This document shows positions 1 to 64,000 of a stretch of DNA of 64,000 bases, piece by piece. Position numbers and translations under genes: made by a program. This DNA is from Methanocorpusculum sp. (GTDB taxonomy: Archaea > Halobacteriota > Methanomicrobia > Methanomicrobiales > Methanocorpusculaceae). Positions within the stretch are counted from its first letter, which is position 1; every line of letters starts with the position of its first letter. Location: assembly GCF_030655665.1 (NCBI RefSeq), contig NZ_JAUSPQ010000008.1:62001-126000 (forward strand). The letters are read 5' to 3'. The notes beneath the pieces were generated by a model that had not been told where the DNA came from, did no database searches, and worked only from the letters and a program-made list of their open reading frames with translations.

Positions 1-1083
1 CCGGACGGGCTTGTTTGTGTTCCTCACGAGGATCTGGTCAGATATCATGTTTCATCCGGGACGACCGGGAAACCGACGGTCGTAGCTTATACCCAAAACG
101 ATATCGATCTCTGGAGTGAGTGCGTTGCCCGCTCGCTTGTTTCGTGCGGGGTTGGAAAAAAGGACGTTTTGCAGGTCTGTTATGGGTACGGTCTTTTCAC
201 CGGCGGTCTTGGACTGCATTACGGCGGAGAGAAGGTCGGCGCGACGGTGATCCCTGCATCGACCGGAAACTCCGAGCGGCAGATCGAACTTATCCAGGAT
301 CTGAAGACAACGGTGATAGCTTGTACTCCCTCATACTTTATCCATCTGATCGATGTGGCGAAGAAAATGGGTGTGGACTTCAACAAGGACACGCTGCTTC
401 GGACCGCGGTTCTCGGGGCAGAACCATGGACGGATGCAATGCGCCGGTATATCTACGCTGAGTCCGGAGTCACGGCACACAATATCTTCGGGACGTCTGA
501 GATATCCGGGCCGATGTTCACGGACTGCAGTGAACTGAACGGTATGCACATCTGCGGAGATATCGCCTACACTGAGATCATCGATCCAAAGACCGGCGAG
601 CAGCTCCCTCCGGGTGAGAAGGGAGAACTGACGATCACGGTCCTGAAAAAGGAGGCGATCCCGATGATCCGGTATCGGATCGGAGATATCACGTCTATCA
701 TTGAAGGAGATTGTGCCTGCGGCAGAACTTCGCCGCGGATCGACCGTCTGCAGGGCAGGGTCGATGATATGCTGATCATCCGCGGGATCAATGTTTTCCC
801 GTCGGCTATCGAGCATGCTCTCTTGAAGAATCCGTATCTCACGAGCCATTTCATGATCGAGGTGTCCAGAACCGGCCCTCTTGACGACATGCTTGTAAGG
901 GTAGAATTAAAGCCTGATGCGATGACAGATAGTATTAACGGTCTCATGGAGATGCAGATGCGTACCGAGCGTGCTCTTCGGGATGCACTGAATGTGTCTG
1001 CGAAGATCGAGCTATGTCCGCCGAACTCCCTCCCGCGTTTTGAGGGTAAAGCAAAACGTGTAATCGATCATCGGGTGATCTAA
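1..1083 (+). CDS. Phenylacetate-CoA ligase family protein, 5'-truncated by the window edge
   Basis: An acyl-adenylate-forming enzyme that activates an aryl acid, typically phenylacetate or a related arylacetate, to its CoA thioester using ATP. The reading frame is open from base 1, so the N-terminus lies outside the window. Visible motifs are the P-loop-like SSGTTGKPT (nt 52-78), FGTSEISGP, YRIGD, the hinge GRVDDMLIIRG and the C-terminal RFEGKAKRV, which carries the usual catalytic lysine. The next gene is an ACT-domain protein starting directly after the stop codon, a common pairing for this family. In methanogens such pairs are thought to feed arylacetates to indolepyruvate oxidoreductase for aromatic amino acid synthesis. 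The exact substrate cannot be read from the sequence. Confidence 0.9.
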   Translation, partial: PDGLVCVPHEDLVRYHVSSGTTGKPTVVAYTQNDIDLWSECVARSLVSCGVGKKDVLQVCYGYGLFTGGLGLHYGGEKVGATVIPASTGNSERQIELIQDLKTTVIACTPSYFIHLIDVAKKMGVDFNKDTLLRTAVLGAEPWTDAMRRYIYAESGVTAHNIFGTSEISGPMFTDCSELNGMHICGDIAYTEIIDPKTGEQLPPGEKGELTITVLKKEAIPMIRYRIGDITSIIEGDCACGRTSPRIDRLQGRVDDMLIIRGINVFPSAIEHALLKNPYLTSHFMIEVSRTGPLDDMLVRVELKPDAMTDSINGLMEMQMRTERALRDALNVSAKIELCPPNSLPRFEGKAKRVIDHRVI

Positions 1084-1518
1084 ATGACGGAAAAATACAT
1101 CATCAAACAGTTGTCGATATTTTCAGAGAATAAGGCTGGAAAACTTGCCGCAATCGCCAAGATTTTTCTTGACACCGGCGTGTCCATTCAGGCATTCAAC
1201 ATTGCCGAAGCAAATAACTTCGGGGTCGTCCGGGCTATCGTAGATAAACCGGAGATCGCGTTCAATGAGTTTGCCAAACAGAATTATGCTTTGCAGTATA
1301 CGGATGTTCTCGCGATCAAAATGAAGGATGTTCCAGGCGGCCTGTATGAAGTGGCAAACCTTCTTGGCGGTCTTAGTATCAACATCGAGTATGCATATGC
1401 ATTCCGTTCCGGAGACTACGGTGCATTGATCGTGAAAGTGACAAATCCGCGTGAAGCAGCATTAAAGATCGTGGAAGCCGGCATCGAACTGCTTCCGGCG
1501 AAAGATTACAACTTCTGA
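1084..1518 (+). CDS. Tandem ACT-domain protein
   Basis: A 144-residue protein that appears to be two ACT domains and nothing else: residues about 5-70 begin with IIKQLSIFSENKAGKLAAIA and residues about 72-140 begin with VLAIKMKDVPGGLYEVANLL. Each has the Gly-rich turn that binds amino acids. Its ATG follows the ligase stop codon with no gap, so the two are surely cotranscribed. The likely role is to sense an aromatic or branched-chain amino acid and regulate the neighbouring acyl-CoA ligase; this rests on family and context. No catalytic domain is present. Confidence 0.9.
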   Translation: MTEKYIIKQLSIFSENKAGKLAAIAKIFLDTGVSIQAFNIAEANNFGVVRAIVDKPEIAFNEFAKQNYALQYTDVLAIKMKDVPGGLYEVANLLGGLSINIEYAYAFRSGDYGALIVKVTNPREAALKIVEAGIELLPAKDYNF

Positions 1519-1530
1519 TCTGAATACTCA

Positions 1531-1560
1531 ATCCCTATTTTTTTAACTTGAAAAAAGAAT
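1531..1560. terminator. Bidirectional oligo-T termination region
   Basis: The 50-base gap between two convergent genes holds a run of seven T at 1538-1544, serving the plus strand, and a run of six A at 1551-1556, which is oligo-T for the minus strand. Archaeal RNA polymerase terminates at such U-tracts without needing a hairpin. Assignment is by position and composition only. Confidence 0.5.
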
Positions 1561-1568
1561 GAAGGGTT

Positions 1569-2372
1569 TTATCCTTTCCTCACCGCGTCGCGGTTTTGCC
1601 GGTAGGATTTCTCTTTTGGATCAAGTTTCATGGCTTGTTCAAATGCAGAGACGGCACTCTCTTTTTGGTTGAGATATGCACAGGCGGCACCCTTGAGACT
1701 CCAGCTTTCGGCATCGTCCGGGGTGAGCAGAAGGACTTTTTCGATCGAAGCAAGACCTGCTTCATATTCTTTGCTTCTGATCTGGAGATTTGCCTGCATT
1801 TTGAGCAGACGGGGATCGTCTGGTTCGGCTGAAAGCCCGGTTCTCAGGGTATCTTTCGCCTTCGCCGCGTCGCCAAGGATGGACTCTGCGTGAGCTTTGT
1901 GCAGATAGGCAAGCGCACAGCCCGGGTCGATCGTGAGGGCCAGTTCTGCCGTTTGCCGGGCTTCGTCCGGGTTACCCGCAAAGATGAGGTACCCTGCTTT
2001 GTTTGCCAGCAGGGTCGGAGAGTAGGGAGCACTCACCAAAGCATCCGAGACTGCAGTGGCGGCCTCGGTGTATTTGCCGGACCCTGCAAGGAATCTGGCA
2101 CGTTCTGCCGGAAACCGATGATCTCCCGGAAACAGTTTTCCAGCGGCGATGTGCGTAGCAAGCGATTCTTTTAACTCTCCGGTCTTTTCAAACAAACAGG
2201 CAAGATTGTACCAGACATCGGGGACGCCCGGCCGAAGTTTGATTGATTCCTGGTAACAGAAGATTGCTCCTTTCTCATCGCCGCTGTTCATTCGTTCGGA
2301 TGCTTCCTTACACCAGAGAACTGGGTCAGAGGGGTTTGCTACCCGGGGTTTTCTGCTCACTTTTTCTCCCAC
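1569..2372 (-). CDS. TPR-repeat protein
   Basis: A 267-residue soluble protein built almost wholly from tetratricopeptide repeats of about 34 residues, with recognisable A-x-x-x-G/N-x-x-L/Y patterns such as GVPDVWYNLACLFEKTGELK and PDDAESWSLKGAACAYLNQK. No signal peptide or membrane segment is visible. Its start overlaps the end of the upstream Hps-RraA gene by 16 bases, so translation is probably coupled. TPR proteins are protein-interaction scaffolds; no partner can be named from sequence. Confidence 0.85.
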   Translation of the reverse strand: MGEKVSRKPRVANPSDPVLWCKEASERMNSGDEKGAIFCYQESIKLRPGVPDVWYNLACLFEKTGELKESLATHIAAGKLFPGDHRFPAERARFLAGSGKYTEAATAVSDALVSAPYSPTLLANKAGYLIFAGNPDEARQTAELALTIDPGCALAYLHKAHAESILGDAAKAKDTLRTGLSAEPDDPRLLKMQANLQIRSKEYEAGLASIEKVLLLTPDDAESWSLKGAACAYLNQKESAVSAFEQAMKLDPKEKSYRQNRDAVRKG

Positions 2373-3640
2373 CGGAGAAGCTGCGAGAGACTGCCGAGCG
2401 TCCCTCCTCTCCGAATCTCTTCCCTGATCCTGACCTCTGTTTTTTGGACCTCGACTGCACGCCGTGCTACTTCGTATGCCCGTTCTCGCGGGATGACGAC
2501 GACACCTGACTGATCCCCGATCAGCCAGTCTCCCGGTCTCACTGCCTGACCGCAGCAGAATATGTCGGCGTTGATCTCGCCAAATCCTTTAGGTTCTCCT
2601 GCATTTGGCTGAATGCTCGTTGCATAAACGGGCGTCGCGAGTGTGGTGATATCGTCCCAGTCACGTATGGCCCCGTCGATAATTATCCCTGCGATCCCTT
2701 TGTTCTCAGCCGAGCGCGTGGCAAGTTCGCCCCACGGCGCTATGTCGGTTCTTTTATCATTGCTGATAACGAGAACATCTCCCGGTCTGCATTCATCAAT
2801 CGCCTGGACCGGTTTTGACCAGTCCCCGCCGAACGTTTGTACAGTGACCGCTTTTCCAATCATTTTCTTCGGAACATACTGAACAAAAAGCCCGCTCATG
2901 GCTCCTTTCCGGTAAAGAGCGTCCGTTACGTTCGGGGCGGATACCTGTTCGAGAAGTTCGCGGATCGTGTCATCCAGACTGATTTTTACCGAGGTTCCCT
3001 CTGTCGGGCGGTCAATCGCATCCCGAACATTTCGAGTGGCCTTGGTGACATCGGCTGCTTTGATGATCGACCCTCCGATGATCACGATGTCAGCTCCCCG
3101 TGCCGCAGCTTTGGATGCCGTTTCTGCATTCAGTCCTCCGGCGACGGCTATTTTGATCGGTAGGTTCCCGAGTTTATCCAGAAGGTCCAGCGGATCCTTC
3201 CCTTCCATCTGCTGGTCGATACCTACATGGGCATTGATGATCTGGACCCCAAGGTCGGCAAGCTCTCTCGCACGCGTGATCACGTCCTCGACATTCATCA
3301 TGTCTGCCATGATCTGCACTCCGTATAGAGAGGCTCCGCGTAAGGCATCTATAATAACTGCGTTATCTGTATTTGCGAGAACGCAGACGATATTTGCTCC
3401 TGCTTTTGCTGCCATCTCGACTTCCATCCCGCCGGTATCGGCAGTTTTCAGGTCAGCAACGAGCGTGGTGGTCGGAAACTGAGCTCGAAGCGAGCGAACG
3501 GCCTGCATTCCTTCACTTTTTACAAGAGGGGTGCCTATTTCTATCCAGTCAGCACCGCCCGCCAGTGCCTCTTCTGCTATTTTTTGTGCCCGCGTAAGTT
3601 CGGTTACGTCAAGGGCCACCTGGAGGATAGGGCTTTGCAT
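2357..3640 (-). CDS. Fused 3-hexulose-6-phosphate synthase / RraA-like protein
   Basis: A two-domain enzyme of about 427 residues. The first half (residues 1-210) is a TIM-barrel 3-hexulose-6-phosphate synthase of the OMP decarboxylase superfamily, with IEIGTPLVKSEG and the ADLKTAD motif. In methanogens it runs in reverse to make ribulose-5-phosphate, and so ribose for nucleotides, where the oxidative pentose phosphate route is missing. The second half (about 225-410) is an RraA/HMG-aldolase-like domain with the metal-site motif GIIIDGAIRD. The start at 3640 is chosen because MQSPILQVALD is where the family begins. An in-frame ATG at 3754 (preceded by TTG at 3757) would add a low-complexity Ser/Pro-rich tail of 38-39 residues. 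A TPR gene follows with a short overlap. Confidence 0.88.
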   Translation of the reverse strand: MQSPILQVALDVTELTRAQKIAEEALAGGADWIEIGTPLVKSEGMQAVRSLRAQFPTTTLVADLKTADTGGMEVEMAAKAGANIVCVLANTDNAVIIDALRGASLYGVQIMADMMNVEDVITRARELADLGVQIINAHVGIDQQMEGKDPLDLLDKLGNLPIKIAVAGGLNAETASKAAARGADIVIIGGSIIKAADVTKATRNVRDAIDRPTEGTSVKISLDDTIRELLEQVSAPNVTDALYRKGAMSGLFVQYVPKKMIGKAVTVQTFGGDWSKPVQAIDECRPGDVLVISNDKRTDIAPWGELATRSAENKGIAGIIIDGAIRDWDDITTLATPVYATSIQPNAGEPKGFGEINADIFCCGQAVRPGDWLIGDQSGVVVIPRERAYEVARRAVEVQKTEVRIREEIRRGGTLGSLSQLLRWEKK

Positions 3641-3825
3641 AGAGAATAGTTTGGAAGGAGAAGGGGATAAGGCTGGCGGGTGAGTAAAAGATACGCTGCG
3701 GTCGACATTAGCGTAAACGATATCATCAGAGTCCTTCGTGGGTGTTTGGTCCATCAAACAGTTTTTTTCAAAAAAGGAGGGAGTTGTGTGACCGAGTCAC
3801 AGATTATTACAACAGATTTTCCTTA

Positions 3826-4068
3826 TTAACGATATCTCTTTTCGAGAAGGAAACACCGTGCATTGGAAGTTTCGGGAGAACATGATCCTTGTAATGTTAA
3901 CAAATGTGAAAGTAATGATCCCATAGGTATCTCACTGCTCCCCTCATAAAGTTCCGCCATGTCGGCAATATACGACGGGCGTTCCGGATAGTGATAAGGG
4001 ATATGATTTTCCCTAGTAAAACTGGTCCGCTTTATTTCCGCTATTACGTTTGTCATTTTTTCATACAT
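3826..4068 (-). CDS. Possible small hypothetical protein (80 aa)
   Basis: An open frame with ATG at 4068 coding for 80 residues with no recognised motif; the middle reads IPYHYPERPSYIADMAELYE. It is the only sizeable frame in the stretch between the Hps gene and the beta-helix gene. There is no convincing ribosome-binding site. It could be a real small protein, a decayed gene or chance; support is weak. Confidence 0.25.
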   Translation of the reverse strand: MYEKMTNVIAEIKRTSFTRENHIPYHYPERPSYIADMAELYEGSSEIPMGSLLSHLLTLQGSCSPETSNARCFLLEKRYR

Positions 4069-4358
4069 CCCAGTGTCATTAAGTCCCTGAGTCCTGAGTT
4101 CAGAGACAATAAGTAATATACATGTTATTATATTTAAATTATTCTCTTTTAAAAAACAATGTTATATTTATACATTATTGTTATTGTGTGTTTTTGCAGG
4201 AGATACCCGATATTTGGGGTTGGAATCTCTGATGTATTGCCGCGGCTTTACGGCGCGTTTCTGTTGTATTGTAAATGTTTCTTATCTCTCCCGAATACTT
4301 TCTAAAAACCCTATGATGACTCATATTTATACCGCAAAAGTGTCTCGGACATACTGTT
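4069..4358. other. AT-rich intergenic region upstream of the partner-switching module
   Basis: About 290 bases of markedly AT-rich DNA with no credible gene. Near its right end, ATATTTATACC (about 4323-4333) lies some 28-35 bases before the ATG at 4359, the distance expected of a TATA box driving a leaderless or very short-leader mRNA. No clear inverted repeat was found. Confidence 0.4.
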
Positions 4359-6773
4359 ATGAATATCAAAAACAAACTATACATCGTACTTGAGGATATG
4401 ACACCGCACATCTATTCCGACGCCCAACTAGTCATGAACGGAAAAATCTACAATTCTGAAGAGAATTGTTACGGAAACGGCTGGAGCTGGGAGGCAGGAT
4501 CTCGGGTTCTTTCACTTTATTCATATCACGGAACTGGGATCGACTGTGTGGGGAATCTCTCTCTCATTACCTCGGGTGCAGAAAATACCATAGTTGGGAA
4601 ACACCGCCCGGGGATACGTGTGCGAAGTGGTGATCTGACTATCCTGGGAGAAGGATCACTCATTCTTACTGATAGTGAAACCGGTATCTGTGTTGATTCG
4701 GGAAAATTGTGCATAACGTCGGTACATGTGGGTATATCCGGCGTGGTATGCGGTATCCATGCACAAAAAGGCATCGCGATCTCCGGCTCGACCATCAGTA
4801 TACTATCTCAGGATACTGGTATCAAATCCGGTTCCTGTGCCGGCATAACCACAGATGCATCATCTCTTCAGATCATTGCGGCCGGTGTCGGCATTGAGTG
4901 TACCGGTCATCTTCAGTTGGATGGGGGGACCCATCTGATCGAGACGCCGGACGGGATAGGGATACATGTCTGTGATGGTTCATGTACTCTCAAAAACTGT
5001 TTCCTGAGGGTTGCCTCCCGGAAGGTAGGGATCATCGTTGGAAAGGGTGATCTGCAGATATCTTCAGTCACTGCCGAAATCAGTGCGGGAACCGGCATTT
5101 CGGTCAGCGGATCACTTATCGGAACAAATCTCCATCTCTTCATCAATGGAGAGGATGCCGGTATCCTCGTCAACGGGGATCTTTGCCGCCTCTCAGACGG
5201 GAGTTGTGCGGTTTTGGGAAATGTGGCGCTATCCTTTTCGAATGACGCCGCTTTCTCTCAGATGAATGTCACGGTCGAAGGGGAATTGACAGGTATCTTA
5301 ACGGGAGCGGGCTTTTGTTTGGAAGACAGCTCTGTTTCTGTCATCAGCGGAAAAGAGACCGGCGTCCGTGTTGGAACAGATATGATCTTTTCCGGCAGGA
5401 GTCTCGAGATCCGGGGCCGAACTGGCCTTGTTGTCAACGGAAATCTTGAGGTATCTCATGGAAATCTGACCTCGATCAATGAAGGTACCGGGATAGATGT
5501 GGGGGGGACATATACCCAGAAGTCCGGTATGATCTGCGGGACCGGAATGGCTGGGGACGGGATACGTGTCGGAAAATTGATGACAGTCCTTGGCGGCAAG
5601 ATCGATGCGACCGGATATTTGACCGGTCTTACTGTTCTCGACGATCTCACTCTTACGTCCGGTCTGCTGGCCGCTTCGGGAAAGACCGGGCTCCGGGTAG
5701 CAGGATCCTTCGAAGATCTCGGGGGATATCTTACGGTATTTGGTGATGAGTTTGGTCTGTATATCTCCGGCGGCATCGCCAGTTTTGGTGATGCGGTCGT
5801 TGATATTGCCGGTGATGTTGCATTCTATACTGGGAATGCCGTGAACATTTCCGGCGGGGCGGTCCAGATATCCGGGCGTTACGCCGGTATCTTCTCCTGC
5901 AGCGGTGATGTCCTGATCCACAGCGGAATGCATGACATATCTGCGGATACCTATGGCATACTGGTTACCTGCGGATCGGTTTATGCAAAGGGCGGGTCCC
6001 TCCAGATAAGAACGACCGATATCGAAGAGAGCTCCAGTGGGGTCTTTCTTGGCAATGGGGATCTTATCGTTTCCGGGACGCATCTGAATATTTCCGGCGG
6101 CATGTATGGGGTGAGGGGCGAACAAAGTACTGTGTCGGTAATGAATTCCGGTCTTGATGCTGAAGGAAGTGTGTGCGGGATCGCAGTAAAACGTCTTTCC
6201 TTCACGGGCGGGACGCTTACCGCATACGGGAAAAAAGCAGCTCTCTGTCTGGAAGATCACGAATCTATCTGTGAAAAAGACATCGTCACCATCTGCGGCA
6301 AATCCGGTGTCAGTGCCGAATCCGGTCCATATGCTGATCAGAAGTATGTTCACCTGTATCCAAAGCATTTTGCCAGGCTCATCATCCCGGCAACTGTCGA
6401 AAGTTTGGATGAGATCGTTCAGTGGGTTGACGCATCACTTCGTCCAAATGGTGTCCCCGAGCCCTTCATCTCAAAGATGACGCTTGTGATCGAAGAGCTG
6501 TTTGTCAATATCGTGAACTATGCCTATCCGAATGAACCTGGCTCTGTGCTCTTTACGATGTATATCGCCCCTTGTCTGAAACTGATCATTTCCGATACCG
6601 GGGTGCCGTTTAATCCACTGGAGTTTTCAGAGCCGGATGTTACGCTGCCGATTGATGATCGCACGGTGGGCGGTTTGGGTATATTCCTGTCTAAAAAACT
6701 GACGGACAGGATCACTTATGAAAGAGTGAACGGAACGAACGTCCTGACCGTTTACAAAAAACTCTATACCTAG
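4359..6773 (+). CDS. Beta-helix-like repeat protein fused to an RsbW-type histidine-kinase-like ATPase
   Basis: An 804-residue protein with two parts. Residues about 50-650 hold roughly 25 imperfect repeats of 22-27 residues with the pattern G-I/V/L-x-V-x-G-D/S-L-x-I, for example PGIRVRSGDLTI, TGISVSGSL, AGILVNGDL and TGLVVNGNLEV; this suggests a right-handed beta-helix. Residues about 674-804 form a GHKL ATPase of the anti-sigma-factor serine kinase kind: N-box EELFVNIVNYAYP (E712/E713, N717), G1 box SDTG (745-748) and G2 GGLGIF (771-776). There is no signal peptide or membrane segment, so it should be cytoplasmic. The next gene is a STAS antagonist 27 bases on, the normal substrate of such kinases, and a PP2C phosphatase lies beyond on the other strand. 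What the repeat part senses or scaffolds is unknown. Confidence 0.85.
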   Translation: MNIKNKLYIVLEDMTPHIYSDAQLVMNGKIYNSEENCYGNGWSWEAGSRVLSLYSYHGTGIDCVGNLSLITSGAENTIVGKHRPGIRVRSGDLTILGEGSLILTDSETGICVDSGKLCITSVHVGISGVVCGIHAQKGIAISGSTISILSQDTGIKSGSCAGITTDASSLQIIAAGVGIECTGHLQLDGGTHLIETPDGIGIHVCDGSCTLKNCFLRVASRKVGIIVGKGDLQISSVTAEISAGTGISVSGSLIGTNLHLFINGEDAGILVNGDLCRLSDGSCAVLGNVALSFSNDAAFSQMNVTVEGELTGILTGAGFCLEDSSVSVISGKETGVRVGTDMIFSGRSLEIRGRTGLVVNGNLEVSHGNLTSINEGTGIDVGGTYTQKSGMICGTGMAGDGIRVGKLMTVLGGKIDATGYLTGLTVLDDLTLTSGLLAASGKTGLRVAGSFEDLGGYLTVFGDEFGLYISGGIASFGDAVVDIAGDVAFYTGNAVNISGGAVQISGRYAGIFSCSGDVLIHSGMHDISADTYGILVTCGSVYAKGGSLQIRTTDIEESSSGVFLGNGDLIVSGTHLNISGGMYGVRGEQSTVSVMNSGLDAEGSVCGIAVKRLSFTGGTLTAYGKKAALCLEDHESICEKDIVTICGKSGVSAESGPYADQKYVHLYPKHFARLIIPATVESLDEIVQWVDASLRPNGVPEPFISKMTLVIEELFVNIVNYAYPNEPGSVLFTMYIAPCLKLIISDTGVPFNPLEFSEPDVTLPIDDRTVGGLGIFLSKKLTDRITYERVNGTNVLTVYKKLYT

Positions 6774-6800
6774 TGTCTAAAAAAAGGGAGAACGAAATCT

Positions 6801-7097
6801 ATGAAAATCACAAAAACTGTTAAAGAATCCAAACTAATCCTTGAGCTGGATGGTAAACTCGATACTCGAAGCGCTCCTGAGTTTCGAAGGTGTGCCGAGT
6901 CGTCCCTTGATGGGATCTCCGCAATTACGCTCAATTTTGCAAAACTTACCTACATGTCCAGTGTGGGTCTTTCGATCATTCTGACCCTGAAAAAGCAGCT
7001 TGGTCCTGCCGGGACATTAGTGATAATCAATGCTCACGGTCTGGTCCGTGAAGTCTTTGAGATTTCGGGGTTCGATGATCTTCTGGCAAAAGAGTAA
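6801..7097 (+). CDS. STAS-domain anti-sigma-factor-antagonist-like protein
   Basis: A 98-residue single STAS domain of the SpoIIAA/RsbV type. The central KLTYMSSVGLSIIL carries the expected phospho-acceptor; by alignment with the DSxGL / ISSAGL motif this is Ser54, with Ser53 beside it. In bacteria the RsbW-type kinase phosphorylates this serine and a PP2C phosphatase removes it, switching the binding partner. Here the probable kinase is the gene just upstream and the probable phosphatase the gene just downstream. GGGAG about 12 bases before the ATG is a plausible ribosome-binding site. Archaea lack sigma factors, so the final target must be something else. Confidence 0.92.
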   Translation: MKITKTVKESKLILELDGKLDTRSAPEFRRCAESSLDGISAITLNFAKLTYMSSVGLSIILTLKKQLGPAGTLVIINAHGLVREVFEISGFDDLLAKE

Positions 7098-7136
7098 GTA
7101 AGAAAAGCTGTGTTTTGGGTTTAATTCCTTTTTTTG

Positions 7137-8585
7137 TTATTCTCCAGTGTATCTGACCGCGAGCATCGTCATATCGTCTGCTTGTATGCTTCCTCCGGCA
7201 AAGACGTTTATATCTTCAGTTACCGAATTGATCATATTTTGCGGATCTTCTGATCTCTGCACGATCGAAAGGAGCCGGTCCATTCCGTACATTTCGCCAT
7301 TTTTGTTCTGTGCATCCGTTACTCCGTCAGTGTACATAAACAGCGTATCAGTTCTCTTCAGAACTGTTCGATGATCTATGTATTCGTGGTCCATAATTCC
7401 AAGTCCTGGTGCTTTTTCACAGACAAGCGAGTCACATGTTCCACCTGTGCAGAGTATTGGGGGATTGTGTCCGGCACATGAATAGGTGAATCGGCCGGTT
7501 TTGAGGTTAAGCAGCCCGAGAAAGATCGTGACGAACCTGCAGGTGTCATTGTTTTCCATAATTTCCTGGTTAACTATGGTGAGCATCCTGCCGGGTTGGG
7601 TAAATAATGCCCGCACTGACATCTTGATCATGGTTTTGACACGCATCATCATGAGTGCTGCAGAAATGCCTTTGCCTGATACATCGGCAATGACAAAGGC
7701 AAGATGATAGTCCCCGATCCGGATAATATCATAGAAATCTCCACCCACTCCATCTGATTCAGAGATCGATGCAAATATTTCTGCTCCCGGTATGTTTTCA
7801 AATCGTGCGGGTGATGGGAGAATGCTCGACTGCAGATCATGTGCAAGGAGCATCTCTTCATCGATATGGATCTGTTTGATGGCCTTTTTTATCCCGTATA
7901 ATACTTGCATATTGAGCAGAATAACCATGATGATGAAAATGATTTTGGTTGTTATTTCCGGAATGAAAAATATGTTCCCTTCCTGACTATTCCACAGGCA
8001 GCAGATGACTGCATAGGTCAGATAGATCGCGAGGGGGATGAACAGGACATTTCGAAAATCCCCACGCAGGTCTCTGTTTGTTTCCTGCATTGTTTTGATC
8101 AGGAAACGATTCGTCAGGATCAGACCGATCGTCAGAATTATCAAAATCAGAACGCAAGTTGCAAACTTCAGTTGATAGAGATCCCAGGGAAAGATCATAT
8201 GCACGATACTAAACGACAGATCAGAGCTGCTCAGACCGATAAAAAGAATAAACGATGCTATGAAGATTTTGGAAGATATGGTTCCGCGGTATATCCGCCA
8301 TGACACAAAAATAAACCAGATGCCGACCACTGCTACAAACAGGCTGTCTGCAATAAAAGAAATGAAATCATATCCGCTTGGTATGAGGAAAACAAGCGCC
8401 TCGTAGATTACATCAACTAAAGAGGTTAGAACAACAAGTGTCAGAAATCCTCCTGTCCAGAGTAATGCAGTGTGCAGATGGGGATATCTTCGTGTCAGGG
8501 TTAGATCCACCATGGCTGCGCAAAATCCCCAAACTAGGGCGAGCATACCCATGGAACTTATCCAGTTTAGGAGAAAATCATTCAT
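7137..8585 (-). CDS. Membrane-anchored SpoIIE/RsbU-type PP2C serine phosphatase
   Basis: A 482-residue protein. The first 235 or so residues form about seven hydrophobic segments, with no known sensor domain recognised. The C-terminal part is a PP2C-type phosphatase of the SpoIIE family with GGDFYD (281-286), IADVSGKGISAALMM, CAGHNPP, MYTDGVTDAQN and the final ADDMTML, so all metal-binding aspartates are present. The role inferred from context is to dephosphorylate the STAS protein encoded next door, coupling a membrane signal to the partner switch. It is convergent with the STAS gene (39-base gap), so kinase and phosphatase are made from separate transcripts. Confidence 0.92.
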   Translation of the reverse strand: MNDFLLNWISSMGMLALVWGFCAAMVDLTLTRRYPHLHTALLWTGGFLTLVVLTSLVDVIYEALVFLIPSGYDFISFIADSLFVAVVGIWFIFVSWRIYRGTISSKIFIASFILFIGLSSSDLSFSIVHMIFPWDLYQLKFATCVLILIILTIGLILTNRFLIKTMQETNRDLRGDFRNVLFIPLAIYLTYAVICCLWNSQEGNIFFIPEITTKIIFIIMVILLNMQVLYGIKKAIKQIHIDEEMLLAHDLQSSILPSPARFENIPGAEIFASISESDGVGGDFYDIIRIGDYHLAFVIADVSGKGISAALMMMRVKTMIKMSVRALFTQPGRMLTIVNQEIMENNDTCRFVTIFLGLLNLKTGRFTYSCAGHNPPILCTGGTCDSLVCEKAPGLGIMDHEYIDHRTVLKRTDTLFMYTDGVTDAQNKNGEMYGMDRLLSIVQRSEDPQNMINSVTEDINVFAGGSIQADDMTMLAVRYTGE

Positions 8586-8715
8586 ACGCTATCATAATAT
8601 ACAATAGGTATGGTTAACACATAATAGTTTACCTCAATTTTACGGGAAAATTTATGCCATTTGGGTGCCGATATGATGCTCCGATTATTGCATCATTGCG
8701 GCAAAGAAATACATC

Positions 8716-9663
8716 TCATCTTTTGGGGTAGACCCCCTCATCGGGCAGGGAAGAGAGCTTGTTTCCGAGAAATAGAAGAACGATCCCTCCACAAAACAGC
8801 CCTGAAACTGCCAAGATCCTCCAGATCATCTCACCATATACTGCATCAACCGGTATCCCGAGGCTGATGAGGAGAGCAATACAAAGGGAGATGATCACCA
8901 CACCTGCTCCGCAGATTTTGATGATGTGTTTTTTTGTCGTTTCAGAAAAACGTACTGGATAATCCAGAATCAGCAGAACTAGTATGAGGGAGGCGAGACC
9001 GTATACCCACTCTGATATTGACAACAGTTCATGAAGATACATGGTTCCAAAATAATTCGTCCAGGGGCCGGTGAGAAACAGATTCCAGATGAGATATTTT
9101 ACGAGAAGCATTGTCCCTGTTCCCGCCAGTATCATGCCTGTTCCAGTGAGAATCCGCTTACCTCTGGTCCCTTCTGTGAGATACTGACCCAGATGACGGT
9201 ACAACACGGCTATCACCGCTGCTCCCGCGATCACTGCCAGTATCCATGATGCCAGATATAGATACGGCAGATATCCCTCAGGTATCGGGGGGTAGATCTC
9301 GGATGAAGGAGGGAAAGGTCCGAGAAACGGCCAGAACCAGGTCACGGGTGTTTCCCACATGGCATCACCGAGCTGATGGATAAGAATACCTGCTCCTATA
9401 CAGAGAAGAAGGATCCGTTTTCGGTTCTGATACCATATAGCGAGTCCAAAAATGATCAGGATCACCGCTAAGATCAAAGTGTGGGCGTAGATCCTTCCAT
9501 AGTTCAATGTATCGACGAGAAGAATCTGTCCAAGCGGTTTGTCGAGAAGATCCGGCAGGACCGCTCCTATCCCTCCGTAGAGCACTGCCCATTTATTCGA
9601 AAGAAGCACTGCGAGGATGATCCCTGCAATCAGGCCGAGAAAAAGATGATGAAAAATCAGCAT
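8716..9663 (-). CDS. YdjM/DUF457-like membrane metal-dependent hydrolase family protein
   Basis: A 315-residue integral membrane protein with about eight hydrophobic segments. The N-terminus MLIFHHLFLGLIAG, the GAVLPDLLDKP motif and later H and HQLGD residues match the pattern of the membrane-bound predicted metal-dependent hydrolases (YdjM/DUF457), whose conserved His and Asp lie near the membrane face. The biochemical role of the family is unproven. It stands alone on the minus strand; a second, distant member is encoded at 37982-38752. Confidence 0.7.
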   Translation of the reverse strand: MLIFHHLFLGLIAGIILAVLLSNKWAVLYGGIGAVLPDLLDKPLGQILLVDTLNYGRIYAHTLILAVILIIFGLAIWYQNRKRILLLCIGAGILIHQLGDAMWETPVTWFWPFLGPFPPSSEIYPPIPEGYLPYLYLASWILAVIAGAAVIAVLYRHLGQYLTEGTRGKRILTGTGMILAGTGTMLLVKYLIWNLFLTGPWTNYFGTMYLHELLSISEWVYGLASLILVLLILDYPVRFSETTKKHIIKICGAGVVIISLCIALLISLGIPVDAVYGEMIWRILAVSGLFCGGIVLLFLGNKLSSLPDEGVYPKR

Positions 9664-9725
9664 ATGTCCTGCAAATGATCCGGCGTTTTCTTCATCTCAA
9701 AAAAGGGTGTGGATATCTCCACAGA

Positions 9726-10256
9726 TCACTGGTATTTTTCTTCGAAGACCAGCTGTTCCAGCGGCATCTTTTCTGCGAGAGTAATGCCGCCGACATCCGG
9801 CACTCCGGCTGCAATTATCGAGACAAGTTTGAACTCGTCCGGGACATTGACCAGTTTACGCACATCCTCTGCGTAATCCTTCTTGTCGCCGGCAATCCAG
9901 CAGCCGCCGTATCCGTAGGCATGGAGGGCGAGAAGCAGGTTTTCGGTTGCTGCCGAGCAGTCTTCGATCACATACTGCCAGTCAGCTTTACCAAAGACAA
10001 GGAACCCAACTGCGGCTCCTTCGATGAATTTTCCATTTGGAGCAAGCTCGGCGATCTTTGCGAGTGTCTCTTTCTTCTTCACGACAACAAAAATCCATGG
10101 TTGAACATTCCGTGCAGTTGGTGCCTTTGATGCACATTCGAGGGCTTTTCTGATGAACTCCGGCGGTATTTCCACGTCTTTGAACTTTCTGACACTGTGT
10201 CTCGACTGGATGATTGTTACACCGAAGTTTGCAATACCCGGATTTCTCGTATTCAT
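9726..10256 (-). CDS. Nitroreductase-family flavoprotein
   Basis: A protein of 176 residues of the FMN-dependent nitroreductase fold: the N-terminal SRHSVRKFKD contributes the FMN-phosphate arginines, followed by ASKAPTARNVQPW and the C-terminal GYGGCWIAGDKK. Such enzymes reduce nitro groups, quinones or flavins with NAD(P)H; the natural substrate here is unknown. The start at 10256 (ATG, MNTRNPGIANFG) is preferred over an upstream TTG at 10322, since the extra 22 residues have no family counterpart. The gene is divergent from the methyltransferase at 10339. Confidence 0.88.
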   Translation of the reverse strand: MNTRNPGIANFGVTIIQSRHSVRKFKDVEIPPEFIRKALECASKAPTARNVQPWIFVVVKKKETLAKIAELAPNGKFIEGAAVGFLVFGKADWQYVIEDCSAATENLLLALHAYGYGGCWIAGDKKDYAEDVRKLVNVPDEFKLVSIIAAGVPDVGGITLAEKMPLEQLVFEEKYQ

Positions 10257-10338
10257 GATTAACCTTATGTGTGAAAGGTAAAATAGTCTTTCTCTCAAGT
10301 CCGCGATGTTTATTACTTTCAACCCGGTATTATAGTAT

Positions 10339-11175
10339 ATGTGTTCCGATAAACCGGACTATATTCGGATGTGGGATGAACAGATGGCCCGTGCATTTCA
10401 GCAGAAACGTACCGCAGGCGAGGATAACGGAAGTTTCTGGGATAATCCGGTCAATGTTGACAGATATGTCAAAAGGCTGCAGAATGATGACCGGGGAAGA
10501 GTAGAGAAACAACTTGCCTCGATGAAAATCCCACAGGGATCTTCGGTTCTCGATATAGGTGCCGGCCCCGGCACACTATCTGTGCCGCTCGCTTTATCCG
10601 GCAGTTCTGTGACAGTCGTGGAGCCGTCAGGTCCTATGATTCGGGGAATGGAGACATACCGGGCACTCACGAACGCTCCTCCCATTCGGGTCATCCAAAA
10701 GACCTGGGAAGAAGCCTCTCTCCTGGAAATCGGGAGACATGATGTTGTGATCGCTTCTCTCTCTCTGATGATGGAAAACATCAGGGATTGTATCAAAAAG
10801 ATGGATGCCTGTGCAAACTCCGCGGTCCATCTCTTCTGGTTTCTTATTCCTCCCTCTCTTTCGCGGGGAAACAAGGACCTCTGGCCGCTTCTGCACGGAG
10901 AACCTTACGACTATGAACCTACCGCCGACATACTCTGGAATGTTCTGTTTCAACTTGGCATCTATGCAAACCTTACTGTTGAATCAAGGAGTGTCGGTCA
11001 GGCATATACGTCAGTTGAAGAAATGCATCAGGATTATTATACCCGTCTTCTGGCAAATACCGATGAACAAAAAGGGGTTGTGGATCGGTATCTGGGTGAA
11101 CGTATTCGCAAAACAGAAAATGGCTATGTTCTTCCCGGAACATCAAAGACCGCCCACATCTGGTGGGAAAAATAA
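10339..11175 (+). CDS. Class I SAM-dependent methyltransferase
   Basis: A 278-residue protein with the SAM-binding motif VLDIGAGPGTLSVPLA at about residues 70-85 and an acidic residue after strand 2 (VTVVEPSGPM). An N-terminal helical extension (about 60 residues) precedes the Rossmann domain. The substrate is not evident: neighbours are a nitroreductase (divergent) and a TraB protein (convergent), giving no pathway hint. The ATG at 10339 follows an AT-rich TATA-like stretch, suggesting a short leader. Confidence 0.85.
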   Translation: MCSDKPDYIRMWDEQMARAFQQKRTAGEDNGSFWDNPVNVDRYVKRLQNDDRGRVEKQLASMKIPQGSSVLDIGAGPGTLSVPLALSGSSVTVVEPSGPMIRGMETYRALTNAPPIRVIQKTWEEASLLEIGRHDVVIASLSLMMENIRDCIKKMDACANSAVHLFWFLIPPSLSRGNKDLWPLLHGEPYDYEPTADILWNVLFQLGIYANLTVESRSVGQAYTSVEEMHQDYYTRLLANTDEQKGVVDRYLGERIRKTENGYVLPGTSKTAHIWWEK

Positions 11176-11196
11176 TATGTTGAGGGTAAGAGATGA

Positions 11197-12468
11197 TCAG
11201 ATCCAGCCGGTCAGAAATGCCCAGAGATTGGTAAATCCGGTTATCAATATCTCTTTCATCATATCAAGATCAACTCCTAAGAGCGGTGTCAGGAAGACAA
11301 AGAAGGCAATTGTCGCAATCGTACTCCCGATATTTGCCGCAGCAGCGACAAGGAGGATCTTAAACAGCGGGACCGAAAACATGTCGTGAATCGTTTCGGC
11401 CTTTGCGATCGCCTTAAAGTCCCCTGCGCTTGGCGGCCGCATCTTGGCCTCCACGATCGCCGCAAACCATCCGCATGCTAGGAAGGGGTTCAGGGAAGTC
11501 ATCCATGCGAGACCCGCCGCGGTAGCCGCGGAAAGCGGGTGACCTCTCACGAGTAATGTCGCTACTCCGGCGAACACTCCGTTCAGCACAACCCAGTAGA
11601 TGATCGCCCAGATAAGAAGATCCGTCGCACCAGAAAATGCGATCGCGAGAATTATCACCGCGAACATGGCGATGAACACACTACCGAGGATCTTTCCCCA
11701 AGGATACTTCTTCGGCAGTTCGTTGAGGCTTTTCATGGTCGGCAGTGTTTTGGGATTCTCCCGGAACCTGGTGATCCCCGGGAGGTGCCCGGCACCCACC
11801 ACGACCACTGCACGTTCGAAGGAACTGTGCTCCAGATTGATGATCCCGTGCGTCAGGTATGCATCCCTTTCAGTGATCAATGCATTTGCACCGGTCGGTG
11901 AAAACTTCTGGAACTCGGTCAGAGCAAGTTCGATCATGTCAGGATTTGTCAGAGATTCGACCATGTTGGTATCGATACCTTCGGTCTCATCATCCGTTCC
12001 GACCATAGAACTGATCAGGATCCAGACGAGTTTTATCTTCTCGAGGAATTTCATGTTTCCCCAGAACCGGGCGAGCGTCGTGTTGATGTTCCGATCGATG
12101 AGAAGTACCATGATATTTCTCTCTTCGGCGATTTTGATCGCCTCTTTCATCTCAGCTCCCGGCTCGACACCGACGTTCATACCGATCTTTCGCTGAACAT
12201 ATGCGAGGATCCACTGAACAAGCATCAGAGTAAAGTTCCCTTTTAAGAGATTCTTCACCTCGGGCGCGACCGGTTTTGCCTCGTCAGTCGGCAGGATCCC
12301 GAGTTCCAGATCCTTTGCCTCTCTCATCTGCTGTTTTAATGCGGCAAAACGCCCCGGATCCAGTTCGATGGCTATTACATCAGGATCTACGGCATCCACT
12401 TTCTCACGAACTTCGTCGATGCTTTTCTGTGAAACATGGGCTGTTCCAACGATGTGTATTTCCGTCAT
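11197..12468 (-). CDS. TraB/PrgY-family membrane protein
   Basis: A 423-residue protein of the TraB family, widespread in methanogens. The N-terminal half contains the GxxH-type motifs IVGTAHVSQKS near the start and VVGAGHLPGI at about residue 227, with IELDPGRFAALK between; these resemble the Tiki/TraB metalloprotease-like fold. The C-terminal part (about residues 265-423) has four or five membrane segments. In bacteria PrgY blocks pheromone activity; the archaeal role is not known. Its start overlaps the end of the cysteine-cluster gene by 4 bases, so the two are translationally coupled. Confidence 0.88.
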   Translation of the reverse strand: MTEIHIVGTAHVSQKSIDEVREKVDAVDPDVIAIELDPGRFAALKQQMREAKDLELGILPTDEAKPVAPEVKNLLKGNFTLMLVQWILAYVQRKIGMNVGVEPGAEMKEAIKIAEERNIMVLLIDRNINTTLARFWGNMKFLEKIKLVWILISSMVGTDDETEGIDTNMVESLTNPDMIELALTEFQKFSPTGANALITERDAYLTHGIINLEHSSFERAVVVVGAGHLPGITRFRENPKTLPTMKSLNELPKKYPWGKILGSVFIAMFAVIILAIAFSGATDLLIWAIIYWVVLNGVFAGVATLLVRGHPLSAATAAGLAWMTSLNPFLACGWFAAIVEAKMRPPSAGDFKAIAKAETIHDMFSVPLFKILLVAAAANIGSTIATIAFFVFLTPLLGVDLDMMKEILITGFTNLWAFLTGWI

Positions 12469-12989
12469 TGTTGTTTGTGCAGATGAGCTCCCCTGCTGTC
12501 GAAGATGATTGTTGACCCCAAAACCATACTATGCTTTTGGTACTGCTCTTTTGTTAAAAGAAACTCCTTATCCTCTGCACTCAGCCGGTTGAGGAGGTCC
12601 TTTGCTATCTGCTCAGTATCCGGTGTAGGCTCGCCGGTTTTACACCCGCAGCATTCAAAGACGAGAAGTTCTTTGCCGTCAAGCATGAAGGGGTATGTTC
12701 GGCAGATATTCGGTCTGTGTGCGTAAACGGTGCATCGGTTGTTTTCAAGAAACATACAGTTTCCATCCTCTCCCCGCCGTAAAACCCTGCCGAAGGTGAA
12801 GGTCGCCTCGCCGTCATGGATCCATTCCGGATACGGCTCAGTGATCTGATCCGGGGTAAGATCGGTCGTTTCACAGAGCAGATCGATCTCGTCGGGCGAG
12901 ACCATCACCTCGTTATTTTTTCCGCTGCAGCATTCACCGCAAAGTCTGCAGGTGAACTCCGCCTTCCGAATCTGGTTCTCCAACTCCAT
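12465..12989 (-). CDS. YkgJ-family cysteine cluster protein
   Basis: A 174-residue protein with the Fe-S or zinc cluster pattern of the YkgJ/UPF0153 family: CRLCGECC (14-21), then CMFLENNRCTVYAHRPNICR in the middle. The family is assumed to bind a metal cluster; function is unproven. It sits between cobT (whose ATG-side ends at 14000 and stop abuts this start at 12990) and the TraB gene, all on the minus strand with overlaps or no gaps, so it is probably in one transcript with them. Confidence 0.88.
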   Translation of the reverse strand: MELENQIRKAEFTCRLCGECCSGKNNEVMVSPDEIDLLCETTDLTPDQITEPYPEWIHDGEATFTFGRVLRRGEDGNCMFLENNRCTVYAHRPNICRTYPFMLDGKELLVFECCGCKTGEPTPDTEQIAKDLLNRLSAEDKEFLLTKEQYQKHSMVLGSTIIFDSRGAHLHKQQ

Positions 12990-14000
12990 TTAGGTGTATC
13001 TGATCACTTGTTCGCGAATCGAGTTTTTAATATCCTCGGGAGCGAACCCGAGAATGCTTGCAAGAAACATCGCTCCTCCGGCGCCTGATCCTTCTTTGAT
13101 CTCCCCTTCAGCATACCGGGCAAGACCTGCATGACCGATCGAGTCGAACTCGGGGTCCACATAATAGGCATCTGCTCCGACTGCGGCGGCCGTTTCTTTG
13201 AATGAGGCCGTCTTGTCATTGTAGACATAGATCGTCGTCACGATATCGGGAACGGTGTTTCCAAGTGCCCTTATCACTGCCGCCGCTGCAAGCATCTGTG
13301 TACCTCCTGCGAGGAACAGTTTTCCCCGGTACCCTTCAGCGATCCCTGCGGCGACCGGGATCATCGGGTCTCCGATCATGGAAACGATCCCGAGCGGATC
13401 GGTCACGCCGGCTTTATGTACCTTTTCCACTGCTTCGGACGCGATTCTCTCTTTGATACAGACAGGGTTGTCCACGAGACAACTGCTGACTTTTGCCTGA
13501 TATCCGAGGGCGCGAAGAACGCAGAGTGCGGTCGTTGTCCCACCCGGTAGACATTCACCAAGAACGAGGAGATCGTGAGTTTGGGAGAGATATTCGCCGA
13601 GCCATCTGCCTTTTTCAAAGAGTCCTTTCGCGTTCGGGACCGCCTGTCCGTTCCGCGGGTCGCCTCCGGCTTTTTCTCCGAACTGCATATGAGGGACGGT
13701 GACCTCATGATCCAGGCCTGCCGCGATCATGAGGGGTTTCATGCCGATCAGATCCATCATCGCGAGGGTCATAACTGCCGGAGTTGGACAACCGGTCGGC
13801 GTATTTGGTGTCATGTCAACGGACGTTATTTCCCCGTTAATGATGAGTTCTGCGTCTAACGGCGGGACCATCAGACTTTTTGCCGGGCTTTCCCCTGCTC
13901 CGGATACCCCTTCTATTGTGGAGACCAGGGAGTTTGACAGGATCAGGGCGAACATCGGAGACTCAGCAGGGAAATCCGCTCTCGTTGAAACAAATGACAT
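12990..14000 (-). CDS. cobT: CobT-like nicotinate-nucleotide:benzimidazole phosphoribosyltransferase (archaeal family)
   Basis: A 336-residue member of the archaeal CobT-like family, expected to activate the lower-ligand base for cobamide assembly by forming its alpha-ribotide. Recognisable stretches are DMTPNTPTGCPTPAVMTLA, a glycine-rich LGECLPGGTTTALCVLRALG and AAGIAEGYRGKLFLAGGTQM. The divergent neighbour is cobS, the next enzyme of nucleotide-loop assembly, which strongly supports the call. Methanogens usually carry 5-hydroxybenzimidazole as lower base, so that may be the substrate (known for the group, not visible here). Biochemical proof for this archaeal family is thin. Confidence 0.85.
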   Translation of the reverse strand: MSFVSTRADFPAESPMFALILSNSLVSTIEGVSGAGESPAKSLMVPPLDAELIINGEITSVDMTPNTPTGCPTPAVMTLAMMDLIGMKPLMIAAGLDHEVTVPHMQFGEKAGGDPRNGQAVPNAKGLFEKGRWLGEYLSQTHDLLVLGECLPGGTTTALCVLRALGYQAKVSSCLVDNPVCIKERIASEAVEKVHKAGVTDPLGIVSMIGDPMIPVAAGIAEGYRGKLFLAGGTQMLAAAAVIRALGNTVPDIVTTIYVYNDKTASFKETAAAVGADAYYVDPEFDSIGHAGLARYAEGEIKEGSGAGGAMFLASILGFAPEDIKNSIREQVIRYT

Positions 14001-14001
14001 G

Positions 14002-14036
14002 ATATTATATCATTTAGAACTGACAAGATATAATAT
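14002..14036. promoter_or_regulatory. Symmetric divergent promoter of cobT and cobS
   Basis: The 38 bases between the two start codons contain a perfect 10-base inverted repeat, ATATTATATC at 14002-14011 and GATATAATAT at 14027-14036. Each arm is a good TATA element about 28-37 bases from the start codon of the gene on the far side, which would place transcription starts at or next to both ATGs. Binding of a regulator across the repeat could control both genes at once. Confidence 0.55.
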
Positions 14037-14038
14037 AA

Positions 14039-14779
14039 ATGCAGTCACTTCGCGCACTCTTACAGTTCACCACTATCCTTCCTTTAGGAAAACCGGCGGA
14101 CTTTGAATTATTTGCAAAGCGAAGCTGGCTTTATCCAATAGCCGGATACGTAACTGGCTTTATCGCCGCGATACCTGCTCTCGTCGCCTGGTATCTCGGA
14201 TTTGAAAACTCTTCAATAATCGCCGCTCTCACCCTTGCTTTAGCAGTCTTCATTTCCGGCGGCAACCACTTCGACGGCCTTCTGGATTTCGGTGACGGAC
14301 TCATGGCACACGGCAGCCGGGAAAAACGGATCCGTGCCATGACCGACCGGACGACCGGCGCCGGGGCACTCGCCCTTGGAATTATGGTCGTTCTTATCTC
14401 CTATGCGGCACTCTCATCCATGACCGTTTTGCAGATCACGTTTGCTGTATTCATAGCAGAAGTATTTGGGAAAATGACCATGGGATTATTCTCCGCTCTG
14501 GGAAAACCATTCCATGACGGGATCCAGAAATATATCTACGATCGTTCAAAAAGGCGGTTTTGCATCTATACTATCCTCCTTACCCTGCCGCTCTTCTTAC
14601 TGCCGGGAAAAATGTATGTAGGGGTTGGGCTCATCGCGGCTCTTGTCACGTTCGCATGTCTCCTCCTCCTCGCGCGAAAGCTCTTCGGCGGCGTAAACGG
14701 GGATGTGACCGGAGCGGGCAATGAACTCACCCGGATGACCGTTCTTCTGGTCGTCGCAATTATACTAACGTCTGCGTGA
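14039..14779 (+). CDS. cobS: Adenosylcobinamide-GDP ribazoletransferase (cobalamin synthase)
   Basis: A 246-residue integral membrane enzyme that joins adenosylcobinamide-GDP with the alpha-ribotide of the lower base, the last step of cobamide synthesis. The acidic signature ISGGNHFDGLLDFGDGLMAH (about 76-96) and RIRAMTDRTTGAGALALG identify the family; five or six hydrophobic segments follow. The partner cobT is divergent 38 bases away. Its end overlaps by 15 bases a possible small gene on the other strand. Confidence 0.93.
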   Translation: MQSLRALLQFTTILPLGKPADFELFAKRSWLYPIAGYVTGFIAAIPALVAWYLGFENSSIIAALTLALAVFISGGNHFDGLLDFGDGLMAHGSREKRIRAMTDRTTGAGALALGIMVVLISYAALSSMTVLQITFAVFIAEVFGKMTMGLFSALGKPFHDGIQKYIYDRSKRRFCIYTILLTLPLFLLPGKMYVGVGLIAALVTFACLLLLARKLFGGVNGDVTGAGNELTRMTVLLVVAIILTSA

Positions 14780-15073
14780 GATCGGCTGGTATCCGGATCC
14801 TGCGTCATCCGAACACTCAATATCTGTGGCGTTCTTGTCTTCGATCACGGTGTTGAAAAGGACCATCCCATCCATCAGCTGTTCATCTAGGGAAAATCCC
14901 CCCTTCGACCCGCGCATCGCCTGGGCATATGGATTCGGTGTAACTCTCCGGTTTACCCGTATCCCTGCGCAGCTTGCACAAAAAACACAGGTACTGTGCA
15001 CGGAAACTTCCTTGTCCCCGCACATCACGGTCGATTTACCGCTCGGTTTTCTATCAAGAGGTAATGATTTCAT
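14765..15073 (-). CDS. Small cysteine-containing hypothetical protein (102 aa)
   Basis: A 102-residue frame starting at an ATG at 15073, with VMCGDKEVSVHSTCVFCASC giving four cysteines that could bind a metal. No family is recognised. It fills the space between cobS (15-base convergent overlap) and the EF-1alpha promoter. On the opposite strand an overlapping GTG-started frame of 92 codons exists but lacks any motif. Support rests on the cysteine pattern and lack of another occupant. Confidence 0.42.
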   Translation of the reverse strand: MKSLPLDRKPSGKSTVMCGDKEVSVHSTCVFCASCAGIRVNRRVTPNPYAQAMRGSKGGFSLDEQLMDGMVLFNTVIEDKNATDIECSDDAGSGYQPISRRR

Positions 15074-15137
15074 TACAGAGAATACGGAATTATTTTCCTA
15101 TTAGTCTGCCGGTTCTGTTCGTTTGCATGAGGAATTA

Positions 15138-15145
15138 TTTTATAT
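15138..15145 (+). promoter_or_regulatory. Probable TATA box of the EF-1alpha/S10 operon
   Basis: TTTTATAT preceded by purine-rich GAGGAA (15129-15134), which fits a BRE-TATA pair. It lies about 90 bases before the ATG at 15236, so a leader of roughly 65 bases would result, unlike the near-leaderless genes elsewhere in the window. TGGAG at 15221-15225 provides a ribosome-binding site in that leader. Confidence 0.45.
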
Positions 15146-15235
15146 GGTTGTAAGACCAATCTGTTTACACTCGTGTTGATTTGGATTGCAATCTTTTGTG
15201 TCCCTATCAATGAGTCAAAGTGGAGATAAATTATC

Positions 15236-16513
15236 ATGGCAGCAGTAAAGCCCCACATGAATCTTGCCGTTATCGGTCACATTGATCACGGTAAGTCAAC
15301 AACCGTTGGCCGGATTCTCTTTGAGACCGGCGTTGTAGCACAGCACGTTCTTGATGGATACAAGAAAGAAGCAGAATCCAAAGGAAAGGCTACTTTCGAG
15401 TTCGCCTGGGTAATGGACTCCCTCAAGGAAGAACGCGAACGTGGTATTACCATCGATATCGCTCATAAGAAATTCGAAACCCCGAAATTCAATTTTACCG
15501 TTGTTGACTGTCCAGGTCACCGTGACTTCGTTAAGAACATGATCACCGGTGCATCCCAGGCTGATGCAGCAATCATTGTCGTATCAGGAACTGAAGGTCC
15601 GATGGAACAGACCAAAGAACACGTTTTCCTGTCCAAGACTCTTGGTATCAATCAGATCATCGTTGCCATCAACAAGATGGATGCAGTTCAGTACTCCGAA
15701 GAGAAGTACAACGAAGCAAAAGACAAGATGACCAAACTCATCATGTCTGTTGGATACAAACCGGCAAACACCCCCTTCATCCCGATCAGTGCATTTGTCG
15801 GTGACAACATCAAGGTCGCATCCGCAAACACCCCGTGGTACAAGGGTCCAACACTCCTTGCAGCACTCGATCTGTTCACAATGCCAGAGATGCCAACCGA
15901 CAAACCGCTCAGACTCCCGATCCAGGATGTCTACACTATTTCCGGTGTCGGAACCGTCCCAGTAGGTCGTGTTGAGACCGGTATCCTCAAGAAAGGACAG
16001 AAAATCTCCTTCATGCCGGCAAACGTTTTCGGCGAAGTCAAGTCCATTGAGATGCACCACGAAGAATTCCCAGAAGCACTTCCGGGAGACAACGTTGGAT
16101 TCAACGTTCGTGGTATCGCAAAGAACGATGTCCGCCGTGGAGATGTCTGCGGTCCGGCCGATGTTCCGCCGACCGTAGCAGAAGAATTCACCGCACAGGT
16201 CGTTGTTCTTCAGCACCCGTCCGTCCTCTCAGTTGGATACACTCCGGTGTTCCACTGCCACACCTCACAGACTGCATGTATGTTCACCTCCCTTGACAAA
16301 AAGCTGGACCCCCGTTCCGGACAGGTCAAAGAAGAGAACCCGGCATTCCTTAAGGCAGGCGATGCAGCAATTTGTACTATCACTCCGACTCGCCCTCTCG
16401 TTATCGAGACTGCAAAGGAACTCCCGCAGCTCGGCAGATTCGCTGTCCGTGATATGGGTATGACCGTTGCAGCAGGACTTGTTCTTAGCGTTAAACCAAA
16501 GCAGATGAGATAA
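15236..16513 (+). CDS. tuf: Translation elongation factor EF-1alpha
   Basis: A 425-residue archaeal EF-1alpha that brings aminoacyl-tRNA to the ribosome as a GTP complex. G1 [10 protein letters not shown], the [14 protein letters not shown]3 region and NKMD are intact in the G domain, followed by the two beta-barrel domains; the length is normal. Codon use is highly biased, as expected of a strongly expressed gene. Ribosomal protein S10 follows 39 bases later, the usual archaeal order. The genes for S12, S7 and EF-2, often upstream in archaea, are not here. Confidence 0.99.
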
Positions 16514-16552
16514 TTTTATCTCTCACTCGAATTTTTTGTGGTGACTTAGAAA

Positions 16553-16861
16553 ATGCAAAAAGCCAGAATACGCCTGACAGGGACTGATTATGAGAAAGTG
16601 GAAACGGTATGTACCCGTATCCGTGAGATTGCAGAACGTACCGGTGTAAATATGGCTGGACCTATCCCGCTGCCGACCAAGAGACTTATTGTCCCGGTTC
16701 GGAAGTCCCCCGATGGAGAAGGAACGGCAACCTGGGATCGCTGGCAGATGCGAGTGCACAAACGACTCATCGACCTTGATGCCGATGAGCGTGCACTCAG
16801 ACAGCTTATGCGCATTCAGGTTCCAAAAGATATCAGCATCGAGATCGTTCTCGAGAACTAA
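16553..16861 (+). CDS. rps10: Ribosomal protein S10 (uS10)
   Basis: A 102-residue small-subunit ribosomal protein. [20 protein letters not shown] and [20 protein letters not shown] are typical of archaeal S10. It directly follows EF-1alpha and is transcribed with it. A hairpin with a T-rich tail overlaps the stop codon and probably ends the operon. Confidence 0.98.
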
Positions 16862-16888
16862 ACGGAAATCCCCTCCGTTTTTCTTTAC
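16860..16888 (+). terminator. Terminator of the EF-1alpha/S10 operon
   Basis: A perfect 7-base stem AAACGGA (16860-16866) / TCCGTTT (16874-16880) with a 7-base loop, followed by TTCTTTAC and more T-rich sequence (a run of T near 16900). The left arm starts inside the S10 stop codon. The remaining bases to 17136 hold no gene I can support. Confidence 0.6.
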
Positions 16889-17136
16889 ATATATTTTTCT
16901 GTTTTTTTAAATATCTCAAATCCCGTATCTTCAGGGGTTTCTGCCGTTTCAATCTTCAATGAAGGGGATCATTATCCTAAAGAGAGTTGTAGGGGGCATT
17001 ATCGTACCGCAAGGTCAGGACTATCTGCTCGTACTTACTGCCTTATGGATATCAAACTGGATCACGTTTTGTCAAAAGATGCTTCTTCGGATGAAGATAT
17101 TCATATCCTATCCTGACAAACATACTTTACGCATCC

Positions 17137-18744
17137 ATGCATCCGTTCATACAAAATATCAAAAGTCATATCCGTGTTGAACACGTGATCTTTGCGATCC
17201 TGATTCTCGCGATCATTCTCAGATTCGCTTTCCTGGATCTCAAACTCTTCCATCACGATGAGGCGATCCATGCCTGGTTCTCATATCAGCTTCTGACTAC
17301 CGGTAATTATCTGTATGACCCAGTGTATCACGGACCCTTCTTATACTATATCACGGCATCCATGTTCGCCATATTCGGGGATTCCGATCTTGTCGGCAGG
17401 ATCCTTCCGGCGATTGCCGGCTGTGCGCTTATCCCTCTCGTCTATTGGTTATATCGACTTCGGTATCTGACCGGCAAAATTGCCGTGATCGCTGCACTAT
17501 TCCTTGCGATAGCTCCGGAACTGGTCTACTTCTCCCGGTTTTTGCGCAATGATATCTTCGTAGTTTTCTTCTCTCTTCTTCTGGTCGTTGCTTTCCTCGC
17601 ATGGCTCGATAAGGGCAAATGGTATTATCTGGCATTGGCGGCTACGGCAGGGGCTCTTGGCATGTGTTCCAAGGAGAATATGCCGCTGATCCTTGTTACC
17701 TTCGGCGTATTCTTCGTCTATCTTCTCTGGACCCGGAAGATCACCCTTCCGGAAAAATGGATCCGCGATCTCATCATCGCGGCGGTCATCTTCTTCGGGA
17801 TCATCTGCACACTGTATTCTTCATTCTGGACCCATCCTGAAATGATCCTGCAGGCAGGTCCCCTTGCTATAGAACACTGGATCGCGATGCACAACGAACA
17901 GCGGATCGCCGGGCCACCGGTATTCTATCTCCTGATGTTCGTCCTGTATGAACTGCCGATCCTTATTTTTACCATTTCTGGTGTTATTCAGTTCCTTAGG
18001 ACCGGAAAGAAGCGGTCTTCTGACAAAGAAGATGAACAGGAGGAACAAGAACACAAAGAACCAAAAAAGAAGTTCTCCTTTGCGGCTTTGTTCCGCCGTC
18101 CGGCAGCTCCTGCGTCCATCGACAGAAAGAGAGAGTTCATACGGTTTGCGGTCTACTGGACGATCATCGCCTGCCTGACTTATGCCTACATTGGTGAAAA
18201 AGTGCCCTGGCTCTCTCTCCATCAGCTGGTGCCGATGATCTTCGTCGCGGCATTTGGTATCACCTTTACGGGAAAATACTGGAAGACCGTTCTTGTGATA
18301 TGTGCTGTGCTCCTCTTTGCCACGACCTGTTATGTGGCATACACTCCGGCGGATATTGCCGAGCCGATCATCCAGGTCCAGAACTCAGAAGATCTTGTCC
18401 CCCTGATGGCCGCGATCGATGCCTCCGACAAGGTTGCTCTTGCGACGGATCAGGCCTGGCCATTCATGTGGTATTACCGCGGGGATGCCTGGGACAGGTT
18501 CACGTATTACGGAGGACTGAAGGACGCTTCGACGCTCCTGATCGGGGACTATGACATCATCATTACTCACGATGATGAAAGTTACGATTCCTTGGAAGGG
18601 TACACCAAAGAGACGATCCGGCTGAACTACTGGATCGACAATACGGGCACTGGGGAGGATCCCGGATGGATCGCCTACTTCTTCACCCGTGCGGGTAAGA
18701 TCGGCAGTTACAACTTCGATGTGTTCACCCGCACCGCTGCCTGA
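17137..18744 (+). CDS. Agl23-type flippase-associated membrane glycosyltransferase-like protein
   Basis: A 535-residue polytopic membrane protein of the GT39-like family named flippase activity-associated protein Agl23. The first loop carries LKLFHHDEAIHAWFSYQLLT, with the Asp-Glu typical of GT-C enzymes, and about ten hydrophobic segments follow; a charged cytoplasmic loop of Lys/Glu (about residues 287-312) separates the two halves. The family is linked to archaeal protein N-glycosylation, which fits the glycan cluster 10 kb downstream; it is not adjacent to it. Exact activity is unproven. Confidence 0.85.
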   Translation: MHPFIQNIKSHIRVEHVIFAILILAIILRFAFLDLKLFHHDEAIHAWFSYQLLTTGNYLYDPVYHGPFLYYITASMFAIFGDSDLVGRILPAIAGCALIPLVYWLYRLRYLTGKIAVIAALFLAIAPELVYFSRFLRNDIFVVFFSLLLVVAFLAWLDKGKWYYLALAATAGALGMCSKENMPLILVTFGVFFVYLLWTRKITLPEKWIRDLIIAAVIFFGIICTLYSSFWTHPEMILQAGPLAIEHWIAMHNEQRIAGPPVFYLLMFVLYELPILIFTISGVIQFLRTGKKRSSDKEDEQEEQEHKEPKKKFSFAALFRRPAAPASIDRKREFIRFAVYWTIIACLTYAYIGEKVPWLSLHQLVPMIFVAAFGITFTGKYWKTVLVICAVLLFATTCYVAYTPADIAEPIIQVQNSEDLVPLMAAIDASDKVALATDQAWPFMWYYRGDAWDRFTYYGGLKDASTLLIGDYDIIITHDDESYDSLEGYTKETIRLNYWIDNTGTGEDPGWIAYFFTRAGKIGSYNFDVFTRTAA

Positions 18745-18804
18745 CGAGAAATAATCACGCAACTACTAAGAGTATCCCCGCCAATATAGGTACATCTATA
18801 GGAT

Positions 18805-21800
18805 ATGCACATGGAACAGGGCATCTTGGAACTGGAAGAACTACGCAGCAGGTTACTTGATCTGACGCTCCGCAACAATCTGCTGAACTATAAACCGTCT
18901 CCCGGAAGATCTATTGAGGTCATCGACTGTGATCCGGCGGAGATTTATCGGATCCTTGTTCTTGACGAAAAGGGGATGAAGTTTTATCCGTCAAGCAAAG
19001 CTGCCAGAAGTGATGCTGACGACAAACGCATCTGGAAGTATCCGACATTCACCCAGACGTCAAAGTATGCCGAGCTGATCCTTCATACCCCCTATACCGA
19101 TATCGAGCTCCGTAAAAAGCTCTACAGTCTCCAGAACAAAAGCCGGACGGTCTTTGAAGAGCAGGGATATCCTGTTCTCTATCTCGCTTTGGGATTCGTT
19201 GAGTGGACCGAACGTGACTACCCTACAAAACCGTTCAAGGCTCCGCTGCTTCTGATTCCGGTGGATCTGGAACGCCAGAAGATCAAAGAGAATTATACGC
19301 TTCGCTGGACCGGTGAAGATCCTACCCTTTCCTTATCGCTGATTGCAAAACTTGCTGAACAGGGTGTCATCCTGCCGGATATGGGTCATCCGGAAACGAT
19401 TGAGGAGATCGTCTCCTACTTTGCCCTGATCCGCGAGACGGTCGCCGAGAAAGACTGGGTTTTTACGCCTGGGACCACGCTGGATCTGTTTAGTTTCCGT
19501 AAATTTGTGATGTTCAAGGATCTGGATCTGGCGAGTTGGGAGGGGGTCTCTCCTCTTGAGAAGAACCCGCTGATCAAACGGTTGTTTCATCCTGAAGTTG
19601 AGAAAAATCCTGCACCGACCTTCCTGGAGAATGAGGCGGATCTCCGGCTTCCCAGCGAACGCAGTTTCAATATCATGGATGCCGATTCCTCTCAGATTGC
19701 CGTGATCGAGGAGGCAAAGGCCGGGAAAAATCTCGTGGTCGAAGGTCCTCCGGGAACGGGAAAGAGTCAGACGATCGCGAACATGATCGCTGAAATGATG
19801 GCGAACGGCAAAACCGTTCTCTTTGTCAGCGAAAAGATGGCGGCTCTTGAGGTGGTGAAACGCAGGTTGGATACGGCAGGTCTTTCTCCGTATTGTCTAG
19901 AACTTCACAGCCAGAAAGCGAAGAAGGCGGAACTTATCCGCGAACTGGAGAAGAGTATCCGGCAGCCTTCGCCGGAATCGTCCGGTTTCGAGTCGTGTCA
20001 CCGTCAGATCGATTCACTGAGAACTGAGTTGAGCGGGTATTGCAGTGAGCTGAAGATGCCGATCGGTGCGTGCGGATTCACGCCGTATGATCTGTTCGGG
20101 ATCCGCGAACAGTACCGGTACGAGTTCGAAAACAGCCCTCACCGGAAAAATTACCGGCTCCAGAAGATCCCGGTAGAAGATGCTCTTGGGATGACGCCTG
20201 ATGAGTATAAGGCGGCCATTTCTGCTCTGCAGGAGATCGCTGCGTATCTTCCAACGCTTCTCTGTGACGGCACCCCCTTATCCGGCCATCCGTGGGCAAT
20301 GACCAGGCCCGGGATGATCCTGCCGAGTGATCAGGATGAGATCCGTGAGATGGTGATCACCTATCAGAGCAGGATCCAGGATCTCCAGACAGTTATGCGG
20401 GCAATCGCTGATCTGACGGATGTTCCGGTTCCGAGAAGTGAAACCGAGGTTTCCCGCCTGATCGAGACCTGCCGATATCTGCTGAAGGATTTTTCGGTGA
20501 CGATCGATATCCTGAAAAATCCCCTGTGGGGAAATCAGGCTGAGTTGAATCGTCTGATTGCCAATATGCAGAATCTGTACGATCACAGTTCCCGGATCCT
20601 CGCAAACTTTACTCCGGAGATCTTCCTGCGTAATCCCGCCCGTCTCTACTCGGAGTTCCTTGCTTTTGGGGAGAAAGGAACGTTCGGGAAAATGTTTTCC
20701 AGCGGGTATAAGAAGCTCAAGGCGGATATTGCCGGGTATTATGTGGGTTCCATGCCGGATGACGCCAAGATCCTCTCGGATCTGAAGGATGCACGCAATT
20801 ATCTGACCGCACGGGATGAATGGGAGCAGGACAAAGGAGTATATCTATCCCTGTTTGCTCCCGTCTGGAAGGATGAATACACCCACCCCGACTCCCTTCG
20901 CAAATATGCCGACTGGGTACTTGCAGTCCTGACAATGGCACAGGAAGGGCTGATCACTCCGCACACGATCGAACTGCTTAGTTCCGGGCAGATCACGCCT
21001 GCTTTCCTGTCGCCGCTGTTTTCCGCTCTCGAGGAGACGGTTATCGCTCAAACTGAGGAACGGGACGCGCTTTTTGTTCGTCTTGGGGTGGTCGATTTCG
21101 AAACAGATCAGACGTTTGCTTCAATGCGGAAGATCACCGACATCTGGATCACGGAGATCGACCGGCTGAGCGAGTGGAGTAAGTTCCTCACCTTTGCGGA
21201 AACCTGTGAAAACACGAAGGCATCTGCCGTGCTGCCTCTGCTTTTCATCGACAAGATCTCGGCAGAGGCGCTTATCCCGGCATTTCTTACCGGCTATGCG
21301 GACGCTCTTTTGAAAGAGGCATACCGCGTCCGTCCGCTTCTTGCGAGGTTTGCTCAGGCGCCTCATGAACAGAAGATCAAGACATTTGCCGAGTACGACC
21401 GGGCTGCGATCTCAGCAAATGCTGCGAGGATCATTCAGAAGCTGGACAAGTCCGTTCCTGAGATATACACTGGCGCTTCCCGTGACTCGGAGATGGGTGT
21501 TTTGACCGGCGAGTTCAACAGAAAACGCGGTCACATGTCGATTCGGACCCTGATGAAAAAGGCTGGCGGACTTATCCAGCAGATCAAACCCTGTTTCATG
21601 ATGAGTCCTCTTTCGGTCGCCCAGTATCTGGATCCCAGGTCCGTTCAGTTTGACATCATCATCTTTGATGAGGCTAGTCAGGTCAGACCGGAGGATGCAT
21701 TGGGTGCCCTTATGCGTGGTCGCCAGCTTGTGGTGATGGGCGACTCCCGTCAGCTCCCGCCGACGACGTTCTTTGACCAGATCGCGGGTCAGGATGAGGA

Positions 21801-23535
21801 TGAGGAGGAGTCGGTTGCCGGTGTAAAGGATATGGAGAGCCTTCTGCATGTCTGCAAACAGTCGTATCCGACAAAGAGGCTCCGCTGGCATTACCGTTCG
21901 AGGCACGAATCGCTTATCGCAATATCCAATCAGGAGTTTTATGACGGGAGTCTGATGGTCTTCCCCTCACCGCGGCACGAGACGCCGGATCTGGGTCTTT
22001 CCTTTGTGCATCTGCCGGATACTATTTACGAACGCGGCAGGTCCGGGGTCAACAAAGGCGAAGCTCAGGAAGTTGCCCGGGCGGTGATCGCGTATTATCA
22101 GAAGTTCCCGGATAAAACACTCGGTGTTGCCACCTTCTCTACCCGTCAGCAGGAAGTTATCCGTCATGAAGTGGATATTCTGCTCCGTGATCATCCGGAG
22201 ATCGAAATGCTGATGCGGCCGGCAAACGGCGAAAACTTCTTTGTGAAGAATCTGGAAACGGTCCAGGGTGATGAACGCGACACGATGCTTATCAGTATCG
22301 GGTATGGGTTTGATGAGAATCACCGGCTTTCCCGGAACTTCGGGCCGCTGAATCAGGCAGGAGGCGAGAGACGGCTGAATGTTCTGATCACCCGTGCACG
22401 GGAACGGTGTGTGGTGTTTTCGAATTTCCGCGGCGCCGATCTGCAGATCGATGCCGAGTCTTCATCCGGTATTGCTGCATTGTCCCGTTTCCTCACCTAT
22501 GCGGAGGACCGCTCTTCACTGTTAGGCTGTCCTTCGATCGAGGTTTTGGATGAAGCCGGATACTTCCCGGATTCCATCGCAGTAATGCTTGAGGATAAAG
22601 GATACATGGTGTCCCGCAACCTTGGATGTGCCGGGTTCAGGATCGATCTTGCGGTCTTTGACCCGAAGGATACCGGGGTGTATATGGCAGGTATCCTCTG
22701 TGACGGGCCAAACTATTGGTCCTCCGAAGTGACGCGGGATCGCGACCGTTTGCGTAGCCAGGTCCTTGAAGGACTCGGCTGGCGTCTCATTCGTGTCTGG
22801 TCTTCTGAGTGGTTCCAGCACCCGGCATCCTGCACAAAGATCCTTCTGGACTTCCTTGAAGATGTGCAGAAACCGGTGGAGTCTGTTGTTGAAAAAGTGG
22901 AGAAGCCGGTAAAGAAGGCGAAGACTTCAGCCTCTCCGGCTTTGACTGAGGAAAAACCAAAACCATCTGTTGTTAAGGCACCGGAGTATGCGAAGGTGAA
23001 AGTCGAGCCGTATGTTTTCTGTACTGAGTGTGATCTTTCCAAGTATCACCAGTTTGCCTCCGTGTCTGACTCTGTACTTGCGACAGCGATCGTCCAGATC
23101 ATCTCCGTCGAAGGACCCGTTTCTTTGAACGAGCTGAATGCCCGGGTAAAGGAGCTTGGCCGTGTCCCGAAGATGACCCCGGCGATCAAGAAAAAGATCG
23201 CTTCGCTCGCGGATGACGAGGTGAATGCCGATCGTCTGATCGTGGATGAGGAGGGATTCTACTCTGTTCCCCAAATGGAGCTGGCGGCACGCGAACGACC
23301 GGCTAAGTGGTCTTGTGACGACGTGTCGCTTTCAGAGATCGGTCTTGCGGCCGAGGTCATTCTTGGCAAACAATTTGCGACACCCAAGCAGGATCTTGTC
23401 CGGCAGACCGCTCTGGTTCTCGGGTTCAAACTGACTGCACAGGTCAAGGTGCGGGTGGAAAAGGGGATTGATGCAGCAATCTCTACCGGAGCTATCATCA
23501 CAGACGGTGACAAACTCATCCGGGCAGTGGAATAA
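18805..23535 (+). CDS. Giant DUF4011 / superfamily 1 helicase / MTES_1575-like / DUF3320 protein
   Basis: A 1576-residue multidomain protein. Order: DUF4011 at the N-terminus (RLLDLTLRNNLLNYKPSPGR); an SF1 (UPF1/DNA2-like) helicase with Walker A EGPPGTGKSQT at about 313-323, motif II FDEASQ near 954-959, GDSRQLPPT, ETVQGDERD and LITRARER near 1195; an MTES_1575 endonuclease-like domain around 1260-1350 (IDLAVF with Asp1281, GILCDG, RDRDRLRSQVLEGLGW); a Lys/Pro-rich linker; and a C-terminal DUF3320-like winged-helix domain. About 630 residues separate Walker A from motif II. This architecture is shared with proteins found in defence loci such as Mokosh-like helicases, but no other defence gene is near. 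The usual catalytic Glu before CDG appears to be Leu1298. An alternative ATG lies at 18811. Confidence 0.85.
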   Translation: MHMEQGILELEELRSRLLDLTLRNNLLNYKPSPGRSIEVIDCDPAEIYRILVLDEKGMKFYPSSKAARSDADDKRIWKYPTFTQTSKYAELILHTPYTDIELRKKLYSLQNKSRTVFEEQGYPVLYLALGFVEWTERDYPTKPFKAPLLLIPVDLERQKIKENYTLRWTGEDPTLSLSLIAKLAEQGVILPDMGHPETIEEIVSYFALIRETVAEKDWVFTPGTTLDLFSFRKFVMFKDLDLASWEGVSPLEKNPLIKRLFHPEVEKNPAPTFLENEADLRLPSERSFNIMDADSSQIAVIEEAKAGKNLVVEGPPGTGKSQTIANMIAEMMANGKTVLFVSEKMAALEVVKRRLDTAGLSPYCLELHSQKAKKAELIRELEKSIRQPSPESSGFESCHRQIDSLRTELSGYCSELKMPIGACGFTPYDLFGIREQYRYEFENSPHRKNYRLQKIPVEDALGMTPDEYKAAISALQEIAAYLPTLLCDGTPLSGHPWAMTRPGMILPSDQDEIREMVITYQSRIQDLQTVMRAIADLTDVPVPRSETEVSRLIETCRYLLKDFSVTIDILKNPLWGNQAELNRLIANMQNLYDHSSRILANFTPEIFLRNPARLYSEFLAFGEKGTFGKMFSSGYKKLKADIAGYYVGSMPDDAKILSDLKDARNYLTARDEWEQDKGVYLSLFAPVWKDEYTHPDSLRKYADWVLAVLTMAQEGLITPHTIELLSSGQITPAFLSPLFSALEETVIAQTEERDALFVRLGVVDFETDQTFASMRKITDIWITEIDRLSEWSKFLTFAETCENTKASAVLPLLFIDKISAEALIPAFLTGYADALLKEAYRVRPLLARFAQAPHEQKIKTFAEYDRAAISANAARIIQKLDKSVPEIYTGASRDSEMGVLTGEFNRKRGHMSIRTLMKKAGGLIQQIKPCFMMSPLSVAQYLDPRSVQFDIIIFDEASQVRPEDALGALMRGRQLVVMGDSRQLPPTTFFDQIAGQDEDEEESVAGVKDMESLLHVCKQSYPTKRLRWHYRSRHESLIAISNQEFYDGSLMVFPSPRHETPDLGLSFVHLPDTIYERGRSGVNKGEAQEVARAVIAYYQKFPDKTLGVATFSTRQQEVIRHEVDILLRDHPEIEMLMRPANGENFFVKNLETVQGDERDTMLISIGYGFDENHRLSRNFGPLNQAGGERRLNVLITRARERCVVFSNFRGADLQIDAESSSGIAALSRFLTYAEDRSSLLGCPSIEVLDEAGYFPDSIAVMLEDKGYMVSRNLGCAGFRIDLAVFDPKDTGVYMAGILCDGPNYWSSEVTRDRDRLRSQVLEGLGWRLIRVWSSEWFQHPASCTKILLDFLEDVQKPVESVVEKVEKPVKKAKTSASPALTEEKPKPSVVKAPEYAKVKVEPYVFCTECDLSKYHQFASVSDSVLATAIVQIISVEGPVSLNELNARVKELGRVPKMTPAIKKKIASLADDEVNADRLIVDEEGFYSVPQMELAARERPAKWSCDDVSLSEIGLAAEVILGKQFATPKQDLVRQTALVLGFKLTAQVKVRVEKGIDAAISTGAIITDGDKLIRAVE

Positions 23536-23537
23536 AA

Positions 23538-23563
23538 CTTCCATACCTTTTTTCAGATGGAAG
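23538..23563 (+). terminator. Hairpin after the helicase gene
   Basis: CTTCCAT (23538-23544) and ATGGAAG (23557-23563) form a perfect 7-base stem; the 12-base loop includes six T. It starts just after the stop codon at 23535. It could be a terminator or an mRNA 3'-end structure. Confidence 0.4.
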
Positions 23564-23605
23564 GTCCAATAAAATGAGTAACAGTCTTTTGGGTTTTTAG
23601 ATAAT

Positions 23606-24292
23606 ATGTTTGAGTCGATTTCCGCAGTAACGAACTCCGCAGGGTATCTCTTGGGAGGAGTAGGGGTGACCCTTCTTTTAGTGGGTCTCTCCCTCTTAAT
23701 CGGTTTTATCTGCGGAATCGTCCTGACTCTAGGCCAGGTCTACGGCCCGCAGCCGGTCCGCTGGTTCGTCGGTGTCTATGTCTGGTTCTTCCGCGGACTC
23801 CCCAATATCGTCTTACTGTTTTTGTTTTACTTCGCGCTCTTCCCGTTCATGGGCTTTGATATGCCGGTATTCGGTGTGGCCGTCACCGTGTTAGGTCTCA
23901 GGAGTGCAGCATATCAGTCCCAGATCTTCAGGGGAGCTATCCAGTCATTGTCTGAAGGTCAGATGCTTGCCGCACGCTCCCTCGGAATGACCCGGTGGCA
24001 GGCGATCCGCTCGATAGTTCTGCCCCAGTCGCTTCGTCTTTCCCTCCCCGGCTGGTCGAACGAGTATCCGGTTCTGCTGACGGATTCATCGGTTGCCTAT
24101 GTGATCGGTGTGGCTGAACTTCTGACCAGAACGAGTCAGGTGATTTCCCGGACCGGTGAGCCTATGCTGCTGTATCTCACCTGCGCAGTCATATTCATTC
24201 TGTTAAATTACGGTGGCATGATGATCATTCAATATGTGGAAAAGAAAGTCCGGATCCCGGGATTCGGCAACAACGAGGCTGAGTGTTTATGA
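23606..24292 (+). CDS. Amino-acid-type ABC transporter permease (HisM family)
   Basis: A 228-residue inner-membrane permease with about five hydrophobic segments and the EAA-type loop AARSLGMTRWQAIRSIVLPQ that contacts the ATPase. VYVWFFRGLPNIVLLFLFYF is typical of polar amino acid uptake permeases. It overlaps the ATPase gene by 4 bases (ATGA) and a second permease follows that gene. No substrate-binding protein is encoded in the cluster, so substrate and direction are uncertain. Confidence 0.93.
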   Translation: MFESISAVTNSAGYLLGGVGVTLLLVGLSLLIGFICGIVLTLGQVYGPQPVRWFVGVYVWFFRGLPNIVLLFLFYFALFPFMGFDMPVFGVAVTVLGLRSAAYQSQIFRGAIQSLSEGQMLAARSLGMTRWQAIRSIVLPQSLRLSLPGWSNEYPVLLTDSSVAYVIGVAELLTRTSQVISRTGEPMLLYLTCAVIFILLNYGGMMIIQYVEKKVRIPGFGNNEAECL

Positions 24293-25032
24293 GCGATGTC
24301 CCTATTCTCAAAGTTGAGAACCTCTGTAAGTCGTACGGCGATCTTGAGGTCCTTAAATCCGTTTCATTCGAGATACACAAAGGAGAGAAGAAGGTTTTCG
24401 TCGGTCCGTCAGGTACCGGGAAATCCACGCTTCTCCGGTGCATCAACCAGTTGACCCTTCCCGACAGCGGGTTTGTGTATCTGAACGGCGAGGAGATCGT
24501 TAACTCCGGGAAAAAGATCAATGAATATCGGCAGAAGATGGGGATGGTCTTTCAGAATTTCAACCTTTTCGATCATCTGACGGCAGTCAGAAACGTGGAA
24601 CTTGCCCTGCTGAAAGTGAAAAAGATGGATAAAAAATCTGCACGCGAAAAGGCGATGTATGAGTTGGAGCAGGTCGGCATGGCAGATCGTGCAGCCTTTT
24701 ATCCCGCGCAGTTATCCGGAGGTCAGGCCCAGCGTGTTTCGATTGCCCGGGCACTTGCCATGGATCCCGAGGTCATGCTTTTCGATGAACCTACCTCGGC
24801 TCTTGATCCTGAACTGAAGCGTGAGGTTATGGAGGTAATGCGGACCCTTGCAGCCCAGGGGATGACCTGTATCGTCGTTACGCATGAGATGAAGTTTGCA
24901 ACCTCCTTTGCTACCGAGATCTACCTGATGGAGAAAGGCGAGATCGTTGAACATGGTCCGCCGTCGGAGATACCGACAAGCCCGAACTTTGTAAAAACAC
25001 GTGCGTTTATGGGCAGTTACGCAGACGAGTGA
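24289..25032 (+). CDS. Amino-acid-type ABC transporter ATP-binding protein (GlnQ family)
   Basis: A 247-residue ATPase with Walker A GPSGTGKST, Q-loop FQNFNLF, signature LSGGQAQR (a variant of LSGGQQQR), Walker B VMLFDEPTSALDPE and the switch His in VVTHEM. It powers the two flanking permeases. The ATG at 24289, overlapping the stop of the first permease, is preferred over a GTG two codons upstream. Confidence 0.95.
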   Translation: MSDVPILKVENLCKSYGDLEVLKSVSFEIHKGEKKVFVGPSGTGKSTLLRCINQLTLPDSGFVYLNGEEIVNSGKKINEYRQKMGMVFQNFNLFDHLTAVRNVELALLKVKKMDKKSAREKAMYELEQVGMADRAAFYPAQLSGGQAQRVSIARALAMDPEVMLFDEPTSALDPELKREVMEVMRTLAAQGMTCIVVTHEMKFATSFATEIYLMEKGEIVEHGPPSEIPTSPNFVKTRAFMGSYADE

Positions 25033-25033
25033 T

Positions 25034-25801
25034 ATGGATAATCTGACCAATACACCAGTGCCTCTAGACGGGCTGAGCGGATTTTTCCAGAGTGCCCTGG
25101 ACTCTTTCATCTCCCAGATCCCGTTCTGGCAGGATATTCTGCTTCCTGCTCTCTGGAATGGGTTAGTGGTGACGATGCAGCTCGTGATCATGACGGCGCC
25201 TTTCGGGTTCCTACTCGGTCTTCTGGTGGCTGTATCCAGAGTTTACGGTCCAACGCCGGTCAAATGGCTTGCAAAACTGTATGTGATATTTTTCCGCGGC
25301 TGTCCGCTTTTGGTCCTGCTGTTCATCCTGTATTTTGGTCTGCCGTCGGTTGGGATCGTCTTGGGCTCGTTTATGTCGGCTCTCGTCGGATTCATTTTGT
25401 GTAACTCGGCATATAACTCAGAGTATCTCCGCGGAGGACTTCAGTCGATCAAACGCGGTCAGCTGCTTGCGGCCAGGTCTCTTGGTATGACGAAGGCACA
25501 GGGAGTTTTGTATGTGGTGGTCCCGCAGGCACTCCGCCGTGCCCTTCCGGGCGTCTCAAACGAGTTCATCTATCTGATAAAATACTCTTCACTTGCGTAT
25601 GTGGTCGCGGTGATTGAGCTAACCGGTGCAGCAAAAATCATTGCAAGTAAGTATTTTATGTTCTTCGAGGCTTTTGCGGCCGTGGGTATCTTTTATCTGG
25701 TTCTCGTGACGATCACGACGTTAGGGGTCCGCTGGCTTGAAAAGAAGTATGCTATCCCTGGTGTGTCGGGTGTAGTTAGGAAAGTTACAAAAGAGCACTA
25801 A
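25034..25801 (+). CDS. Amino-acid-type ABC transporter permease, second subunit
   Basis: A 255-residue permease from the ATG at 25034 (MDNLTNTPVPLDG), one base after the ATPase stop codon. It has about five hydrophobic segments and the coupling loop AARSLGMTKAQGVLYVVVPQ. It resembles the first permease, so the transporter is a heterodimer. An N-terminal stretch of about 40 mostly polar residues precedes the first membrane segment. T-rich sequence right after the stop codon (25802-25809) may end transcription. Confidence 0.93.
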   Translation: MDNLTNTPVPLDGLSGFFQSALDSFISQIPFWQDILLPALWNGLVVTMQLVIMTAPFGFLLGLLVAVSRVYGPTPVKWLAKLYVIFFRGCPLLVLLFILYFGLPSVGIVLGSFMSALVGFILCNSAYNSEYLRGGLQSIKRGQLLAARSLGMTKAQGVLYVVVPQALRRALPGVSNEFIYLIKYSSLAYVVAVIELTGAAKIIASKYFMFFEAFAAVGIFYLVLVTITTLGVRWLEKKYAIPGVSGVVRKVTKEH

Positions 25802-25846
25802 TTTTTTTAAAATCATTTAAATACTTATTTTTCCTATTTCTCTATC

Positions 25847-26113
25847 ATGTCATTATCTGTAGATGTTATTGATAAACTTGCTGCGCTGATCACCGCGGCT
25901 TTTGGTCTGGTTGCGGCTCTTGCATGGAACACCGCGATCCAAGCGGTCTTTAAGGAGATTTTTGGAGACCAGAGCAGTGTCCCGGCAATGCTGGGGTATG
26001 CCGGTTTTGTGACGATCATTGCCGTTGTCTTTACGGTCTGGATCGGGTACGTCTCGAACAAGACGAAGGAAAAAGTTGTTAAAGTAAAGTTCGTTAAAGA
26101 TAAGAAAGAGTAA
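25847..26113 (+). CDS. DUF5654-like small membrane protein
   Basis: An 88-residue protein with two hydrophobic segments (about 8-34 and 46-66) and a very basic C-terminus. IDKLAALITAAFGLVAALAW matches the DUF5654 pattern known in archaea; function is unknown. A TATA-like AAATACTTA about 20-28 bases before the ATG suggests a leaderless mRNA. Confidence 0.75.
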   Translation: MSLSVDVIDKLAALITAAFGLVAALAWNTAIQAVFKEIFGDQSSVPAMLGYAGFVTIIAVVFTVWIGYVSNKTKEKVVKVKFVKDKKE

Positions 26114-26157
26114 TTCCATCCAAATCTTTTTTTTGTTGGACAAGCGTTATAGTTAGT

Positions 26158-26922
26158 ATGCGAGTCTGTTGTGCCCAGTTGATTCAGGTATGGGATGATG
26201 TTGATGCGGCTTTTGTCAAAGCTGATGCTTTTCTTGCAGAAAATTCCCGGAAGGCAGATATGGTGGTATTTTCCGAACAGTTTGCGACCGGGTGGCGACC
26301 TGCCCCTTCGCCGATCTCGGGTGAGGCGGTGAAAAATCGGTGGCTTGCCCTTGCAGCGAAGCATAAGGTCTGCGTTGTTGGTTCGTATCAGAAAACCGTG
26401 GCGGGAGGTTTGCCGCAAAATACGATGCTCGCGTGCGGTCCGACCGGCGAGGTCATCGTCGAGTACTCTAAGATGTATCTGTTTGTGCCTGGAAAAGAGG
26501 ATCGGTGTTTTTCACCCGGTGCCGAGCCGGTGACGTTTGAGTACGGCGGCGTCAAGTTCGGGTGTGCGATCTGTTTTGATCTGCGGTTTCCGGAGTTGTT
26601 TCGGGAGTATCTGAGATTGGGATGCGAATGTGTTCTGGTCCAGGCTGCCTGGCCTGCTGCACGGGTCGCAGACTGGGAGCTTTTACTTCGGGCGCGTGGA
26701 CTGGAGAATAGAGGATTTGTTATCGGGGCTGCGTGTATGGGGTATGATCCTGTTTCGGGTACGGATTACTGCGGGCGGAGTATGGTATGCGATTATGAAG
26801 GGAGGGTCGTAAGTGATGGAGGTGTGTTTGAAGGAGGATGCTCGGGTGAGGTGGATGTGGATGGGGTGAGGGAGATGAGGAGGGTGTGGGGGATGTGTTC
26901 CCACGATTGTTTTCGATCTTGA
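26158..26922 (+). CDS. Carbon-nitrogen hydrolase (nitrilase superfamily)
   Basis: A 254-residue amidohydrolase-type enzyme with the full Glu-Lys-Cys triad: E40 in VVFSEQF, K105 in EYSKMYLF and C139 in CAICFDLRFPE. The family splits amides or nitriles; omega-amidase-like members act on 2-oxoglutaramate or similar compounds. The substrate is not indicated by neighbours. The last 25 codons are unusually G-rich. It is convergent with the manC-type gene (22-base gap). Confidence 0.9.
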   Translation: MRVCCAQLIQVWDDVDAAFVKADAFLAENSRKADMVVFSEQFATGWRPAPSPISGEAVKNRWLALAAKHKVCVVGSYQKTVAGGLPQNTMLACGPTGEVIVEYSKMYLFVPGKEDRCFSPGAEPVTFEYGGVKFGCAICFDLRFPELFREYLRLGCECVLVQAAWPAARVADWELLLRARGLENRGFVIGAACMGYDPVSGTDYCGRSMVCDYEGRVVSDGGVFEGGCSGEVDVDGVREMRRVWGMCSHDCFRS

Positions 26923-26944
26923 GAAAAAATAGTGTTCGCATCCA

Positions 26945-28297
26945 TTATTTTCTCTGATAATCATCATCACATCTGACAATATCCTCTTCTGTCAGAAGGT
27001 CTCCATTTTGCACTTCGACAACCTCAAGTGGAACATCTCCGGGATTTGCAAGCCGGTGAATTGTATTCGCGGGGACAAATGTGCTCTCGCCAGTTCTGAC
27101 AAGAAAGGTATTTTCTCCATTCGTGACTTCCGCGATTCCGCCTACCACGACCCAATGTTCACTCCGGTGATTATGATATTGAAGAGAAATTCGTTTGTGC
27201 GGAGCGACAACTAGTTTTTTAATAAGGAATGTTTTGCTTCGTAGCAGAGTTGTGTATGTTCCCCATGGCCGATGAACAATAGTGTGGTTAACAACCCTGT
27301 CATCATTTTTCTGGCGAAGCTGTTCGGTGATCTCCCCAATCTTCTGCGTCTGATTTTTTGGACAGATCATTAGGACGTCTGCCGTGTCGATGATCGCCAT
27401 CTCGGAAATGCCAATAGTGGAAATCAGTTTGTCTGATATGATGATATTGTTTTTTCCATCCGGTGTGATGTACTCTCCGTTCACCACATTACTATTAATA
27501 TCCTTCTCACTTATTGAATATAATGCTTCAAAACTACCGAGGTCGTTCCATGCAGTTGATAATGGCACGACTGCAACGTTGGGAGTTTTCTCCAGCAAAC
27601 CATAATCAATCGAAATCTTTGGTGTAAGTTCGTATGCCTTTGCTACGTTGTGGCTGAATGCATTGAAAACTTCTGGAGCATATTTCCTGCATTCATCTAA
27701 AAAGAAATTTGCTGAGAAACAAAATATCCCGGCGTTCCAGAGGTATCTTTCTTTCAGATATTTTTCTGCAGTATGTTTATCGGGTTTTTCCACAAAGGCC
27801 GATACCTTGTAGCCTCCTTCGAGTTTGTCTCCGGGTCGGATATATCCGTATCCTGTGTGAGGGGTGGTAGGGACGATGCCAAACGTGACAATATATTTCT
27901 TCGTAAGTTTTTCTGCAGCTTTGATTGCTTGATTGTAGGTTTCCGTCTCATCAAGAAGCTGATCTGAAGAGAGGGCGAGAATTATTGCATTGTTATCTAT
28001 TTCATGGATCTTAAGGGTGGCATATGTAATTGCCGGGAGGGTATTTTTCCCGCAGGGTTCTTCCAGCACATTGCAGGGAATGATGATTTGATTGAGCTGG
28101 TCTTCAACAAGAAACTTGTGTGTGTCATTTGTCACGACAAAGATCTCTTCCGGTTTTGAAAATAAAGAAGCACGCAAAACCGCCTTTTGGAAGAGTGATT
28201 TTTCTCCAAAAAGCGGGATGAACTGCTTGGGATAATTACTCCTGCTCAAAGGAAAGAGGCGTGTGCCAAAACCGCCGGCGAGAATTATTGTGTACAT
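26945..28297 (-). CDS. manC: Mannose-1-phosphate guanylyltransferase / mannose-6-phosphate isomerase
   Basis: A 450-residue bifunctional enzyme. The N-terminal nucleotidyltransferase has the signature LAGGFGTRLFPLSRSNYPKQ; the C-terminal cupin (about 330-450) has RPWGTY and YHNHRSEHWVVVGG of type II phosphomannose isomerases. It makes GDP-mannose, the precursor for the Gmd and Fcl reactions encoded next. No phosphomannomutase is in the window. The gene opens the glycan cluster and lies on the minus strand with the first gmd copy. Confidence 0.95.
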   Translation of the reverse strand: MYTIILAGGFGTRLFPLSRSNYPKQFIPLFGEKSLFQKAVLRASLFSKPEEIFVVTNDTHKFLVEDQLNQIIIPCNVLEEPCGKNTLPAITYATLKIHEIDNNAIILALSSDQLLDETETYNQAIKAAEKLTKKYIVTFGIVPTTPHTGYGYIRPGDKLEGGYKVSAFVEKPDKHTAEKYLKERYLWNAGIFCFSANFFLDECRKYAPEVFNAFSHNVAKAYELTPKISIDYGLLEKTPNVAVVPLSTAWNDLGSFEALYSISEKDINSNVVNGEYITPDGKNNIIISDKLISTIGISEMAIIDTADVLMICPKNQTQKIGEITEQLRQKNDDRVVNHTIVHRPWGTYTTLLRSKTFLIKKLVVAPHKRISLQYHNHRSEHWVVVGGIAEVTNGENTFLVRTGESTFVPANTIHRLANPGDVPLEVVEVQNGDLLTEEDIVRCDDDYQRK

Positions 28298-28534
28298 AAG
28301 GTATCTCCTGTATGTATAATATGAATGATTACAATCAAAAGGGTTGTGTATTTCATAACTCTTAAATGATTTTCATTTATCTGCATTATGAGATTGTTTA
28401 AACATCATGGAGTATTATCAGAAGAATCATTTTTAGTTATAGATTCCCAGAAAGAGATACTTTTCATCTAGGTCAGATAGACTCATCGTTCTATCTTATT
28501 GAAAAATAAATTTTTGTGTAAATAAAATCTGTTT
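28298..28534. other. AT-rich intergenic region between manC and the first gmd copy
   Basis: About 240 bases of strongly AT-rich DNA with no credible frame. It should contain the promoter of manC; TATAAT-type sequence occurs at 28315-28321 on the plus strand reading, just upstream of the manC start. Nothing else stands out. Confidence 0.3.
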
Positions 28535-29569
28535 TTAATCAAAAATCCACCATCTATTTGGGAAATGCTGGGTTATTTTCTGATCTCCTTCTCCTATGGG
28601 TTCCAATCCTATGTTGCGCATATCCGCATCAACCATAATTTTTATAAGATCCTGAAAGGTAATTTTTGGGTTCCATCCCAATATTTTGGTTGCTTTTCTG
28701 GTGTCAGCAATTACATTATCCACTTCAGATGGACGAAATAACGTTTTGTCAAAATGTATATATTTTTCCCAGTTTAAATCAGCATATTCAAACGCTTTTT
28801 CCACAAATTCTCGAATATAATGACTATTGCCTGTTCCAATCGCATAATCATCCGGTGTATCCTGCTGAAGCATGGTCCACATTATTTGCACGTATTCTGG
28901 TGCGTAACCCCAGTCGCGTTTCACATCAAGGTTTCCCATGATAATTTCATTTTGTTTCCCTGCAATAATTGATGCAACACCTTGCGTTATCTTTCGAGTA
29001 ACAAAATCTTCCCCTCTACGTGGAGACTCATGGTTAAAGAGAATACCACTGCAGGCAAACGTATTGTAACTTTCTCTATAGTTTTGGGTGAGATAATGTG
29101 CATACACTTTTGCACAGGCATACGGACTTCTTGGGTGAAGAAGTGTTGATTCATTTTGAGGTGGGGGAGTTAAACCGAACATCTCACTACTGGAAGCTTG
29201 GTAAAATTTGATATTTTTTCCACTCTTTAGGATTGCTTCCAATAATCTCGCAGTACCAAGACCAGTTATATTTCCTGTGTATGCAGGGCAGGTAAAACTG
29301 GATCCAACATGACTTTGTGCTGCGAGATTGTAGACTTCATCCGGCATTATTTCTGTGATAAGAGTTTTAATTAACTTATCATCGGATAAATCGCCGTGAT
29401 GTACAGTAATATTTTGTGCAGATCCCATATTCTTAGACTTTGTCTCAATTTGGAGGGATTTTCTGCTTAATCCATGAACAACGTAACCCTTGCTTAACAA
29501 GAATTCTGCAAGATATGATCCATCTTGCCCGGTAATGCCAGTAATCAATGCTGTTTTTCTAATGTTCAT
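28535..29569 (-). CDS. gmd: GDP-mannose 4,6-dehydratase, divergent AT-rich paralogue
   Basis: A 344-residue short-chain dehydrogenase of the extended type. [10 protein letters not shown] binds [12 protein letters not shown] and YACAKVY give the Ser-Glu and Tyr-x3-Lys catalytic residues. It converts GDP-mannose to GDP-4-keto-6-deoxymannose. Compared with the copy at 29998 it has a shortened, rewritten stretch after the NADP site (HGLSRKSLQIETKSKNMG instead of an [10 protein letters not shown] motif) and is AT-richer, so it may have a separate origin or a shifted specificity. The ATG at 29569 is preferred over a GTG one codon upstream. Confidence 0.88.
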   Translation of the reverse strand: MNIRKTALITGITGQDGSYLAEFLLSKGYVVHGLSRKSLQIETKSKNMGSAQNITVHHGDLSDDKLIKTLITEIMPDEVYNLAAQSHVGSSFTCPAYTGNITGLGTARLLEAILKSGKNIKFYQASSSEMFGLTPPPQNESTLLHPRSPYACAKVYAHYLTQNYRESYNTFACSGILFNHESPRRGEDFVTRKITQGVASIIAGKQNEIIMGNLDVKRDWGYAPEYVQIMWTMLQQDTPDDYAIGTGNSHYIREFVEKAFEYADLNWEKYIHFDKTLFRPSEVDNVIADTRKATKILGWNPKITFQDLIKIMVDADMRNIGLEPIGEGDQKITQHFPNRWWIFD

Positions 29570-29997
29570 CACTCACGCAGTCAGTGTATTATTAATATAT
29601 TTTGCTATGTCATCACTGTTTCTTTTGAGATATAATATAATGCAATCTGCAATTTATTGTTTGAATGATTGCTACTAAAATTTTTGCACTTTCCTTAACG
29701 TTGTTAGATAAGAGGAGTTGATTCGTTTTATTTGTATGCTCTTGCATTAGAAAAAGTCTGTGAATAACTATTATTCGGTTTTGCAGTGTTAAATTACCTA
29801 TTAAATCTGTTTAGGTGCAGAGAATAAGGAATGTCTTGTACAAAGTTTAGAAAATAGTCACTAAATTATATGTGTCAGTGAAACTAAAACATTTTTTTTC
29901 TTTGTTGAAATGTCTAATGAAAAAAGGTGATTAGACATACTTACATAGTAGAGAATAAGTTGTAAATAGCTTTCTCATCCATATACTAATCAATCAG
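29570..29997. other. Divergent intergenic region between the two gmd copies
   Basis: About 430 bases of AT-rich sequence with no frame that looks coding. It must hold promoters for both directions. TGTAAATAG at 29961-29969 lies about 30 bases before the GTG start of the second gmd. No strong repeat was noticed. Confidence 0.35.
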
Positions 29998-31050
29998 GTG
30001 ATTCATATTACAAAAACCGCTTTCATTACAGGTATCACTGGTCAGGACGGCTCCTATCTCGCTGAACTCCTTCTCCATAAAGGATATGAAGTACACGGTC
30101 TTATCCGCCGCGCCTCAACATTCAATACCTCCCGTCTTGATCACATCTATCAGGATCCGCATGATGACCCGAAACTGATCCTTCACTACGGGGATCTTTC
30201 GGATACAGAACAGATCTCCAATATCATCTACAATATCAAACCCTCGGAAGTCTACCACCTCGGTGCCCAGAGTCACGTGCGGGTGAGTTTTGACACGCCC
30301 GAGTACACCGGGAATGTCACCGGACTTGGAACCGCAAGACTCCTTGAAACCATCAGGAAAAGCGGTCAGGATATTAGATTCTATCAGGCATCAAGTTCTG
30401 AGATGTTTGGCGCAACCCCACCGCCTCAGAATGAGGGGACCAAGTTCTGGCCCCGCAGTCCGTATGCGTGTGCGAAAGTGTATGCGTATTACATGTCACG
30501 TAATTATCGTGATGGATATAATATGTTTGTCTGCAACGGAATTCTTTTCAATCATGAATCACCCCGTCGCGGCGAGACATTTGTAACGAGAAAGATCACC
30601 CGTGGTCTTGCAAATATCGTTGCAGGCAAACAGAAGTATCTCTATATGGGAAATCTCGATGCACGTCGCGACTGGGGTTTCTCGCCGGAATATGTTGAAG
30701 CGATGTGGATGATGCTTCAGCAGGATACACCGGATGATTATGTGGTGAGTACTGGTCAGACCAACTCGGTAAAAGAATTCCTCGAAGAGGCATTCAAATA
30801 CGCTGGTTTGAATTGGGAGGATCATGTCAGAATCGATCCGCAGTATTTCCGTCCAACAGAGGTGGAAAATCTTATCGGTGATTCAAGTAAGGCAAAGAAG
30901 ATTCTTGGCTGGGAACCAAAAGTAACCTTTGGTGATCTTACGAGGCTCATGGTCGATTCGGATTTCCGTGCAGCAAGACTGGAGCCGATAGGTGAAGGCG
31001 ATGCGGCTCTTGCAAAGTTGTATCCGAATAAATGGTGGGGAGGAGATTAA
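29998..31050 (+). CDS. gmd: GDP-mannose 4,6-dehydratase, canonical copy
   Basis: A 350-residue enzyme making GDP-4-keto-6-deoxy-D-mannose, the entry to GDP-fucose. [41 protein letters not shown] and [10 protein letters not shown] are all as in typical Gmd. It starts with GTG at 29998, since no ATG is available before the nucleotide-binding motif. The next gene, GDP-fucose synthase, starts immediately after the stop codon, so the pair forms the complete GDP-mannose to GDP-L-fucose route. Confidence 0.95.
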
Positions 31051-31992
31051 ATGAGTGATATGCATTTTGAAGACAAGATCATTCTGGTAACCGGCGGCGC
31101 TGGTTTCCTCGGTTCGAATGTCGTAAAGCATCTCATAACATCAGGCGCAAAAAAAGAGAATATTATCATTCCGAGAAGCCGCGATATCGATCTCCGTGTA
31201 TGGGAGAATTGTTTATCGGTGACAAAGGGAGTGGATCTGGTGATCCACCTGGCTGCATCCGTTGGTGGTATTGGTTACAATATGAATAATCCAGGGTCCC
31301 TTTTTTATGATAATGCAATCATGGGGATCCAATTGATTGAAGCTGCCCGCCAAAATAGCGTGGACAAGTTTGTAGCTGTCGGAACGATCTGTGCATATCC
31401 AAAGTTTACGCCGATTCCATTCCGTGAAGAGGAATTATGGAATGGGTATCCTGAGGAAACAAATGCACCTTACGGTCTTGCGAAGAAGATGATGCTTGTT
31501 CAGGCTCAGTCGTATCGCCAGCAGTATGGATTCGATGCGATCTATCTCCTGCCGGTGAATCTGTATGGTCCGGGGGATAATTTCAATCTGGATAGTTCCC
31601 ACGTGATTCCGGCATTGATCAAGAAATTCATTGATGCGAAGGAGATTGGGTCGGATAAGGTTGAGGTTTGGGGGACTGGTGCGGCATCTCGGGAATTTTT
31701 GTTTGTGGATGATGCAGCACGGGCCATCGTTCTTGCAGCTCAAAAGTATGATAAGCCGGATCCGGTAAACATCGGTTCCTGTATGGAGATAACAATAAAG
31801 GAGCTCGTTGATCTGATTGCAGAACTGACAGATTTTGAAGGTGAGATCATTTGGGATACGAGTAAGCCGGATGGTCAACCGAGACGGATGCTGGATGTGA
31901 GTGTAGCGGAAAGGGAGTTTGGATTCAAGGCGAAGGTCGGTTTTGACGATGGACTGAAGAAGACGATAGAGTGGTACACTCAACAACGGTAA
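31051..31992 (+). CDS. fcl: GDP-L-fucose synthase
   Basis: A 313-residue epimerase-reductase acting on GDP-4-keto-6-deoxymannose. [16 protein letters not shown] binds [14 protein letters not shown] holds the active-site Cys, with Thr in place of the usual Ser of GSSCIYPK; YGLAKKM gives Tyr-x3-Lys; SSHVIPALI carries the active-site His. The family assignment is firm. It lies between gmd (no gap) and the fucosyltransferase-like gene (7-base gap), so one operon makes and uses GDP-fucose. A second in-frame ATG is at 31060. Confidence 0.93.
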
Positions 31993-31999
31993 GCACTGA

Positions 32000-32911
32000 A
32001 TGATCACAGTCAGGTTGCTTGGAGGATTGGGGAATCAGTTATTCCAGTATGCAGTTGGACGTTCCGTCTCTATTGAGAGAGATGATAAGCTCATCCTAGA
32101 TTCATCATTTTATGATTATCCACATTGTTGGACTGCCAAAAGAGAGTGTAAACTGAATCATTTCAATATTACAGGTAATTTCATTCATTACTCCAGATTA
32201 CCTGCTTCATTAATGTCAGTTATATGTCAGGGTGCATGGAAGATGCCGAAGATGATTAATTTTGTATCCGAAAATCTATTTCAAAAGATTCCTAGTCCGA
32301 TTTACCATTCTCATTATATCCATGAAACCATGTTTGAATCACAACCAGATAAATTTGATCTGGTAGGAAATCTCTATCTTGATGGGAATTGGCAGTCTGA
32401 GAAATATTTTGATAAATACGCTGTTGTTATCAAAAATGATTTGCGAGTATTAACTTCTCCTTCTCCTGAAAATATAAAGTGGGGTGAATTTATTTCGAAG
32501 CATAATACTATTTGTTTGCATGTACGTAGGGGAGATTATGTAACTGATTCTGTTGCAAGGCAACATGTAGGTACTTGTAGCATTGACTATTATAATAGAG
32601 CGATTAATTATATTGTAGATAGGGTTGATAACCCCGCATTTATTGTTTTCTCTGACGATATCCTTTGGACACGTGAACATATTCCAATTTGCTTTCCGGC
32701 ATATTATATGACACATAATAATGGTGAGACTGATTATGAAGATTTGCGCTTAATGTCACTATGTAATCATTTTATTACGGCAAATAGTTCATTTAGCTGG
32801 TGGGGTGCCTGGCTTGGGGATTATGAGGATAAAATTGTAGTGTGTCCGGAGAGATGGTATAATGATGGGACGAAGAATAATATTATCCCGGATAGATGGA
32901 TAAAAATTTAG
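32000..32911 (+). CDS. GT11-family fucosyltransferase-like glycosyltransferase
   Basis: A 303-residue glycosyltransferase of family 11 (alpha-1,2-fucosyltransferase-like). The start MITVRLLGGLGNQLFQYAVG, the donor-binding HVRRGDYV and the C-terminal ANSSFSWWGAWL are family signatures. It very likely transfers fucose from the GDP-fucose made by the two genes upstream; linkage and acceptor cannot be told. The gene is much AT-richer than gmd and fcl before it, suggesting a separate acquisition. Confidence 0.9.
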   Translation: MITVRLLGGLGNQLFQYAVGRSVSIERDDKLILDSSFYDYPHCWTAKRECKLNHFNITGNFIHYSRLPASLMSVICQGAWKMPKMINFVSENLFQKIPSPIYHSHYIHETMFESQPDKFDLVGNLYLDGNWQSEKYFDKYAVVIKNDLRVLTSPSPENIKWGEFISKHNTICLHVRRGDYVTDSVARQHVGTCSIDYYNRAINYIVDRVDNPAFIVFSDDILWTREHIPICFPAYYMTHNNGETDYEDLRLMSLCNHFITANSSFSWWGAWLGDYEDKIVVCPERWYNDGTKNNIIPDRWIKI

Positions 32912-32959
32912 ACTGAGATAATTATGCAAATAGTTTTTTTATTAAATGAGGAGTATTGA

Positions 32960-34099
32960 ATGAAAGTATTATATGATTATCAGGCATTTTTGCGGACAAA
33001 ATATGGTGGAGTGCCCCGGTATTTCTCTGAATTGATTCAATGTTATAATGTTGAGGATATAGAACCGATCGTTCCCCGTGGGTATTGTCGAAATGAGGAT
33101 TATCGGAATCTGTATTTTTCGGAACGAAAACCAGTAAACTGGCGCTTGCGTGATTCCATTGTGGACATGATGTATAGTCACTTTCATGTTAGTCCGGCAA
33201 AATATCTTTCAGGGATAAAAAGGCTTAGTCTCTCACAAATAAAGAAAGGGGATTTTGATATATTTCACCCAACATCATTTGATTCGTATTTTCTAGAGTA
33301 TATTGGTAAAAAACCCTATGTACTTACCATTTATGATTTAACGTATGATATTTATCCGGAGTTTTTTCCCTTGTCAACGGATGTACGTGCAAATATGCAC
33401 GTACTCGTAGAAAATGCAACCCATCTAATTGCTATTTCAGAGTGTACCAAGAATGATTTAGTTACATATTACAACGTAGATCCTGATTGTATTGATGTTG
33501 TGTATCTTGGTTCTTTATTTGAGAGATATTTAATTTCCCCAACATTATCGTTAGATGAGTCTAACAATAAATATCTGCTTTATGTCGGAGAACGTGGTGG
33601 ATATAAGAATTTTTACCATTTTGTAAATGCTATTCATCCAATTCTTCAAGCGAATCTCTGTGAATTGGTGTGTGTCGGAGGCGGGCAGTTTAGTGGAGAT
33701 GAAGTGAAATTTTTGAAATCTCTTGGAATTCTGCATAAGGTTCATCAGGAGTTTGTAAGCAATGAAAAATTGATTTCATTATATCAGCATGCTGTCGCAT
33801 TTGTCTATCCATCTTTGAATGAAGGCTTTGGTTTGCCCACATTAGAGGCATTTTCTTGTGGTTGTCCTGTAATTTGTAGTAATACGAGTTGTTTCCCGGA
33901 AGTTGGCGGCGATGCAGTAATTTATTTTGAGCCAAAATCTGCAGAATCCATAAGAAAGGCTGTTTATCGGGTTCTTTATGATAATAAATTACGAAATAAC
34001 ATGATATCTGATGGTTACAAGCAACTCAATAATTTCTCCTGGAATAAATGTGCGGAAGAGACTAAGAGAGTTTATCTAAAGGTGCTTGATTCAAAATAA
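32960..34099 (+). CDS. GT4-family glycosyltransferase
   Basis: A 379-residue retaining glycosyltransferase. The C-terminal domain has YVGERGGYKNF and the E-x7-E-like signature in YPSLNEGFGLPTLEAFSCGC. It resembles mannosyl- or rhamnosyltransferases of O-antigen loci; sugar specificity is unknown. GAGGAG at 32948-32953 sits well for the ATG at 32960. It is the last plus-strand gene of the fucose operon, convergent with the FkbM gene. Confidence 0.88.
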   Translation: MKVLYDYQAFLRTKYGGVPRYFSELIQCYNVEDIEPIVPRGYCRNEDYRNLYFSERKPVNWRLRDSIVDMMYSHFHVSPAKYLSGIKRLSLSQIKKGDFDIFHPTSFDSYFLEYIGKKPYVLTIYDLTYDIYPEFFPLSTDVRANMHVLVENATHLIAISECTKNDLVTYYNVDPDCIDVVYLGSLFERYLISPTLSLDESNNKYLLYVGERGGYKNFYHFVNAIHPILQANLCELVCVGGGQFSGDEVKFLKSLGILHKVHQEFVSNEKLISLYQHAVAFVYPSLNEGFGLPTLEAFSCGCPVICSNTSCFPEVGGDAVIYFEPKSAESIRKAVYRVLYDNKLRNNMISDGYKQLNNFSWNKCAEETKRVYLKVLDSK

Positions 34100-34131
34100 G
34101 ATTCTGAGTGAAAAAGAGGATTACATTTCCA

Positions 34132-35058
34132 TCAGTTTTTCGTTGCTCTGATTACACCACGACGGAGATAGGGTGGGCGAATAACATCTAATCCAACAAT
34201 CATATAACCTTGGGAATGTTTTGTGACAAAGCCATGTGAACGAAGAAGGTCCCCAAGCTTTTTTTCATCGTCATGATAATGATACGTACATGTAGCTACT
34301 TTTTTGATGCTATGTGACGAAAGTATCTTTTCCGCTCCGCACAGAAGACGTCCTTCATATCCTTCAACATCAAGTTTCAGGAATGTTGGATATTCTTTGT
34401 CTGCAAAATAATCATCTAATGAAATATTCATATCATCTGTTATATCTGAGAGATATTTCTGAACAATGACTACTTTATTGTTCCATGGAGCAAATGTTGC
34501 TTGTAATGGCTCCATCCATATCTCTTCAGGTTCAAATAGATAGAGTTTTTTGACTCGATCAACAATATTTAGTCCAAAATTACCCTCGGCCACTCCGCAA
34601 TCAACTACGATATCATCATTTTGCACATCAAATGTTTCTGTTAAATATCGGTGGGGTGATTGTGGGTGTTGCTCGATCTCCTGTAATCCGTAATAACTCC
34701 TTTTAATTCCATAATCACTCATTGAACGGGGAAAATATAATCGTTTACCATCCAAAAAAGTATACGGAAGCCCTCGATCCCTATCATGTAATACTTCTAT
34801 CGCTTCAAATTTAGCTGTGTAGTCTTCATTGAATAGTGATCCCCACTCGTAGGGATGCATTGTTATACCACATATGGGAAGATGATTTAGAACCTCGGCA
34901 ATCTCAGAATCAACATCAATATTTGCATAATATTCTTGGATGAATGAGATCATTTTTGCGTCTTTCAGTAATTTCCTCCATGCTAAGTATCGCCGTGCAA
35001 GAGGATATAACTGAGAGGGTAGCAGTGTTTCGCCGAGTGAAATTATTTTTTGATTCAA
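34132..35058 (-). CDS. FkbM-family methyltransferase
   Basis: A 308-residue SAM-dependent methyltransferase of the FkbM type. The SAM site is DIVVDCGVAEGNFGLNI and the family hallmark is FLKLDVEGYEGRLLCGAE. In glycan loci such enzymes O-methylate sugars. The start is a TTG at 35058, supported by GGGTGA on the minus strand (35065-35070) six bases upstream; the next ATG would remove about 35 residues. AT-rich like its neighbours. Confidence 0.85.
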   Translation of the reverse strand: MNQKIISLGETLLPSQLYPLARRYLAWRKLLKDAKMISFIQEYYANIDVDSEIAEVLNHLPICGITMHPYEWGSLFNEDYTAKFEAIEVLHDRDRGLPYTFLDGKRLYFPRSMSDYGIKRSYYGLQEIEQHPQSPHRYLTETFDVQNDDIVVDCGVAEGNFGLNIVDRVKKLYLFEPEEIWMEPLQATFAPWNNKVVIVQKYLSDITDDMNISLDDYFADKEYPTFLKLDVEGYEGRLLCGAEKILSSHSIKKVATCTYHYHDDEKKLGDLLRSHGFVTKHSQGYMIVGLDVIRPPYLRRGVIRATKN

Positions 35059-35167
35059 GTTAACTCACCCATAATATAAAATAAAAATGTCTGCATAACA
35101 TTAATATTTATCACTATGTCATATATCACATCATATTATGGGATATCTAAACGTTGCTGAATAATGA

Positions 35168-36325
35168 TTAAAATGATTCTGTTTTATTAAGGATTTTCTC
35201 AACAAAATCTTCATAATCTTTTGAAAACATTTCCCGTGTGTGATATTCTCTAGCATAAGACCATGATTTATATGACATAATTCTGAGTTCTTCAGTTGGT
35301 TTTTGAGATAATGAAATTACCGCCTCAATAATTGCATCTATGGTGTTTTCAGATAATGTACATCCAAAATCTCCAGTGTCAACTCCGGATTCATAACTGA
35401 TTATAGGAATTAATCCGGCATGCATGCAAGATATTACACTTCCTGCCTGTCCTTCAGAGCATGATGGATATATCAGTCCAACTGTATTCTGAATAGTATC
35501 CAGAAAGTCCTTACTGTCTAAAGATACAAATCCTAGTGTTTTTATGTTTGATGATTGATAAAGTTCTTTGAAATATGCATTTTCAAAGTCTTTCTCCATG
35601 TCAACTGGTCCGCATACGATTAAGTTATAATCTGGCAATTGACTAAAAGCTTCCAATACTAAATCAAGTCCTTTATGTACCATCCCTGTACTCCCAAGCC
35701 AAAGATAATTTTTGTTAATTTTTGTGAAATCTTTTTCATAATGGGGAAAGAGAAGTGATGTTGAGAGATGTATGGGATATAAGACCTTTTTTGAAAAGGC
35801 GTATGTATCCTGCGTAAATTTGTTGCCCAGTATTGTTGCACAATCTGCGTATTCAATGCCATTACATGGAGTAACTTGGCGTCTTGGTTTTAGTGAGAAA
35901 CCTCTTCTTGATTTCAAGTCAGAGAGTCGTTTTGTTTCAGCAGTATTCTGGAATTTCCAATGTGCTCCGGTGATGTGCAAAATTTTTTTGGAATTTTTCA
36001 GAAATGGGGTTAGACGTTCCATATTTGCATGTATATCAATGAATATTGCGTAGTTTCTTTTTGGAATAAAATGAGTGTTATTCCAATCAATCACATCTAC
36101 ATTATATCCATGTTTTAACCATATGTTTGCCATTTTTCTGCATTCCCATTTATTGGAATGATGATTAAATCTGGAATTATTCGGACTCATTCTAAACGGA
36201 TTTGTGATATATGATAGTAAAACAAATTTTTTACTGTTATTTTGGTTATTTAAATGAATTATATTGGGGTGGAGTATTTTTGATATTATAAATCGTGCAT
36301 ATTGTATAAGTTCAGTAATGCTCAT
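35168..36325 (-). CDS. GT4-like glycosyltransferase
   Basis: A 385-residue protein whose C-terminal half looks like a GT-B glycosyltransferase: YLWLGSTGMVHKGLDLVLEA, a nucleotide-sugar region, and LIYPSCSEGQAGSVISCMHA containing the acidic donor-site residue. The N-terminal half is less typical, with VLLSYITNPF and several aromatic residues. The sugar and acceptor are unknown. It is AT-rich and on the minus strand upstream of the FkbM gene, 109 bases apart. Confidence 0.8.
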   Translation of the reverse strand: MSITELIQYARFIISKILHPNIIHLNNQNNSKKFVLLSYITNPFRMSPNNSRFNHHSNKWECRKMANIWLKHGYNVDVIDWNNTHFIPKRNYAIFIDIHANMERLTPFLKNSKKILHITGAHWKFQNTAETKRLSDLKSRRGFSLKPRRQVTPCNGIEYADCATILGNKFTQDTYAFSKKVLYPIHLSTSLLFPHYEKDFTKINKNYLWLGSTGMVHKGLDLVLEAFSQLPDYNLIVCGPVDMEKDFENAYFKELYQSSNIKTLGFVSLDSKDFLDTIQNTVGLIYPSCSEGQAGSVISCMHAGLIPIISYESGVDTGDFGCTLSENTIDAIIEAVISLSQKPTEELRIMSYKSWSYAREYHTREMFSKDYEDFVEKILNKTESF

Positions 36326-36434
36326 ATTTAACCTGATTCTCTACTTAGGGGGCATGCTCAATTAATATCTAAACAGTGAAAATATTCATGGTTACATCTT
36401 TTATTTATAGTATACTTATTTCATCTTCATGGGC

Positions 36435-36442
36435 ATATAAAT
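36435..36442 (+). promoter_or_regulatory. TATA box of the flippase gene
   Basis: ATATAAAT centred about 27 bases before the ATG at 36466. This spacing puts the expected transcription start at or beside the ATG, so the mRNA is probably leaderless; no ribosome-binding site is visible next to the start. Confidence 0.5.
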
Positions 36443-36465
36443 TAGGAGTAGTCAACTCATAATAT

Positions 36466-37938
36466 ATGTCAAATCCTATCGTTTCCAATATCATGCGTAT
36501 TCCGGCAATACAACGCCAGAGCACCTTATCCCTCATCTCAACGATAGGTATAACTCTTTTTGGATTCATCTCCACCATGCTCTTTTCCCACCTTCTTGGA
36601 AAAGATCTGATGGGAGTTTACTATCTTTTTCTTGCTTATTATGGGGTATTCAATATGATCGGGGATGGGGGATTTGGTCAGGCCGCCGTTAAACGAATAT
36701 CCGAGGGAAATGATCAGAATGGATATTTGACCGCTTATACGACTCTTCGTGCTCTTCTCATCCTTGTTTCGACTCTCCTCCTTCTTTTGCTTAGTCCATA
36801 CTTTATCGATCTGCAGTCGTATGATCTTGTTCTCTGGATCATCATTGCACTTTCAGCCTCATTTTTTGGTCACACTGTAACCTATGGTGTTTATGGTTTG
36901 GGTCATGTTGGAGTATACAGTTTATCTAATGGTATTAGTGAATTTTTCAGAATCTTATTCCAGATCATAGCTGTTCTTCTAGGATTCTCTGTTTTCGGCT
37001 TATATGGTGGATTCATTGTGGGCATCCTCATATCCGGTATTATCTGTCTCAAATACTTCACTTTTAAACCTGCAAAATTCAGTTTTCGTCACATTAGGAG
37101 CCTTGCCACGTATGGATTCTGGATATTTCTGATCGGGACCGGATCCATAGTTTTTGCATATGCTGATACTATTTTCATAGGTTACTTCATGACCAATGGT
37201 GATGTGGGAGTATATCGTACCGCATATCAGTTTACCTCACTTGCTGCATTTCTTTCAGTTGCAATTGCTACGACTCTCACCCCGAAAATAAGTCATTGGA
37301 GTGCAAATAATCAGATGGACAAAATTGCTCCTGTAATCACCCGTGGGATAACCTTCTCTCTACTATTAGCCATTCCAGTGGCTTTTGGCGGCATCCTTCT
37401 CTCAGAACGATTGCTATACTTCTTCTATGGGGCCGATTTTGCAGAAGGGTCAACGGTATGTTCGATTCTTCTCATCATGCAGATAATCTCAGTGTTCACC
37501 CTGCTTCTTGGCGTTGCACTTACTGCATCTGATCATGCCCGCCAGGCATTCTATGCCGCCAGCATCGCTGCTCTCCTTAACATTGCTCTAAATGTGACTC
37601 TGATTCCGATCTTTGGGATCAATGGGGCTGCATTGGCCACACTTATTAGTTTCAGCCTGAACGCTATCCTGATTTCGCATCTCCTCAAAAGATACATTTC
37701 CATCCGCATTGAACTCCTCCCGATTGCTCACATAATCATCGCTTCTCTCATCATGGCCCTCTTTGTATTCATTTACATACAATTTGTCCCTCTTGACAAC
37801 GTAGTCGTCACCCTTATCCTGGTGGTCATCGGCGCTCTTATCTACGTCTTCGTCTTACTCAAACTTGATCACGGTATTCGTGATGAAATTGCCGGCATGG
37901 TAACAACTTTCGGGCTCCCCTGGCCCAAATGGCTGTAA
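36466..37938 (+). CDS. Wzx/MATE-type polysaccharide flippase
   Basis: A 490-residue membrane protein with about 12-14 hydrophobic segments of the MVF/MATE oligosaccharide flippase family. It should move the lipid-linked glycan assembled by the neighbouring transferases across the membrane, like AglR/Wzx. Composition returns toward the genome average here, so it may belong to the core glycosylation set, while the AT-rich transferases to its left are variable. Confidence 0.9.
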   Translation: MSNPIVSNIMRIPAIQRQSTLSLISTIGITLFGFISTMLFSHLLGKDLMGVYYLFLAYYGVFNMIGDGGFGQAAVKRISEGNDQNGYLTAYTTLRALLILVSTLLLLLLSPYFIDLQSYDLVLWIIIALSASFFGHTVTYGVYGLGHVGVYSLSNGISEFFRILFQIIAVLLGFSVFGLYGGFIVGILISGIICLKYFTFKPAKFSFRHIRSLATYGFWIFLIGTGSIVFAYADTIFIGYFMTNGDVGVYRTAYQFTSLAAFLSVAIATTLTPKISHWSANNQMDKIAPVITRGITFSLLLAIPVAFGGILLSERLLYFFYGADFAEGSTVCSILLIMQIISVFTLLLGVALTASDHARQAFYAASIAALLNIALNVTLIPIFGINGAALATLISFSLNAILISHLLKRYISIRIELLPIAHIIIASLIMALFVFIYIQFVPLDNVVVTLILVVIGALIYVFVLLKLDHGIRDEIAGMVTTFGLPWPKWL

Positions 37939-37981
37939 CCCCTCTCCTTATTTCCCTATAAAAGAAATACTTCTCCAACAA

Positions 37982-38752
37982 ATGAAAGGTATAACCCATA
38001 TCACCCTCACCATGGCAACAATGCTCGTTATCCTTGCGCCCTTAACTTATTCTCTCCTCACTCTGGAATCAATTCCAGCTGTGCTTATTCTCCTCCTTGG
38101 CACTTTCTTTGGCTCCCTCACCCCTGATATCGATAAAGGCAAAGAAGCCGCGATATATCATTCCGAAATTCCCGGAGCCGGCGGCAGAAAATTTCATCTC
38201 ACGCCGGTATTCGGCTATGCTCTCTACTATACCTGCTACAAACCACTTCAATTTCTTTTCCGCATACTCTTCGGTAAAAAAATATATGCTATAAACGGAC
38301 ATCGTGAACTTCCCCACTCACCAATAGGTATTTTTCTCATCTCAGCCCTCGTTACATTCTATATCTGGCTCATATGCTTCGCGCTTTCATTCGTTCCGTA
38401 TCTGTATTTCCTGTATAACAACTCCCTCATTTATGTGTTCGGCTCGGCATTTCTCCTAGGCTGTTTCCTTCACTTACTTGAAGACACCTGTGATAATTCC
38501 GGGATCCATTACTTCTATCCATTTTGCTTCAGTCGCCTGCGGGGCAGGGTCAAAGGAGACGGCACCGATGCACGGCCAAAGATATTTGTCGTCATCCTGC
38601 TGATAGCTGCTGTTGTTCTCATTGCTCTATCTCTCACTGGCATCATCCCTGCAGAATTGGTCTATCCGACAACACTTATGGTCCCGATTGTACTATGGGT
38701 CATCTTCCTGAAAGCATCAGGTGTGCCGGCGAAAAAAGAGATCCGGGAATAA
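37982..38752 (+). CDS. YdjM-like membrane metal-dependent hydrolase family protein
   Basis: A 256-residue membrane protein. MKGITHITLTMATMLVIL, GSLTPDIDKGKEAA, HRELPHSPIG and FLHLLEDTCDNSGIHYFYPF give the His and Asp pattern of the YdjM/DUF457 family, and four or five hydrophobic segments are visible. The family is predicted to be metal-dependent hydrolases; the substrate is unknown. It follows the flippase by 43 bases on the same strand. Confidence 0.82.
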   Translation: MKGITHITLTMATMLVILAPLTYSLLTLESIPAVLILLLGTFFGSLTPDIDKGKEAAIYHSEIPGAGGRKFHLTPVFGYALYYTCYKPLQFLFRILFGKKIYAINGHRELPHSPIGIFLISALVTFYIWLICFALSFVPYLYFLYNNSLIYVFGSAFLLGCFLHLLEDTCDNSGIHYFYPFCFSRLRGRVKGDGTDARPKIFVVILLIAAVVLIALSLTGIIPAELVYPTTLMVPIVLWVIFLKASGVPAKKEIRE

Positions 38753-38784
38753 GCTTCTAATCCTGAAGAATCAAATACATAATC

Positions 38785-39984
38785 ATGTATAAACTCGTCT
38801 GTGTACACTGCGGCGCTGAGTATCCCCCTGACGCTATAGTGTATAATTGTGAGAAATGCGGCCATCTGCTTGCAGTCAAATATGATCTGAGCAAGATCAC
38901 GATCACCCATGAAGAACTTTTAAAGCGCCCGATCTCTCTTTGGCGCTACAAAGAGTTCCTGCCGGTTAAAATCGAACCCGTCACCCTCCAGGAGGGTGGA
39001 ACACCGCTCTACCATCTGAAAAGACTTGGTGAAGAGATGGGTCTTACCAATCTGTATGCAAAGCACGAGGGCATGAATCCATCGGGATCTTTCAAAGACC
39101 GCGGCATGACTCTTGGTGTTTCCATGGCAAAACAGCTCGGTAAAAATATCGTTGCCTGCGCCTCCACTGGAAACACTTCTGCATCTATGGCAGTTTATGC
39201 AGCAAAAGCGAATATGCCGGCTATTGTTTTACTCCCAGCCGGTCACGTTGCGCTTGGAAAAGTTGCCCAGGCACTTATGCATGGTGCGAAAGTCATCTCG
39301 ATTCGAGGTAACTTTGACCGCGCGCTTGAGATGGTTCACGAACTCTGTCTCTCCCATGGGATCTATCTGCTGAACTCCATCAATCCTTATCGTCTTGAAG
39401 GACAGAAGACCATTGGGTTTGAAATTGTCGATCAGCTTGGCTGTGTTCCCGACAGGATCGTTCTGCCGGTAGGAAATGCCGGTAATATCTCTGCTGTCTA
39501 CAAAGGACTTTGTGAGTGGAAGGAGATCGGATACATTGACCGTCTTCCGAAGATGACTGCAATCCAGGCTGAGGGCGCAGCTCCGGTCGTTGCTGCAATC
39601 AAAGGTAATCTTTCTGAGGTCGTTGTTGAACAGAACCCTGAGACGGTTGCCTCGGCTATCCGTATCGGAGCTCCAGTGAATGCTGAGAAGGCTCTCCGTG
39701 CAATTCGTGAGACCGGTGGAACTGCTGAGTCCGTGACCGATGCTGAGATCCTTGCTATGCAGCGTGATCTCGCCAGATACGAAGGTATCGGTGTAGAACC
39801 CGCATCTGCAGCTTCGGTTGCAGGTATTCGTAAGATGGCAGCGATGGGACTTCTTGACAAGGATGAAAAGATTGTCTGTGTCGTGACAGGTCACCTGCTG
39901 AAAGATCCAGAATCCGTAATCAAACAATGCGCCCCACCAATCGAGATCGACCCGACCATCGAAGCACTGCTTGCTGTATTGTAA
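38785..39984 (+). CDS. thrC: Threonine synthase
   Basis: A 399-residue PLP enzyme converting O-phosphohomoserine to threonine. An N-terminal zinc-ribbon-like segment (CVHCG then CEKCG, residues 4-24) is typical of archaeal ThrC. NPSGSFKDRGMTLG holds the PLP lysine and VLPVGNAGNISAVYKG the phosphate loop. The length is normal. The next gene starts inside its 3' end. Confidence 0.95.
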   Translation: MYKLVCVHCGAEYPPDAIVYNCEKCGHLLAVKYDLSKITITHEELLKRPISLWRYKEFLPVKIEPVTLQEGGTPLYHLKRLGEEMGLTNLYAKHEGMNPSGSFKDRGMTLGVSMAKQLGKNIVACASTGNTSASMAVYAAKANMPAIVLLPAGHVALGKVAQALMHGAKVISIRGNFDRALEMVHELCLSHGIYLLNSINPYRLEGQKTIGFEIVDQLGCVPDRIVLPVGNAGNISAVYKGLCEWKEIGYIDRLPKMTAIQAEGAAPVVAAIKGNLSEVVVEQNPETVASAIRIGAPVNAEKALRAIRETGGTAESVTDAEILAMQRDLARYEGIGVEPASAASVAGIRKMAAMGLLDKDEKIVCVVTGHLLKDPESVIKQCAPPIEIDPTIEALLAVL

Positions 39985-40571
39985 GCATCTTTGTGATTCT
40001 ACTTGCTTTGTTTGCAGCTCCTGCGGCTGCAAATTCTGCAATGTATTTTGTATCGGATGACGGGACCGTTCTGACGGCGAATGCTACTCTGATCAATCAG
40101 AGTACATTTCTCCTAGTGAAGCCGGGATTTTTAGGTGAGGAGGTCGCCCTTTCCGTCGACAATCTGACGATCCAGAACGAGAGCGGTGTTGTCGAATTTA
40201 CCCAGAATGGAAAAACCGTCTCGTTTCCAGCAGGGAACTACACGTTGAATTATTCTGCAAAAATCGAGAACGGCCTGGTTTATCTGAGATATGCCGAGCC
40301 GTACAATGTTTCGGTCTATCTTCCTGAAAGGTTTCAGACAGGACATCTGATCTTAGGTACGGTTGGTAATGGAGGGGTCGTATCTTCTTCAGACAACGTA
40401 TCCTATGGTTCGATGGTCACCTTTGAGAATACGAATACTGCCTCTCTCACATTTTATGACGACGTGCGCGAACCACTTCTCTATCTTTTCCTAGGGATAT
40501 GGGGAGTTGTGTTTATGATTGCAGGCGTCAGGTATCTGAGACTGAAAAGAAAGCCGATGCCGGATTTCTAA
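39927..40571 (+). CDS. Secreted, C-terminally membrane-anchored hypothetical protein
   Basis: A 214-residue protein with a signal-peptide-like segment (IVSIFVILLALFAAPAAANS, about 18-37), an extracellular part rich in Asn-x-Thr/Ser sites (candidate N-glycosylation sequons such as NATL, NQST, NLTI, NYTL) and one C-terminal membrane helix followed by RYLRLKRKP. It resembles archaeal surface proteins of unknown function. The ATG at 39927 overlaps thrC by 58 bases; a GTG at 39993, beyond the thrC stop, would give a shorter signal sequence without basic residues, so the longer form is favoured weakly. Confidence 0.7.
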   Translation: MRPTNRDRPDHRSTACCIVSIFVILLALFAAPAAANSAMYFVSDDGTVLTANATLINQSTFLLVKPGFLGEEVALSVDNLTIQNESGVVEFTQNGKTVSFPAGNYTLNYSAKIENGLVYLRYAEPYNVSVYLPERFQTGHLILGTVGNGGVVSSSDNVSYGSMVTFENTNTASLTFYDDVREPLLYLFLGIWGVVFMIAGVRYLRLKRKPMPDF

Positions 40572-40709
40572 AAACCGACTATTTTCCTTTCTTTTTTACG
40601 TTTTTTAAATCACTCATACCATCTTTGATTTGTGTGAGTGTCTGCAAATGTATTTTGGCTAAGTGAATTGATTTGAAAAAAAGATTGGAATTATTTTCTG
40701 ATACTGATC

Positions 40710-41600
40710 TTATTCAATATCAATGCCGTACTTCTTGGCATTTTTATCTGCGATGGCCTGGATCTTTGCGATCTCAGCATCGTTTCTTACGGGTTTGAAT
40801 AAGTGACGGAAACGTTTCTGGGCTTTGAGATAATCATCGACCGGAACTCTCTTCACTTTTTTAACAGTTGTAAGTTCTCCGTCAATGACTTCGTAATTGA
40901 CCCAGAGTCCGCATGCGACTGCCATTCTCCCGATCTCCATTGTTTTGGCGCCGTCATATCCCCATCCTGTACAGCACGGTGTGTGTACCTGGATATAGCA
41001 GGGACCTTTGATGTTTCTTGCCTTTTCGACCTTCTTCATCAGATCGGCGGGGTAAGCCATGGATGCTGTTGCAACGTAGGGAGAACCGTGTGCGACGAGG
41101 ATCTGCGGGTAATCTTTCTTCGGCAGGCTGTTTCCTGTCGAACATTTTCCAGCTGGAGATGTGGTCGTGTCTGCATCGTACGGTGTTGATCCTGACCGCT
41201 GGATTCCTGTGTTCATGTATGCTTCATTGTCGTAACAGATGTACGTGAAGTCATGTCCGCGTTCAAATGCACCGGAGATACACAGTGTTCCAATGTCGAC
41301 GGTTGCTCCATCTCCTCCGAAGATGAGAATCTTTTCTGTGTCCAGGCGCCCCTGCTTTTTGAGGGATGCTTCGATACCTGATGCTACTGCTGATGCGTTT
41401 TCAAACAATGAGTGGATCCAGGGAGTTTTCCACGCTGTTTCCGGATATGGAGTAGAAAAGACTTCCAGGCATCCGGTTGAGTTGACTACGATTGTGTTCT
41501 CGCCGTAACCTTTCAGGATCATACGAACTGCAGATGATACTCCGCAGCCGCCGCAGGCTCTGTGCCCGCACTCAAAGTTTTCAATAGATCTGTCTACCAT
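40710..41600 (-). CDS. porB: Pyruvate:ferredoxin oxidoreductase, beta subunit
   Basis: A 296-residue thiamine-diphosphate-binding subunit. [13 protein letters not shown] gives Fe-S cysteines and the TPP site is [20 protein letters not shown] with [10 protein letters not shown]. With PorA, C and D it interconverts acetyl-CoA plus CO2 and pyruvate; in autotrophic methanogens it works in the pyruvate-forming direction. The start at 41600 ([13 protein letters not shown]) is fixed by a strong ribosome-binding site on the minus strand at 41608-41616; a longer frame to 41663 would run into porA. Confidence 0.96.
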
Positions 41601-41601
41601 T

Positions 41602-42759
41602 TCAGAGCACCTCCTCACGTAATCCGTAGAACATGTCGCCTTCACCTTTCTCAGCGAGTTCAACGATCTTCTTTATGTCTTTCTTTCTTACATCACGGCC
41701 GCCAAGACCAAGGATGTAATCGTAGACCGGTATGTTTGAGCCGTAACAGGCTTCTTTGATTTCGATTGCAACGGCCCCTTTTGCACCAAGACTCACATTT
41801 TTGTCGAGTACTGCGATGGTGTTGACATGAGCGAGAGCTTTTGCCACGTCGGTCGACGGGAATGGACGGAAGCAGCGGAGATTTAAGAGTCCGACCTTCT
41901 TTCCGTCAGCACGCATCTCATCAATTGCATCTTTGACGGTCCCGCAGATGGAACCCATTGCAACTAATGCGATATCGGCATCTTCGAGTTTGTAACCAAC
42001 GACGAGTTCAGAATAGTCGCGGCCGAACATTTCGCCGAACTCTTTTCCGTATTTTTTAATGGCTTCTGCTGCGCGATGGACTGCCTGATCATGTTCGTAC
42101 CGGAACTCCATGTAGTATTCAGGTGTTGCATACATACCAAAGGAGATCGGATCCTTTGGATCGAGTTTCTGATAGGGATTGAAGGGTCCAAGGAATTCAT
42201 CAACGAGTTCCTGTGACGGGAGATCGACCGGCTCATACACATGAGAAAGAATGAATCCGTCAAAGCAGACGAATGCCGGAAGCAGAATATTGTGGTCTTC
42301 GCAGACTTTGTAAGCGAGGATGTGCATGTCGATTGCTTCCTGGTTGTCTTCTGCATACAACTGGATCCAGCCTGAGTCTCTCATCATAATAGAGTCCTGC
42401 TGGTCGTTCCAGATAGAGAGCGGTGCAGAAATTGCACGGTTTGCAATACCCATGACGATCGGGAGTCTCATACCAGCTGCATTGAATACGACCTCCGTCA
42501 TTAATGCGAGACCCTGTGAAGTGGTTGCTGAGTAAACTCTGCTTCCTGCGGTTGATGCCCCGATACAGGCAGAGAGAGCGGAGAATTCAGACTCCACACA
42601 GATATATTCTGCGTCAAGTCTTCCATCTGCTATGATTGATGCAAGTCCTTCAACGATATGTGTCTGGGGAGTGATCGGATATGCGGGGATGACCTGTGGT
42701 CTGCAGAGACGAACGGTTTCCGCGATGGCGATTGAGCCCTCCATTATTTCCATAGTCAT
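41602..42759 (-). CDS. porA: Pyruvate:ferredoxin oxidoreductase, alpha subunit
   Basis: A 385-residue subunit with the pyrimidine-binding half of the TPP site ([15 protein letters not shown]-type motif as [14 protein letters not shown]) and [19 protein letters not shown]. It overlies no other gene except the porB ribosome-binding site, which lies inside its last codons. Order on the minus strand is porC, porD, porA, porB, the standard archaeal arrangement. Confidence 0.97.
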
Positions 42760-43026
42760 TTATTTTTCCTCCTTAACCATGCTGATAGCCTTTGCTTTGT
42801 CTGGACATTCCTCAGCACACATACCGCATCCTTTGCAGTAGTCAAGATCAATAGAATAGGTCTTGTCAGGATTCTGATTGATGCATCCCTCTGGACATAT
42901 CAACTGACATGTTCCGCATTTCGTACATTTTTCCGTGTCCATAATCGGATAGAATACCCTCCATGAACCGGTTTTGTTGTTTCTGCTGTTACCAGGACGT
43001 GCCGTACAGCCAATTCCAAGTGCCAT
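42760..43026 (-). CDS. porD: Pyruvate:ferredoxin oxidoreductase, delta (ferredoxin-like) subunit
   Basis: An 88-residue protein with two 4Fe-4S motifs, CTKCGTCQLICPEGC and CKGCGMCAEECPDKA, that passes electrons between the catalytic subunits and ferredoxin. It abuts porA with no gap and overlaps porC by one base. Confidence 0.97.
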   Translation of the reverse strand: MALGIGCTARPGNSRNNKTGSWRVFYPIMDTEKCTKCGTCQLICPEGCINQNPDKTYSIDLDYCKGCGMCAEECPDKAKAISMVKEEK

Positions 43027-43571
43027 TATTCGCGTCCCTCCTTTATCATTGCATACGCACGTTTTGCTGCGGCGATGTTGGTGTCTGCCAGTTTCTTGTC
43101 GAATCTCTCTTTGATTGCTCCTTTGAGAGCTTCGAGCGTGATCTCTCCGCTTGCTGCAGCAAATGCACCCATCAGAGTTGTATTGGTGATGGGGAGTCCT
43201 ATTTCTTCAAGGGCAATCTTGGTTGCGTCAATGGTGATCAGTTTGACACCTTTTGGGAGATTGTATGCTCCGTCTTTTTCGGTGTTGATAATGGCAATTC
43301 CCCCCTCTGACATGCCTGAAAATACATTCACATCGTGAATTAACGTACTGTCCTGGACGATGATGTAGTCCGGTTCATATATCTGACTTCGAAGGCGGAT
43401 TTTTTCATCGCTGAACCGCACAAATGCCTGCACGGGGGCACCGCGGCGTTCGACACCAAACGCCGGGAATGCCTGGGAATAGACGCCTGCGGTAAATGCT
43501 GCTGTTGCTATTAATTCGGCAGCCGTTACCGAGCCCTGTCCACCTCTTCCGTGGATGCGTAGTTCTCTCAT
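43026..43571 (-). CDS. porC: Pyruvate:ferredoxin oxidoreductase, gamma subunit
   Basis: A 181-residue subunit beginning MRELRIHGRGGQGSVTAAEL, the standard PorC N-terminus, so the ATG at 43571 is chosen over an upstream start at 43589 that adds six residues. It is the first gene of the por operon. AT-rich sequence (AAATATAA on the minus strand, about 43579-43586) lies just ahead. Confidence 0.95.
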   Translation of the reverse strand: MRELRIHGRGGQGSVTAAELIATAAFTAGVYSQAFPAFGVERRGAPVQAFVRFSDEKIRLRSQIYEPDYIIVQDSTLIHDVNVFSGMSEGGIAIINTEKDGAYNLPKGVKLITIDATKIALEEIGLPITNTTLMGAFAAASGEITLEALKGAIKERFDKKLADTNIAAAKRAYAMIKEGRE

Positions 43572-43675
43572 AACACTTATATTTATCACGATTAATCAAT
43601 ATGAATTTACTGTTTGCAAATTTCCCTAAAAAAGACCGCACTTTGAAAAAAGAGATGCATGGTGGTGATGAATTA

Positions 43676-44560
43676 TTATTTGCGGGGCAGTATGACCGGA
43701 ATTCCCAGAATCTCCTTTGTTCCGGTAAAAACATCATGTGCGACAAGCGCAAGTCCCTCGGATGCTGCCCATTCGTCATACACCATGACTGGTTTTTGGA
43801 GTAATGCGGATATTTCCTCGGCTAATTCAGGTGCAAGACTGCCTGCTAAGGCAATCGGAGCCTCGCATGAAAGAAGAAGAAGTGAAGCGCATTCCATTGC
43901 TGCCCACATAGCGATGGCCGGCTTTTGGTATTTCTCTTCAAGATGGCACGAGACTCCCGCGGTAGTGAACGCCTCGTTCGCCGTACACTCGCCCTCATCG
44001 ATTCTTCTGATCGCATCTACATCAAGGGCTCCATGTTGTGTTCCCGGCGCGAAGATGCATGCGTCGAAAGCTCCGACGATCTTTCCGTTGACAACGAGGA
44101 GTGAAACTGTGTTGGAACTGATGTCTGACACGATAAAAGTGTCATGGAGAGTTTGTTTTGCAAGATATGCTATTCCGAGTTTTTCCGGACTGGTCTGATG
44201 GGAATATACTTTGAATCTGGGATCTGTATCAGACCCCCGGTGAATTCCCGGGATCACGACTGCGGGAATCCCTGACTCTTTTATGACATCGAATACCCGC
44301 GTTCCTCCGCCGATGTGTTCACCTGCACCGTCACGAGTGATGACTCCCCGGTTTTTTAACTGAGCAATGGGTGTTATTTTGGAAAAATTATCTCCCATAG
44401 AATAGCATACAGCGAACCCCTCTATATCATTGATTGGGCAGAGTTTCTCCAGAGCTGAAAGTTCAAATTTTTTTGCCGCTTCCCGGGATATTTTCAGATG
44501 TTTTCCGGTTTCTGTTGCGAACCGAAGAGACGTTGTCCCATGGTCGACTCCGATATACAT
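43676..44560 (-). CDS. Methanogenesis marker protein 12
   Basis: A 294-residue protein of a family found in methanogens (marker 12, UPF0285), with an ASKHA-like ATPase start GVDHGTTSLRFATE and VSDISSNTVSLLVVNGK at the second phosphate loop. Its job is not established. It is strong evidence that the host is a methanogen. It stands alone between the por operon and the divergent DnaJ-like gene. Confidence 0.93.
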   Translation of the reverse strand: MYIGVDHGTTSLRFATETGKHLKISREAAKKFELSALEKLCPINDIEGFAVCYSMGDNFSKITPIAQLKNRGVITRDGAGEHIGGGTRVFDVIKESGIPAVVIPGIHRGSDTDPRFKVYSHQTSPEKLGIAYLAKQTLHDTFIVSDISSNTVSLLVVNGKIVGAFDACIFAPGTQHGALDVDAIRRIDEGECTANEAFTTAGVSCHLEEKYQKPAIAMWAAMECASLLLLSCEAPIALAGSLAPELAEEISALLQKPVMVYDEWAASEGLALVAHDVFTGTKEILGIPVILPRK

Positions 44561-44599
44561 ACAGGTATGTATTGCTCGAATATGAGATAAGTTCTATCC

Positions 44600-44606
44600 T
44601 TTATAA
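44600..44606 (+). promoter_or_regulatory. TATA box of the DnaJ-like gene
   Basis: TTTATAA lies about 22 bases before the ATG at 44625, the spacing expected for a leaderless or nearly leaderless transcript. No ribosome-binding site is evident. Confidence 0.45.
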
Positions 44607-44624
44607 CACCAATAAGATAAGTGA

Positions 44625-45377
44625 ATGGGCGATTCCCACTATGACACTCTTGGCGTAGCCGAAAATGCAACGCCGGAAATGATAAAAAAAGCCTATGTTG
44701 CTCTCGTCAAGGAGTTCCACCCGGATCATGCGGGTGCGAGCGAGAATAAACAGCAGGAGTACAACGAGCGTCTGCTCAAGATAATGGCGGCGTATGAGGT
44801 TCTCAGCAATCCGGAATCCAAAGCAGCCTATGATGCCGAACATGCAGTCACTCTCAATGCACCTTCCCCCCGCGGTAAAAAAATGTCAGGTATGCCTACA
44901 AAAAGCGGGGACATCGAAACGGAATATCCGATATCCATGTCTATCGCTGCATATGGAAAAGGCAAGATTCCTATGCAGGTCGCAGGAGAGAAGGTCGTTA
45001 TCAAAGTCTACCCGGGAGTTAGACGGTACAGAATCGAAAACAAAGGTGTGCCGGTCGAAGGAAAACCCCGCGGCGATCTGTATGTCAATCTCAAAGTGAT
45101 CCCGGAGGAGAACTGGGAGATCGATGATGCAACAAACAATCTGATCTGTCACCTGCAGATCCCGCCCAAAGTCGCAGAGCAGGGCGGAACGATCCCCCTC
45201 ACCCTTCTCTTCAATAAAACCATCAAAATTACCGTACCAGCCGGTGTAAAAACGGGAGACCGCTTTGTCCCGCCTGAAGGAAAAGGACTTGGAGTCTTAT
45301 CTCCGAAGAAAAAAGGCAATCTCGTCATTGAGGTCGAGGTTGCAAAGAAGAAAGGCCTCTTTGGTCTTTTTGGATAA
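44625..45377 (+). CDS. DnaJ-like co-chaperone (J domain plus C-terminal substrate domain)
   Basis: A 250-residue protein with a J domain at residues 5-70, HPD at 32-34, that would stimulate an Hsp70 ATPase. There is no G/F-rich or zinc-finger region, so it is a CbpA/type II-like protein; the C-terminal half has two beta-type repeats, the second including GVKTGDRFVPPEGKG. No DnaK or GrpE gene lies here. The next gene starts 3 bases after the stop codon. Confidence 0.9.
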   Translation: MGDSHYDTLGVAENATPEMIKKAYVALVKEFHPDHAGASENKQQEYNERLLKIMAAYEVLSNPESKAAYDAEHAVTLNAPSPRGKKMSGMPTKSGDIETEYPISMSIAAYGKGKIPMQVAGEKVVIKVYPGVRRYRIENKGVPVEGKPRGDLYVNLKVIPEENWEIDDATNNLICHLQIPPKVAEQGGTIPLTLLFNKTIKITVPAGVKTGDRFVPPEGKGLGVLSPKKKGNLVIEVEVAKKKGLFGLFG

Positions 45378-45380
45378 ACC

Positions 45381-46100
45381 ATGACAGAAAAAAACGGAAA
45401 TCTGACTGCATCTGACTTTCATCACGAATTATATCGCAGATTTGATGCGGCAACCGAACGCGGAGAGTCACATCTCGAAGTCACGGCAGGAGAACTGCAT
45501 AAAACACTCAAAGCTTCAAACAGGCTTTCGATGTGCAGCAACGCGCTTTACGATATGCAGAACATCGGCGATGCGATTCTCTCCGTTCCATCCGGCGGCG
45601 TTGGCTCATCTCTCCTGATTAGGTATTCCCTTCCCAGAGAAAGAGGCATTGATCTGGAAAAAAGTATCTATGAACGATCGGCTGTCCTCTCCGGGTATGA
45701 GATGCGGATGAAACGGTTTATTGAAATCGCTGCGATCCATCCGGTTTTCCGCGATCTCGAACCGATATCCCGCCAGAAAAAATCCGAGACCGCTGCCAGA
45801 AAACTCTGTGACATCACGGCTGAGGTTGCCGAACTTATCTGTAAATATCAGAAAGTTCGTGCCGACAACACAAAGTTCGGGACCCTCTGCGGCGTGATCG
45901 GCCGCACAGGTATCCTGAGTGACGATGCATTATATGCTCTCGATTTTGTCAGGATCATTGGAAACACCAATGCCCGGAAGGTTCCTGATGAACATCTGCT
46001 GGTACCGGCAGTCTTCTCGTATGCATCATATGCATTCCTGATCTTTGCAGAAGAGGTCGTAGAGAAACGGCTTATCTGGAAAAAAGAAAAAGCTGAATAA
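45381..46100 (+). CDS. Hypothetical protein cotranscribed with the DnaJ-like gene
   Basis: A 239-residue soluble, mostly helical protein with no recognised domain. The C-terminal half (VAELICKYQKVRADN onward to VVEKRLIW) weakly recalls DUF4145-like helical domains, but the match is not firm. Three bases separate it from the DnaJ-like gene, so the two are certainly cotranscribed. Function unknown; a chaperone-linked role is inference from position only. Confidence 0.7.
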   Translation: MTEKNGNLTASDFHHELYRRFDAATERGESHLEVTAGELHKTLKASNRLSMCSNALYDMQNIGDAILSVPSGGVGSSLLIRYSLPRERGIDLEKSIYERSAVLSGYEMRMKRFIEIAAIHPVFRDLEPISRQKKSETAARKLCDITAEVAELICKYQKVRADNTKFGTLCGVIGRTGILSDDALYALDFVRIIGNTNARKVPDEHLLVPAVFSYASYAFLIFAEEVVEKRLIWKKEKAE

Positions 46101-46105
46101 ACAAA

Positions 46106-47332
46106 TTATGTGCCGTGATTCCACGAGCACATGTACTCTTTTTGACTGCCGGACAGTTCATCAATCGTTGCGCCCACAGCTGCCAGTTTCAGACGGGCAA
46201 TATATTCATCGATCTTTGAGGGGATGTCGTGGACGCCAGGTGACATATTTTTGCCGTTCTTTGCAATGTATTCAACACCGAGTGCCTGGACCGCAAAGCT
46301 CAGATCCATGACTTCGATCGGGTGTCCCATACCTTTCGGCGTTGCGAGGTTGACCAGTCTTCCTTCTGCAAGCAGGTGGATCTTTTTGTTGCCGACAACG
46401 TAGGTGTCGATTCCGTCACGGTGTTCAACAGAAGCAGCATGGGCTTCGAGCCAAGGGATGGAGATCTCATTATTGAAATGACCCGCGTTTGCCAGGATCA
46501 CCCCGGATTTTAACAGAGGGAAGTGATTATCGGTGATGATGTCGCAGTTCCCTGTCGTCGTGATGAAGAGATCGCCGAGTTTTGCGGCTTCATCCATACT
46601 CATCACATCAAAACCGTCGAAGTGTGCCTGAAGGGCGCGGCGTGGGTCGACCTCCGTGACGATGACACGTGCGCCAAGAGCGCGTGCTTTGGTGGCGACA
46701 CCTCTCCCGCAGTATCCGTATCCGGCAACGACCACGTGTTTTCCTGCAATGAGGGTGTTCGTTGTCAGCATGATGGATGCGAGAGCACTTTCGCCGGTCC
46801 CGTGCACATTATCGAAGTAATGTTTCATCGGCGTGTCATTTACCGACAATACGGGGAACTCGAGTTTCCCTTCGGCATGCATTGCCTTCAGCCGATGGAT
46901 TCCGGTTGTAGTCTCCTCGCATGCCCCGATAATCTGCGGGAGTGCATCTCTTCTGTCGAGATGGACCCTGTTGATAAGATCCATGCCATCATCGATGGTC
47001 AGGGTCGGTTTTGCGTCCAATACTTTATCGATCGCCTCGTAATACTCCTCAGTGTTACACCCCCTCTTTGCATAACAGGCGATGCCGCCTTCTGAAAGTG
47101 CCTCTGCCACATCATCCTGGGTGGAAAGCGGATTGCATCCGGTTATATATACCTCGGCCCCGCCAGCCTGGAGTGTTCTGACAAGGCACGCCGTCTTCGC
47201 TTCAACGTGCAGAGCCATACCTATCCTCTGGCCTTTGAGGGGTTTTTCCTCTTCAAAGCGTTTCCGGATCGCCGATAAGACCGGCATGTACTGGGAAGCC
47301 CACTGTATTTTCAGTTCGCCCGAACTCGTCAT
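46106..47332 (-). CDS. ahcY: Adenosylhomocysteinase-family enzyme
   Basis: A 408-residue NAD-dependent hydrolase that removes S-adenosylhomocysteine left by methyltransferases. TIDDGMDLI, NDTPMKHYFDNVHGTGESAL and the NAD site VVAGYGYCGRGVATKARALG are typical. In some methanogens the homologue prefers S-inosylhomocysteine; sequence alone does not decide. The length fits the short archaeal form. It is divergent from the first patatin gene. Confidence 0.95.
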   Translation of the reverse strand: MTSSGELKIQWASQYMPVLSAIRKRFEEEKPLKGQRIGMALHVEAKTACLVRTLQAGGAEVYITGCNPLSTQDDVAEALSEGGIACYAKRGCNTEEYYEAIDKVLDAKPTLTIDDGMDLINRVHLDRRDALPQIIGACEETTTGIHRLKAMHAEGKLEFPVLSVNDTPMKHYFDNVHGTGESALASIMLTTNTLIAGKHVVVAGYGYCGRGVATKARALGARVIVTEVDPRRALQAHFDGFDVMSMDEAAKLGDLFITTTGNCDIITDNHFPLLKSGVILANAGHFNNEISIPWLEAHAASVEHRDGIDTYVVGNKKIHLLAEGRLVNLATPKGMGHPIEVMDLSFAVQALGVEYIAKNGKNMSPGVHDIPSKIDEYIARLKLAAVGATIDELSGSQKEYMCSWNHGT

Positions 47333-47427
47333 ACCCTATATGTTGGTCTGCATGGCTATTATTCGTTGCTTGTGAGACCAGTTCCTGCGGAAAATATACT
47401 ATTTATCGAGAGCAAAATACTAACCAC

Positions 47428-48276
47428 ATGTATTCTGCTGGACTGATTTTAGAAGGAGGGGGTATGCGCGCAGCATATACGGCAGGGGTCATCGACGCTT
47501 TGATCGACAACAAGCTGGAATTTACTTCATGCTACGGCGTTTCTTCCGGGGCCTGTCATGGTGCCAGTTATCTCTCCAAGCAGAGGGGAAGGGCATATCG
47601 TACCATGACTGATTATATGGGAGATAAACAGTACTTCAGCTACTGGAATTTATTTACCAAAGGGGATCTTTTAGGTCCTGAAATGGTCTTTCACATAATC
47701 CCGGAACAACTTGATCCCTTTGATTATGATGAATATAACAAATATCCTGGTAAGTTTTACTGTGTTGCGACAAATTGTGAGACGGGCGAAGCTGAATATT
47801 TTCATCTGAAAATCATGGAGGAGGATGTAGAGATGCTCCATGCATCAAGTGCTCTTCCGATCCTTGCCAAAAAAGTAAAAATAGGTGAGAACTATTATTT
47901 TGATGGGGGAATAATCGATTCTATCCCTATCAAACGTTCAATTGACGATGGAAATGTGAAAAATGTTCTTGTTCTGACACAGGATGCGGTTTATCAAAAG
48001 AAATATGATAAGGCGACGCCTATTCTGAAAATTGCCTACCCAAAGTATCCGAAAATGGTTGAGATGGTTGCTACCCGCCACATCAGATATAACGAGGCTC
48101 TGGAACTTATTACCCAAGAAGAAGCTGCAGGAAGAGCATTTGTTATCCGTCCAAAAAAACCGGTCACTGTCTCCCGAATTAAGTTCAACAAGGAAAAAAT
48201 TGCCCTTCTCTATGATGAAGGATATCATGATGCAATGGAAAAAATTGATGATCTGATCGCATTTCTGGAGAAGTAA
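47428..48276 (+). CDS. Patatin-like phospholipase, copy 1
   Basis: A 282-residue serine acyl hydrolase of the patatin/RssA type. It has the oxyanion-hole GGGMRAAYTAGV, the nucleophile elbow GVSSG and the catalytic DGG in YYFDGGIIDSIP. It probably cleaves acyl esters, although archaeal lipids are ether-linked, so the natural substrate is open. A close paralogue follows 12 bases later. TATA-like AATATACTATTTAT lies about 25-35 bases before the ATG. Confidence 0.92.
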   Translation: MYSAGLILEGGGMRAAYTAGVIDALIDNKLEFTSCYGVSSGACHGASYLSKQRGRAYRTMTDYMGDKQYFSYWNLFTKGDLLGPEMVFHIIPEQLDPFDYDEYNKYPGKFYCVATNCETGEAEYFHLKIMEEDVEMLHASSALPILAKKVKIGENYYFDGGIIDSIPIKRSIDDGNVKNVLVLTQDAVYQKKYDKATPILKIAYPKYPKMVEMVATRHIRYNEALELITQEEAAGRAFVIRPKKPVTVSRIKFNKEKIALLYDEGYHDAMEKIDDLIAFLEK

Positions 48277-48288
48277 GCCTGGGCTTGT

Positions 48289-49137
48289 ATGTATTCTGCA
48301 GGACTGATCTTTGAAGGCGGCGGTATGCGTGGAGCATATACGACAGGGGTTATTGATGCATTTCTGGATAATGATCTGGAATTTTCCAGTTGTTACGGCG
48401 TTTCTGTCGGTGCCTGCAATGCTGCATCTTTTATCGCCAAACAGCGCAGGCGGGCATACCGGGTAACGACTGATTATATTGGAGATAAACGATACTGCAG
48501 TATCCTGAGTCTTCTGAGATCCGGAAATTTATTTGGTCCGGAGATGCTTTATCACATCATTCCCGAGCAGCTCGATCCGTATGATTATGATGCGTTTGCC
48601 CGGTATCCTGGAAAATTATCAGTCGTCGCCACCAACTGTGAGACCGGCGAAGCTGAATATTTTCATCTGAAAAATATGCGTGAAGAGGTGGAAATGCTTC
48701 AGGCCTCAAGTTCTCTCCCGCTCCTTGCAAAAATAGTCAGGATTGATGGAAAAGAATACCTGGACGGCGGAGTGGTCGATTCGATCCCAATTCAGCGGTC
48801 CATCGCTGATGGGAACTCCAAAAACGTCGTCGTCCTGACTCAGGATATCACCTATCGGAAGGAACCAATGAAGATCGTTCCGCTTCTGAAAATATTCTAT
48901 AGAAATTATCCTAATCTTGTTCACCAGCTTGCCACCCGGCATGCCCGGTATAACCAGACCTTGGATTTTCTCGCGCAGGAGGAATCTGCAGGCCGGGCGT
49001 TTGTGATCCGTCCGAAAAAACCGGTGAACATTGGCAGAGTTGAGACAAACAAAACGAAGCTTGCTGCCCTCTATGATGATGGATATCGTGAAACGATGGG
49101 AAGAATGGAAGATCTGATCGCGTTTCTGGAAAAGTGA
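48289..49137 (+). CDS. Patatin-like phospholipase, copy 2
   Basis: A 282-residue tandem paralogue of the previous gene with identical length. [12 protein letters not shown], the elbow GVSVG and DGG in [11 protein letters not shown] are intact, so both copies should be active. Long stretches are shared, for example [17 protein letters not shown], but many positions differ and copy 2 is richer in GC, so the duplication is not recent or has been partly rewritten. Confidence 0.92.
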
Positions 49138-49192
49138 TCCATTCTCCTTTTTTTCAAACAGGCTTTTCTCCAAAAAACACCAACAGTATTCT

Positions 49193-49999
49193 ATGGGACT
49201 TACCCGGCGAATCATTCCCTGTCTTGATCTGAAAGCAGGACGGGTGGTAAAGGGAGTAAATTTTGAAGGGCTTCGCGATGCAGGCGATCCTGTCGAACTT
49301 GCCGCACGATATAATGAACAGGGTGCCGATGAGGTCGTGTTTCTGGATATTGCGGCCTCGAAGGACAACCGCGATACAATGGTCGATGTGATCGGTCGGG
49401 CAGCCGATCAACTTTTCCTCCCACTTACGGTCGGCGGTGGGATCCGCACGGTCAAAGACATCCAGGAGATCCTGCGTGCCGGAGCTGATAAGGTAAGTCT
49501 GAACACTTCTGCGGTAAAAACACCCGAAGTAATAAATGAAGGATCCCGTTTGTTCGGGAACCAGTGTATTGTACTTGCCGAGGACGTTCGGAGAAATTAT
49601 GAGATGCGTGAGGGTGTGACCCCGATACATCTCGCCGACGGTCGGGTCTGCTGGTATGAGGTAGTCATCTACGGGGGAAGTGAGCGAACCGGTATCGATG
49701 CCGTTTCATGGGCGCAGAACGGGGTCAAAAGAGGTGCCGGTGAGATCCTGCTTACGTCAATGGAAACCGACGGTGTGAAGACCGGTTTCGATCTGGAGAT
49801 CACCGCGGCCATCTCGGATAATGTCGATGTTCCGGTGATTGCATCCGGCGGTGTCGGGACTTTGGAACATTTCTATGACGGTTTTGTCAAAGGAAAAGCC
49901 GATGCCTGTCTTGCGGCAAGTGTGTTCCATTACGGCGAGATGACAATTCGGGATGTCAAAGAGTACCTGGCATCCCGCGGCGTTTTGGTCCGGTTGTAA
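49193..49999 (+). CDS. hisF: Imidazole glycerol phosphate synthase subunit HisF
   Basis: A 268-residue TIM barrel that closes the imidazole ring in histidine synthesis, using ammonia from His[20 protein letters not shown] carries the first catalytic Asp and the second lies in VLAEDVRR. HisH is not in the window. Its stop codon overlaps by one base the start of a methyltransferase gene, and hisI follows, so this is a small his operon interrupted by an unrelated-looking gene. Confidence 0.97.
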
Positions 50000-50574
50000 T
50001 GGGATGGCAGACTGATTATCAGATGCGTGGCCCCCGATGGGCAGGTCCCTCTTATTTACTGCCGGAGATGCCTGCGGGCAATCTCATTCTTGAGACCGGA
50101 TGCGGGAACGGAAAAACACTCAGTTCACTCGGACCGAATGCAATCGGGATCGACATCTCCCCGACTGCTGTAAAACTTGCCGGATCCTCGGCGCTGGTTG
50201 GCGACATCCGTTTTCTTCCGTTCAACGATGAAATTTTTGATATAATATTCTGCTGGCACGTCCTGGGACATCTTTCATCCTCGGAAAGGAGAACTGCGGC
50301 TGATGAGATGCTCCGAGTTTTGAAACCCGGAGGTGTTTTGTATTTCAAAGATTTTTCCAGAAACGATTTTCGGTATGGAAAAGGGGCCGAGGTCGAACCT
50401 TCATCATTTTTGCGGGGTGACGGGATCGTCACGCATTATTTCGAGCCTGAGGAACTCCTTTCTCTTTTCGGTCCGTCCGTTATATCCACTGCATCATGGG
50501 ATCTTCGGATAAAAGGTGTGAACAACCACAGAGAAGAGATTCTCTTATCTCATAAAAAAACCAATACAGAATAA
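49999..50574 (+). CDS. Class I SAM-dependent methyltransferase in the his operon
   Basis: A 191-residue methyltransferase with SAM motif [29 protein letters not shown] and CWHVLGHL. The substrate is unknown; it belongs to the small-molecule Methyltransf_11-like group. It sits between hisF (1-base overlap) and hisI (2-base gap), so it is cotranscribed with histidine genes, although no methylation step is part of that pathway. Confidence 0.88.
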
Positions 50575-50576
50575 TT

Positions 50577-50948
50577 ATGCCGGATCTTTTTCCCTCACTC
50601 AACTACACTGACGGGCTCATTCCTGTGATCGTTCAGGACGTCAGGACCAATCAGGTCCTCATGTTTGCTTTTGCCAATGAGGAAGCGGTTTCTCTTACGT
50701 TGTCAACAGGATATGCTCACTACTTCAGCCGTTCACGAAATAAACTCTGGAAAAAAGGTGAGGAGTCAGGTCACCTGCAGAAAATCGTCCGGGTCTGTGT
50801 TGACTGTGATGAAGACTGTCTGTTATATCTGGTCGAACAGACCGGGTGTGCCTGTCACGAGGGATATGTCAGCTGTTTTTTCCGAACGATCGACGGCGAG
50901 GTGATTCTTCCGAGATTTAAGGATCCGGCAGATATCTACTCCCAGTGA
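50577..50948 (+). CDS. hisI: Phosphoribosyl-AMP cyclohydrolase
   Basis: A 123-residue enzyme of the third step of histidine synthesis. [36 protein letters not shown] and the metal ligands CVDCDEDC and GCACHEGY are typical. It is the stand-alone archaeal form with no HisE fusion. Confidence 0.96.
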
Positions 50949-50998
50949 ATCATTTACTGAACCTTTTGGAACACTATACTAATATCCTATTGAAACCC

Positions 50999-51008
50999 CA
51001 TAAATACT
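50999..51008 (+). promoter_or_regulatory. TATA box of the PIN-ATPase gene
   Basis: CATAAATAC-type sequence just upstream of the ATG at 51022, at roughly 20 bases, again pointing to a leaderless transcript. Confidence 0.35.
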
Positions 51009-51021
51009 GGTTGAATATTTT

Positions 51022-53034
51022 ATGATACTCGTACCTGATACCAGCGTCGTCATCGACGGCCGCGTTACCGCCCTGATCGAGAAAGGGGAATACCGTGACG
51101 CAACGATAATAATACCTGAAGCTGTCTTTGCCGAACTCGAGGCACAGGCGAACCAGGGCAGAGAAATAGGTTTTTCCGGCCTCGCTGAGCTGCAGAGACT
51201 TTGTGTTCTTGCGAAACAGGGCAGGATCACTCTACAATATGTTGGCGAAAGACCCAGACTGGAACAGGTCAAATTAGCTGCCGGCGGCGAGATTGATGCC
51301 ATGATCCGGGCAGTTGCCATCGAACACGGAGCAACGTTCCTTACGAGTGATTACGTTCAGGCGGAAGTTGCCAGAGCAAAAGGACTCGACGTTGTCTATT
51401 TGAAATCCGAAACGATCGACAATTTTGCACCGCTTCAGATCGATGAGTTCTTTGATGAAAACACGTTTGCTGTCTATCTGAAGGAGCGTGTGGCTCCCTG
51501 CGCCCGCAAAGGAACGATCAAAGAATCCCGACTTGTCCAGATCAGAGAAGCTCCCGCCACTGAATATGAGCTCCGTGCTATTGCTCAGGAGTGTCTTGAG
51601 CGTGCTAAACGTCACCCTGATGGATTTGTCGAGGTTGAGATGCCTGGGGTTACTGTGTCCCAGATCGGCTCGATGAGGATCACCACGACCCGCCCTCCGT
51701 TTTCCGACGGTATCGAGGTAACCGTCGTCCGTCCAACACGCGAGGTCTCCTTTGAGTCCTACAACTTTGCGGCCGCATTGAAGGATCGGCTCAAGGAGGG
51801 ATCCGGCGGTATGCTCATTGTAGGGACTCCTGGTTCTGGAAAATCCACGCTTGAGCAGAACATTGCGATCTATCTAGGCGGTCAGAACTTCATCGTCAAG
51901 ACCATTGAGTCGCCCCGTGACCTGATGGTTCCAGATAGCATCACTCAGTATACAGCCCTTGATGGAAGTATCGCCGCAACCGGTGAGGTCCTGACCCTGC
52001 TCCGTCCCGATTACGTCATCTTTGACGAGATGCGGAGAAGTGAAGAGTTATCGGTTTTTGCCGATCTCCGTCTGTCCGGCATCAAAGTGATCGGCGGTCT
52101 CCATGCGAAGTCCGCACTGGACGCAATGATACGCCTTGCAAGTCTCGTCGATCTCAATCTCATCCCGCAGATCGTTGCCACGATGGTGTTTGTGAAAACC
52201 GGGGACATCTCGGAAATTTACAATGTCTCGACCGGGTTTGGTGTGCCCAAAGCCCTTGAACAGATCGGCGACCCGCAGATCCGCCCTATCGTCAGACTTA
52301 CCAATATTATAACTCAGGAAACTGCCGCCGAAGCGTTCAGATATGAAGGAGAAGTTATGGTCACACCCGCCGCCGGTCTTCCAAAAGTCAGCCCGGTCGT
52401 TGTTCCAAAAACTATTCCCGCTCCTGTGCCCGCTCCGTCTCCGGCTCCAAAAGCACAAGCTCCTGTAGTTCCTGAGCCGCCGACCGTTCAGGAGGAGCGT
52501 TCAGCTCCCCCGGTCCATTCCATGCCAACCTATGAGGTCACTGATGACAACCCGGCATGGATCGTTCTGGAAAAGGAAATCCAGAATGAAATCCGTAGGT
52601 TCACCGAAGGCGACATTGTTGTCCGTATGATAACTGACACTAAAGCCGCAGTCTATATCGAAGACGCCGATGTTCCTGCAGCAATTGGTAAAGCCGGCAA
52701 AAACATCGCGGCTGTTGTCAGTAAAGTTGGCGTCGGAATCGATGTTCGCCCACTAAGCGACCTTCCGGGACGGGAGGTCCTATTCAATGATGTGCCGGCG
52801 CCCATTACAGGGTATGCCGGATTTAAGATCAAAAGCGAGAAAAAACAGTTATCCATCATCTGTCCGGATTATGCGGGTAAAATCGTAGATCTTTTCTCAG
52901 GAAAAGAGTATCTATTTACTGCAACTGTTGATGATTACGGAGAAATCCATCTCGCACGCAACTCTAGTATCGCTATGGAAATGATAAGGCGCTACGGTGC
53001 CGAAGAGGAACTTAAAATCCGTCCCGTCGATTAA
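51022..53034 (+). CDS. PIN domain-ATPase-KH protein (PINc/VapC-family ATPase)
   Basis: A 670-residue archaeal protein with three parts: an N-terminal PIN ribonuclease-like domain ([11 protein letters not shown], later [12 protein letters not shown] and [11 protein letters not shown]), a secretion-ATPase-like P-loop domain with Walker [10 protein letters not shown] (about 272-280) and Walker B VIFDEMRR, and after a Pro/Ala-rich linker (about 455-505) a KH-like RNA-binding domain with [20 protein letters not shown]. This suggests ATP-driven RNA processing or turnover; the target RNA is unknown. Widely conserved in Euryarchaeota. leuS starts 16 bases later. Confidence 0.92.
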
Positions 53035-53050
53035 CACAATAGGTGAAAAA

Positions 53051-55849
53051 ATGGCAAATACCCTGGTAATGACCGAAATCGAACCGGAGATCCGCAGCGA
53101 GTGGATTCCCGCCTTCGAATCAAATCCTGATGAAACAAAAGACAAACTTTACGTAAACGTAGCATTTCCGTATCCGAGCGGTGCAATGCATGTAGGACAC
53201 GGGAGGACCTACATCATCCCCGATGTGATCGCCCGGTTCTGGAGGATGCAGGGAAAGCAGGTGCTTTTCCCGATGGCATTCCACGTCACCGGAGCTCCTG
53301 TTCTTGGAATCGCAAAACGCATCGCAAAAAAAGATGCAAAAACTCTCAAGCTCTACGGTGAACTCTATCGTGTCCCACAGGATACTCTTGCAAACTTCAC
53401 CGATCCGATCACGATCGTGAACTACTTCGCCGATGAGTATGAGCGGGTCATGAAACAGCTCGGCCTTTCCATCGATTGGAGACGCCGGTTCACGACCATC
53501 ATCCCCCAATACAGTAAGTTCATCGAATGGCAGTACACCCACATCCATGGTCAGGGCAAGGTCCTGAAAGGGGAATATCCTGTTAGATACTGCCCGGCAT
53601 GTGATCAGCCAGTTGGCGACCACGACCTTCTTGAAGGTGAATCTGCTGAGATCATGCACTTTGTGTTTGTGATGTATCAGTTTGGCGAGTTCCAGATTCC
53701 GTGTGCCACTCTCCGTCCCGAAACCATCTTCGGGGTAACAAACCTCTGGGCAAATCCGGAGACCAGATACATCAAAGCGGAAGTTGATGGTCAGAAATGG
53801 ATCATCAGCCCGGAAGCAGCTGAAAAACTCCGGATGCAGAAACACACCGTTGTTGAGCTCTCTACCCTCCAAGGAACCGAACTGATCGATAAATTTGCGA
53901 AGAATCTCTATACTGGCGCTGATGTTCAGATCCTTCCAGCCTCCTTCGTAGACCCGGATATGGGGTCCGGTCTTGTGATGAGTGTTCCGGCCCACGCTCC
54001 GTTTGATTATATTGCACTGCGTGATCTCCAGGAAAAAGGAAAGTATACTGATATCAAGGCGATCCCTCTGGTCACTGTTCCAAACTATGGAAAGGTCCCG
54101 GCACAGGACATCATCGAGAAGAACAAGATCCCGAACCAGGACGATCCGCGGATGGATGACCTGACGCAGGAACTTTACACTGCTGAGTTCTCGAAAGGAA
54201 AACTCAACGAAGCCTGTGGAATCCATGCAGGAAAATCCGTCCGTCAGGCACGTGAGGATGTAACCCGCGAGTTCACGGAAGAACGCGGATCGATCATCTT
54301 CCATGAGATGAGTCAGAAGCGTGTGACCTGCCGCTGCGGCGGACGTGTGTATGTCAAGATTCTGGATGACCAGTGGTTCCTGAATTACGGTGATCAGGCG
54401 TGGAAAGATCAGGTCCACGAGCAGCTGCCGAAGGTGGAGCTCGTTCCGCCGGAGGTTCGTGCCGAGTTCGAGCGGACGATCGACTGGCTCAAAGAATGGC
54501 CGTGCTCCCGCCGTGTTGGTCTCGGGACCCATGTTCCATGGGATCCGAAGTGGCTGTTCGAGCCTCTCTCAGACTCTACCGTCTACATGGCCTACTACAC
54601 TATTGCCCACAAGGTCTCCAGCATCCCGGCCGAGAAACTCACACCCGCGGTCTTTGATTATATTTTCCTTGGAAAGGGCGACCCGGCAGAAATGCCTGTA
54701 GATGAGGCTACCTTAAATGAACTCCGTTCCGAGTTCATGTACTGGTACCCATACGATTACCGGTTCAGTGCAAAGGATCTTATCTCGAATCACCTGACCT
54801 TCCAGCTTTTCCACCACAAGGCGATCTTCCCGGACAACCTCCAGCCAAAAGGCATGGTCGTTTTCGGGATGGGTCTCTTAAATGGTATGAAGATGTCATC
54901 TTCGAAAGGAAACGTTTTCCTTCTGGAAGATGCGGCAAACGAGTTTGGGGCAGATACCGTGCGTATGTTCCTTGTCGGCTCCGCCGAGCCCTGGCAGGAC
55001 TTCGACTGGAGAAACGAGCTTGTTCTCTCCGTCAAGAAACAGATCGAGCGGATGTGGCAGATCATTCTGGATTCATCGGATGCTTCCGGAACCACGCCGA
55101 TCGATGCGTGGCTCGTATCCCGCATGCAGCAGAGGATTGCAGCAACGACGAAGTGTCTCCGATCCTTCCAGACCAGACAGGCTCTGCAGGAAGCATACAA
55201 CGGTGTTGTCTCGGATCTTGCATGGTACCGCAGAAGGCTCCCGGAGGGTTCATCCGGCGGTGCTGTTCAGAAGGAGGTCATGTCTGAGTGGATCCGTCTG
55301 ATGGCCCCGATCATTCCGTATACGACAGAAAAACTCTGGAAGGAAACCGGTCACGAGGGTCTTGTTTCATTCGCAGAATGGCCTGTAGCTGATGAGTCAA
55401 AGATCAACAAATCTGTTGAGATCTCTGAGTCTCTCCTTCAGAGAACGATCGAGGATATCCAGTCTATCTTAAAACTTGTTCAGATCGAGGCGGCAAAGGT
55501 CACGCTCTTCATCGCCCCGCAGTGGAAGCGTCATCTCTTCTCTATCGTAGCAGGCGCCGAGGATAAGAGAAATGTGGTCAAGACAGTCATGGCTGACGAG
55601 TCGCTCCGTGCAAAAGGAAAAGAGGCGACCGATGCTTCTCTCCAGACAGTAAAGCTGATCCACTCCCTCTCACCTGAACTGGTTTCTGCCATCGCAGAGG
55701 GTGTTGATGAGGAAGCTATCTTCCAGGCAGCGTCCGCCTTTATTGAAAAGGAATGCAGACTCGTTGTTGAGATCGTCTCCGCCGAGGGAAGTGCCCACCC
55801 GAAAGCAAAATCAGCATTACCGTTCAAGCCTGCACTTGTTATCGAGTGA
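53051..55849 (+). CDS. leuS: Leucyl-tRNA synthetase (archaeal type)
   Basis: A 932-residue class I synthetase charging tRNA-Leu. HIGH appears as MHVGH near residue 49, the editing domain CP1 lies in the middle, and KMSKS is KMSSSKG near 614. A GC-rich Cys pair in YCPACDQPV and TCRCGGRVY suggests zinc binding. The ATG at 53051 is preferred (AGGTGA five bases upstream); an open frame continues 18 codons further up but overlaps the previous gene. Confidence 0.97.
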
Positions 55850-55870
55850 GATATCACTCATCTTTTTTTT
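55844..55870 (+). terminator. Terminator of leuS
   Basis: A 6-base stem GAGTGA (55844-55849) / TCACTC (55854-55859) with a 4-base loop, followed three bases later by eight T (55863-55870). The left arm includes the leuS stop codon. It looks like an intrinsic terminator. Confidence 0.65.
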
Positions 55871-55918
55871 AAAAAAGTATGGAGCAGGGCTCCAGGTAAA
55901 ATAGTGAATTTAGAAATT

Positions 55919-56263
55919 TTATTCTTCTTTTTCGGCCGCTTTCTTTGCCCGTTTGACTCGTTCCTTTGTGGTAAAACAGGTGATTAAATCGAGATAACTC
56001 CGGAACTTCTTATTTGTGTCCAAGATGATGGGGTCTGCCTGTTCATCCGGGAGTGCAAGGATCGTTGCATTCGTTTCAGTGTCGACCATCACAGTTTTGT
56101 TCTTCTCTCCAGTCCAGATCTCAAGGCGCGACATGCTCCCGTAGGAGATCATGTAATGTCCGTCTTTTACCGTTGGTTTGACGCCGAAAATATCCGAAAA
56201 CCCTGCTTTGATCCTATCTTCGAGGTCACTGGTGTTTCCGCGCTTGACTTCGTATTCCTGCAT
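55919..56263 (-). CDS. DUF5611-like conserved hypothetical protein
   Basis: A 114-residue protein (MQEYEVKRGNTSDLEDRIKA...) that matches the archaeal DUF5611 pattern: a compact alpha/beta fold ending in a Lys/Glu-rich tail. Function is unknown. It is alone on the minus strand between leuS (convergent) and the PAC2 gene (divergent). Confidence 0.78.
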   Translation of the reverse strand: MQEYEVKRGNTSDLEDRIKAGFSDIFGVKPTVKDGHYMISYGSMSRLEIWTGEKNKTVMVDTETNATILALPDEQADPIILDTNKKFRSYLDLITCFTTKERVKRAKKAAEKEE

Positions 56264-56397
56264 ACCATATAGTATGGACGGCTATTCTAAAATTAGTTGC
56301 TTTCCCGTCCGGCTCTTTTCCCAGACGCGGCAGGTGTCTCCGATCTCCTCTCAGACCGTATCCGAAGTATTATCCCTCTAAAAAGAGACTAAAGTGT

Positions 56398-57186
56398 ATG
56401 GAAAAAAGTTCAGAAGGCAGTAACGGCGGCACAAGATGTACGGTTAATGCCTTTAACGCAGGAGACGATCCTCTGGTCCGTGTCGCGGCTGAGATCCCCT
56501 CATCTAAAGAGACCGTTCTCATTGCAGGATTCCCGGGTTCCGGCCTTGTCGGGAGCATAGCCGTTCAATATCTTGTGGAATCATTATCCTTCACCCATAT
56601 TGGTGATATCGTCAGCCCGCTTCTGCCTGCCGTCTCTCTCGCGACAGCCGGCCTTGCTCAGGCTCCTCTACGTCTCTATGAAAAGGGGGGAATGCTTGTT
56701 GTTCTGTCTGATGTTCCTATCTCCGACGAGGGGTCGTGCCTGATCCCGTCCAAGCTTCTGGAATGGCTATGTGCTCGTACGGTCGTTACCGAGATCATTT
56801 TGATCGGGGGCGTTGTGACCGGCGGTGACGGTGAGCGGGTGTTCGGTGTTGCAACGACCTTGGAAGGTGTTGAAAAAATCAGACCAAATTGCCAGATACT
56901 TCCTGCCCTCAATATAACCGGTATCACCGGGGGATTCCTGACGGAAGCCTGCATGCGAAAAATACCTGCCACGGGTTTTCTTGTCGAAACAAATTTTGAT
57001 GTCGATCCGCGTGCCTCTGCAGCCGGTCTCTCAGTGATCAGCTCGATCTACAGCCTTGGACTTGATGTCGACCCTCTCATCGCGCAGGCTGATTCCATTG
57101 AGCCTATGCTTCAGAAACTTGCAGAGGATGTGAAAAAAAGTGATGTCCCCCCCACGTCGTTCGATGGGGATATAATGTATGGGTAA
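56398..57186 (+). CDS. PAC2-family (proteasome assembly chaperone-like) protein
   Basis: A 262-residue protein with the PAC2 N-terminal motif LIAGFPGSGLVGSIAVQYLV and the later GGVVTGGDGERVFGVAT. Archaeal PbaA/PbaB members belong to this family and some help proteasome assembly; others have unknown roles. No proteasome gene is adjacent. The first 40 residues are poorly conserved in appearance and the ATG at 56398 lacks a clear ribosome-binding site. Confidence 0.88.
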   Translation: MEKSSEGSNGGTRCTVNAFNAGDDPLVRVAAEIPSSKETVLIAGFPGSGLVGSIAVQYLVESLSFTHIGDIVSPLLPAVSLATAGLAQAPLRLYEKGGMLVVLSDVPISDEGSCLIPSKLLEWLCARTVVTEIILIGGVVTGGDGERVFGVATTLEGVEKIRPNCQILPALNITGITGGFLTEACMRKIPATGFLVETNFDVDPRASAAGLSVISSIYSLGLDVDPLIAQADSIEPMLQKLAEDVKKSDVPPTSFDGDIMYG

Positions 57187-57313
57187 TCCCCATTCTCCTC
57201 TTCTCCCTGTCTCATTTCTGATTCACAGACCTGATTTTGTCTCCCCCTCATTAGTGTATCTAAGGGAGAGTTTATCTTCATGAAAAACGAATAGGTTAAG
57301 GCGTTACGAACGT

Positions 57314-57388
57314 GGGCTTGTGGCTTAGCCCGGATATAGCGTCGGGCTTCTAACCCGAATGTCGGGGGTTCGAATCCCTCCAGGCCCG
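57314..57388 (+). tRNA. tRNA-Arg (anticodon UCU)
   Basis: A 75-base cloverleaf: acceptor GGGCTTG/CAGGCCC with one G-U pair, D arm with GCT...AGC, anticodon stem TCGGG/CCCGA with loop CTTCTAA (anticodon TCT at 57349-57351), and T arm GGGGG-TTCGAAT-CCCTC. Discriminator G; CCA is not encoded. No intron. It reads AGA, and possibly AGG by wobble. Confidence 0.95.
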
Positions 57389-57615
57389 TAATGCGTTTTT
57401 TTTTTGGATTTCTGACCAACATCTTTATATCATTATAAAACTATTTATTTTTGTAAGACAGTTTACGGAGGTGAACTGCCAAAAAACGTGAAAAAGCTGC
57501 AAGGGTTGTGCTAAACTTCATAGAATATGTGAAGTGATGGAATGTTGTTTGAATAATTCTGTTTTAATATCTGGGTAATTCTTTATCACGTTAATCTGCA
57601 TACATTACTGTATCC
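57389..57615. other. Intergenic region with a full-strength ribosome-binding site but no start codon
   Basis: An AT-rich promoter-like stretch (TTTATATCATTATAAAAC near 57424-57441) is followed by GGAGGTGA at 57467-57474, a full complement of the 16S rRNA end. The frame after it (57475-57537) encodes TAKKREKAARVVLNFIEYVK and stop but has no usual start codon. It may be a gene remnant or a regulatory RNA; no larger gene is seen. Confidence 0.3.
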
Positions 57616-58458
57616 ATGTCTTCAGAGGATACTTCCCCGGATCACTTTTCATCGATCAACGCTCAGCTTGATGCCGCAGAGAGGTATCTTCATGAAGGAG
57701 ATATCGATGCTTCTCTCTCTTCAATTGAAACTGCAGTATCTCAGCTATGTTGCGTAGGGTCGGGGACTCTATCTGAGATTCCCGAAGCAGATATTGCTAC
57801 TTTGGATGGTCGTCTTGCCGCGATCCTGCGGCGGTTTGCGGAAAGTTCCGGTGTCCTGCCGGAAAATTTTGATCAGGTCCTTTCTATTACGGGCGTTCCC
57901 GAATCTCTTCGTAGTGTGTTTGCCGAAAGATCTTCGGACTCACTCTCTGCAGAGGAGATCGTAGAGGTCCTGCAGATCATCTACACTGCGCCTGATGAAA
58001 TATCAGAGGATCCGAGGGATGATATATCGATTCTAAAAACCCTGACAGATATCCTGATCGGGCAGAAAACAGTTTCCGACGTAATCTTTTCGGAAAATGG
58101 GGGATATGATATGCTCGCAGTAACCGCAACCCCCTATCTGATCACCGGTGCTGTTTACGTATATGGCGATGAGGGGGAAGCAGAGGCGAAGATCCCGGAT
58201 ATGCTTGAGGGCCCTGTCAAACGCCTTGTGAGGCTTTTGTTCTCCTTGCTGACCTCTGCGTTCATCTCGGGTCTTCTCCTTCTTATCGTTCGGCGTATTC
58301 TTGCAGCGCGAAGGATGCGACCTGGTGTTGTTGAGAATGCGGCCTTTGCGGCCTCTGTCCTTTCTCTCACAGCGGCAAACATCCCTATGATACTCGAAGG
58401 CTTACGAGCTGCAGTTCATGAACTGGAGGAACTGCGGTCTCTGATCATAACTTCGTAA
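57616..58458 (+). CDS. Hypothetical membrane protein with helical N-terminus
   Basis: A 280-residue protein of no recognised family. The first 190 residues are acidic and helical and start with a TPR-like pair (LDAAERYLHEGDIDASLSSI). Two hydrophobic segments follow (about 200-232 and 245-265) separated by a basic loop (RRILAARRMRPG). No signal peptide. Its 3' end overlaps the convergent DRG gene by 14 bases. Confidence 0.7.
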   Translation: MSSEDTSPDHFSSINAQLDAAERYLHEGDIDASLSSIETAVSQLCCVGSGTLSEIPEADIATLDGRLAAILRRFAESSGVLPENFDQVLSITGVPESLRSVFAERSSDSLSAEEIVEVLQIIYTAPDEISEDPRDDISILKTLTDILIGQKTVSDVIFSENGGYDMLAVTATPYLITGAVYVYGDEGEAEAKIPDMLEGPVKRLVRLLFSLLTSAFISGLLLLIVRRILAARRMRPGVVENAAFAASVLSLTAANIPMILEGLRAAVHELEELRSLIITS

Positions 58459-59557
58459 CGATTGTTACGATATCATTATCCTCGACCACATGCTTTAGAC
58501 CAACCTTGGCCGCATCATGCTTGACTGAGGTTCCCCAGATCTTCGCATATCTGAACTGATCAACGAAATCACGGTGAAGTCTGTGACAGATATCCTCAAT
58601 CGTACTTCCTTCACGCATGATCATCGGCTCTTCCATATCTGCATCTTCGCCATACGGCTTCATGTAGATCCTGACGAAACCGAGGTGGTCGTAGATTGCA
58701 TCCTGTAACTCCTGGATATGGTAGCCTTTATGTGCGGAGATCATGATCGGGTCGACACCGTATTTCTCCCGCATATGTTCTTCTACCTCTTCCCGCTGTG
58801 CCTCACTGATCAAATCCACTTTGTTGATAGCGATGAATGCCGGGATGTAAAGCCTGTTTCCCTGCATTGCATCCACGAGGTCATCCTGGTTTATGGTACT
58901 GCCGCGCATCAGAACATCAGCGTTCATGATTTTATTTTCGGAAAGAATGGCGCGGACTTCCTCAAGTCCGAGTTTTACTGCACCGACCCTGTTCAGTCTG
59001 ATACCTCCCCCTCCGGTCTTTTTGATGGTAATATCCGGCTTCGGTTTGTTAATCCGGATGCCTGCGTCGTATAGTTCCTGCATCAGCACATCCACATGCA
59101 CTGCGTTGAATACATCGCCCAGAATCACGATCAGGTCAGCCGTTCGAACGACGGCGATAACTTCCTTTCCCCTGCCTTTACCCATCGCAGCACCGGCAAT
59201 CAGTCCGGGGATATCCAGGATCTGGATCTTTGCGCCTTTGTATTCCATCAGTCCTGGAACTACGGTGAGCGTGGTGAATGCGTAGGAAGCAGTTTCACTC
59301 TGCGCTCCGGTAAGTTTATTCAAGAGTGTCGATTTACCGACTGATGGAAATCCAACCAGAACGATAGTTCCGTCTCCGGATTTCTTTACTGCAAACCCCT
59401 CTCCCCCGCCTACAGACTTAATTGCACGCAGAATCATGTCGTCTTTTATTTTAGCGAGTTTCGCTTTCAGACGCCCAATGTGCTGCGAGGTTGCTTTGTT
59501 GTATTTGGTATTTTTTATTTCGTCCTCAATTGAGCGAATATCTTCTTCGAGTCCCAT
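58445..59557 (-). CDS. DRG-family GTP-binding protein (OBG-type G domain plus TGS)
   Basis: A 370-residue GTPase of the developmentally regulated GTP-binding protein family, linked to ribosomes and translation in archaea and eukaryotes. G1 GFPSVGKST, G3 DIPGLIAGAAMGKGRG and G4 NKVD are intact; a C-terminal TGS domain (about 295-370) follows. An N-terminal helical region (about 1-50) precedes the G domain. The length matches the family. Confidence 0.95.
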   Translation of the reverse strand: MGLEEDIRSIEDEIKNTKYNKATSQHIGRLKAKLAKIKDDMILRAIKSVGGGEGFAVKKSGDGTIVLVGFPSVGKSTLLNKLTGAQSETASYAFTTLTVVPGLMEYKGAKIQILDIPGLIAGAAMGKGRGKEVIAVVRTADLIVILGDVFNAVHVDVLMQELYDAGIRINKPKPDITIKKTGGGGIRLNRVGAVKLGLEEVRAILSENKIMNADVLMRGSTINQDDLVDAMQGNRLYIPAFIAINKVDLISEAQREEVEEHMREKYGVDPIMISAHKGYHIQELQDAIYDHLGFVRIYMKPYGEDADMEEPMIMREGSTIEDICHRLHRDFVDQFRYAKIWGTSVKHDAAKVGLKHVVEDNDIVTIVTKL

Positions 59558-59648
59558 AGTGTCTATATTTATTGGTATTGGGATATGATGAAGATATGCA
59601 GACGTATTATCTTAGAATTTCTTTGGATGGTACCTTACACTTCGTCAT

Positions 59649-59659
59649 CTATAAATATT
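59649..59659 (+). promoter_or_regulatory. TATA box of the tRNA-Glu gene
   Basis: CTATAAATATT about 33-43 bases before the mature tRNA 5' end, consistent with a transcription start some 10 bases ahead of the tRNA and later RNase P trimming. Confidence 0.5.
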
Positions 59660-59691
59660 CATGGTGTTAATCTTATTACGCACTTTTGTCT

Positions 59692-59764
59692 GCTGATATA
59701 GTGTAGTGGCCAATCATGCCGGCCTCTCACGCCGGCGACTGGGGTTCGAATCCCCATATCAGCA
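59692..59764 (+). tRNA. tRNA-Glu (anticodon CUC)
   Basis: A 73-base cloverleaf: acceptor GCTGATA/TATCAGC, anticodon stem CCGGC/GCCGG with loop CTCTCAC (anticodon CTC at 59726-59728), T arm with GGGGTTCGAATCCCC. Discriminator A, CCA not encoded, no intron. The D arm contains TAGTGTAGTGG as in other Glu tRNAs. Confidence 0.95.
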
Positions 59765-59952
59765 CTCTTTTCTGAAGTTCAACGTTCCAAAGTTTTTGAC
59801 GAGGAAAATTGTTAGACTCTTTTTTTTTTCTGAAAATGATGAACTGACAACAGAGAAAAAGATCAGATTGATACTGGTAAGTGTAGCGGGTGATCAATAT
59901 TCATGTATATTTATAGTATGGTGATTGAACAATAACTCTAAAGGAAATTATC

Positions 59953-60591
59953 ATGAATTCTGATTGTAATAATGTCCTAGATTACCATTTTCTTGTAGAA
60001 TCTGCCCTATCACTTGGCGCTGCCGATGCAAAGGTCATTCCGACTTCCGACGTTATTGTCGAAAACCGTGTCGCACTCAAGTGCCGTTCGGGCTGTATCG
60101 GGTACGGGAAAAAGCTGACTTGTCCGCCGCATGTACCAACACCGGATGAGTTCAGGAAAATTTTATCAGAGTACGGGTATGCCCTGCTTGTCAAATTTAT
60201 TTCTCCAGCTAACGCTGAACCGGATGTCATATGTTCGATATATCGCTACTGGCTTGATCCGAAAGCTCCGGCGGACAGGAAAGAGAAGGCAGAGCAGTTT
60301 TGGAAGGATCACTTCAATGGGACCGGTTCGTTTGCGCCCATGATGCTTGAGCTGGAGCGAATTGCATTTAATGCCGGCAATGTCTTTGCACTGGCTTTTA
60401 TTAACGGCTCCTGCCGGTTGTGTGAAACATGCAATGTTAAAGGTGGAATATGTGTCCACCCGACGCAGGCAAGAATTCCGGAACATGCTGTTGGAATCAA
60501 TATGGTAAAAACGGCGGAAAATGCCGGGATGTCTATCCGCTTTCCGGTGCAGGAGCACCCTGAACTGATGGCAATCCTGCTTATAGACTAA
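59953..60591 (+). CDS. DUF2284-family predicted metal-binding protein
   Basis: A 212-residue protein of the DUF2284 (COG5423) family. CRSGCIGYGKKLTCPPH and CRLCETCNVKGGICVHP give about seven cysteines that probably bind an Fe-S cluster or metal. The function is unknown. A metallo-beta-lactamase gene follows 15 bases later, so the two form an operon. Confidence 0.88.
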   Translation: MNSDCNNVLDYHFLVESALSLGAADAKVIPTSDVIVENRVALKCRSGCIGYGKKLTCPPHVPTPDEFRKILSEYGYALLVKFISPANAEPDVICSIYRYWLDPKAPADRKEKAEQFWKDHFNGTGSFAPMMLELERIAFNAGNVFALAFINGSCRLCETCNVKGGICVHPTQARIPEHAVGINMVKTAENAGMSIRFPVQEHPELMAILLID

Positions 60592-60606
60592 ATCAGTGGA
60601 TTATTT

Positions 60607-61533
60607 ATGGAATTCAAGCTGAAACCTGCTGATCGCGTGGAAATCACCGTTCTGGTCGATAACTACATCGATATCTTTGTACCGCCCGCAACCCCTGTCG
60701 ATCGGAGGTTGCTTTTCGATCCGCATCGTGAAATCATAGCCGAACATGGATTTTCCTGCCTTGTAAGGATATTTTCCGGTAAAGAGGAGCACACTGTTCT
60801 CCTTGATGCTGGTTTGTCCCGTGAATGCATGGCGTGGAATGCTCGTCAGCTTGGCATCTCCCTGCAGTCGGTTGAGGCCGTTGTTTTAAGCCACGGGCAC
60901 TTTGATCATACAGGTGGTCTTTACGATTTTTTCTCCGGTGAAAACGGGAAGATTCCATTTGTTTTCCATCCGGATGCACTGCTGCTTCGCCGGTTTAGCA
61001 CTCCGAATGGTCCTGTTGAACTGCCGCGGATTGATGCTGAATCACTAAAAAATGCCGGGGCTGAAATGCTTTCAAGAAGTGACCCGTCAAGCCTCGCAGA
61101 CGGTTATATGTTTGTAACGGGCGAGGTGGAAAGAACGGTTGAATTCGAGACGGGGATGCCGGGAATGGAGATAAAAAGGGATGATACATGGATGCCTGAC
61201 CTGATTTTGGATGATCAGGCAATTGTTATACATATAAAAGGAAGGGGTCTTATTATCATAAGTGGCTGTGCTCATGCCGGAATAGTGAATACTGTTGAAT
61301 ACGCTAAAAAAATCACCGGCGTTCGTAGTGTCTGTGCAGTGATGGGTGGGTTCCATCTTACTGGACAGGTCTTTGAACCAAGAATCAAGCCGACGATAGA
61401 CGCGATGAAGGCAGCCAATCCTGATTATATAATCCCTATGCATTGCACAGGCTGGAAAGCGATTAACAGTTTTATGGCTTCAATGCCGGAGAAATGCATC
61501 TTAAACACAGTCGGGACAACCTATGTGTTCTGA
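60607..61533 (+). CDS. Metallo-beta-lactamase-fold hydrolase (COG1237 type)
   Basis: A 308-residue MBL-fold protein with VLSHGHFDHTGGLYDFF (HxHxDH), GCAHAGIVNTVEYA and late MHCTGWKA giving the metal ligands. It matches the COG1237 group, some of which are annotated as beta-ribofuranosylaminobenzene phosphate-related enzymes of methanopterin metabolism, though that link is weak. It follows the DUF2284 gene and is convergent with nothing until the trp operon. Confidence 0.85.
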   Translation: MEFKLKPADRVEITVLVDNYIDIFVPPATPVDRRLLFDPHREIIAEHGFSCLVRIFSGKEEHTVLLDAGLSRECMAWNARQLGISLQSVEAVVLSHGHFDHTGGLYDFFSGENGKIPFVFHPDALLLRRFSTPNGPVELPRIDAESLKNAGAEMLSRSDPSSLADGYMFVTGEVERTVEFETGMPGMEIKRDDTWMPDLILDDQAIVIHIKGRGLIIISGCAHAGIVNTVEYAKKITGVRSVCAVMGGFHLTGQVFEPRIKPTIDAMKAANPDYIIPMHCTGWKAINSFMASMPEKCILNTVGTTYVF

Positions 61534-61774
61534 ATTTCAAAATCTCAACGGCATTTTTTATGGAATGTTGCCGTTCTGAAGAGTCTCCCAAAAATGACTG
61601 AGTAAAGCAGGCAGCGCTCGGATTCAAATAGGGACTATTGGGATACCTAAATGGTGATCCCCAATATATCATCAGAATAACAATATTTTTGGCGCGTTTT
61701 TCTCTTCTTTCTAAGTCAGCCTGATTATTCTGAGACGGTCTATTTTATTTTGTGGCACGCCATAATCAAATTAT
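61534..61774. other. Intergenic region ahead of the trp operon
   Basis: About 240 bases with no gene. TATTGGG (61636-61642) and CCCAATA (61660-61666) form a 7-base stem with a 17-base loop, perhaps a terminator or processing site of the upstream operon. AT-rich sequence with T runs follows up to the trp operator. Confidence 0.35.
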
Positions 61775-61802
61775 TTGTACAGTAATGTATATATGTGTAC
61801 AA
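61775..61802 (+). promoter_or_regulatory. Paired TGTACA operator (TRP boxes) with internal TATA element
   Basis: TTGTACA (61775-61781) and TGTACAA (61796-61802) form a perfect 7-base inverted pair; the two TGTACA cores are 20 bases apart, about two helical turns. TATATAT (61788-61794) lies between them. TGTACA is the TRP box bound by TrpY in Methanothermobacter, so a TrpY-like repressor probably blocks TBP access here when tryptophan is plentiful. No trpY gene is in the window. Confidence 0.7.
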
Positions 61803-61865
61803 CACACAACACTTATTGTGAATCATGACAAAAATCAACTACAACAGGATTGTGATGCCGGTGGA

Positions 61866-63401
61866 ATGGATACTGGTATAACCCAGGAAATCGGTCAGAA
61901 CTCGTTTTTCCCATCATTAGATGAGTTAAAATGTATCAATAAGACCTTATCGGCTCATACGCTGATTCCCGTCTACCATACCTTTGCTGATCCAGGTATT
62001 TCACCAGCATCTGCTTATGAGGTACTCAGAGAAAAATATGGTTTTCTGCTCGAATCAATAGAAGGAAACGAACGAAATGCACGATACTCAGTTATAGGGA
62101 CTGGTCTTCTGATGCATATCACTGCCGATCCCGACCTTCACATAACTGGAAAATACAATCCAGCCGAGAAGTTCGAAGGTCGAAATGTGTCAGCGGAATC
62201 ATTCAACGAATTTTTACGCTGCATCAAGTATCAAAGTCCGGACATCCCTGGATATGCCGGAGGTCTTGCCGGATACTTCTCGTATGATCTGGCGCTCAAG
62301 ACTCTTGAGGTGCCCGGCATTAAAGAAAAAATGCGGGATTTCCCTCTTGCCGAGTTCATGATGCCGGAAGCATATGTTATATTCGATCACGTTCGGGGGA
62401 CCATTACCATTCTCAGGTTTTTGTTCGGAGAAGATCCCAAAGATATCGAATCAGGATACACCGAGGCTCTCCACCTGATCTCCGCAATGGAAAATACTCT
62501 CTGCAGAACGGTGTCCCTTCAAAAAGAAGAGAACTGTCTCTCGTTTGGAAAAAAGTTCAATATCGAATCAGAGTATACATCTGATTTCTCGGAAAACGAG
62601 TTCGAAGAACTCGTTAGAACTGCAAAAGAGTACATTCTCAACGGGGATATCTTCCAGGTCGTCATCTCCAAACAATGCGCTGTACCCTATGACGGCGATC
62701 CCTTCAAGATATATCGGCAGATGAGAAGACTGAATCCAAGTCCCTATATGTATTTCATGGATTTCTCCGACAAACAGGTCATCGGTGCAAGTCCCGAAAT
62801 GCTGATAAAAGTGGAAGGCCGCGAGGTCACCTCAGTTCCGATTGCTGGGACCAGAAAACGCGGGAAAGATGCACGAGAGGATTCCGAACTCGAAAAGGAA
62901 CTCTTAGCAGATAAAAAAGAGTGCGCCGAACACCTGATGCTTGTCGATCTTTCGAGAAACGATATTGGTCGTGTCTGCAAATATGGAAGTGTTCGGGTAA
63001 CCGGGTTCATGTCGGTTGAAAAATTCTCCCATGTTCAGCACATCGTATCAACCGTTGAGGGAATCCTTTTGGACGACCAGACTCCATTTGATGCCTTCAT
63101 GTCGTGTTTTCCTGCCGGTACCGTCTCTGGAGCGCCAAAAATACGCGCCATGCAGATCATCAACGAACTTGAACCTTCATCCCGAGGGCTGTATGCCGGG
63201 GCAGTCGGCTACCTCGGATTTAACGGAAATCTGGATTTTGCGATCCTTATCCGAACCGTTGTGGTAAAAGACAAAACAGCATATTTCCAGTCAGGAGCAG
63301 GTATTGTCGCAGATTCCAATCCTGAATCCGAATTTACCGAGTCAGAAAACAAGGCCGCAAGCATGAAGGCCGCCATCGAATCAGCAGGTGAAAGCGCATG
63401 A
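61866..63401 (+). CDS. trpE: Anthranilate synthase component I
   Basis: A 511-residue chorismate-using enzyme that makes anthranilate with TrpG. LLES in the N-terminal part is the tryptophan feedback-binding motif, and the C-terminal domain has PVAGTRKRG-type PIAGTRKRGKDAREDSELE and FPAGTVSGAPKIRAM. The ATG at 61866 (MDTGITQEIGQNS) is chosen because upstream codons (from 61752) run through the operator. The distance from TATA to this start leaves a leader of about 45 bases. Confidence 0.95.
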   Translation: MDTGITQEIGQNSFFPSLDELKCINKTLSAHTLIPVYHTFADPGISPASAYEVLREKYGFLLESIEGNERNARYSVIGTGLLMHITADPDLHITGKYNPAEKFEGRNVSAESFNEFLRCIKYQSPDIPGYAGGLAGYFSYDLALKTLEVPGIKEKMRDFPLAEFMMPEAYVIFDHVRGTITILRFLFGEDPKDIESGYTEALHLISAMENTLCRTVSLQKEENCLSFGKKFNIESEYTSDFSENEFEELVRTAKEYILNGDIFQVVISKQCAVPYDGDPFKIYRQMRRLNPSPYMYFMDFSDKQVIGASPEMLIKVEGREVTSVPIAGTRKRGKDAREDSELEKELLADKKECAEHLMLVDLSRNDIGRVCKYGSVRVTGFMSVEKFSHVQHIVSTVEGILLDDQTPFDAFMSCFPAGTVSGAPKIRAMQIINELEPSSRGLYAGAVGYLGFNGNLDFAILIRTVVVKDKTAYFQSGAGIVADSNPESEFTESENKAASMKAAIESAGESA

Positions 63402-63976
63402 ACGTTCTGGTAATCGACTGTTACGACAGTTTCACCTACAATCTCTGTCAGCAGATAGGGTATCTTGGGGCCGAGCCGATCGTTGTTAAAAATGATCGTA
63501 GGTGTGATCTTCCGGATGCATCCGAGTTTGACCGGATAGTTCTTTCCCCCGGTCCCGGAAAACCGGAGGACTCCGGGCTCTGTCTGGAGATCCTGGAAAC
63601 CTATGCAAAAGAGATCCCCACACTTGGGATTTGTCTTGGGCATCAGGCGATATGCCACTTCTTCGGAGGAAAAGTCATCCGGACCGGTAAACCAGTTCAC
63701 GGCATGACCTCAGAGATCCTGCATGACGGGAGCGGACTCTTTACCGAAGTGAAGAATCCTTTCCGGGCAACCCGTTATCACTCGCTCGCAGCAGAGGAGT
63801 CATCGCTTCCTTCCTGCCTGTCAGTTTCGGCACGAAGCAAAGACGACGGGATGATCATGGCAGTTTCCCACAAGGAATATCCGGTGTTCGGACTTCAGTT
63901 CCACCCCGAAAGTTTTCTCACAGAATCCGGTAATCAAATCATGAAAAATTTCCTGGACATAGGAGTGGTTAGATGA
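63398..63976 (+). CDS. trpG: Anthranilate synthase component II (glutamine amidotransferase)
   Basis: A 192-residue class I amidotransferase supplying ammonia to TrpE. SPGPGKPEDSG, the nucleophile in GICLGHQAICHFFGG, and the His-Glu pair in LQFHPESFLTESG are all present. It overlaps trpE by 4 bases (ATGA), so the two are coupled translationally, and overlaps the next gene in the same way. Confidence 0.97.
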   Translation: MNVLVIDCYDSFTYNLCQQIGYLGAEPIVVKNDRRCDLPDASEFDRIVLSPGPGKPEDSGLCLEILETYAKEIPTLGICLGHQAICHFFGGKVIRTGKPVHGMTSEILHDGSGLFTEVKNPFRATRYHSLAAEESSLPSCLSVSARSKDDGMIMAVSHKEYPVFGLQFHPESFLTESGNQIMKNFLDIGVVR

Positions 63977-64000
63977 TCGCAGAATGCATAAAAAAAGCCT
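63973..64000 (+). CDS. Start of a third trp-operon gene (cut by the window edge)
   Basis: An ATG at 63973 overlapping the trpG stop as ATGA begins an open frame reading MIAECIKKA before the window ends. By operon order it is most likely trpD (anthranilate phosphoribosyltransferase) or another trp gene. Nine codons are too few to decide. Confidence 0.55.

Follow-up and report, generated by a model that had tools for sequence, protein, structure and literature searches.

Gene content and layout of the locus

The window analyzed here, that is, a 64,000-nucleotide stretch of a Methanocorpusculum sp. genome (contig NZ_JAUSPQ010000008.1, positions 62,001 to 126,000), carries three neighboring genes of the partner-switching type, and we confirmed all three open reading frames that a preliminary description of this DNA had reported: 4359-6773 and 6801-7097 on the forward strand, and 7137-8585 on the reverse strand. 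The first encodes an 804-aa fusion of a beta-helix with an RsbW-type kinase domain, the second a 98-aa, single-domain STAS protein of the anti-anti-sigma antagonist type whose gene starts 27 nt past the kinase stop codon, and the third a 482-aa membrane phosphatase of the PP2C/SpoIIE type, convergent to the other two. While the place of the kinase gene stands, its start is probably at 4398 instead of 4359, because the site corresponding to the 4359 ATG is followed directly by an in-frame stop in genome G010 and shows a stop and a frame change in genome G011. In the AlphaFold2 model of the fusion, residues 1-19 are placed at pLDDT <50.

A consensus scan of the convergent gap between the STAS and phosphatase genes revealed no bacterial-type terminator (the scan covers no other types). 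A kinase-STAS fusion produced by readthrough was also considered and rejected, since G005 and G019 do not share the in-frame spacing seen for the window, G010 and G011, i.e., it is not conserved. An anti-phage defense role was similarly set aside (PADLOC gave no match). Finally, a small open reading frame, orf80 (3826-4068, reverse strand; 76-80 aa, no assigned family), is present in three of the module-bearing genomes (G000, G005 and G010) with dN/dS values of 0.15-0.27; its tie to the module is an association only.

The kinase domain, the STAS protein and the phosphatase

The kinase domain (6384-6758, forward strand; codons 676-800 of 804) matches Pfam HATPase_c_2 (PF13581, 2e-20), and its nucleotide- and Mg-binding motifs are intact, with E713/N717 of the N-box, together with D746 and G771-G772/G774, being among the near-invariant columns of the alignment. 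Its top Foldseek matches are RsbW (6m37, TM 0.84) and SpoIIAB (1th8, TM 0.73), and its sequence was aligned to the solved RsbW structure 6m36. The STAS protein (6801-7097) matches Pfam STAS (8e-16), scores above the cut-off of TIGR00377, and was aligned to solved SpoIIAA structures (1th8 and others). Ser54, which the preliminary description had singled out as the likely phosphosite, falls on the phosphoserine position of SpoIIAA (an alanine in the 1tid chain), and we retain it as the predicted phosphosite. Modeling the kinase and the STAS protein as a tethered chain gave a pTM of 0.54, with poor confidence for the STAS part.

The phosphatase (7137-8585) matches Pfam SpoIIE (1.3e-46), 25 homologues all keep its metal-binding residues D283, D301, D420 and D470/D471, and it was aligned to the solved RsbU/SpoIIE-type structures 3ke6 and 3t91. 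Its catalytic domain (residues 293-479) is preceded by seven predicted transmembrane (TM) segments at about residues 8-223, a region for which profile comparison matched no Pfam family. Accordingly, the Pfam/NCBIfam matches, the alignments and the conserved columns bear out the earlier description of a complete kinase/STAS/phosphatase trio with intact motifs. Between Methanocorpusculum species, all parts of the module show dN/dS values of 0.09-0.31; therefore, the three genes are real, maintained and under purifying selection.

SpoIIE, HATPase_c_2 and STAS each match only once in the whole genome (E value of 0.001 or better). A search for the sigma factor domain Sigma70_r2 (PF04542) found none in this genome and was positive in ten bacterial controls, in agreement with the preliminary description. 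In bacteria, partner switches are known above all for regulating sigma factors, although a sigma factor is the switched client in the Bacillus archetypes and not in every partner switch. The three proteins match the SpoIIAA/SpoIIAB/SpoIIE and RsbV/RsbW/RsbU systems of Bacillus in motifs and folds; unlike these systems, the module has no accompanying sigma factor, its kinase is carried on a beta-helix, and its phosphatase bears the 7-TM region.

The beta-helix part of the fusion

The preliminary description had recognized the kinase domain of the fusion protein, which stands, and had left the ~670-residue N-terminal part unnamed. This part matches the Cthe_2159 family (PF14262, 2e-11; 44.1 bits vs. 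a family cut-off of 25.8) and forms a right-handed beta-helix of ~610 residues in the AlphaFold2 model (residues 24-630, with strands spanning 24-631; mean pLDDT 90, mostly above 90), corresponding to positions 4428-6248 on the forward strand (codons ~24-630). By its score it would thus be a member of a carbohydrate-binding family, with carbohydrate binding itself only predicted. Among solved structures, there was neither a sequence match nor a confident Foldseek match to the beta-helix. Since no signal peptide was seen in the fusion sequence and the beta-helix is joined to an ATP-dependent kinase domain, its location is presumably cytoplasmic.

Searching 393 genomes of the phylum by profile identified kinase-less relatives of the beta-helix in seven Methanomicrobiales genomes (G024, G141, G089, G074, G066, G033 and G073; loci L009 and L119-L124). 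These stand-alone proteins are homologous to the beta-helix of the window over ~640 residues (about 28-33% identical) but lack the kinase domain that the window protein has. All except the G024 protein are 863-870 residues long, and their genes lie close to those for a TPR protein and a conserved multi-TM protein of ~400 residues. A DUF2225-like N-terminal region was detected in the G024 protein and in the kinase fusion of G019 (L048), with E values of 0.009 and 7e-6, respectively; on visual inspection, the N-termini of the other six kinase-less relatives look similar and contain cysteine, with no Pfam match, whereas the window protein lacks such a region. The existence of kinase-less relatives, six of them in a conserved neighborhood, therefore argues that the beta-helix serves a purpose separate from the kinase. 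We also considered plasmid-borne relatives of the complete fusion; among the matches listed, there are only matches to the kinase domain, in bacteria.

Distribution, and probable loss and exchange, within Methanocorpusculum

A STAS protein and an over-cut-off kinase domain occur in the same five of the 25 Methanocorpusculum genomes (G000, G005, G010, G011 and G019), all of which also have a strong SpoIIE match. Random placement would produce this STAS/kinase co-occurrence with a chance of 1 in 53,130, a hand calculation that ignores kinship and linkage. Elsewhere there are only weak or partial single matches (SpoIIE in G013 and G016, HATPase in G009). Hence, the three genes do co-occur, contrary to the outcome that the preliminary description had named as evidence against its own reading. 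The layout, i.e., kinase followed by STAS with a convergent phosphatase, is identical in all five module-bearing genomes, which makes the separate control of the phosphatase from the kinase/STAS pair plausible.

The module is cleanly missing from G006 and G023, where only about 60-70 bp separate the flanking HPS and YdjM genes. In the tree of the flanking genes, the module-less G006 is sister to the module-bearing G010 (0.99), a placement that suggests at least two losses, or exchange. Further, the window and G011 share a nucleotide identity of about 0.62 along the beta-helix, which climbs to about 0.79-0.91 beyond roughly position 6280-6330 (forward strand). The corresponding dS values are 0.80 for the kinase domain, 0.41 for STAS and 0.32-0.45 for the phosphatase, as opposed to 1.41 for the beta-helix and 1.11-1.78 for four flanking genes. 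The simplest reading of the sliding identity and the dS contrast is homologous exchange of the kinase domain, STAS and phosphatase as one cassette, with the breakpoint relative to the G011 lineage at the beta-helix/kinase junction. Such joint exchange would fit a cognate set of three partners and a separable beta-helix. The kinase domain and STAS are 80-93% identical to G011 vs. 58% for the beta-helix, and part of this gap is recombination itself.

Relation to other Methanomicrobiales modules and to previous work

Both this trio and the associated sigma factor puzzle have been described before. Anderson et al. 2009 (PMC2686161) listed Mlab_1451, Mlab_1452 and Mlab_1450 of M. labreanum as an anti-anti-sigma factor, an anti-sigma factor and a serine phosphatase, respectively, recorded such genes in M. 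marisnigri as well and SpoII-type proteins in M. hungatei, and noted both that a sigma factor was missing and that the targets were not determinable from the genome. The M. labreanum genome paper restates the same trio and target puzzle (PMC3035222), and a related trio was described among NRPS-associated genes of Methanobrevibacter ruminantium (PMC2812497). The Mlab_1450-1452 genes are the same genes as those of the window, in the same order and 79-88% identical, and the G005 locus (L045) is almost certainly this M. labreanum locus. The kinase/beta-helix fusion, the different phosphatase sensor, the losses and the cassette exchange are, in the portions of the literature covered here, not described, and we found no experimental work on the archaeal trio in the open-licence literature.

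The arrangement common in other Methanomicrobiales is a single operon encoding STAS, a ~455-residue SpoIIE phosphatase and an unfused ~140-aa kinase, in that order, whereas the Methanocorpusculum module has a kinase fused to the beta-helix and a convergent phosphatase; the three domain types and a single-domain STAS protein with a YxSS motif are shared. Of 25 phosphatases scanned with Pfam, 21 carry a 5TM-5TMR_LYT (LytS-type) sensor, which the window phosphatase does not, and a profile of the N-terminal part of the latter matched the 5TM-5TMR_LYT phosphatases with a probability of only 0.4%. In our final phosphatase tree, which included more bacteria and a better model than a first FastTree analysis, the catalytic domains from Methanocorpusculum cluster with bacterial sequences and a single G087 sequence (support 99/97), and 26 other sequences of the order stand apart (support 100/99). 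The bacterial sequences were the best matches to the Methanocorpusculum or the order sequences, with nearly the same records obtained for both. The AU test did not reject a single group of Methanocorpusculum and the 26 order sequences (p = 0.21), and rejected it just marginally when G087 was added (p = 0.045). A separate acquisition of the Methanocorpusculum phosphatase is likely, albeit not proven. Anderson et al. 2009 discuss the M. labreanum, M. marisnigri and M. hungatei genes together; our phosphatase trees do not support a common origin for them. Lumping the three genes into a single module for comparisons across the Methanomicrobiales is unsafe, given that the order's typical version has a different sensor domain, a different gene order, a different kinase architecture and, probably, a different ancestry.

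Proposed mechanism and alternative explanations

We somewhat favor the view that the locus encodes a self-contained partner switch of the SpoIIAA/SpoIIAB/SpoIIE (RsbV/RsbW/RsbU) kind, with its output passing through the beta-helix fusion. The membrane phosphatase, with its putative 7-TM sensor, and the kinase domain would together set the phosphorylation state of Ser54 in the STAS protein; STAS without the phosphate would dock on the kinase domain of the fusion, and STAS with the phosphate would be released from it. STAS occupancy would then decide the binding partners of the beta-helix/kinase protein, the client being something other than a sigma factor. The output is most likely to pass through the fusion protein because this STAS protein and this kinase are the only ones of their type found in the genome. 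A more specific, and rather tentative, version of this model is that the client is built into the kinase, that is, STAS binding may gate a cytoplasmic beta-helix effector in cis, with neither a sigma factor nor a separate client needed. The targets suggested in the preliminary description (a general transcription factor, chemotaxis, the cell envelope or metabolism) find no support in our analysis.

Alternatively, the kinase domain might sequester a separate, unrelated archaeal protein (e.g., a transcription factor), as SpoIIAB does with its sigma factor, with the beta-helix modulating the kinase as its sensor or docking platform. This possibility, which we consider doubtful, draws on the SpoIIAB/RsbW fold and motifs of the kinase domain, on the fact that N-terminal sensor domains are common on signaling enzymes, and on the beta-helix being the fastest-evolving part of the module; however, the genes next to the module include no conserved candidate client across the five genomes (the flanks in G011 and G019 differ), although a client gene could be located elsewhere. 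More generally, the faster evolution of the beta-helix could mean a scaffold or a sensor, as opposed to an output surface.

It is less probable still that the STAS protein itself acts as effector, in the manner of SiaABCD or SypA/SypE, with the kinase and phosphatase setting its state, unphosphorylated STAS activating a separate target and the beta-helix localizing the kinase. STAS is the most conserved part of the module (88-93% identity), yet recent exchange of the cassette has pushed up its identity to G011. A membrane phosphatase paired with a single STAS protein does resemble SiaA/SiaC, and the SiaA model aligns with the phosphatase past residue 240 (3.7e-12), a match well short of the model cut-off; beside the module, no target gene was found in the five genomes either. 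Finally, a remnant, mobile or in decay, that no longer has a role would account for the patchy distribution (five of 25 genomes), the clean absences in G006 and G023 and the sister relationship of G010 and G006, but is highly improbable given the purifying selection on all parts, the open frames, the intact motifs and the lack of mobility genes seen alongside the module.

In conclusion, what archaeal partner switches act on is a question that has stood since 2009. With one detectable copy of each part, i.e., one kinase and one antagonist, this genome is a simple one in which to seek the client, and the beta-helix fusion narrows the search. G010 and its sister G006, one having the locus and the other lacking it, offer a natural comparison. 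Further, the locus cautions against viewing the partner-switch genes of the Methanomicrobiales as a single inherited signature of the order.

The kinase gene of the module has a conserved upstream ATG (window 4359-4400), which in G010 and G011, two of the module-bearing Methanocorpusculum genomes, soon meets a stop codon; either the kinase truly starts at 4398 or this segment holds a short leader ORF. Near the module, a small ORF of 76-80 aa (orf80; window 3826-4068, minus strand) is present only in G000, G005 and G010, all three module-bearing, with dN/dS of 0.15-0.27 and no match in a Pfam search.

Stand-alone relatives of the kinase-fused beta-helix, which lack the kinase domain, are found in Methanomicrobiales as proteins of 863-870 aa (loci L119-L124 and L009/L087) with a DUF2225-like, cysteine-containing N-terminus, and at L119-L124 their genes lie close to those for a conserved multi-TM protein of ~400 aa and for a TPR protein.

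Adjoining the kinase/phosphatase genes of the order's usual module are conserved ~425 aa proteins (L064:7153-8418, L083:9375-10652, L054:10364-11653, L067:9722-10990), in which an N-terminal STAS domain precedes an unassigned ~320 aa C-terminal region, and which are candidate effectors of that module.

Finally, G087 has a closely packed operon (L075:646-10436) in which the genes for a LytS-type SpoIIE phosphatase, a STAS protein and an RsbW-type kinase come first; an MFS_3 transporter, LuxE and a LuxC-AMP-binding fusion are encoded next, and an additional HATPase_c_2-acetyltransferase fusion lies downstream. That is, this is an archaeal acyl-reductase operon with a partner switch at its head.
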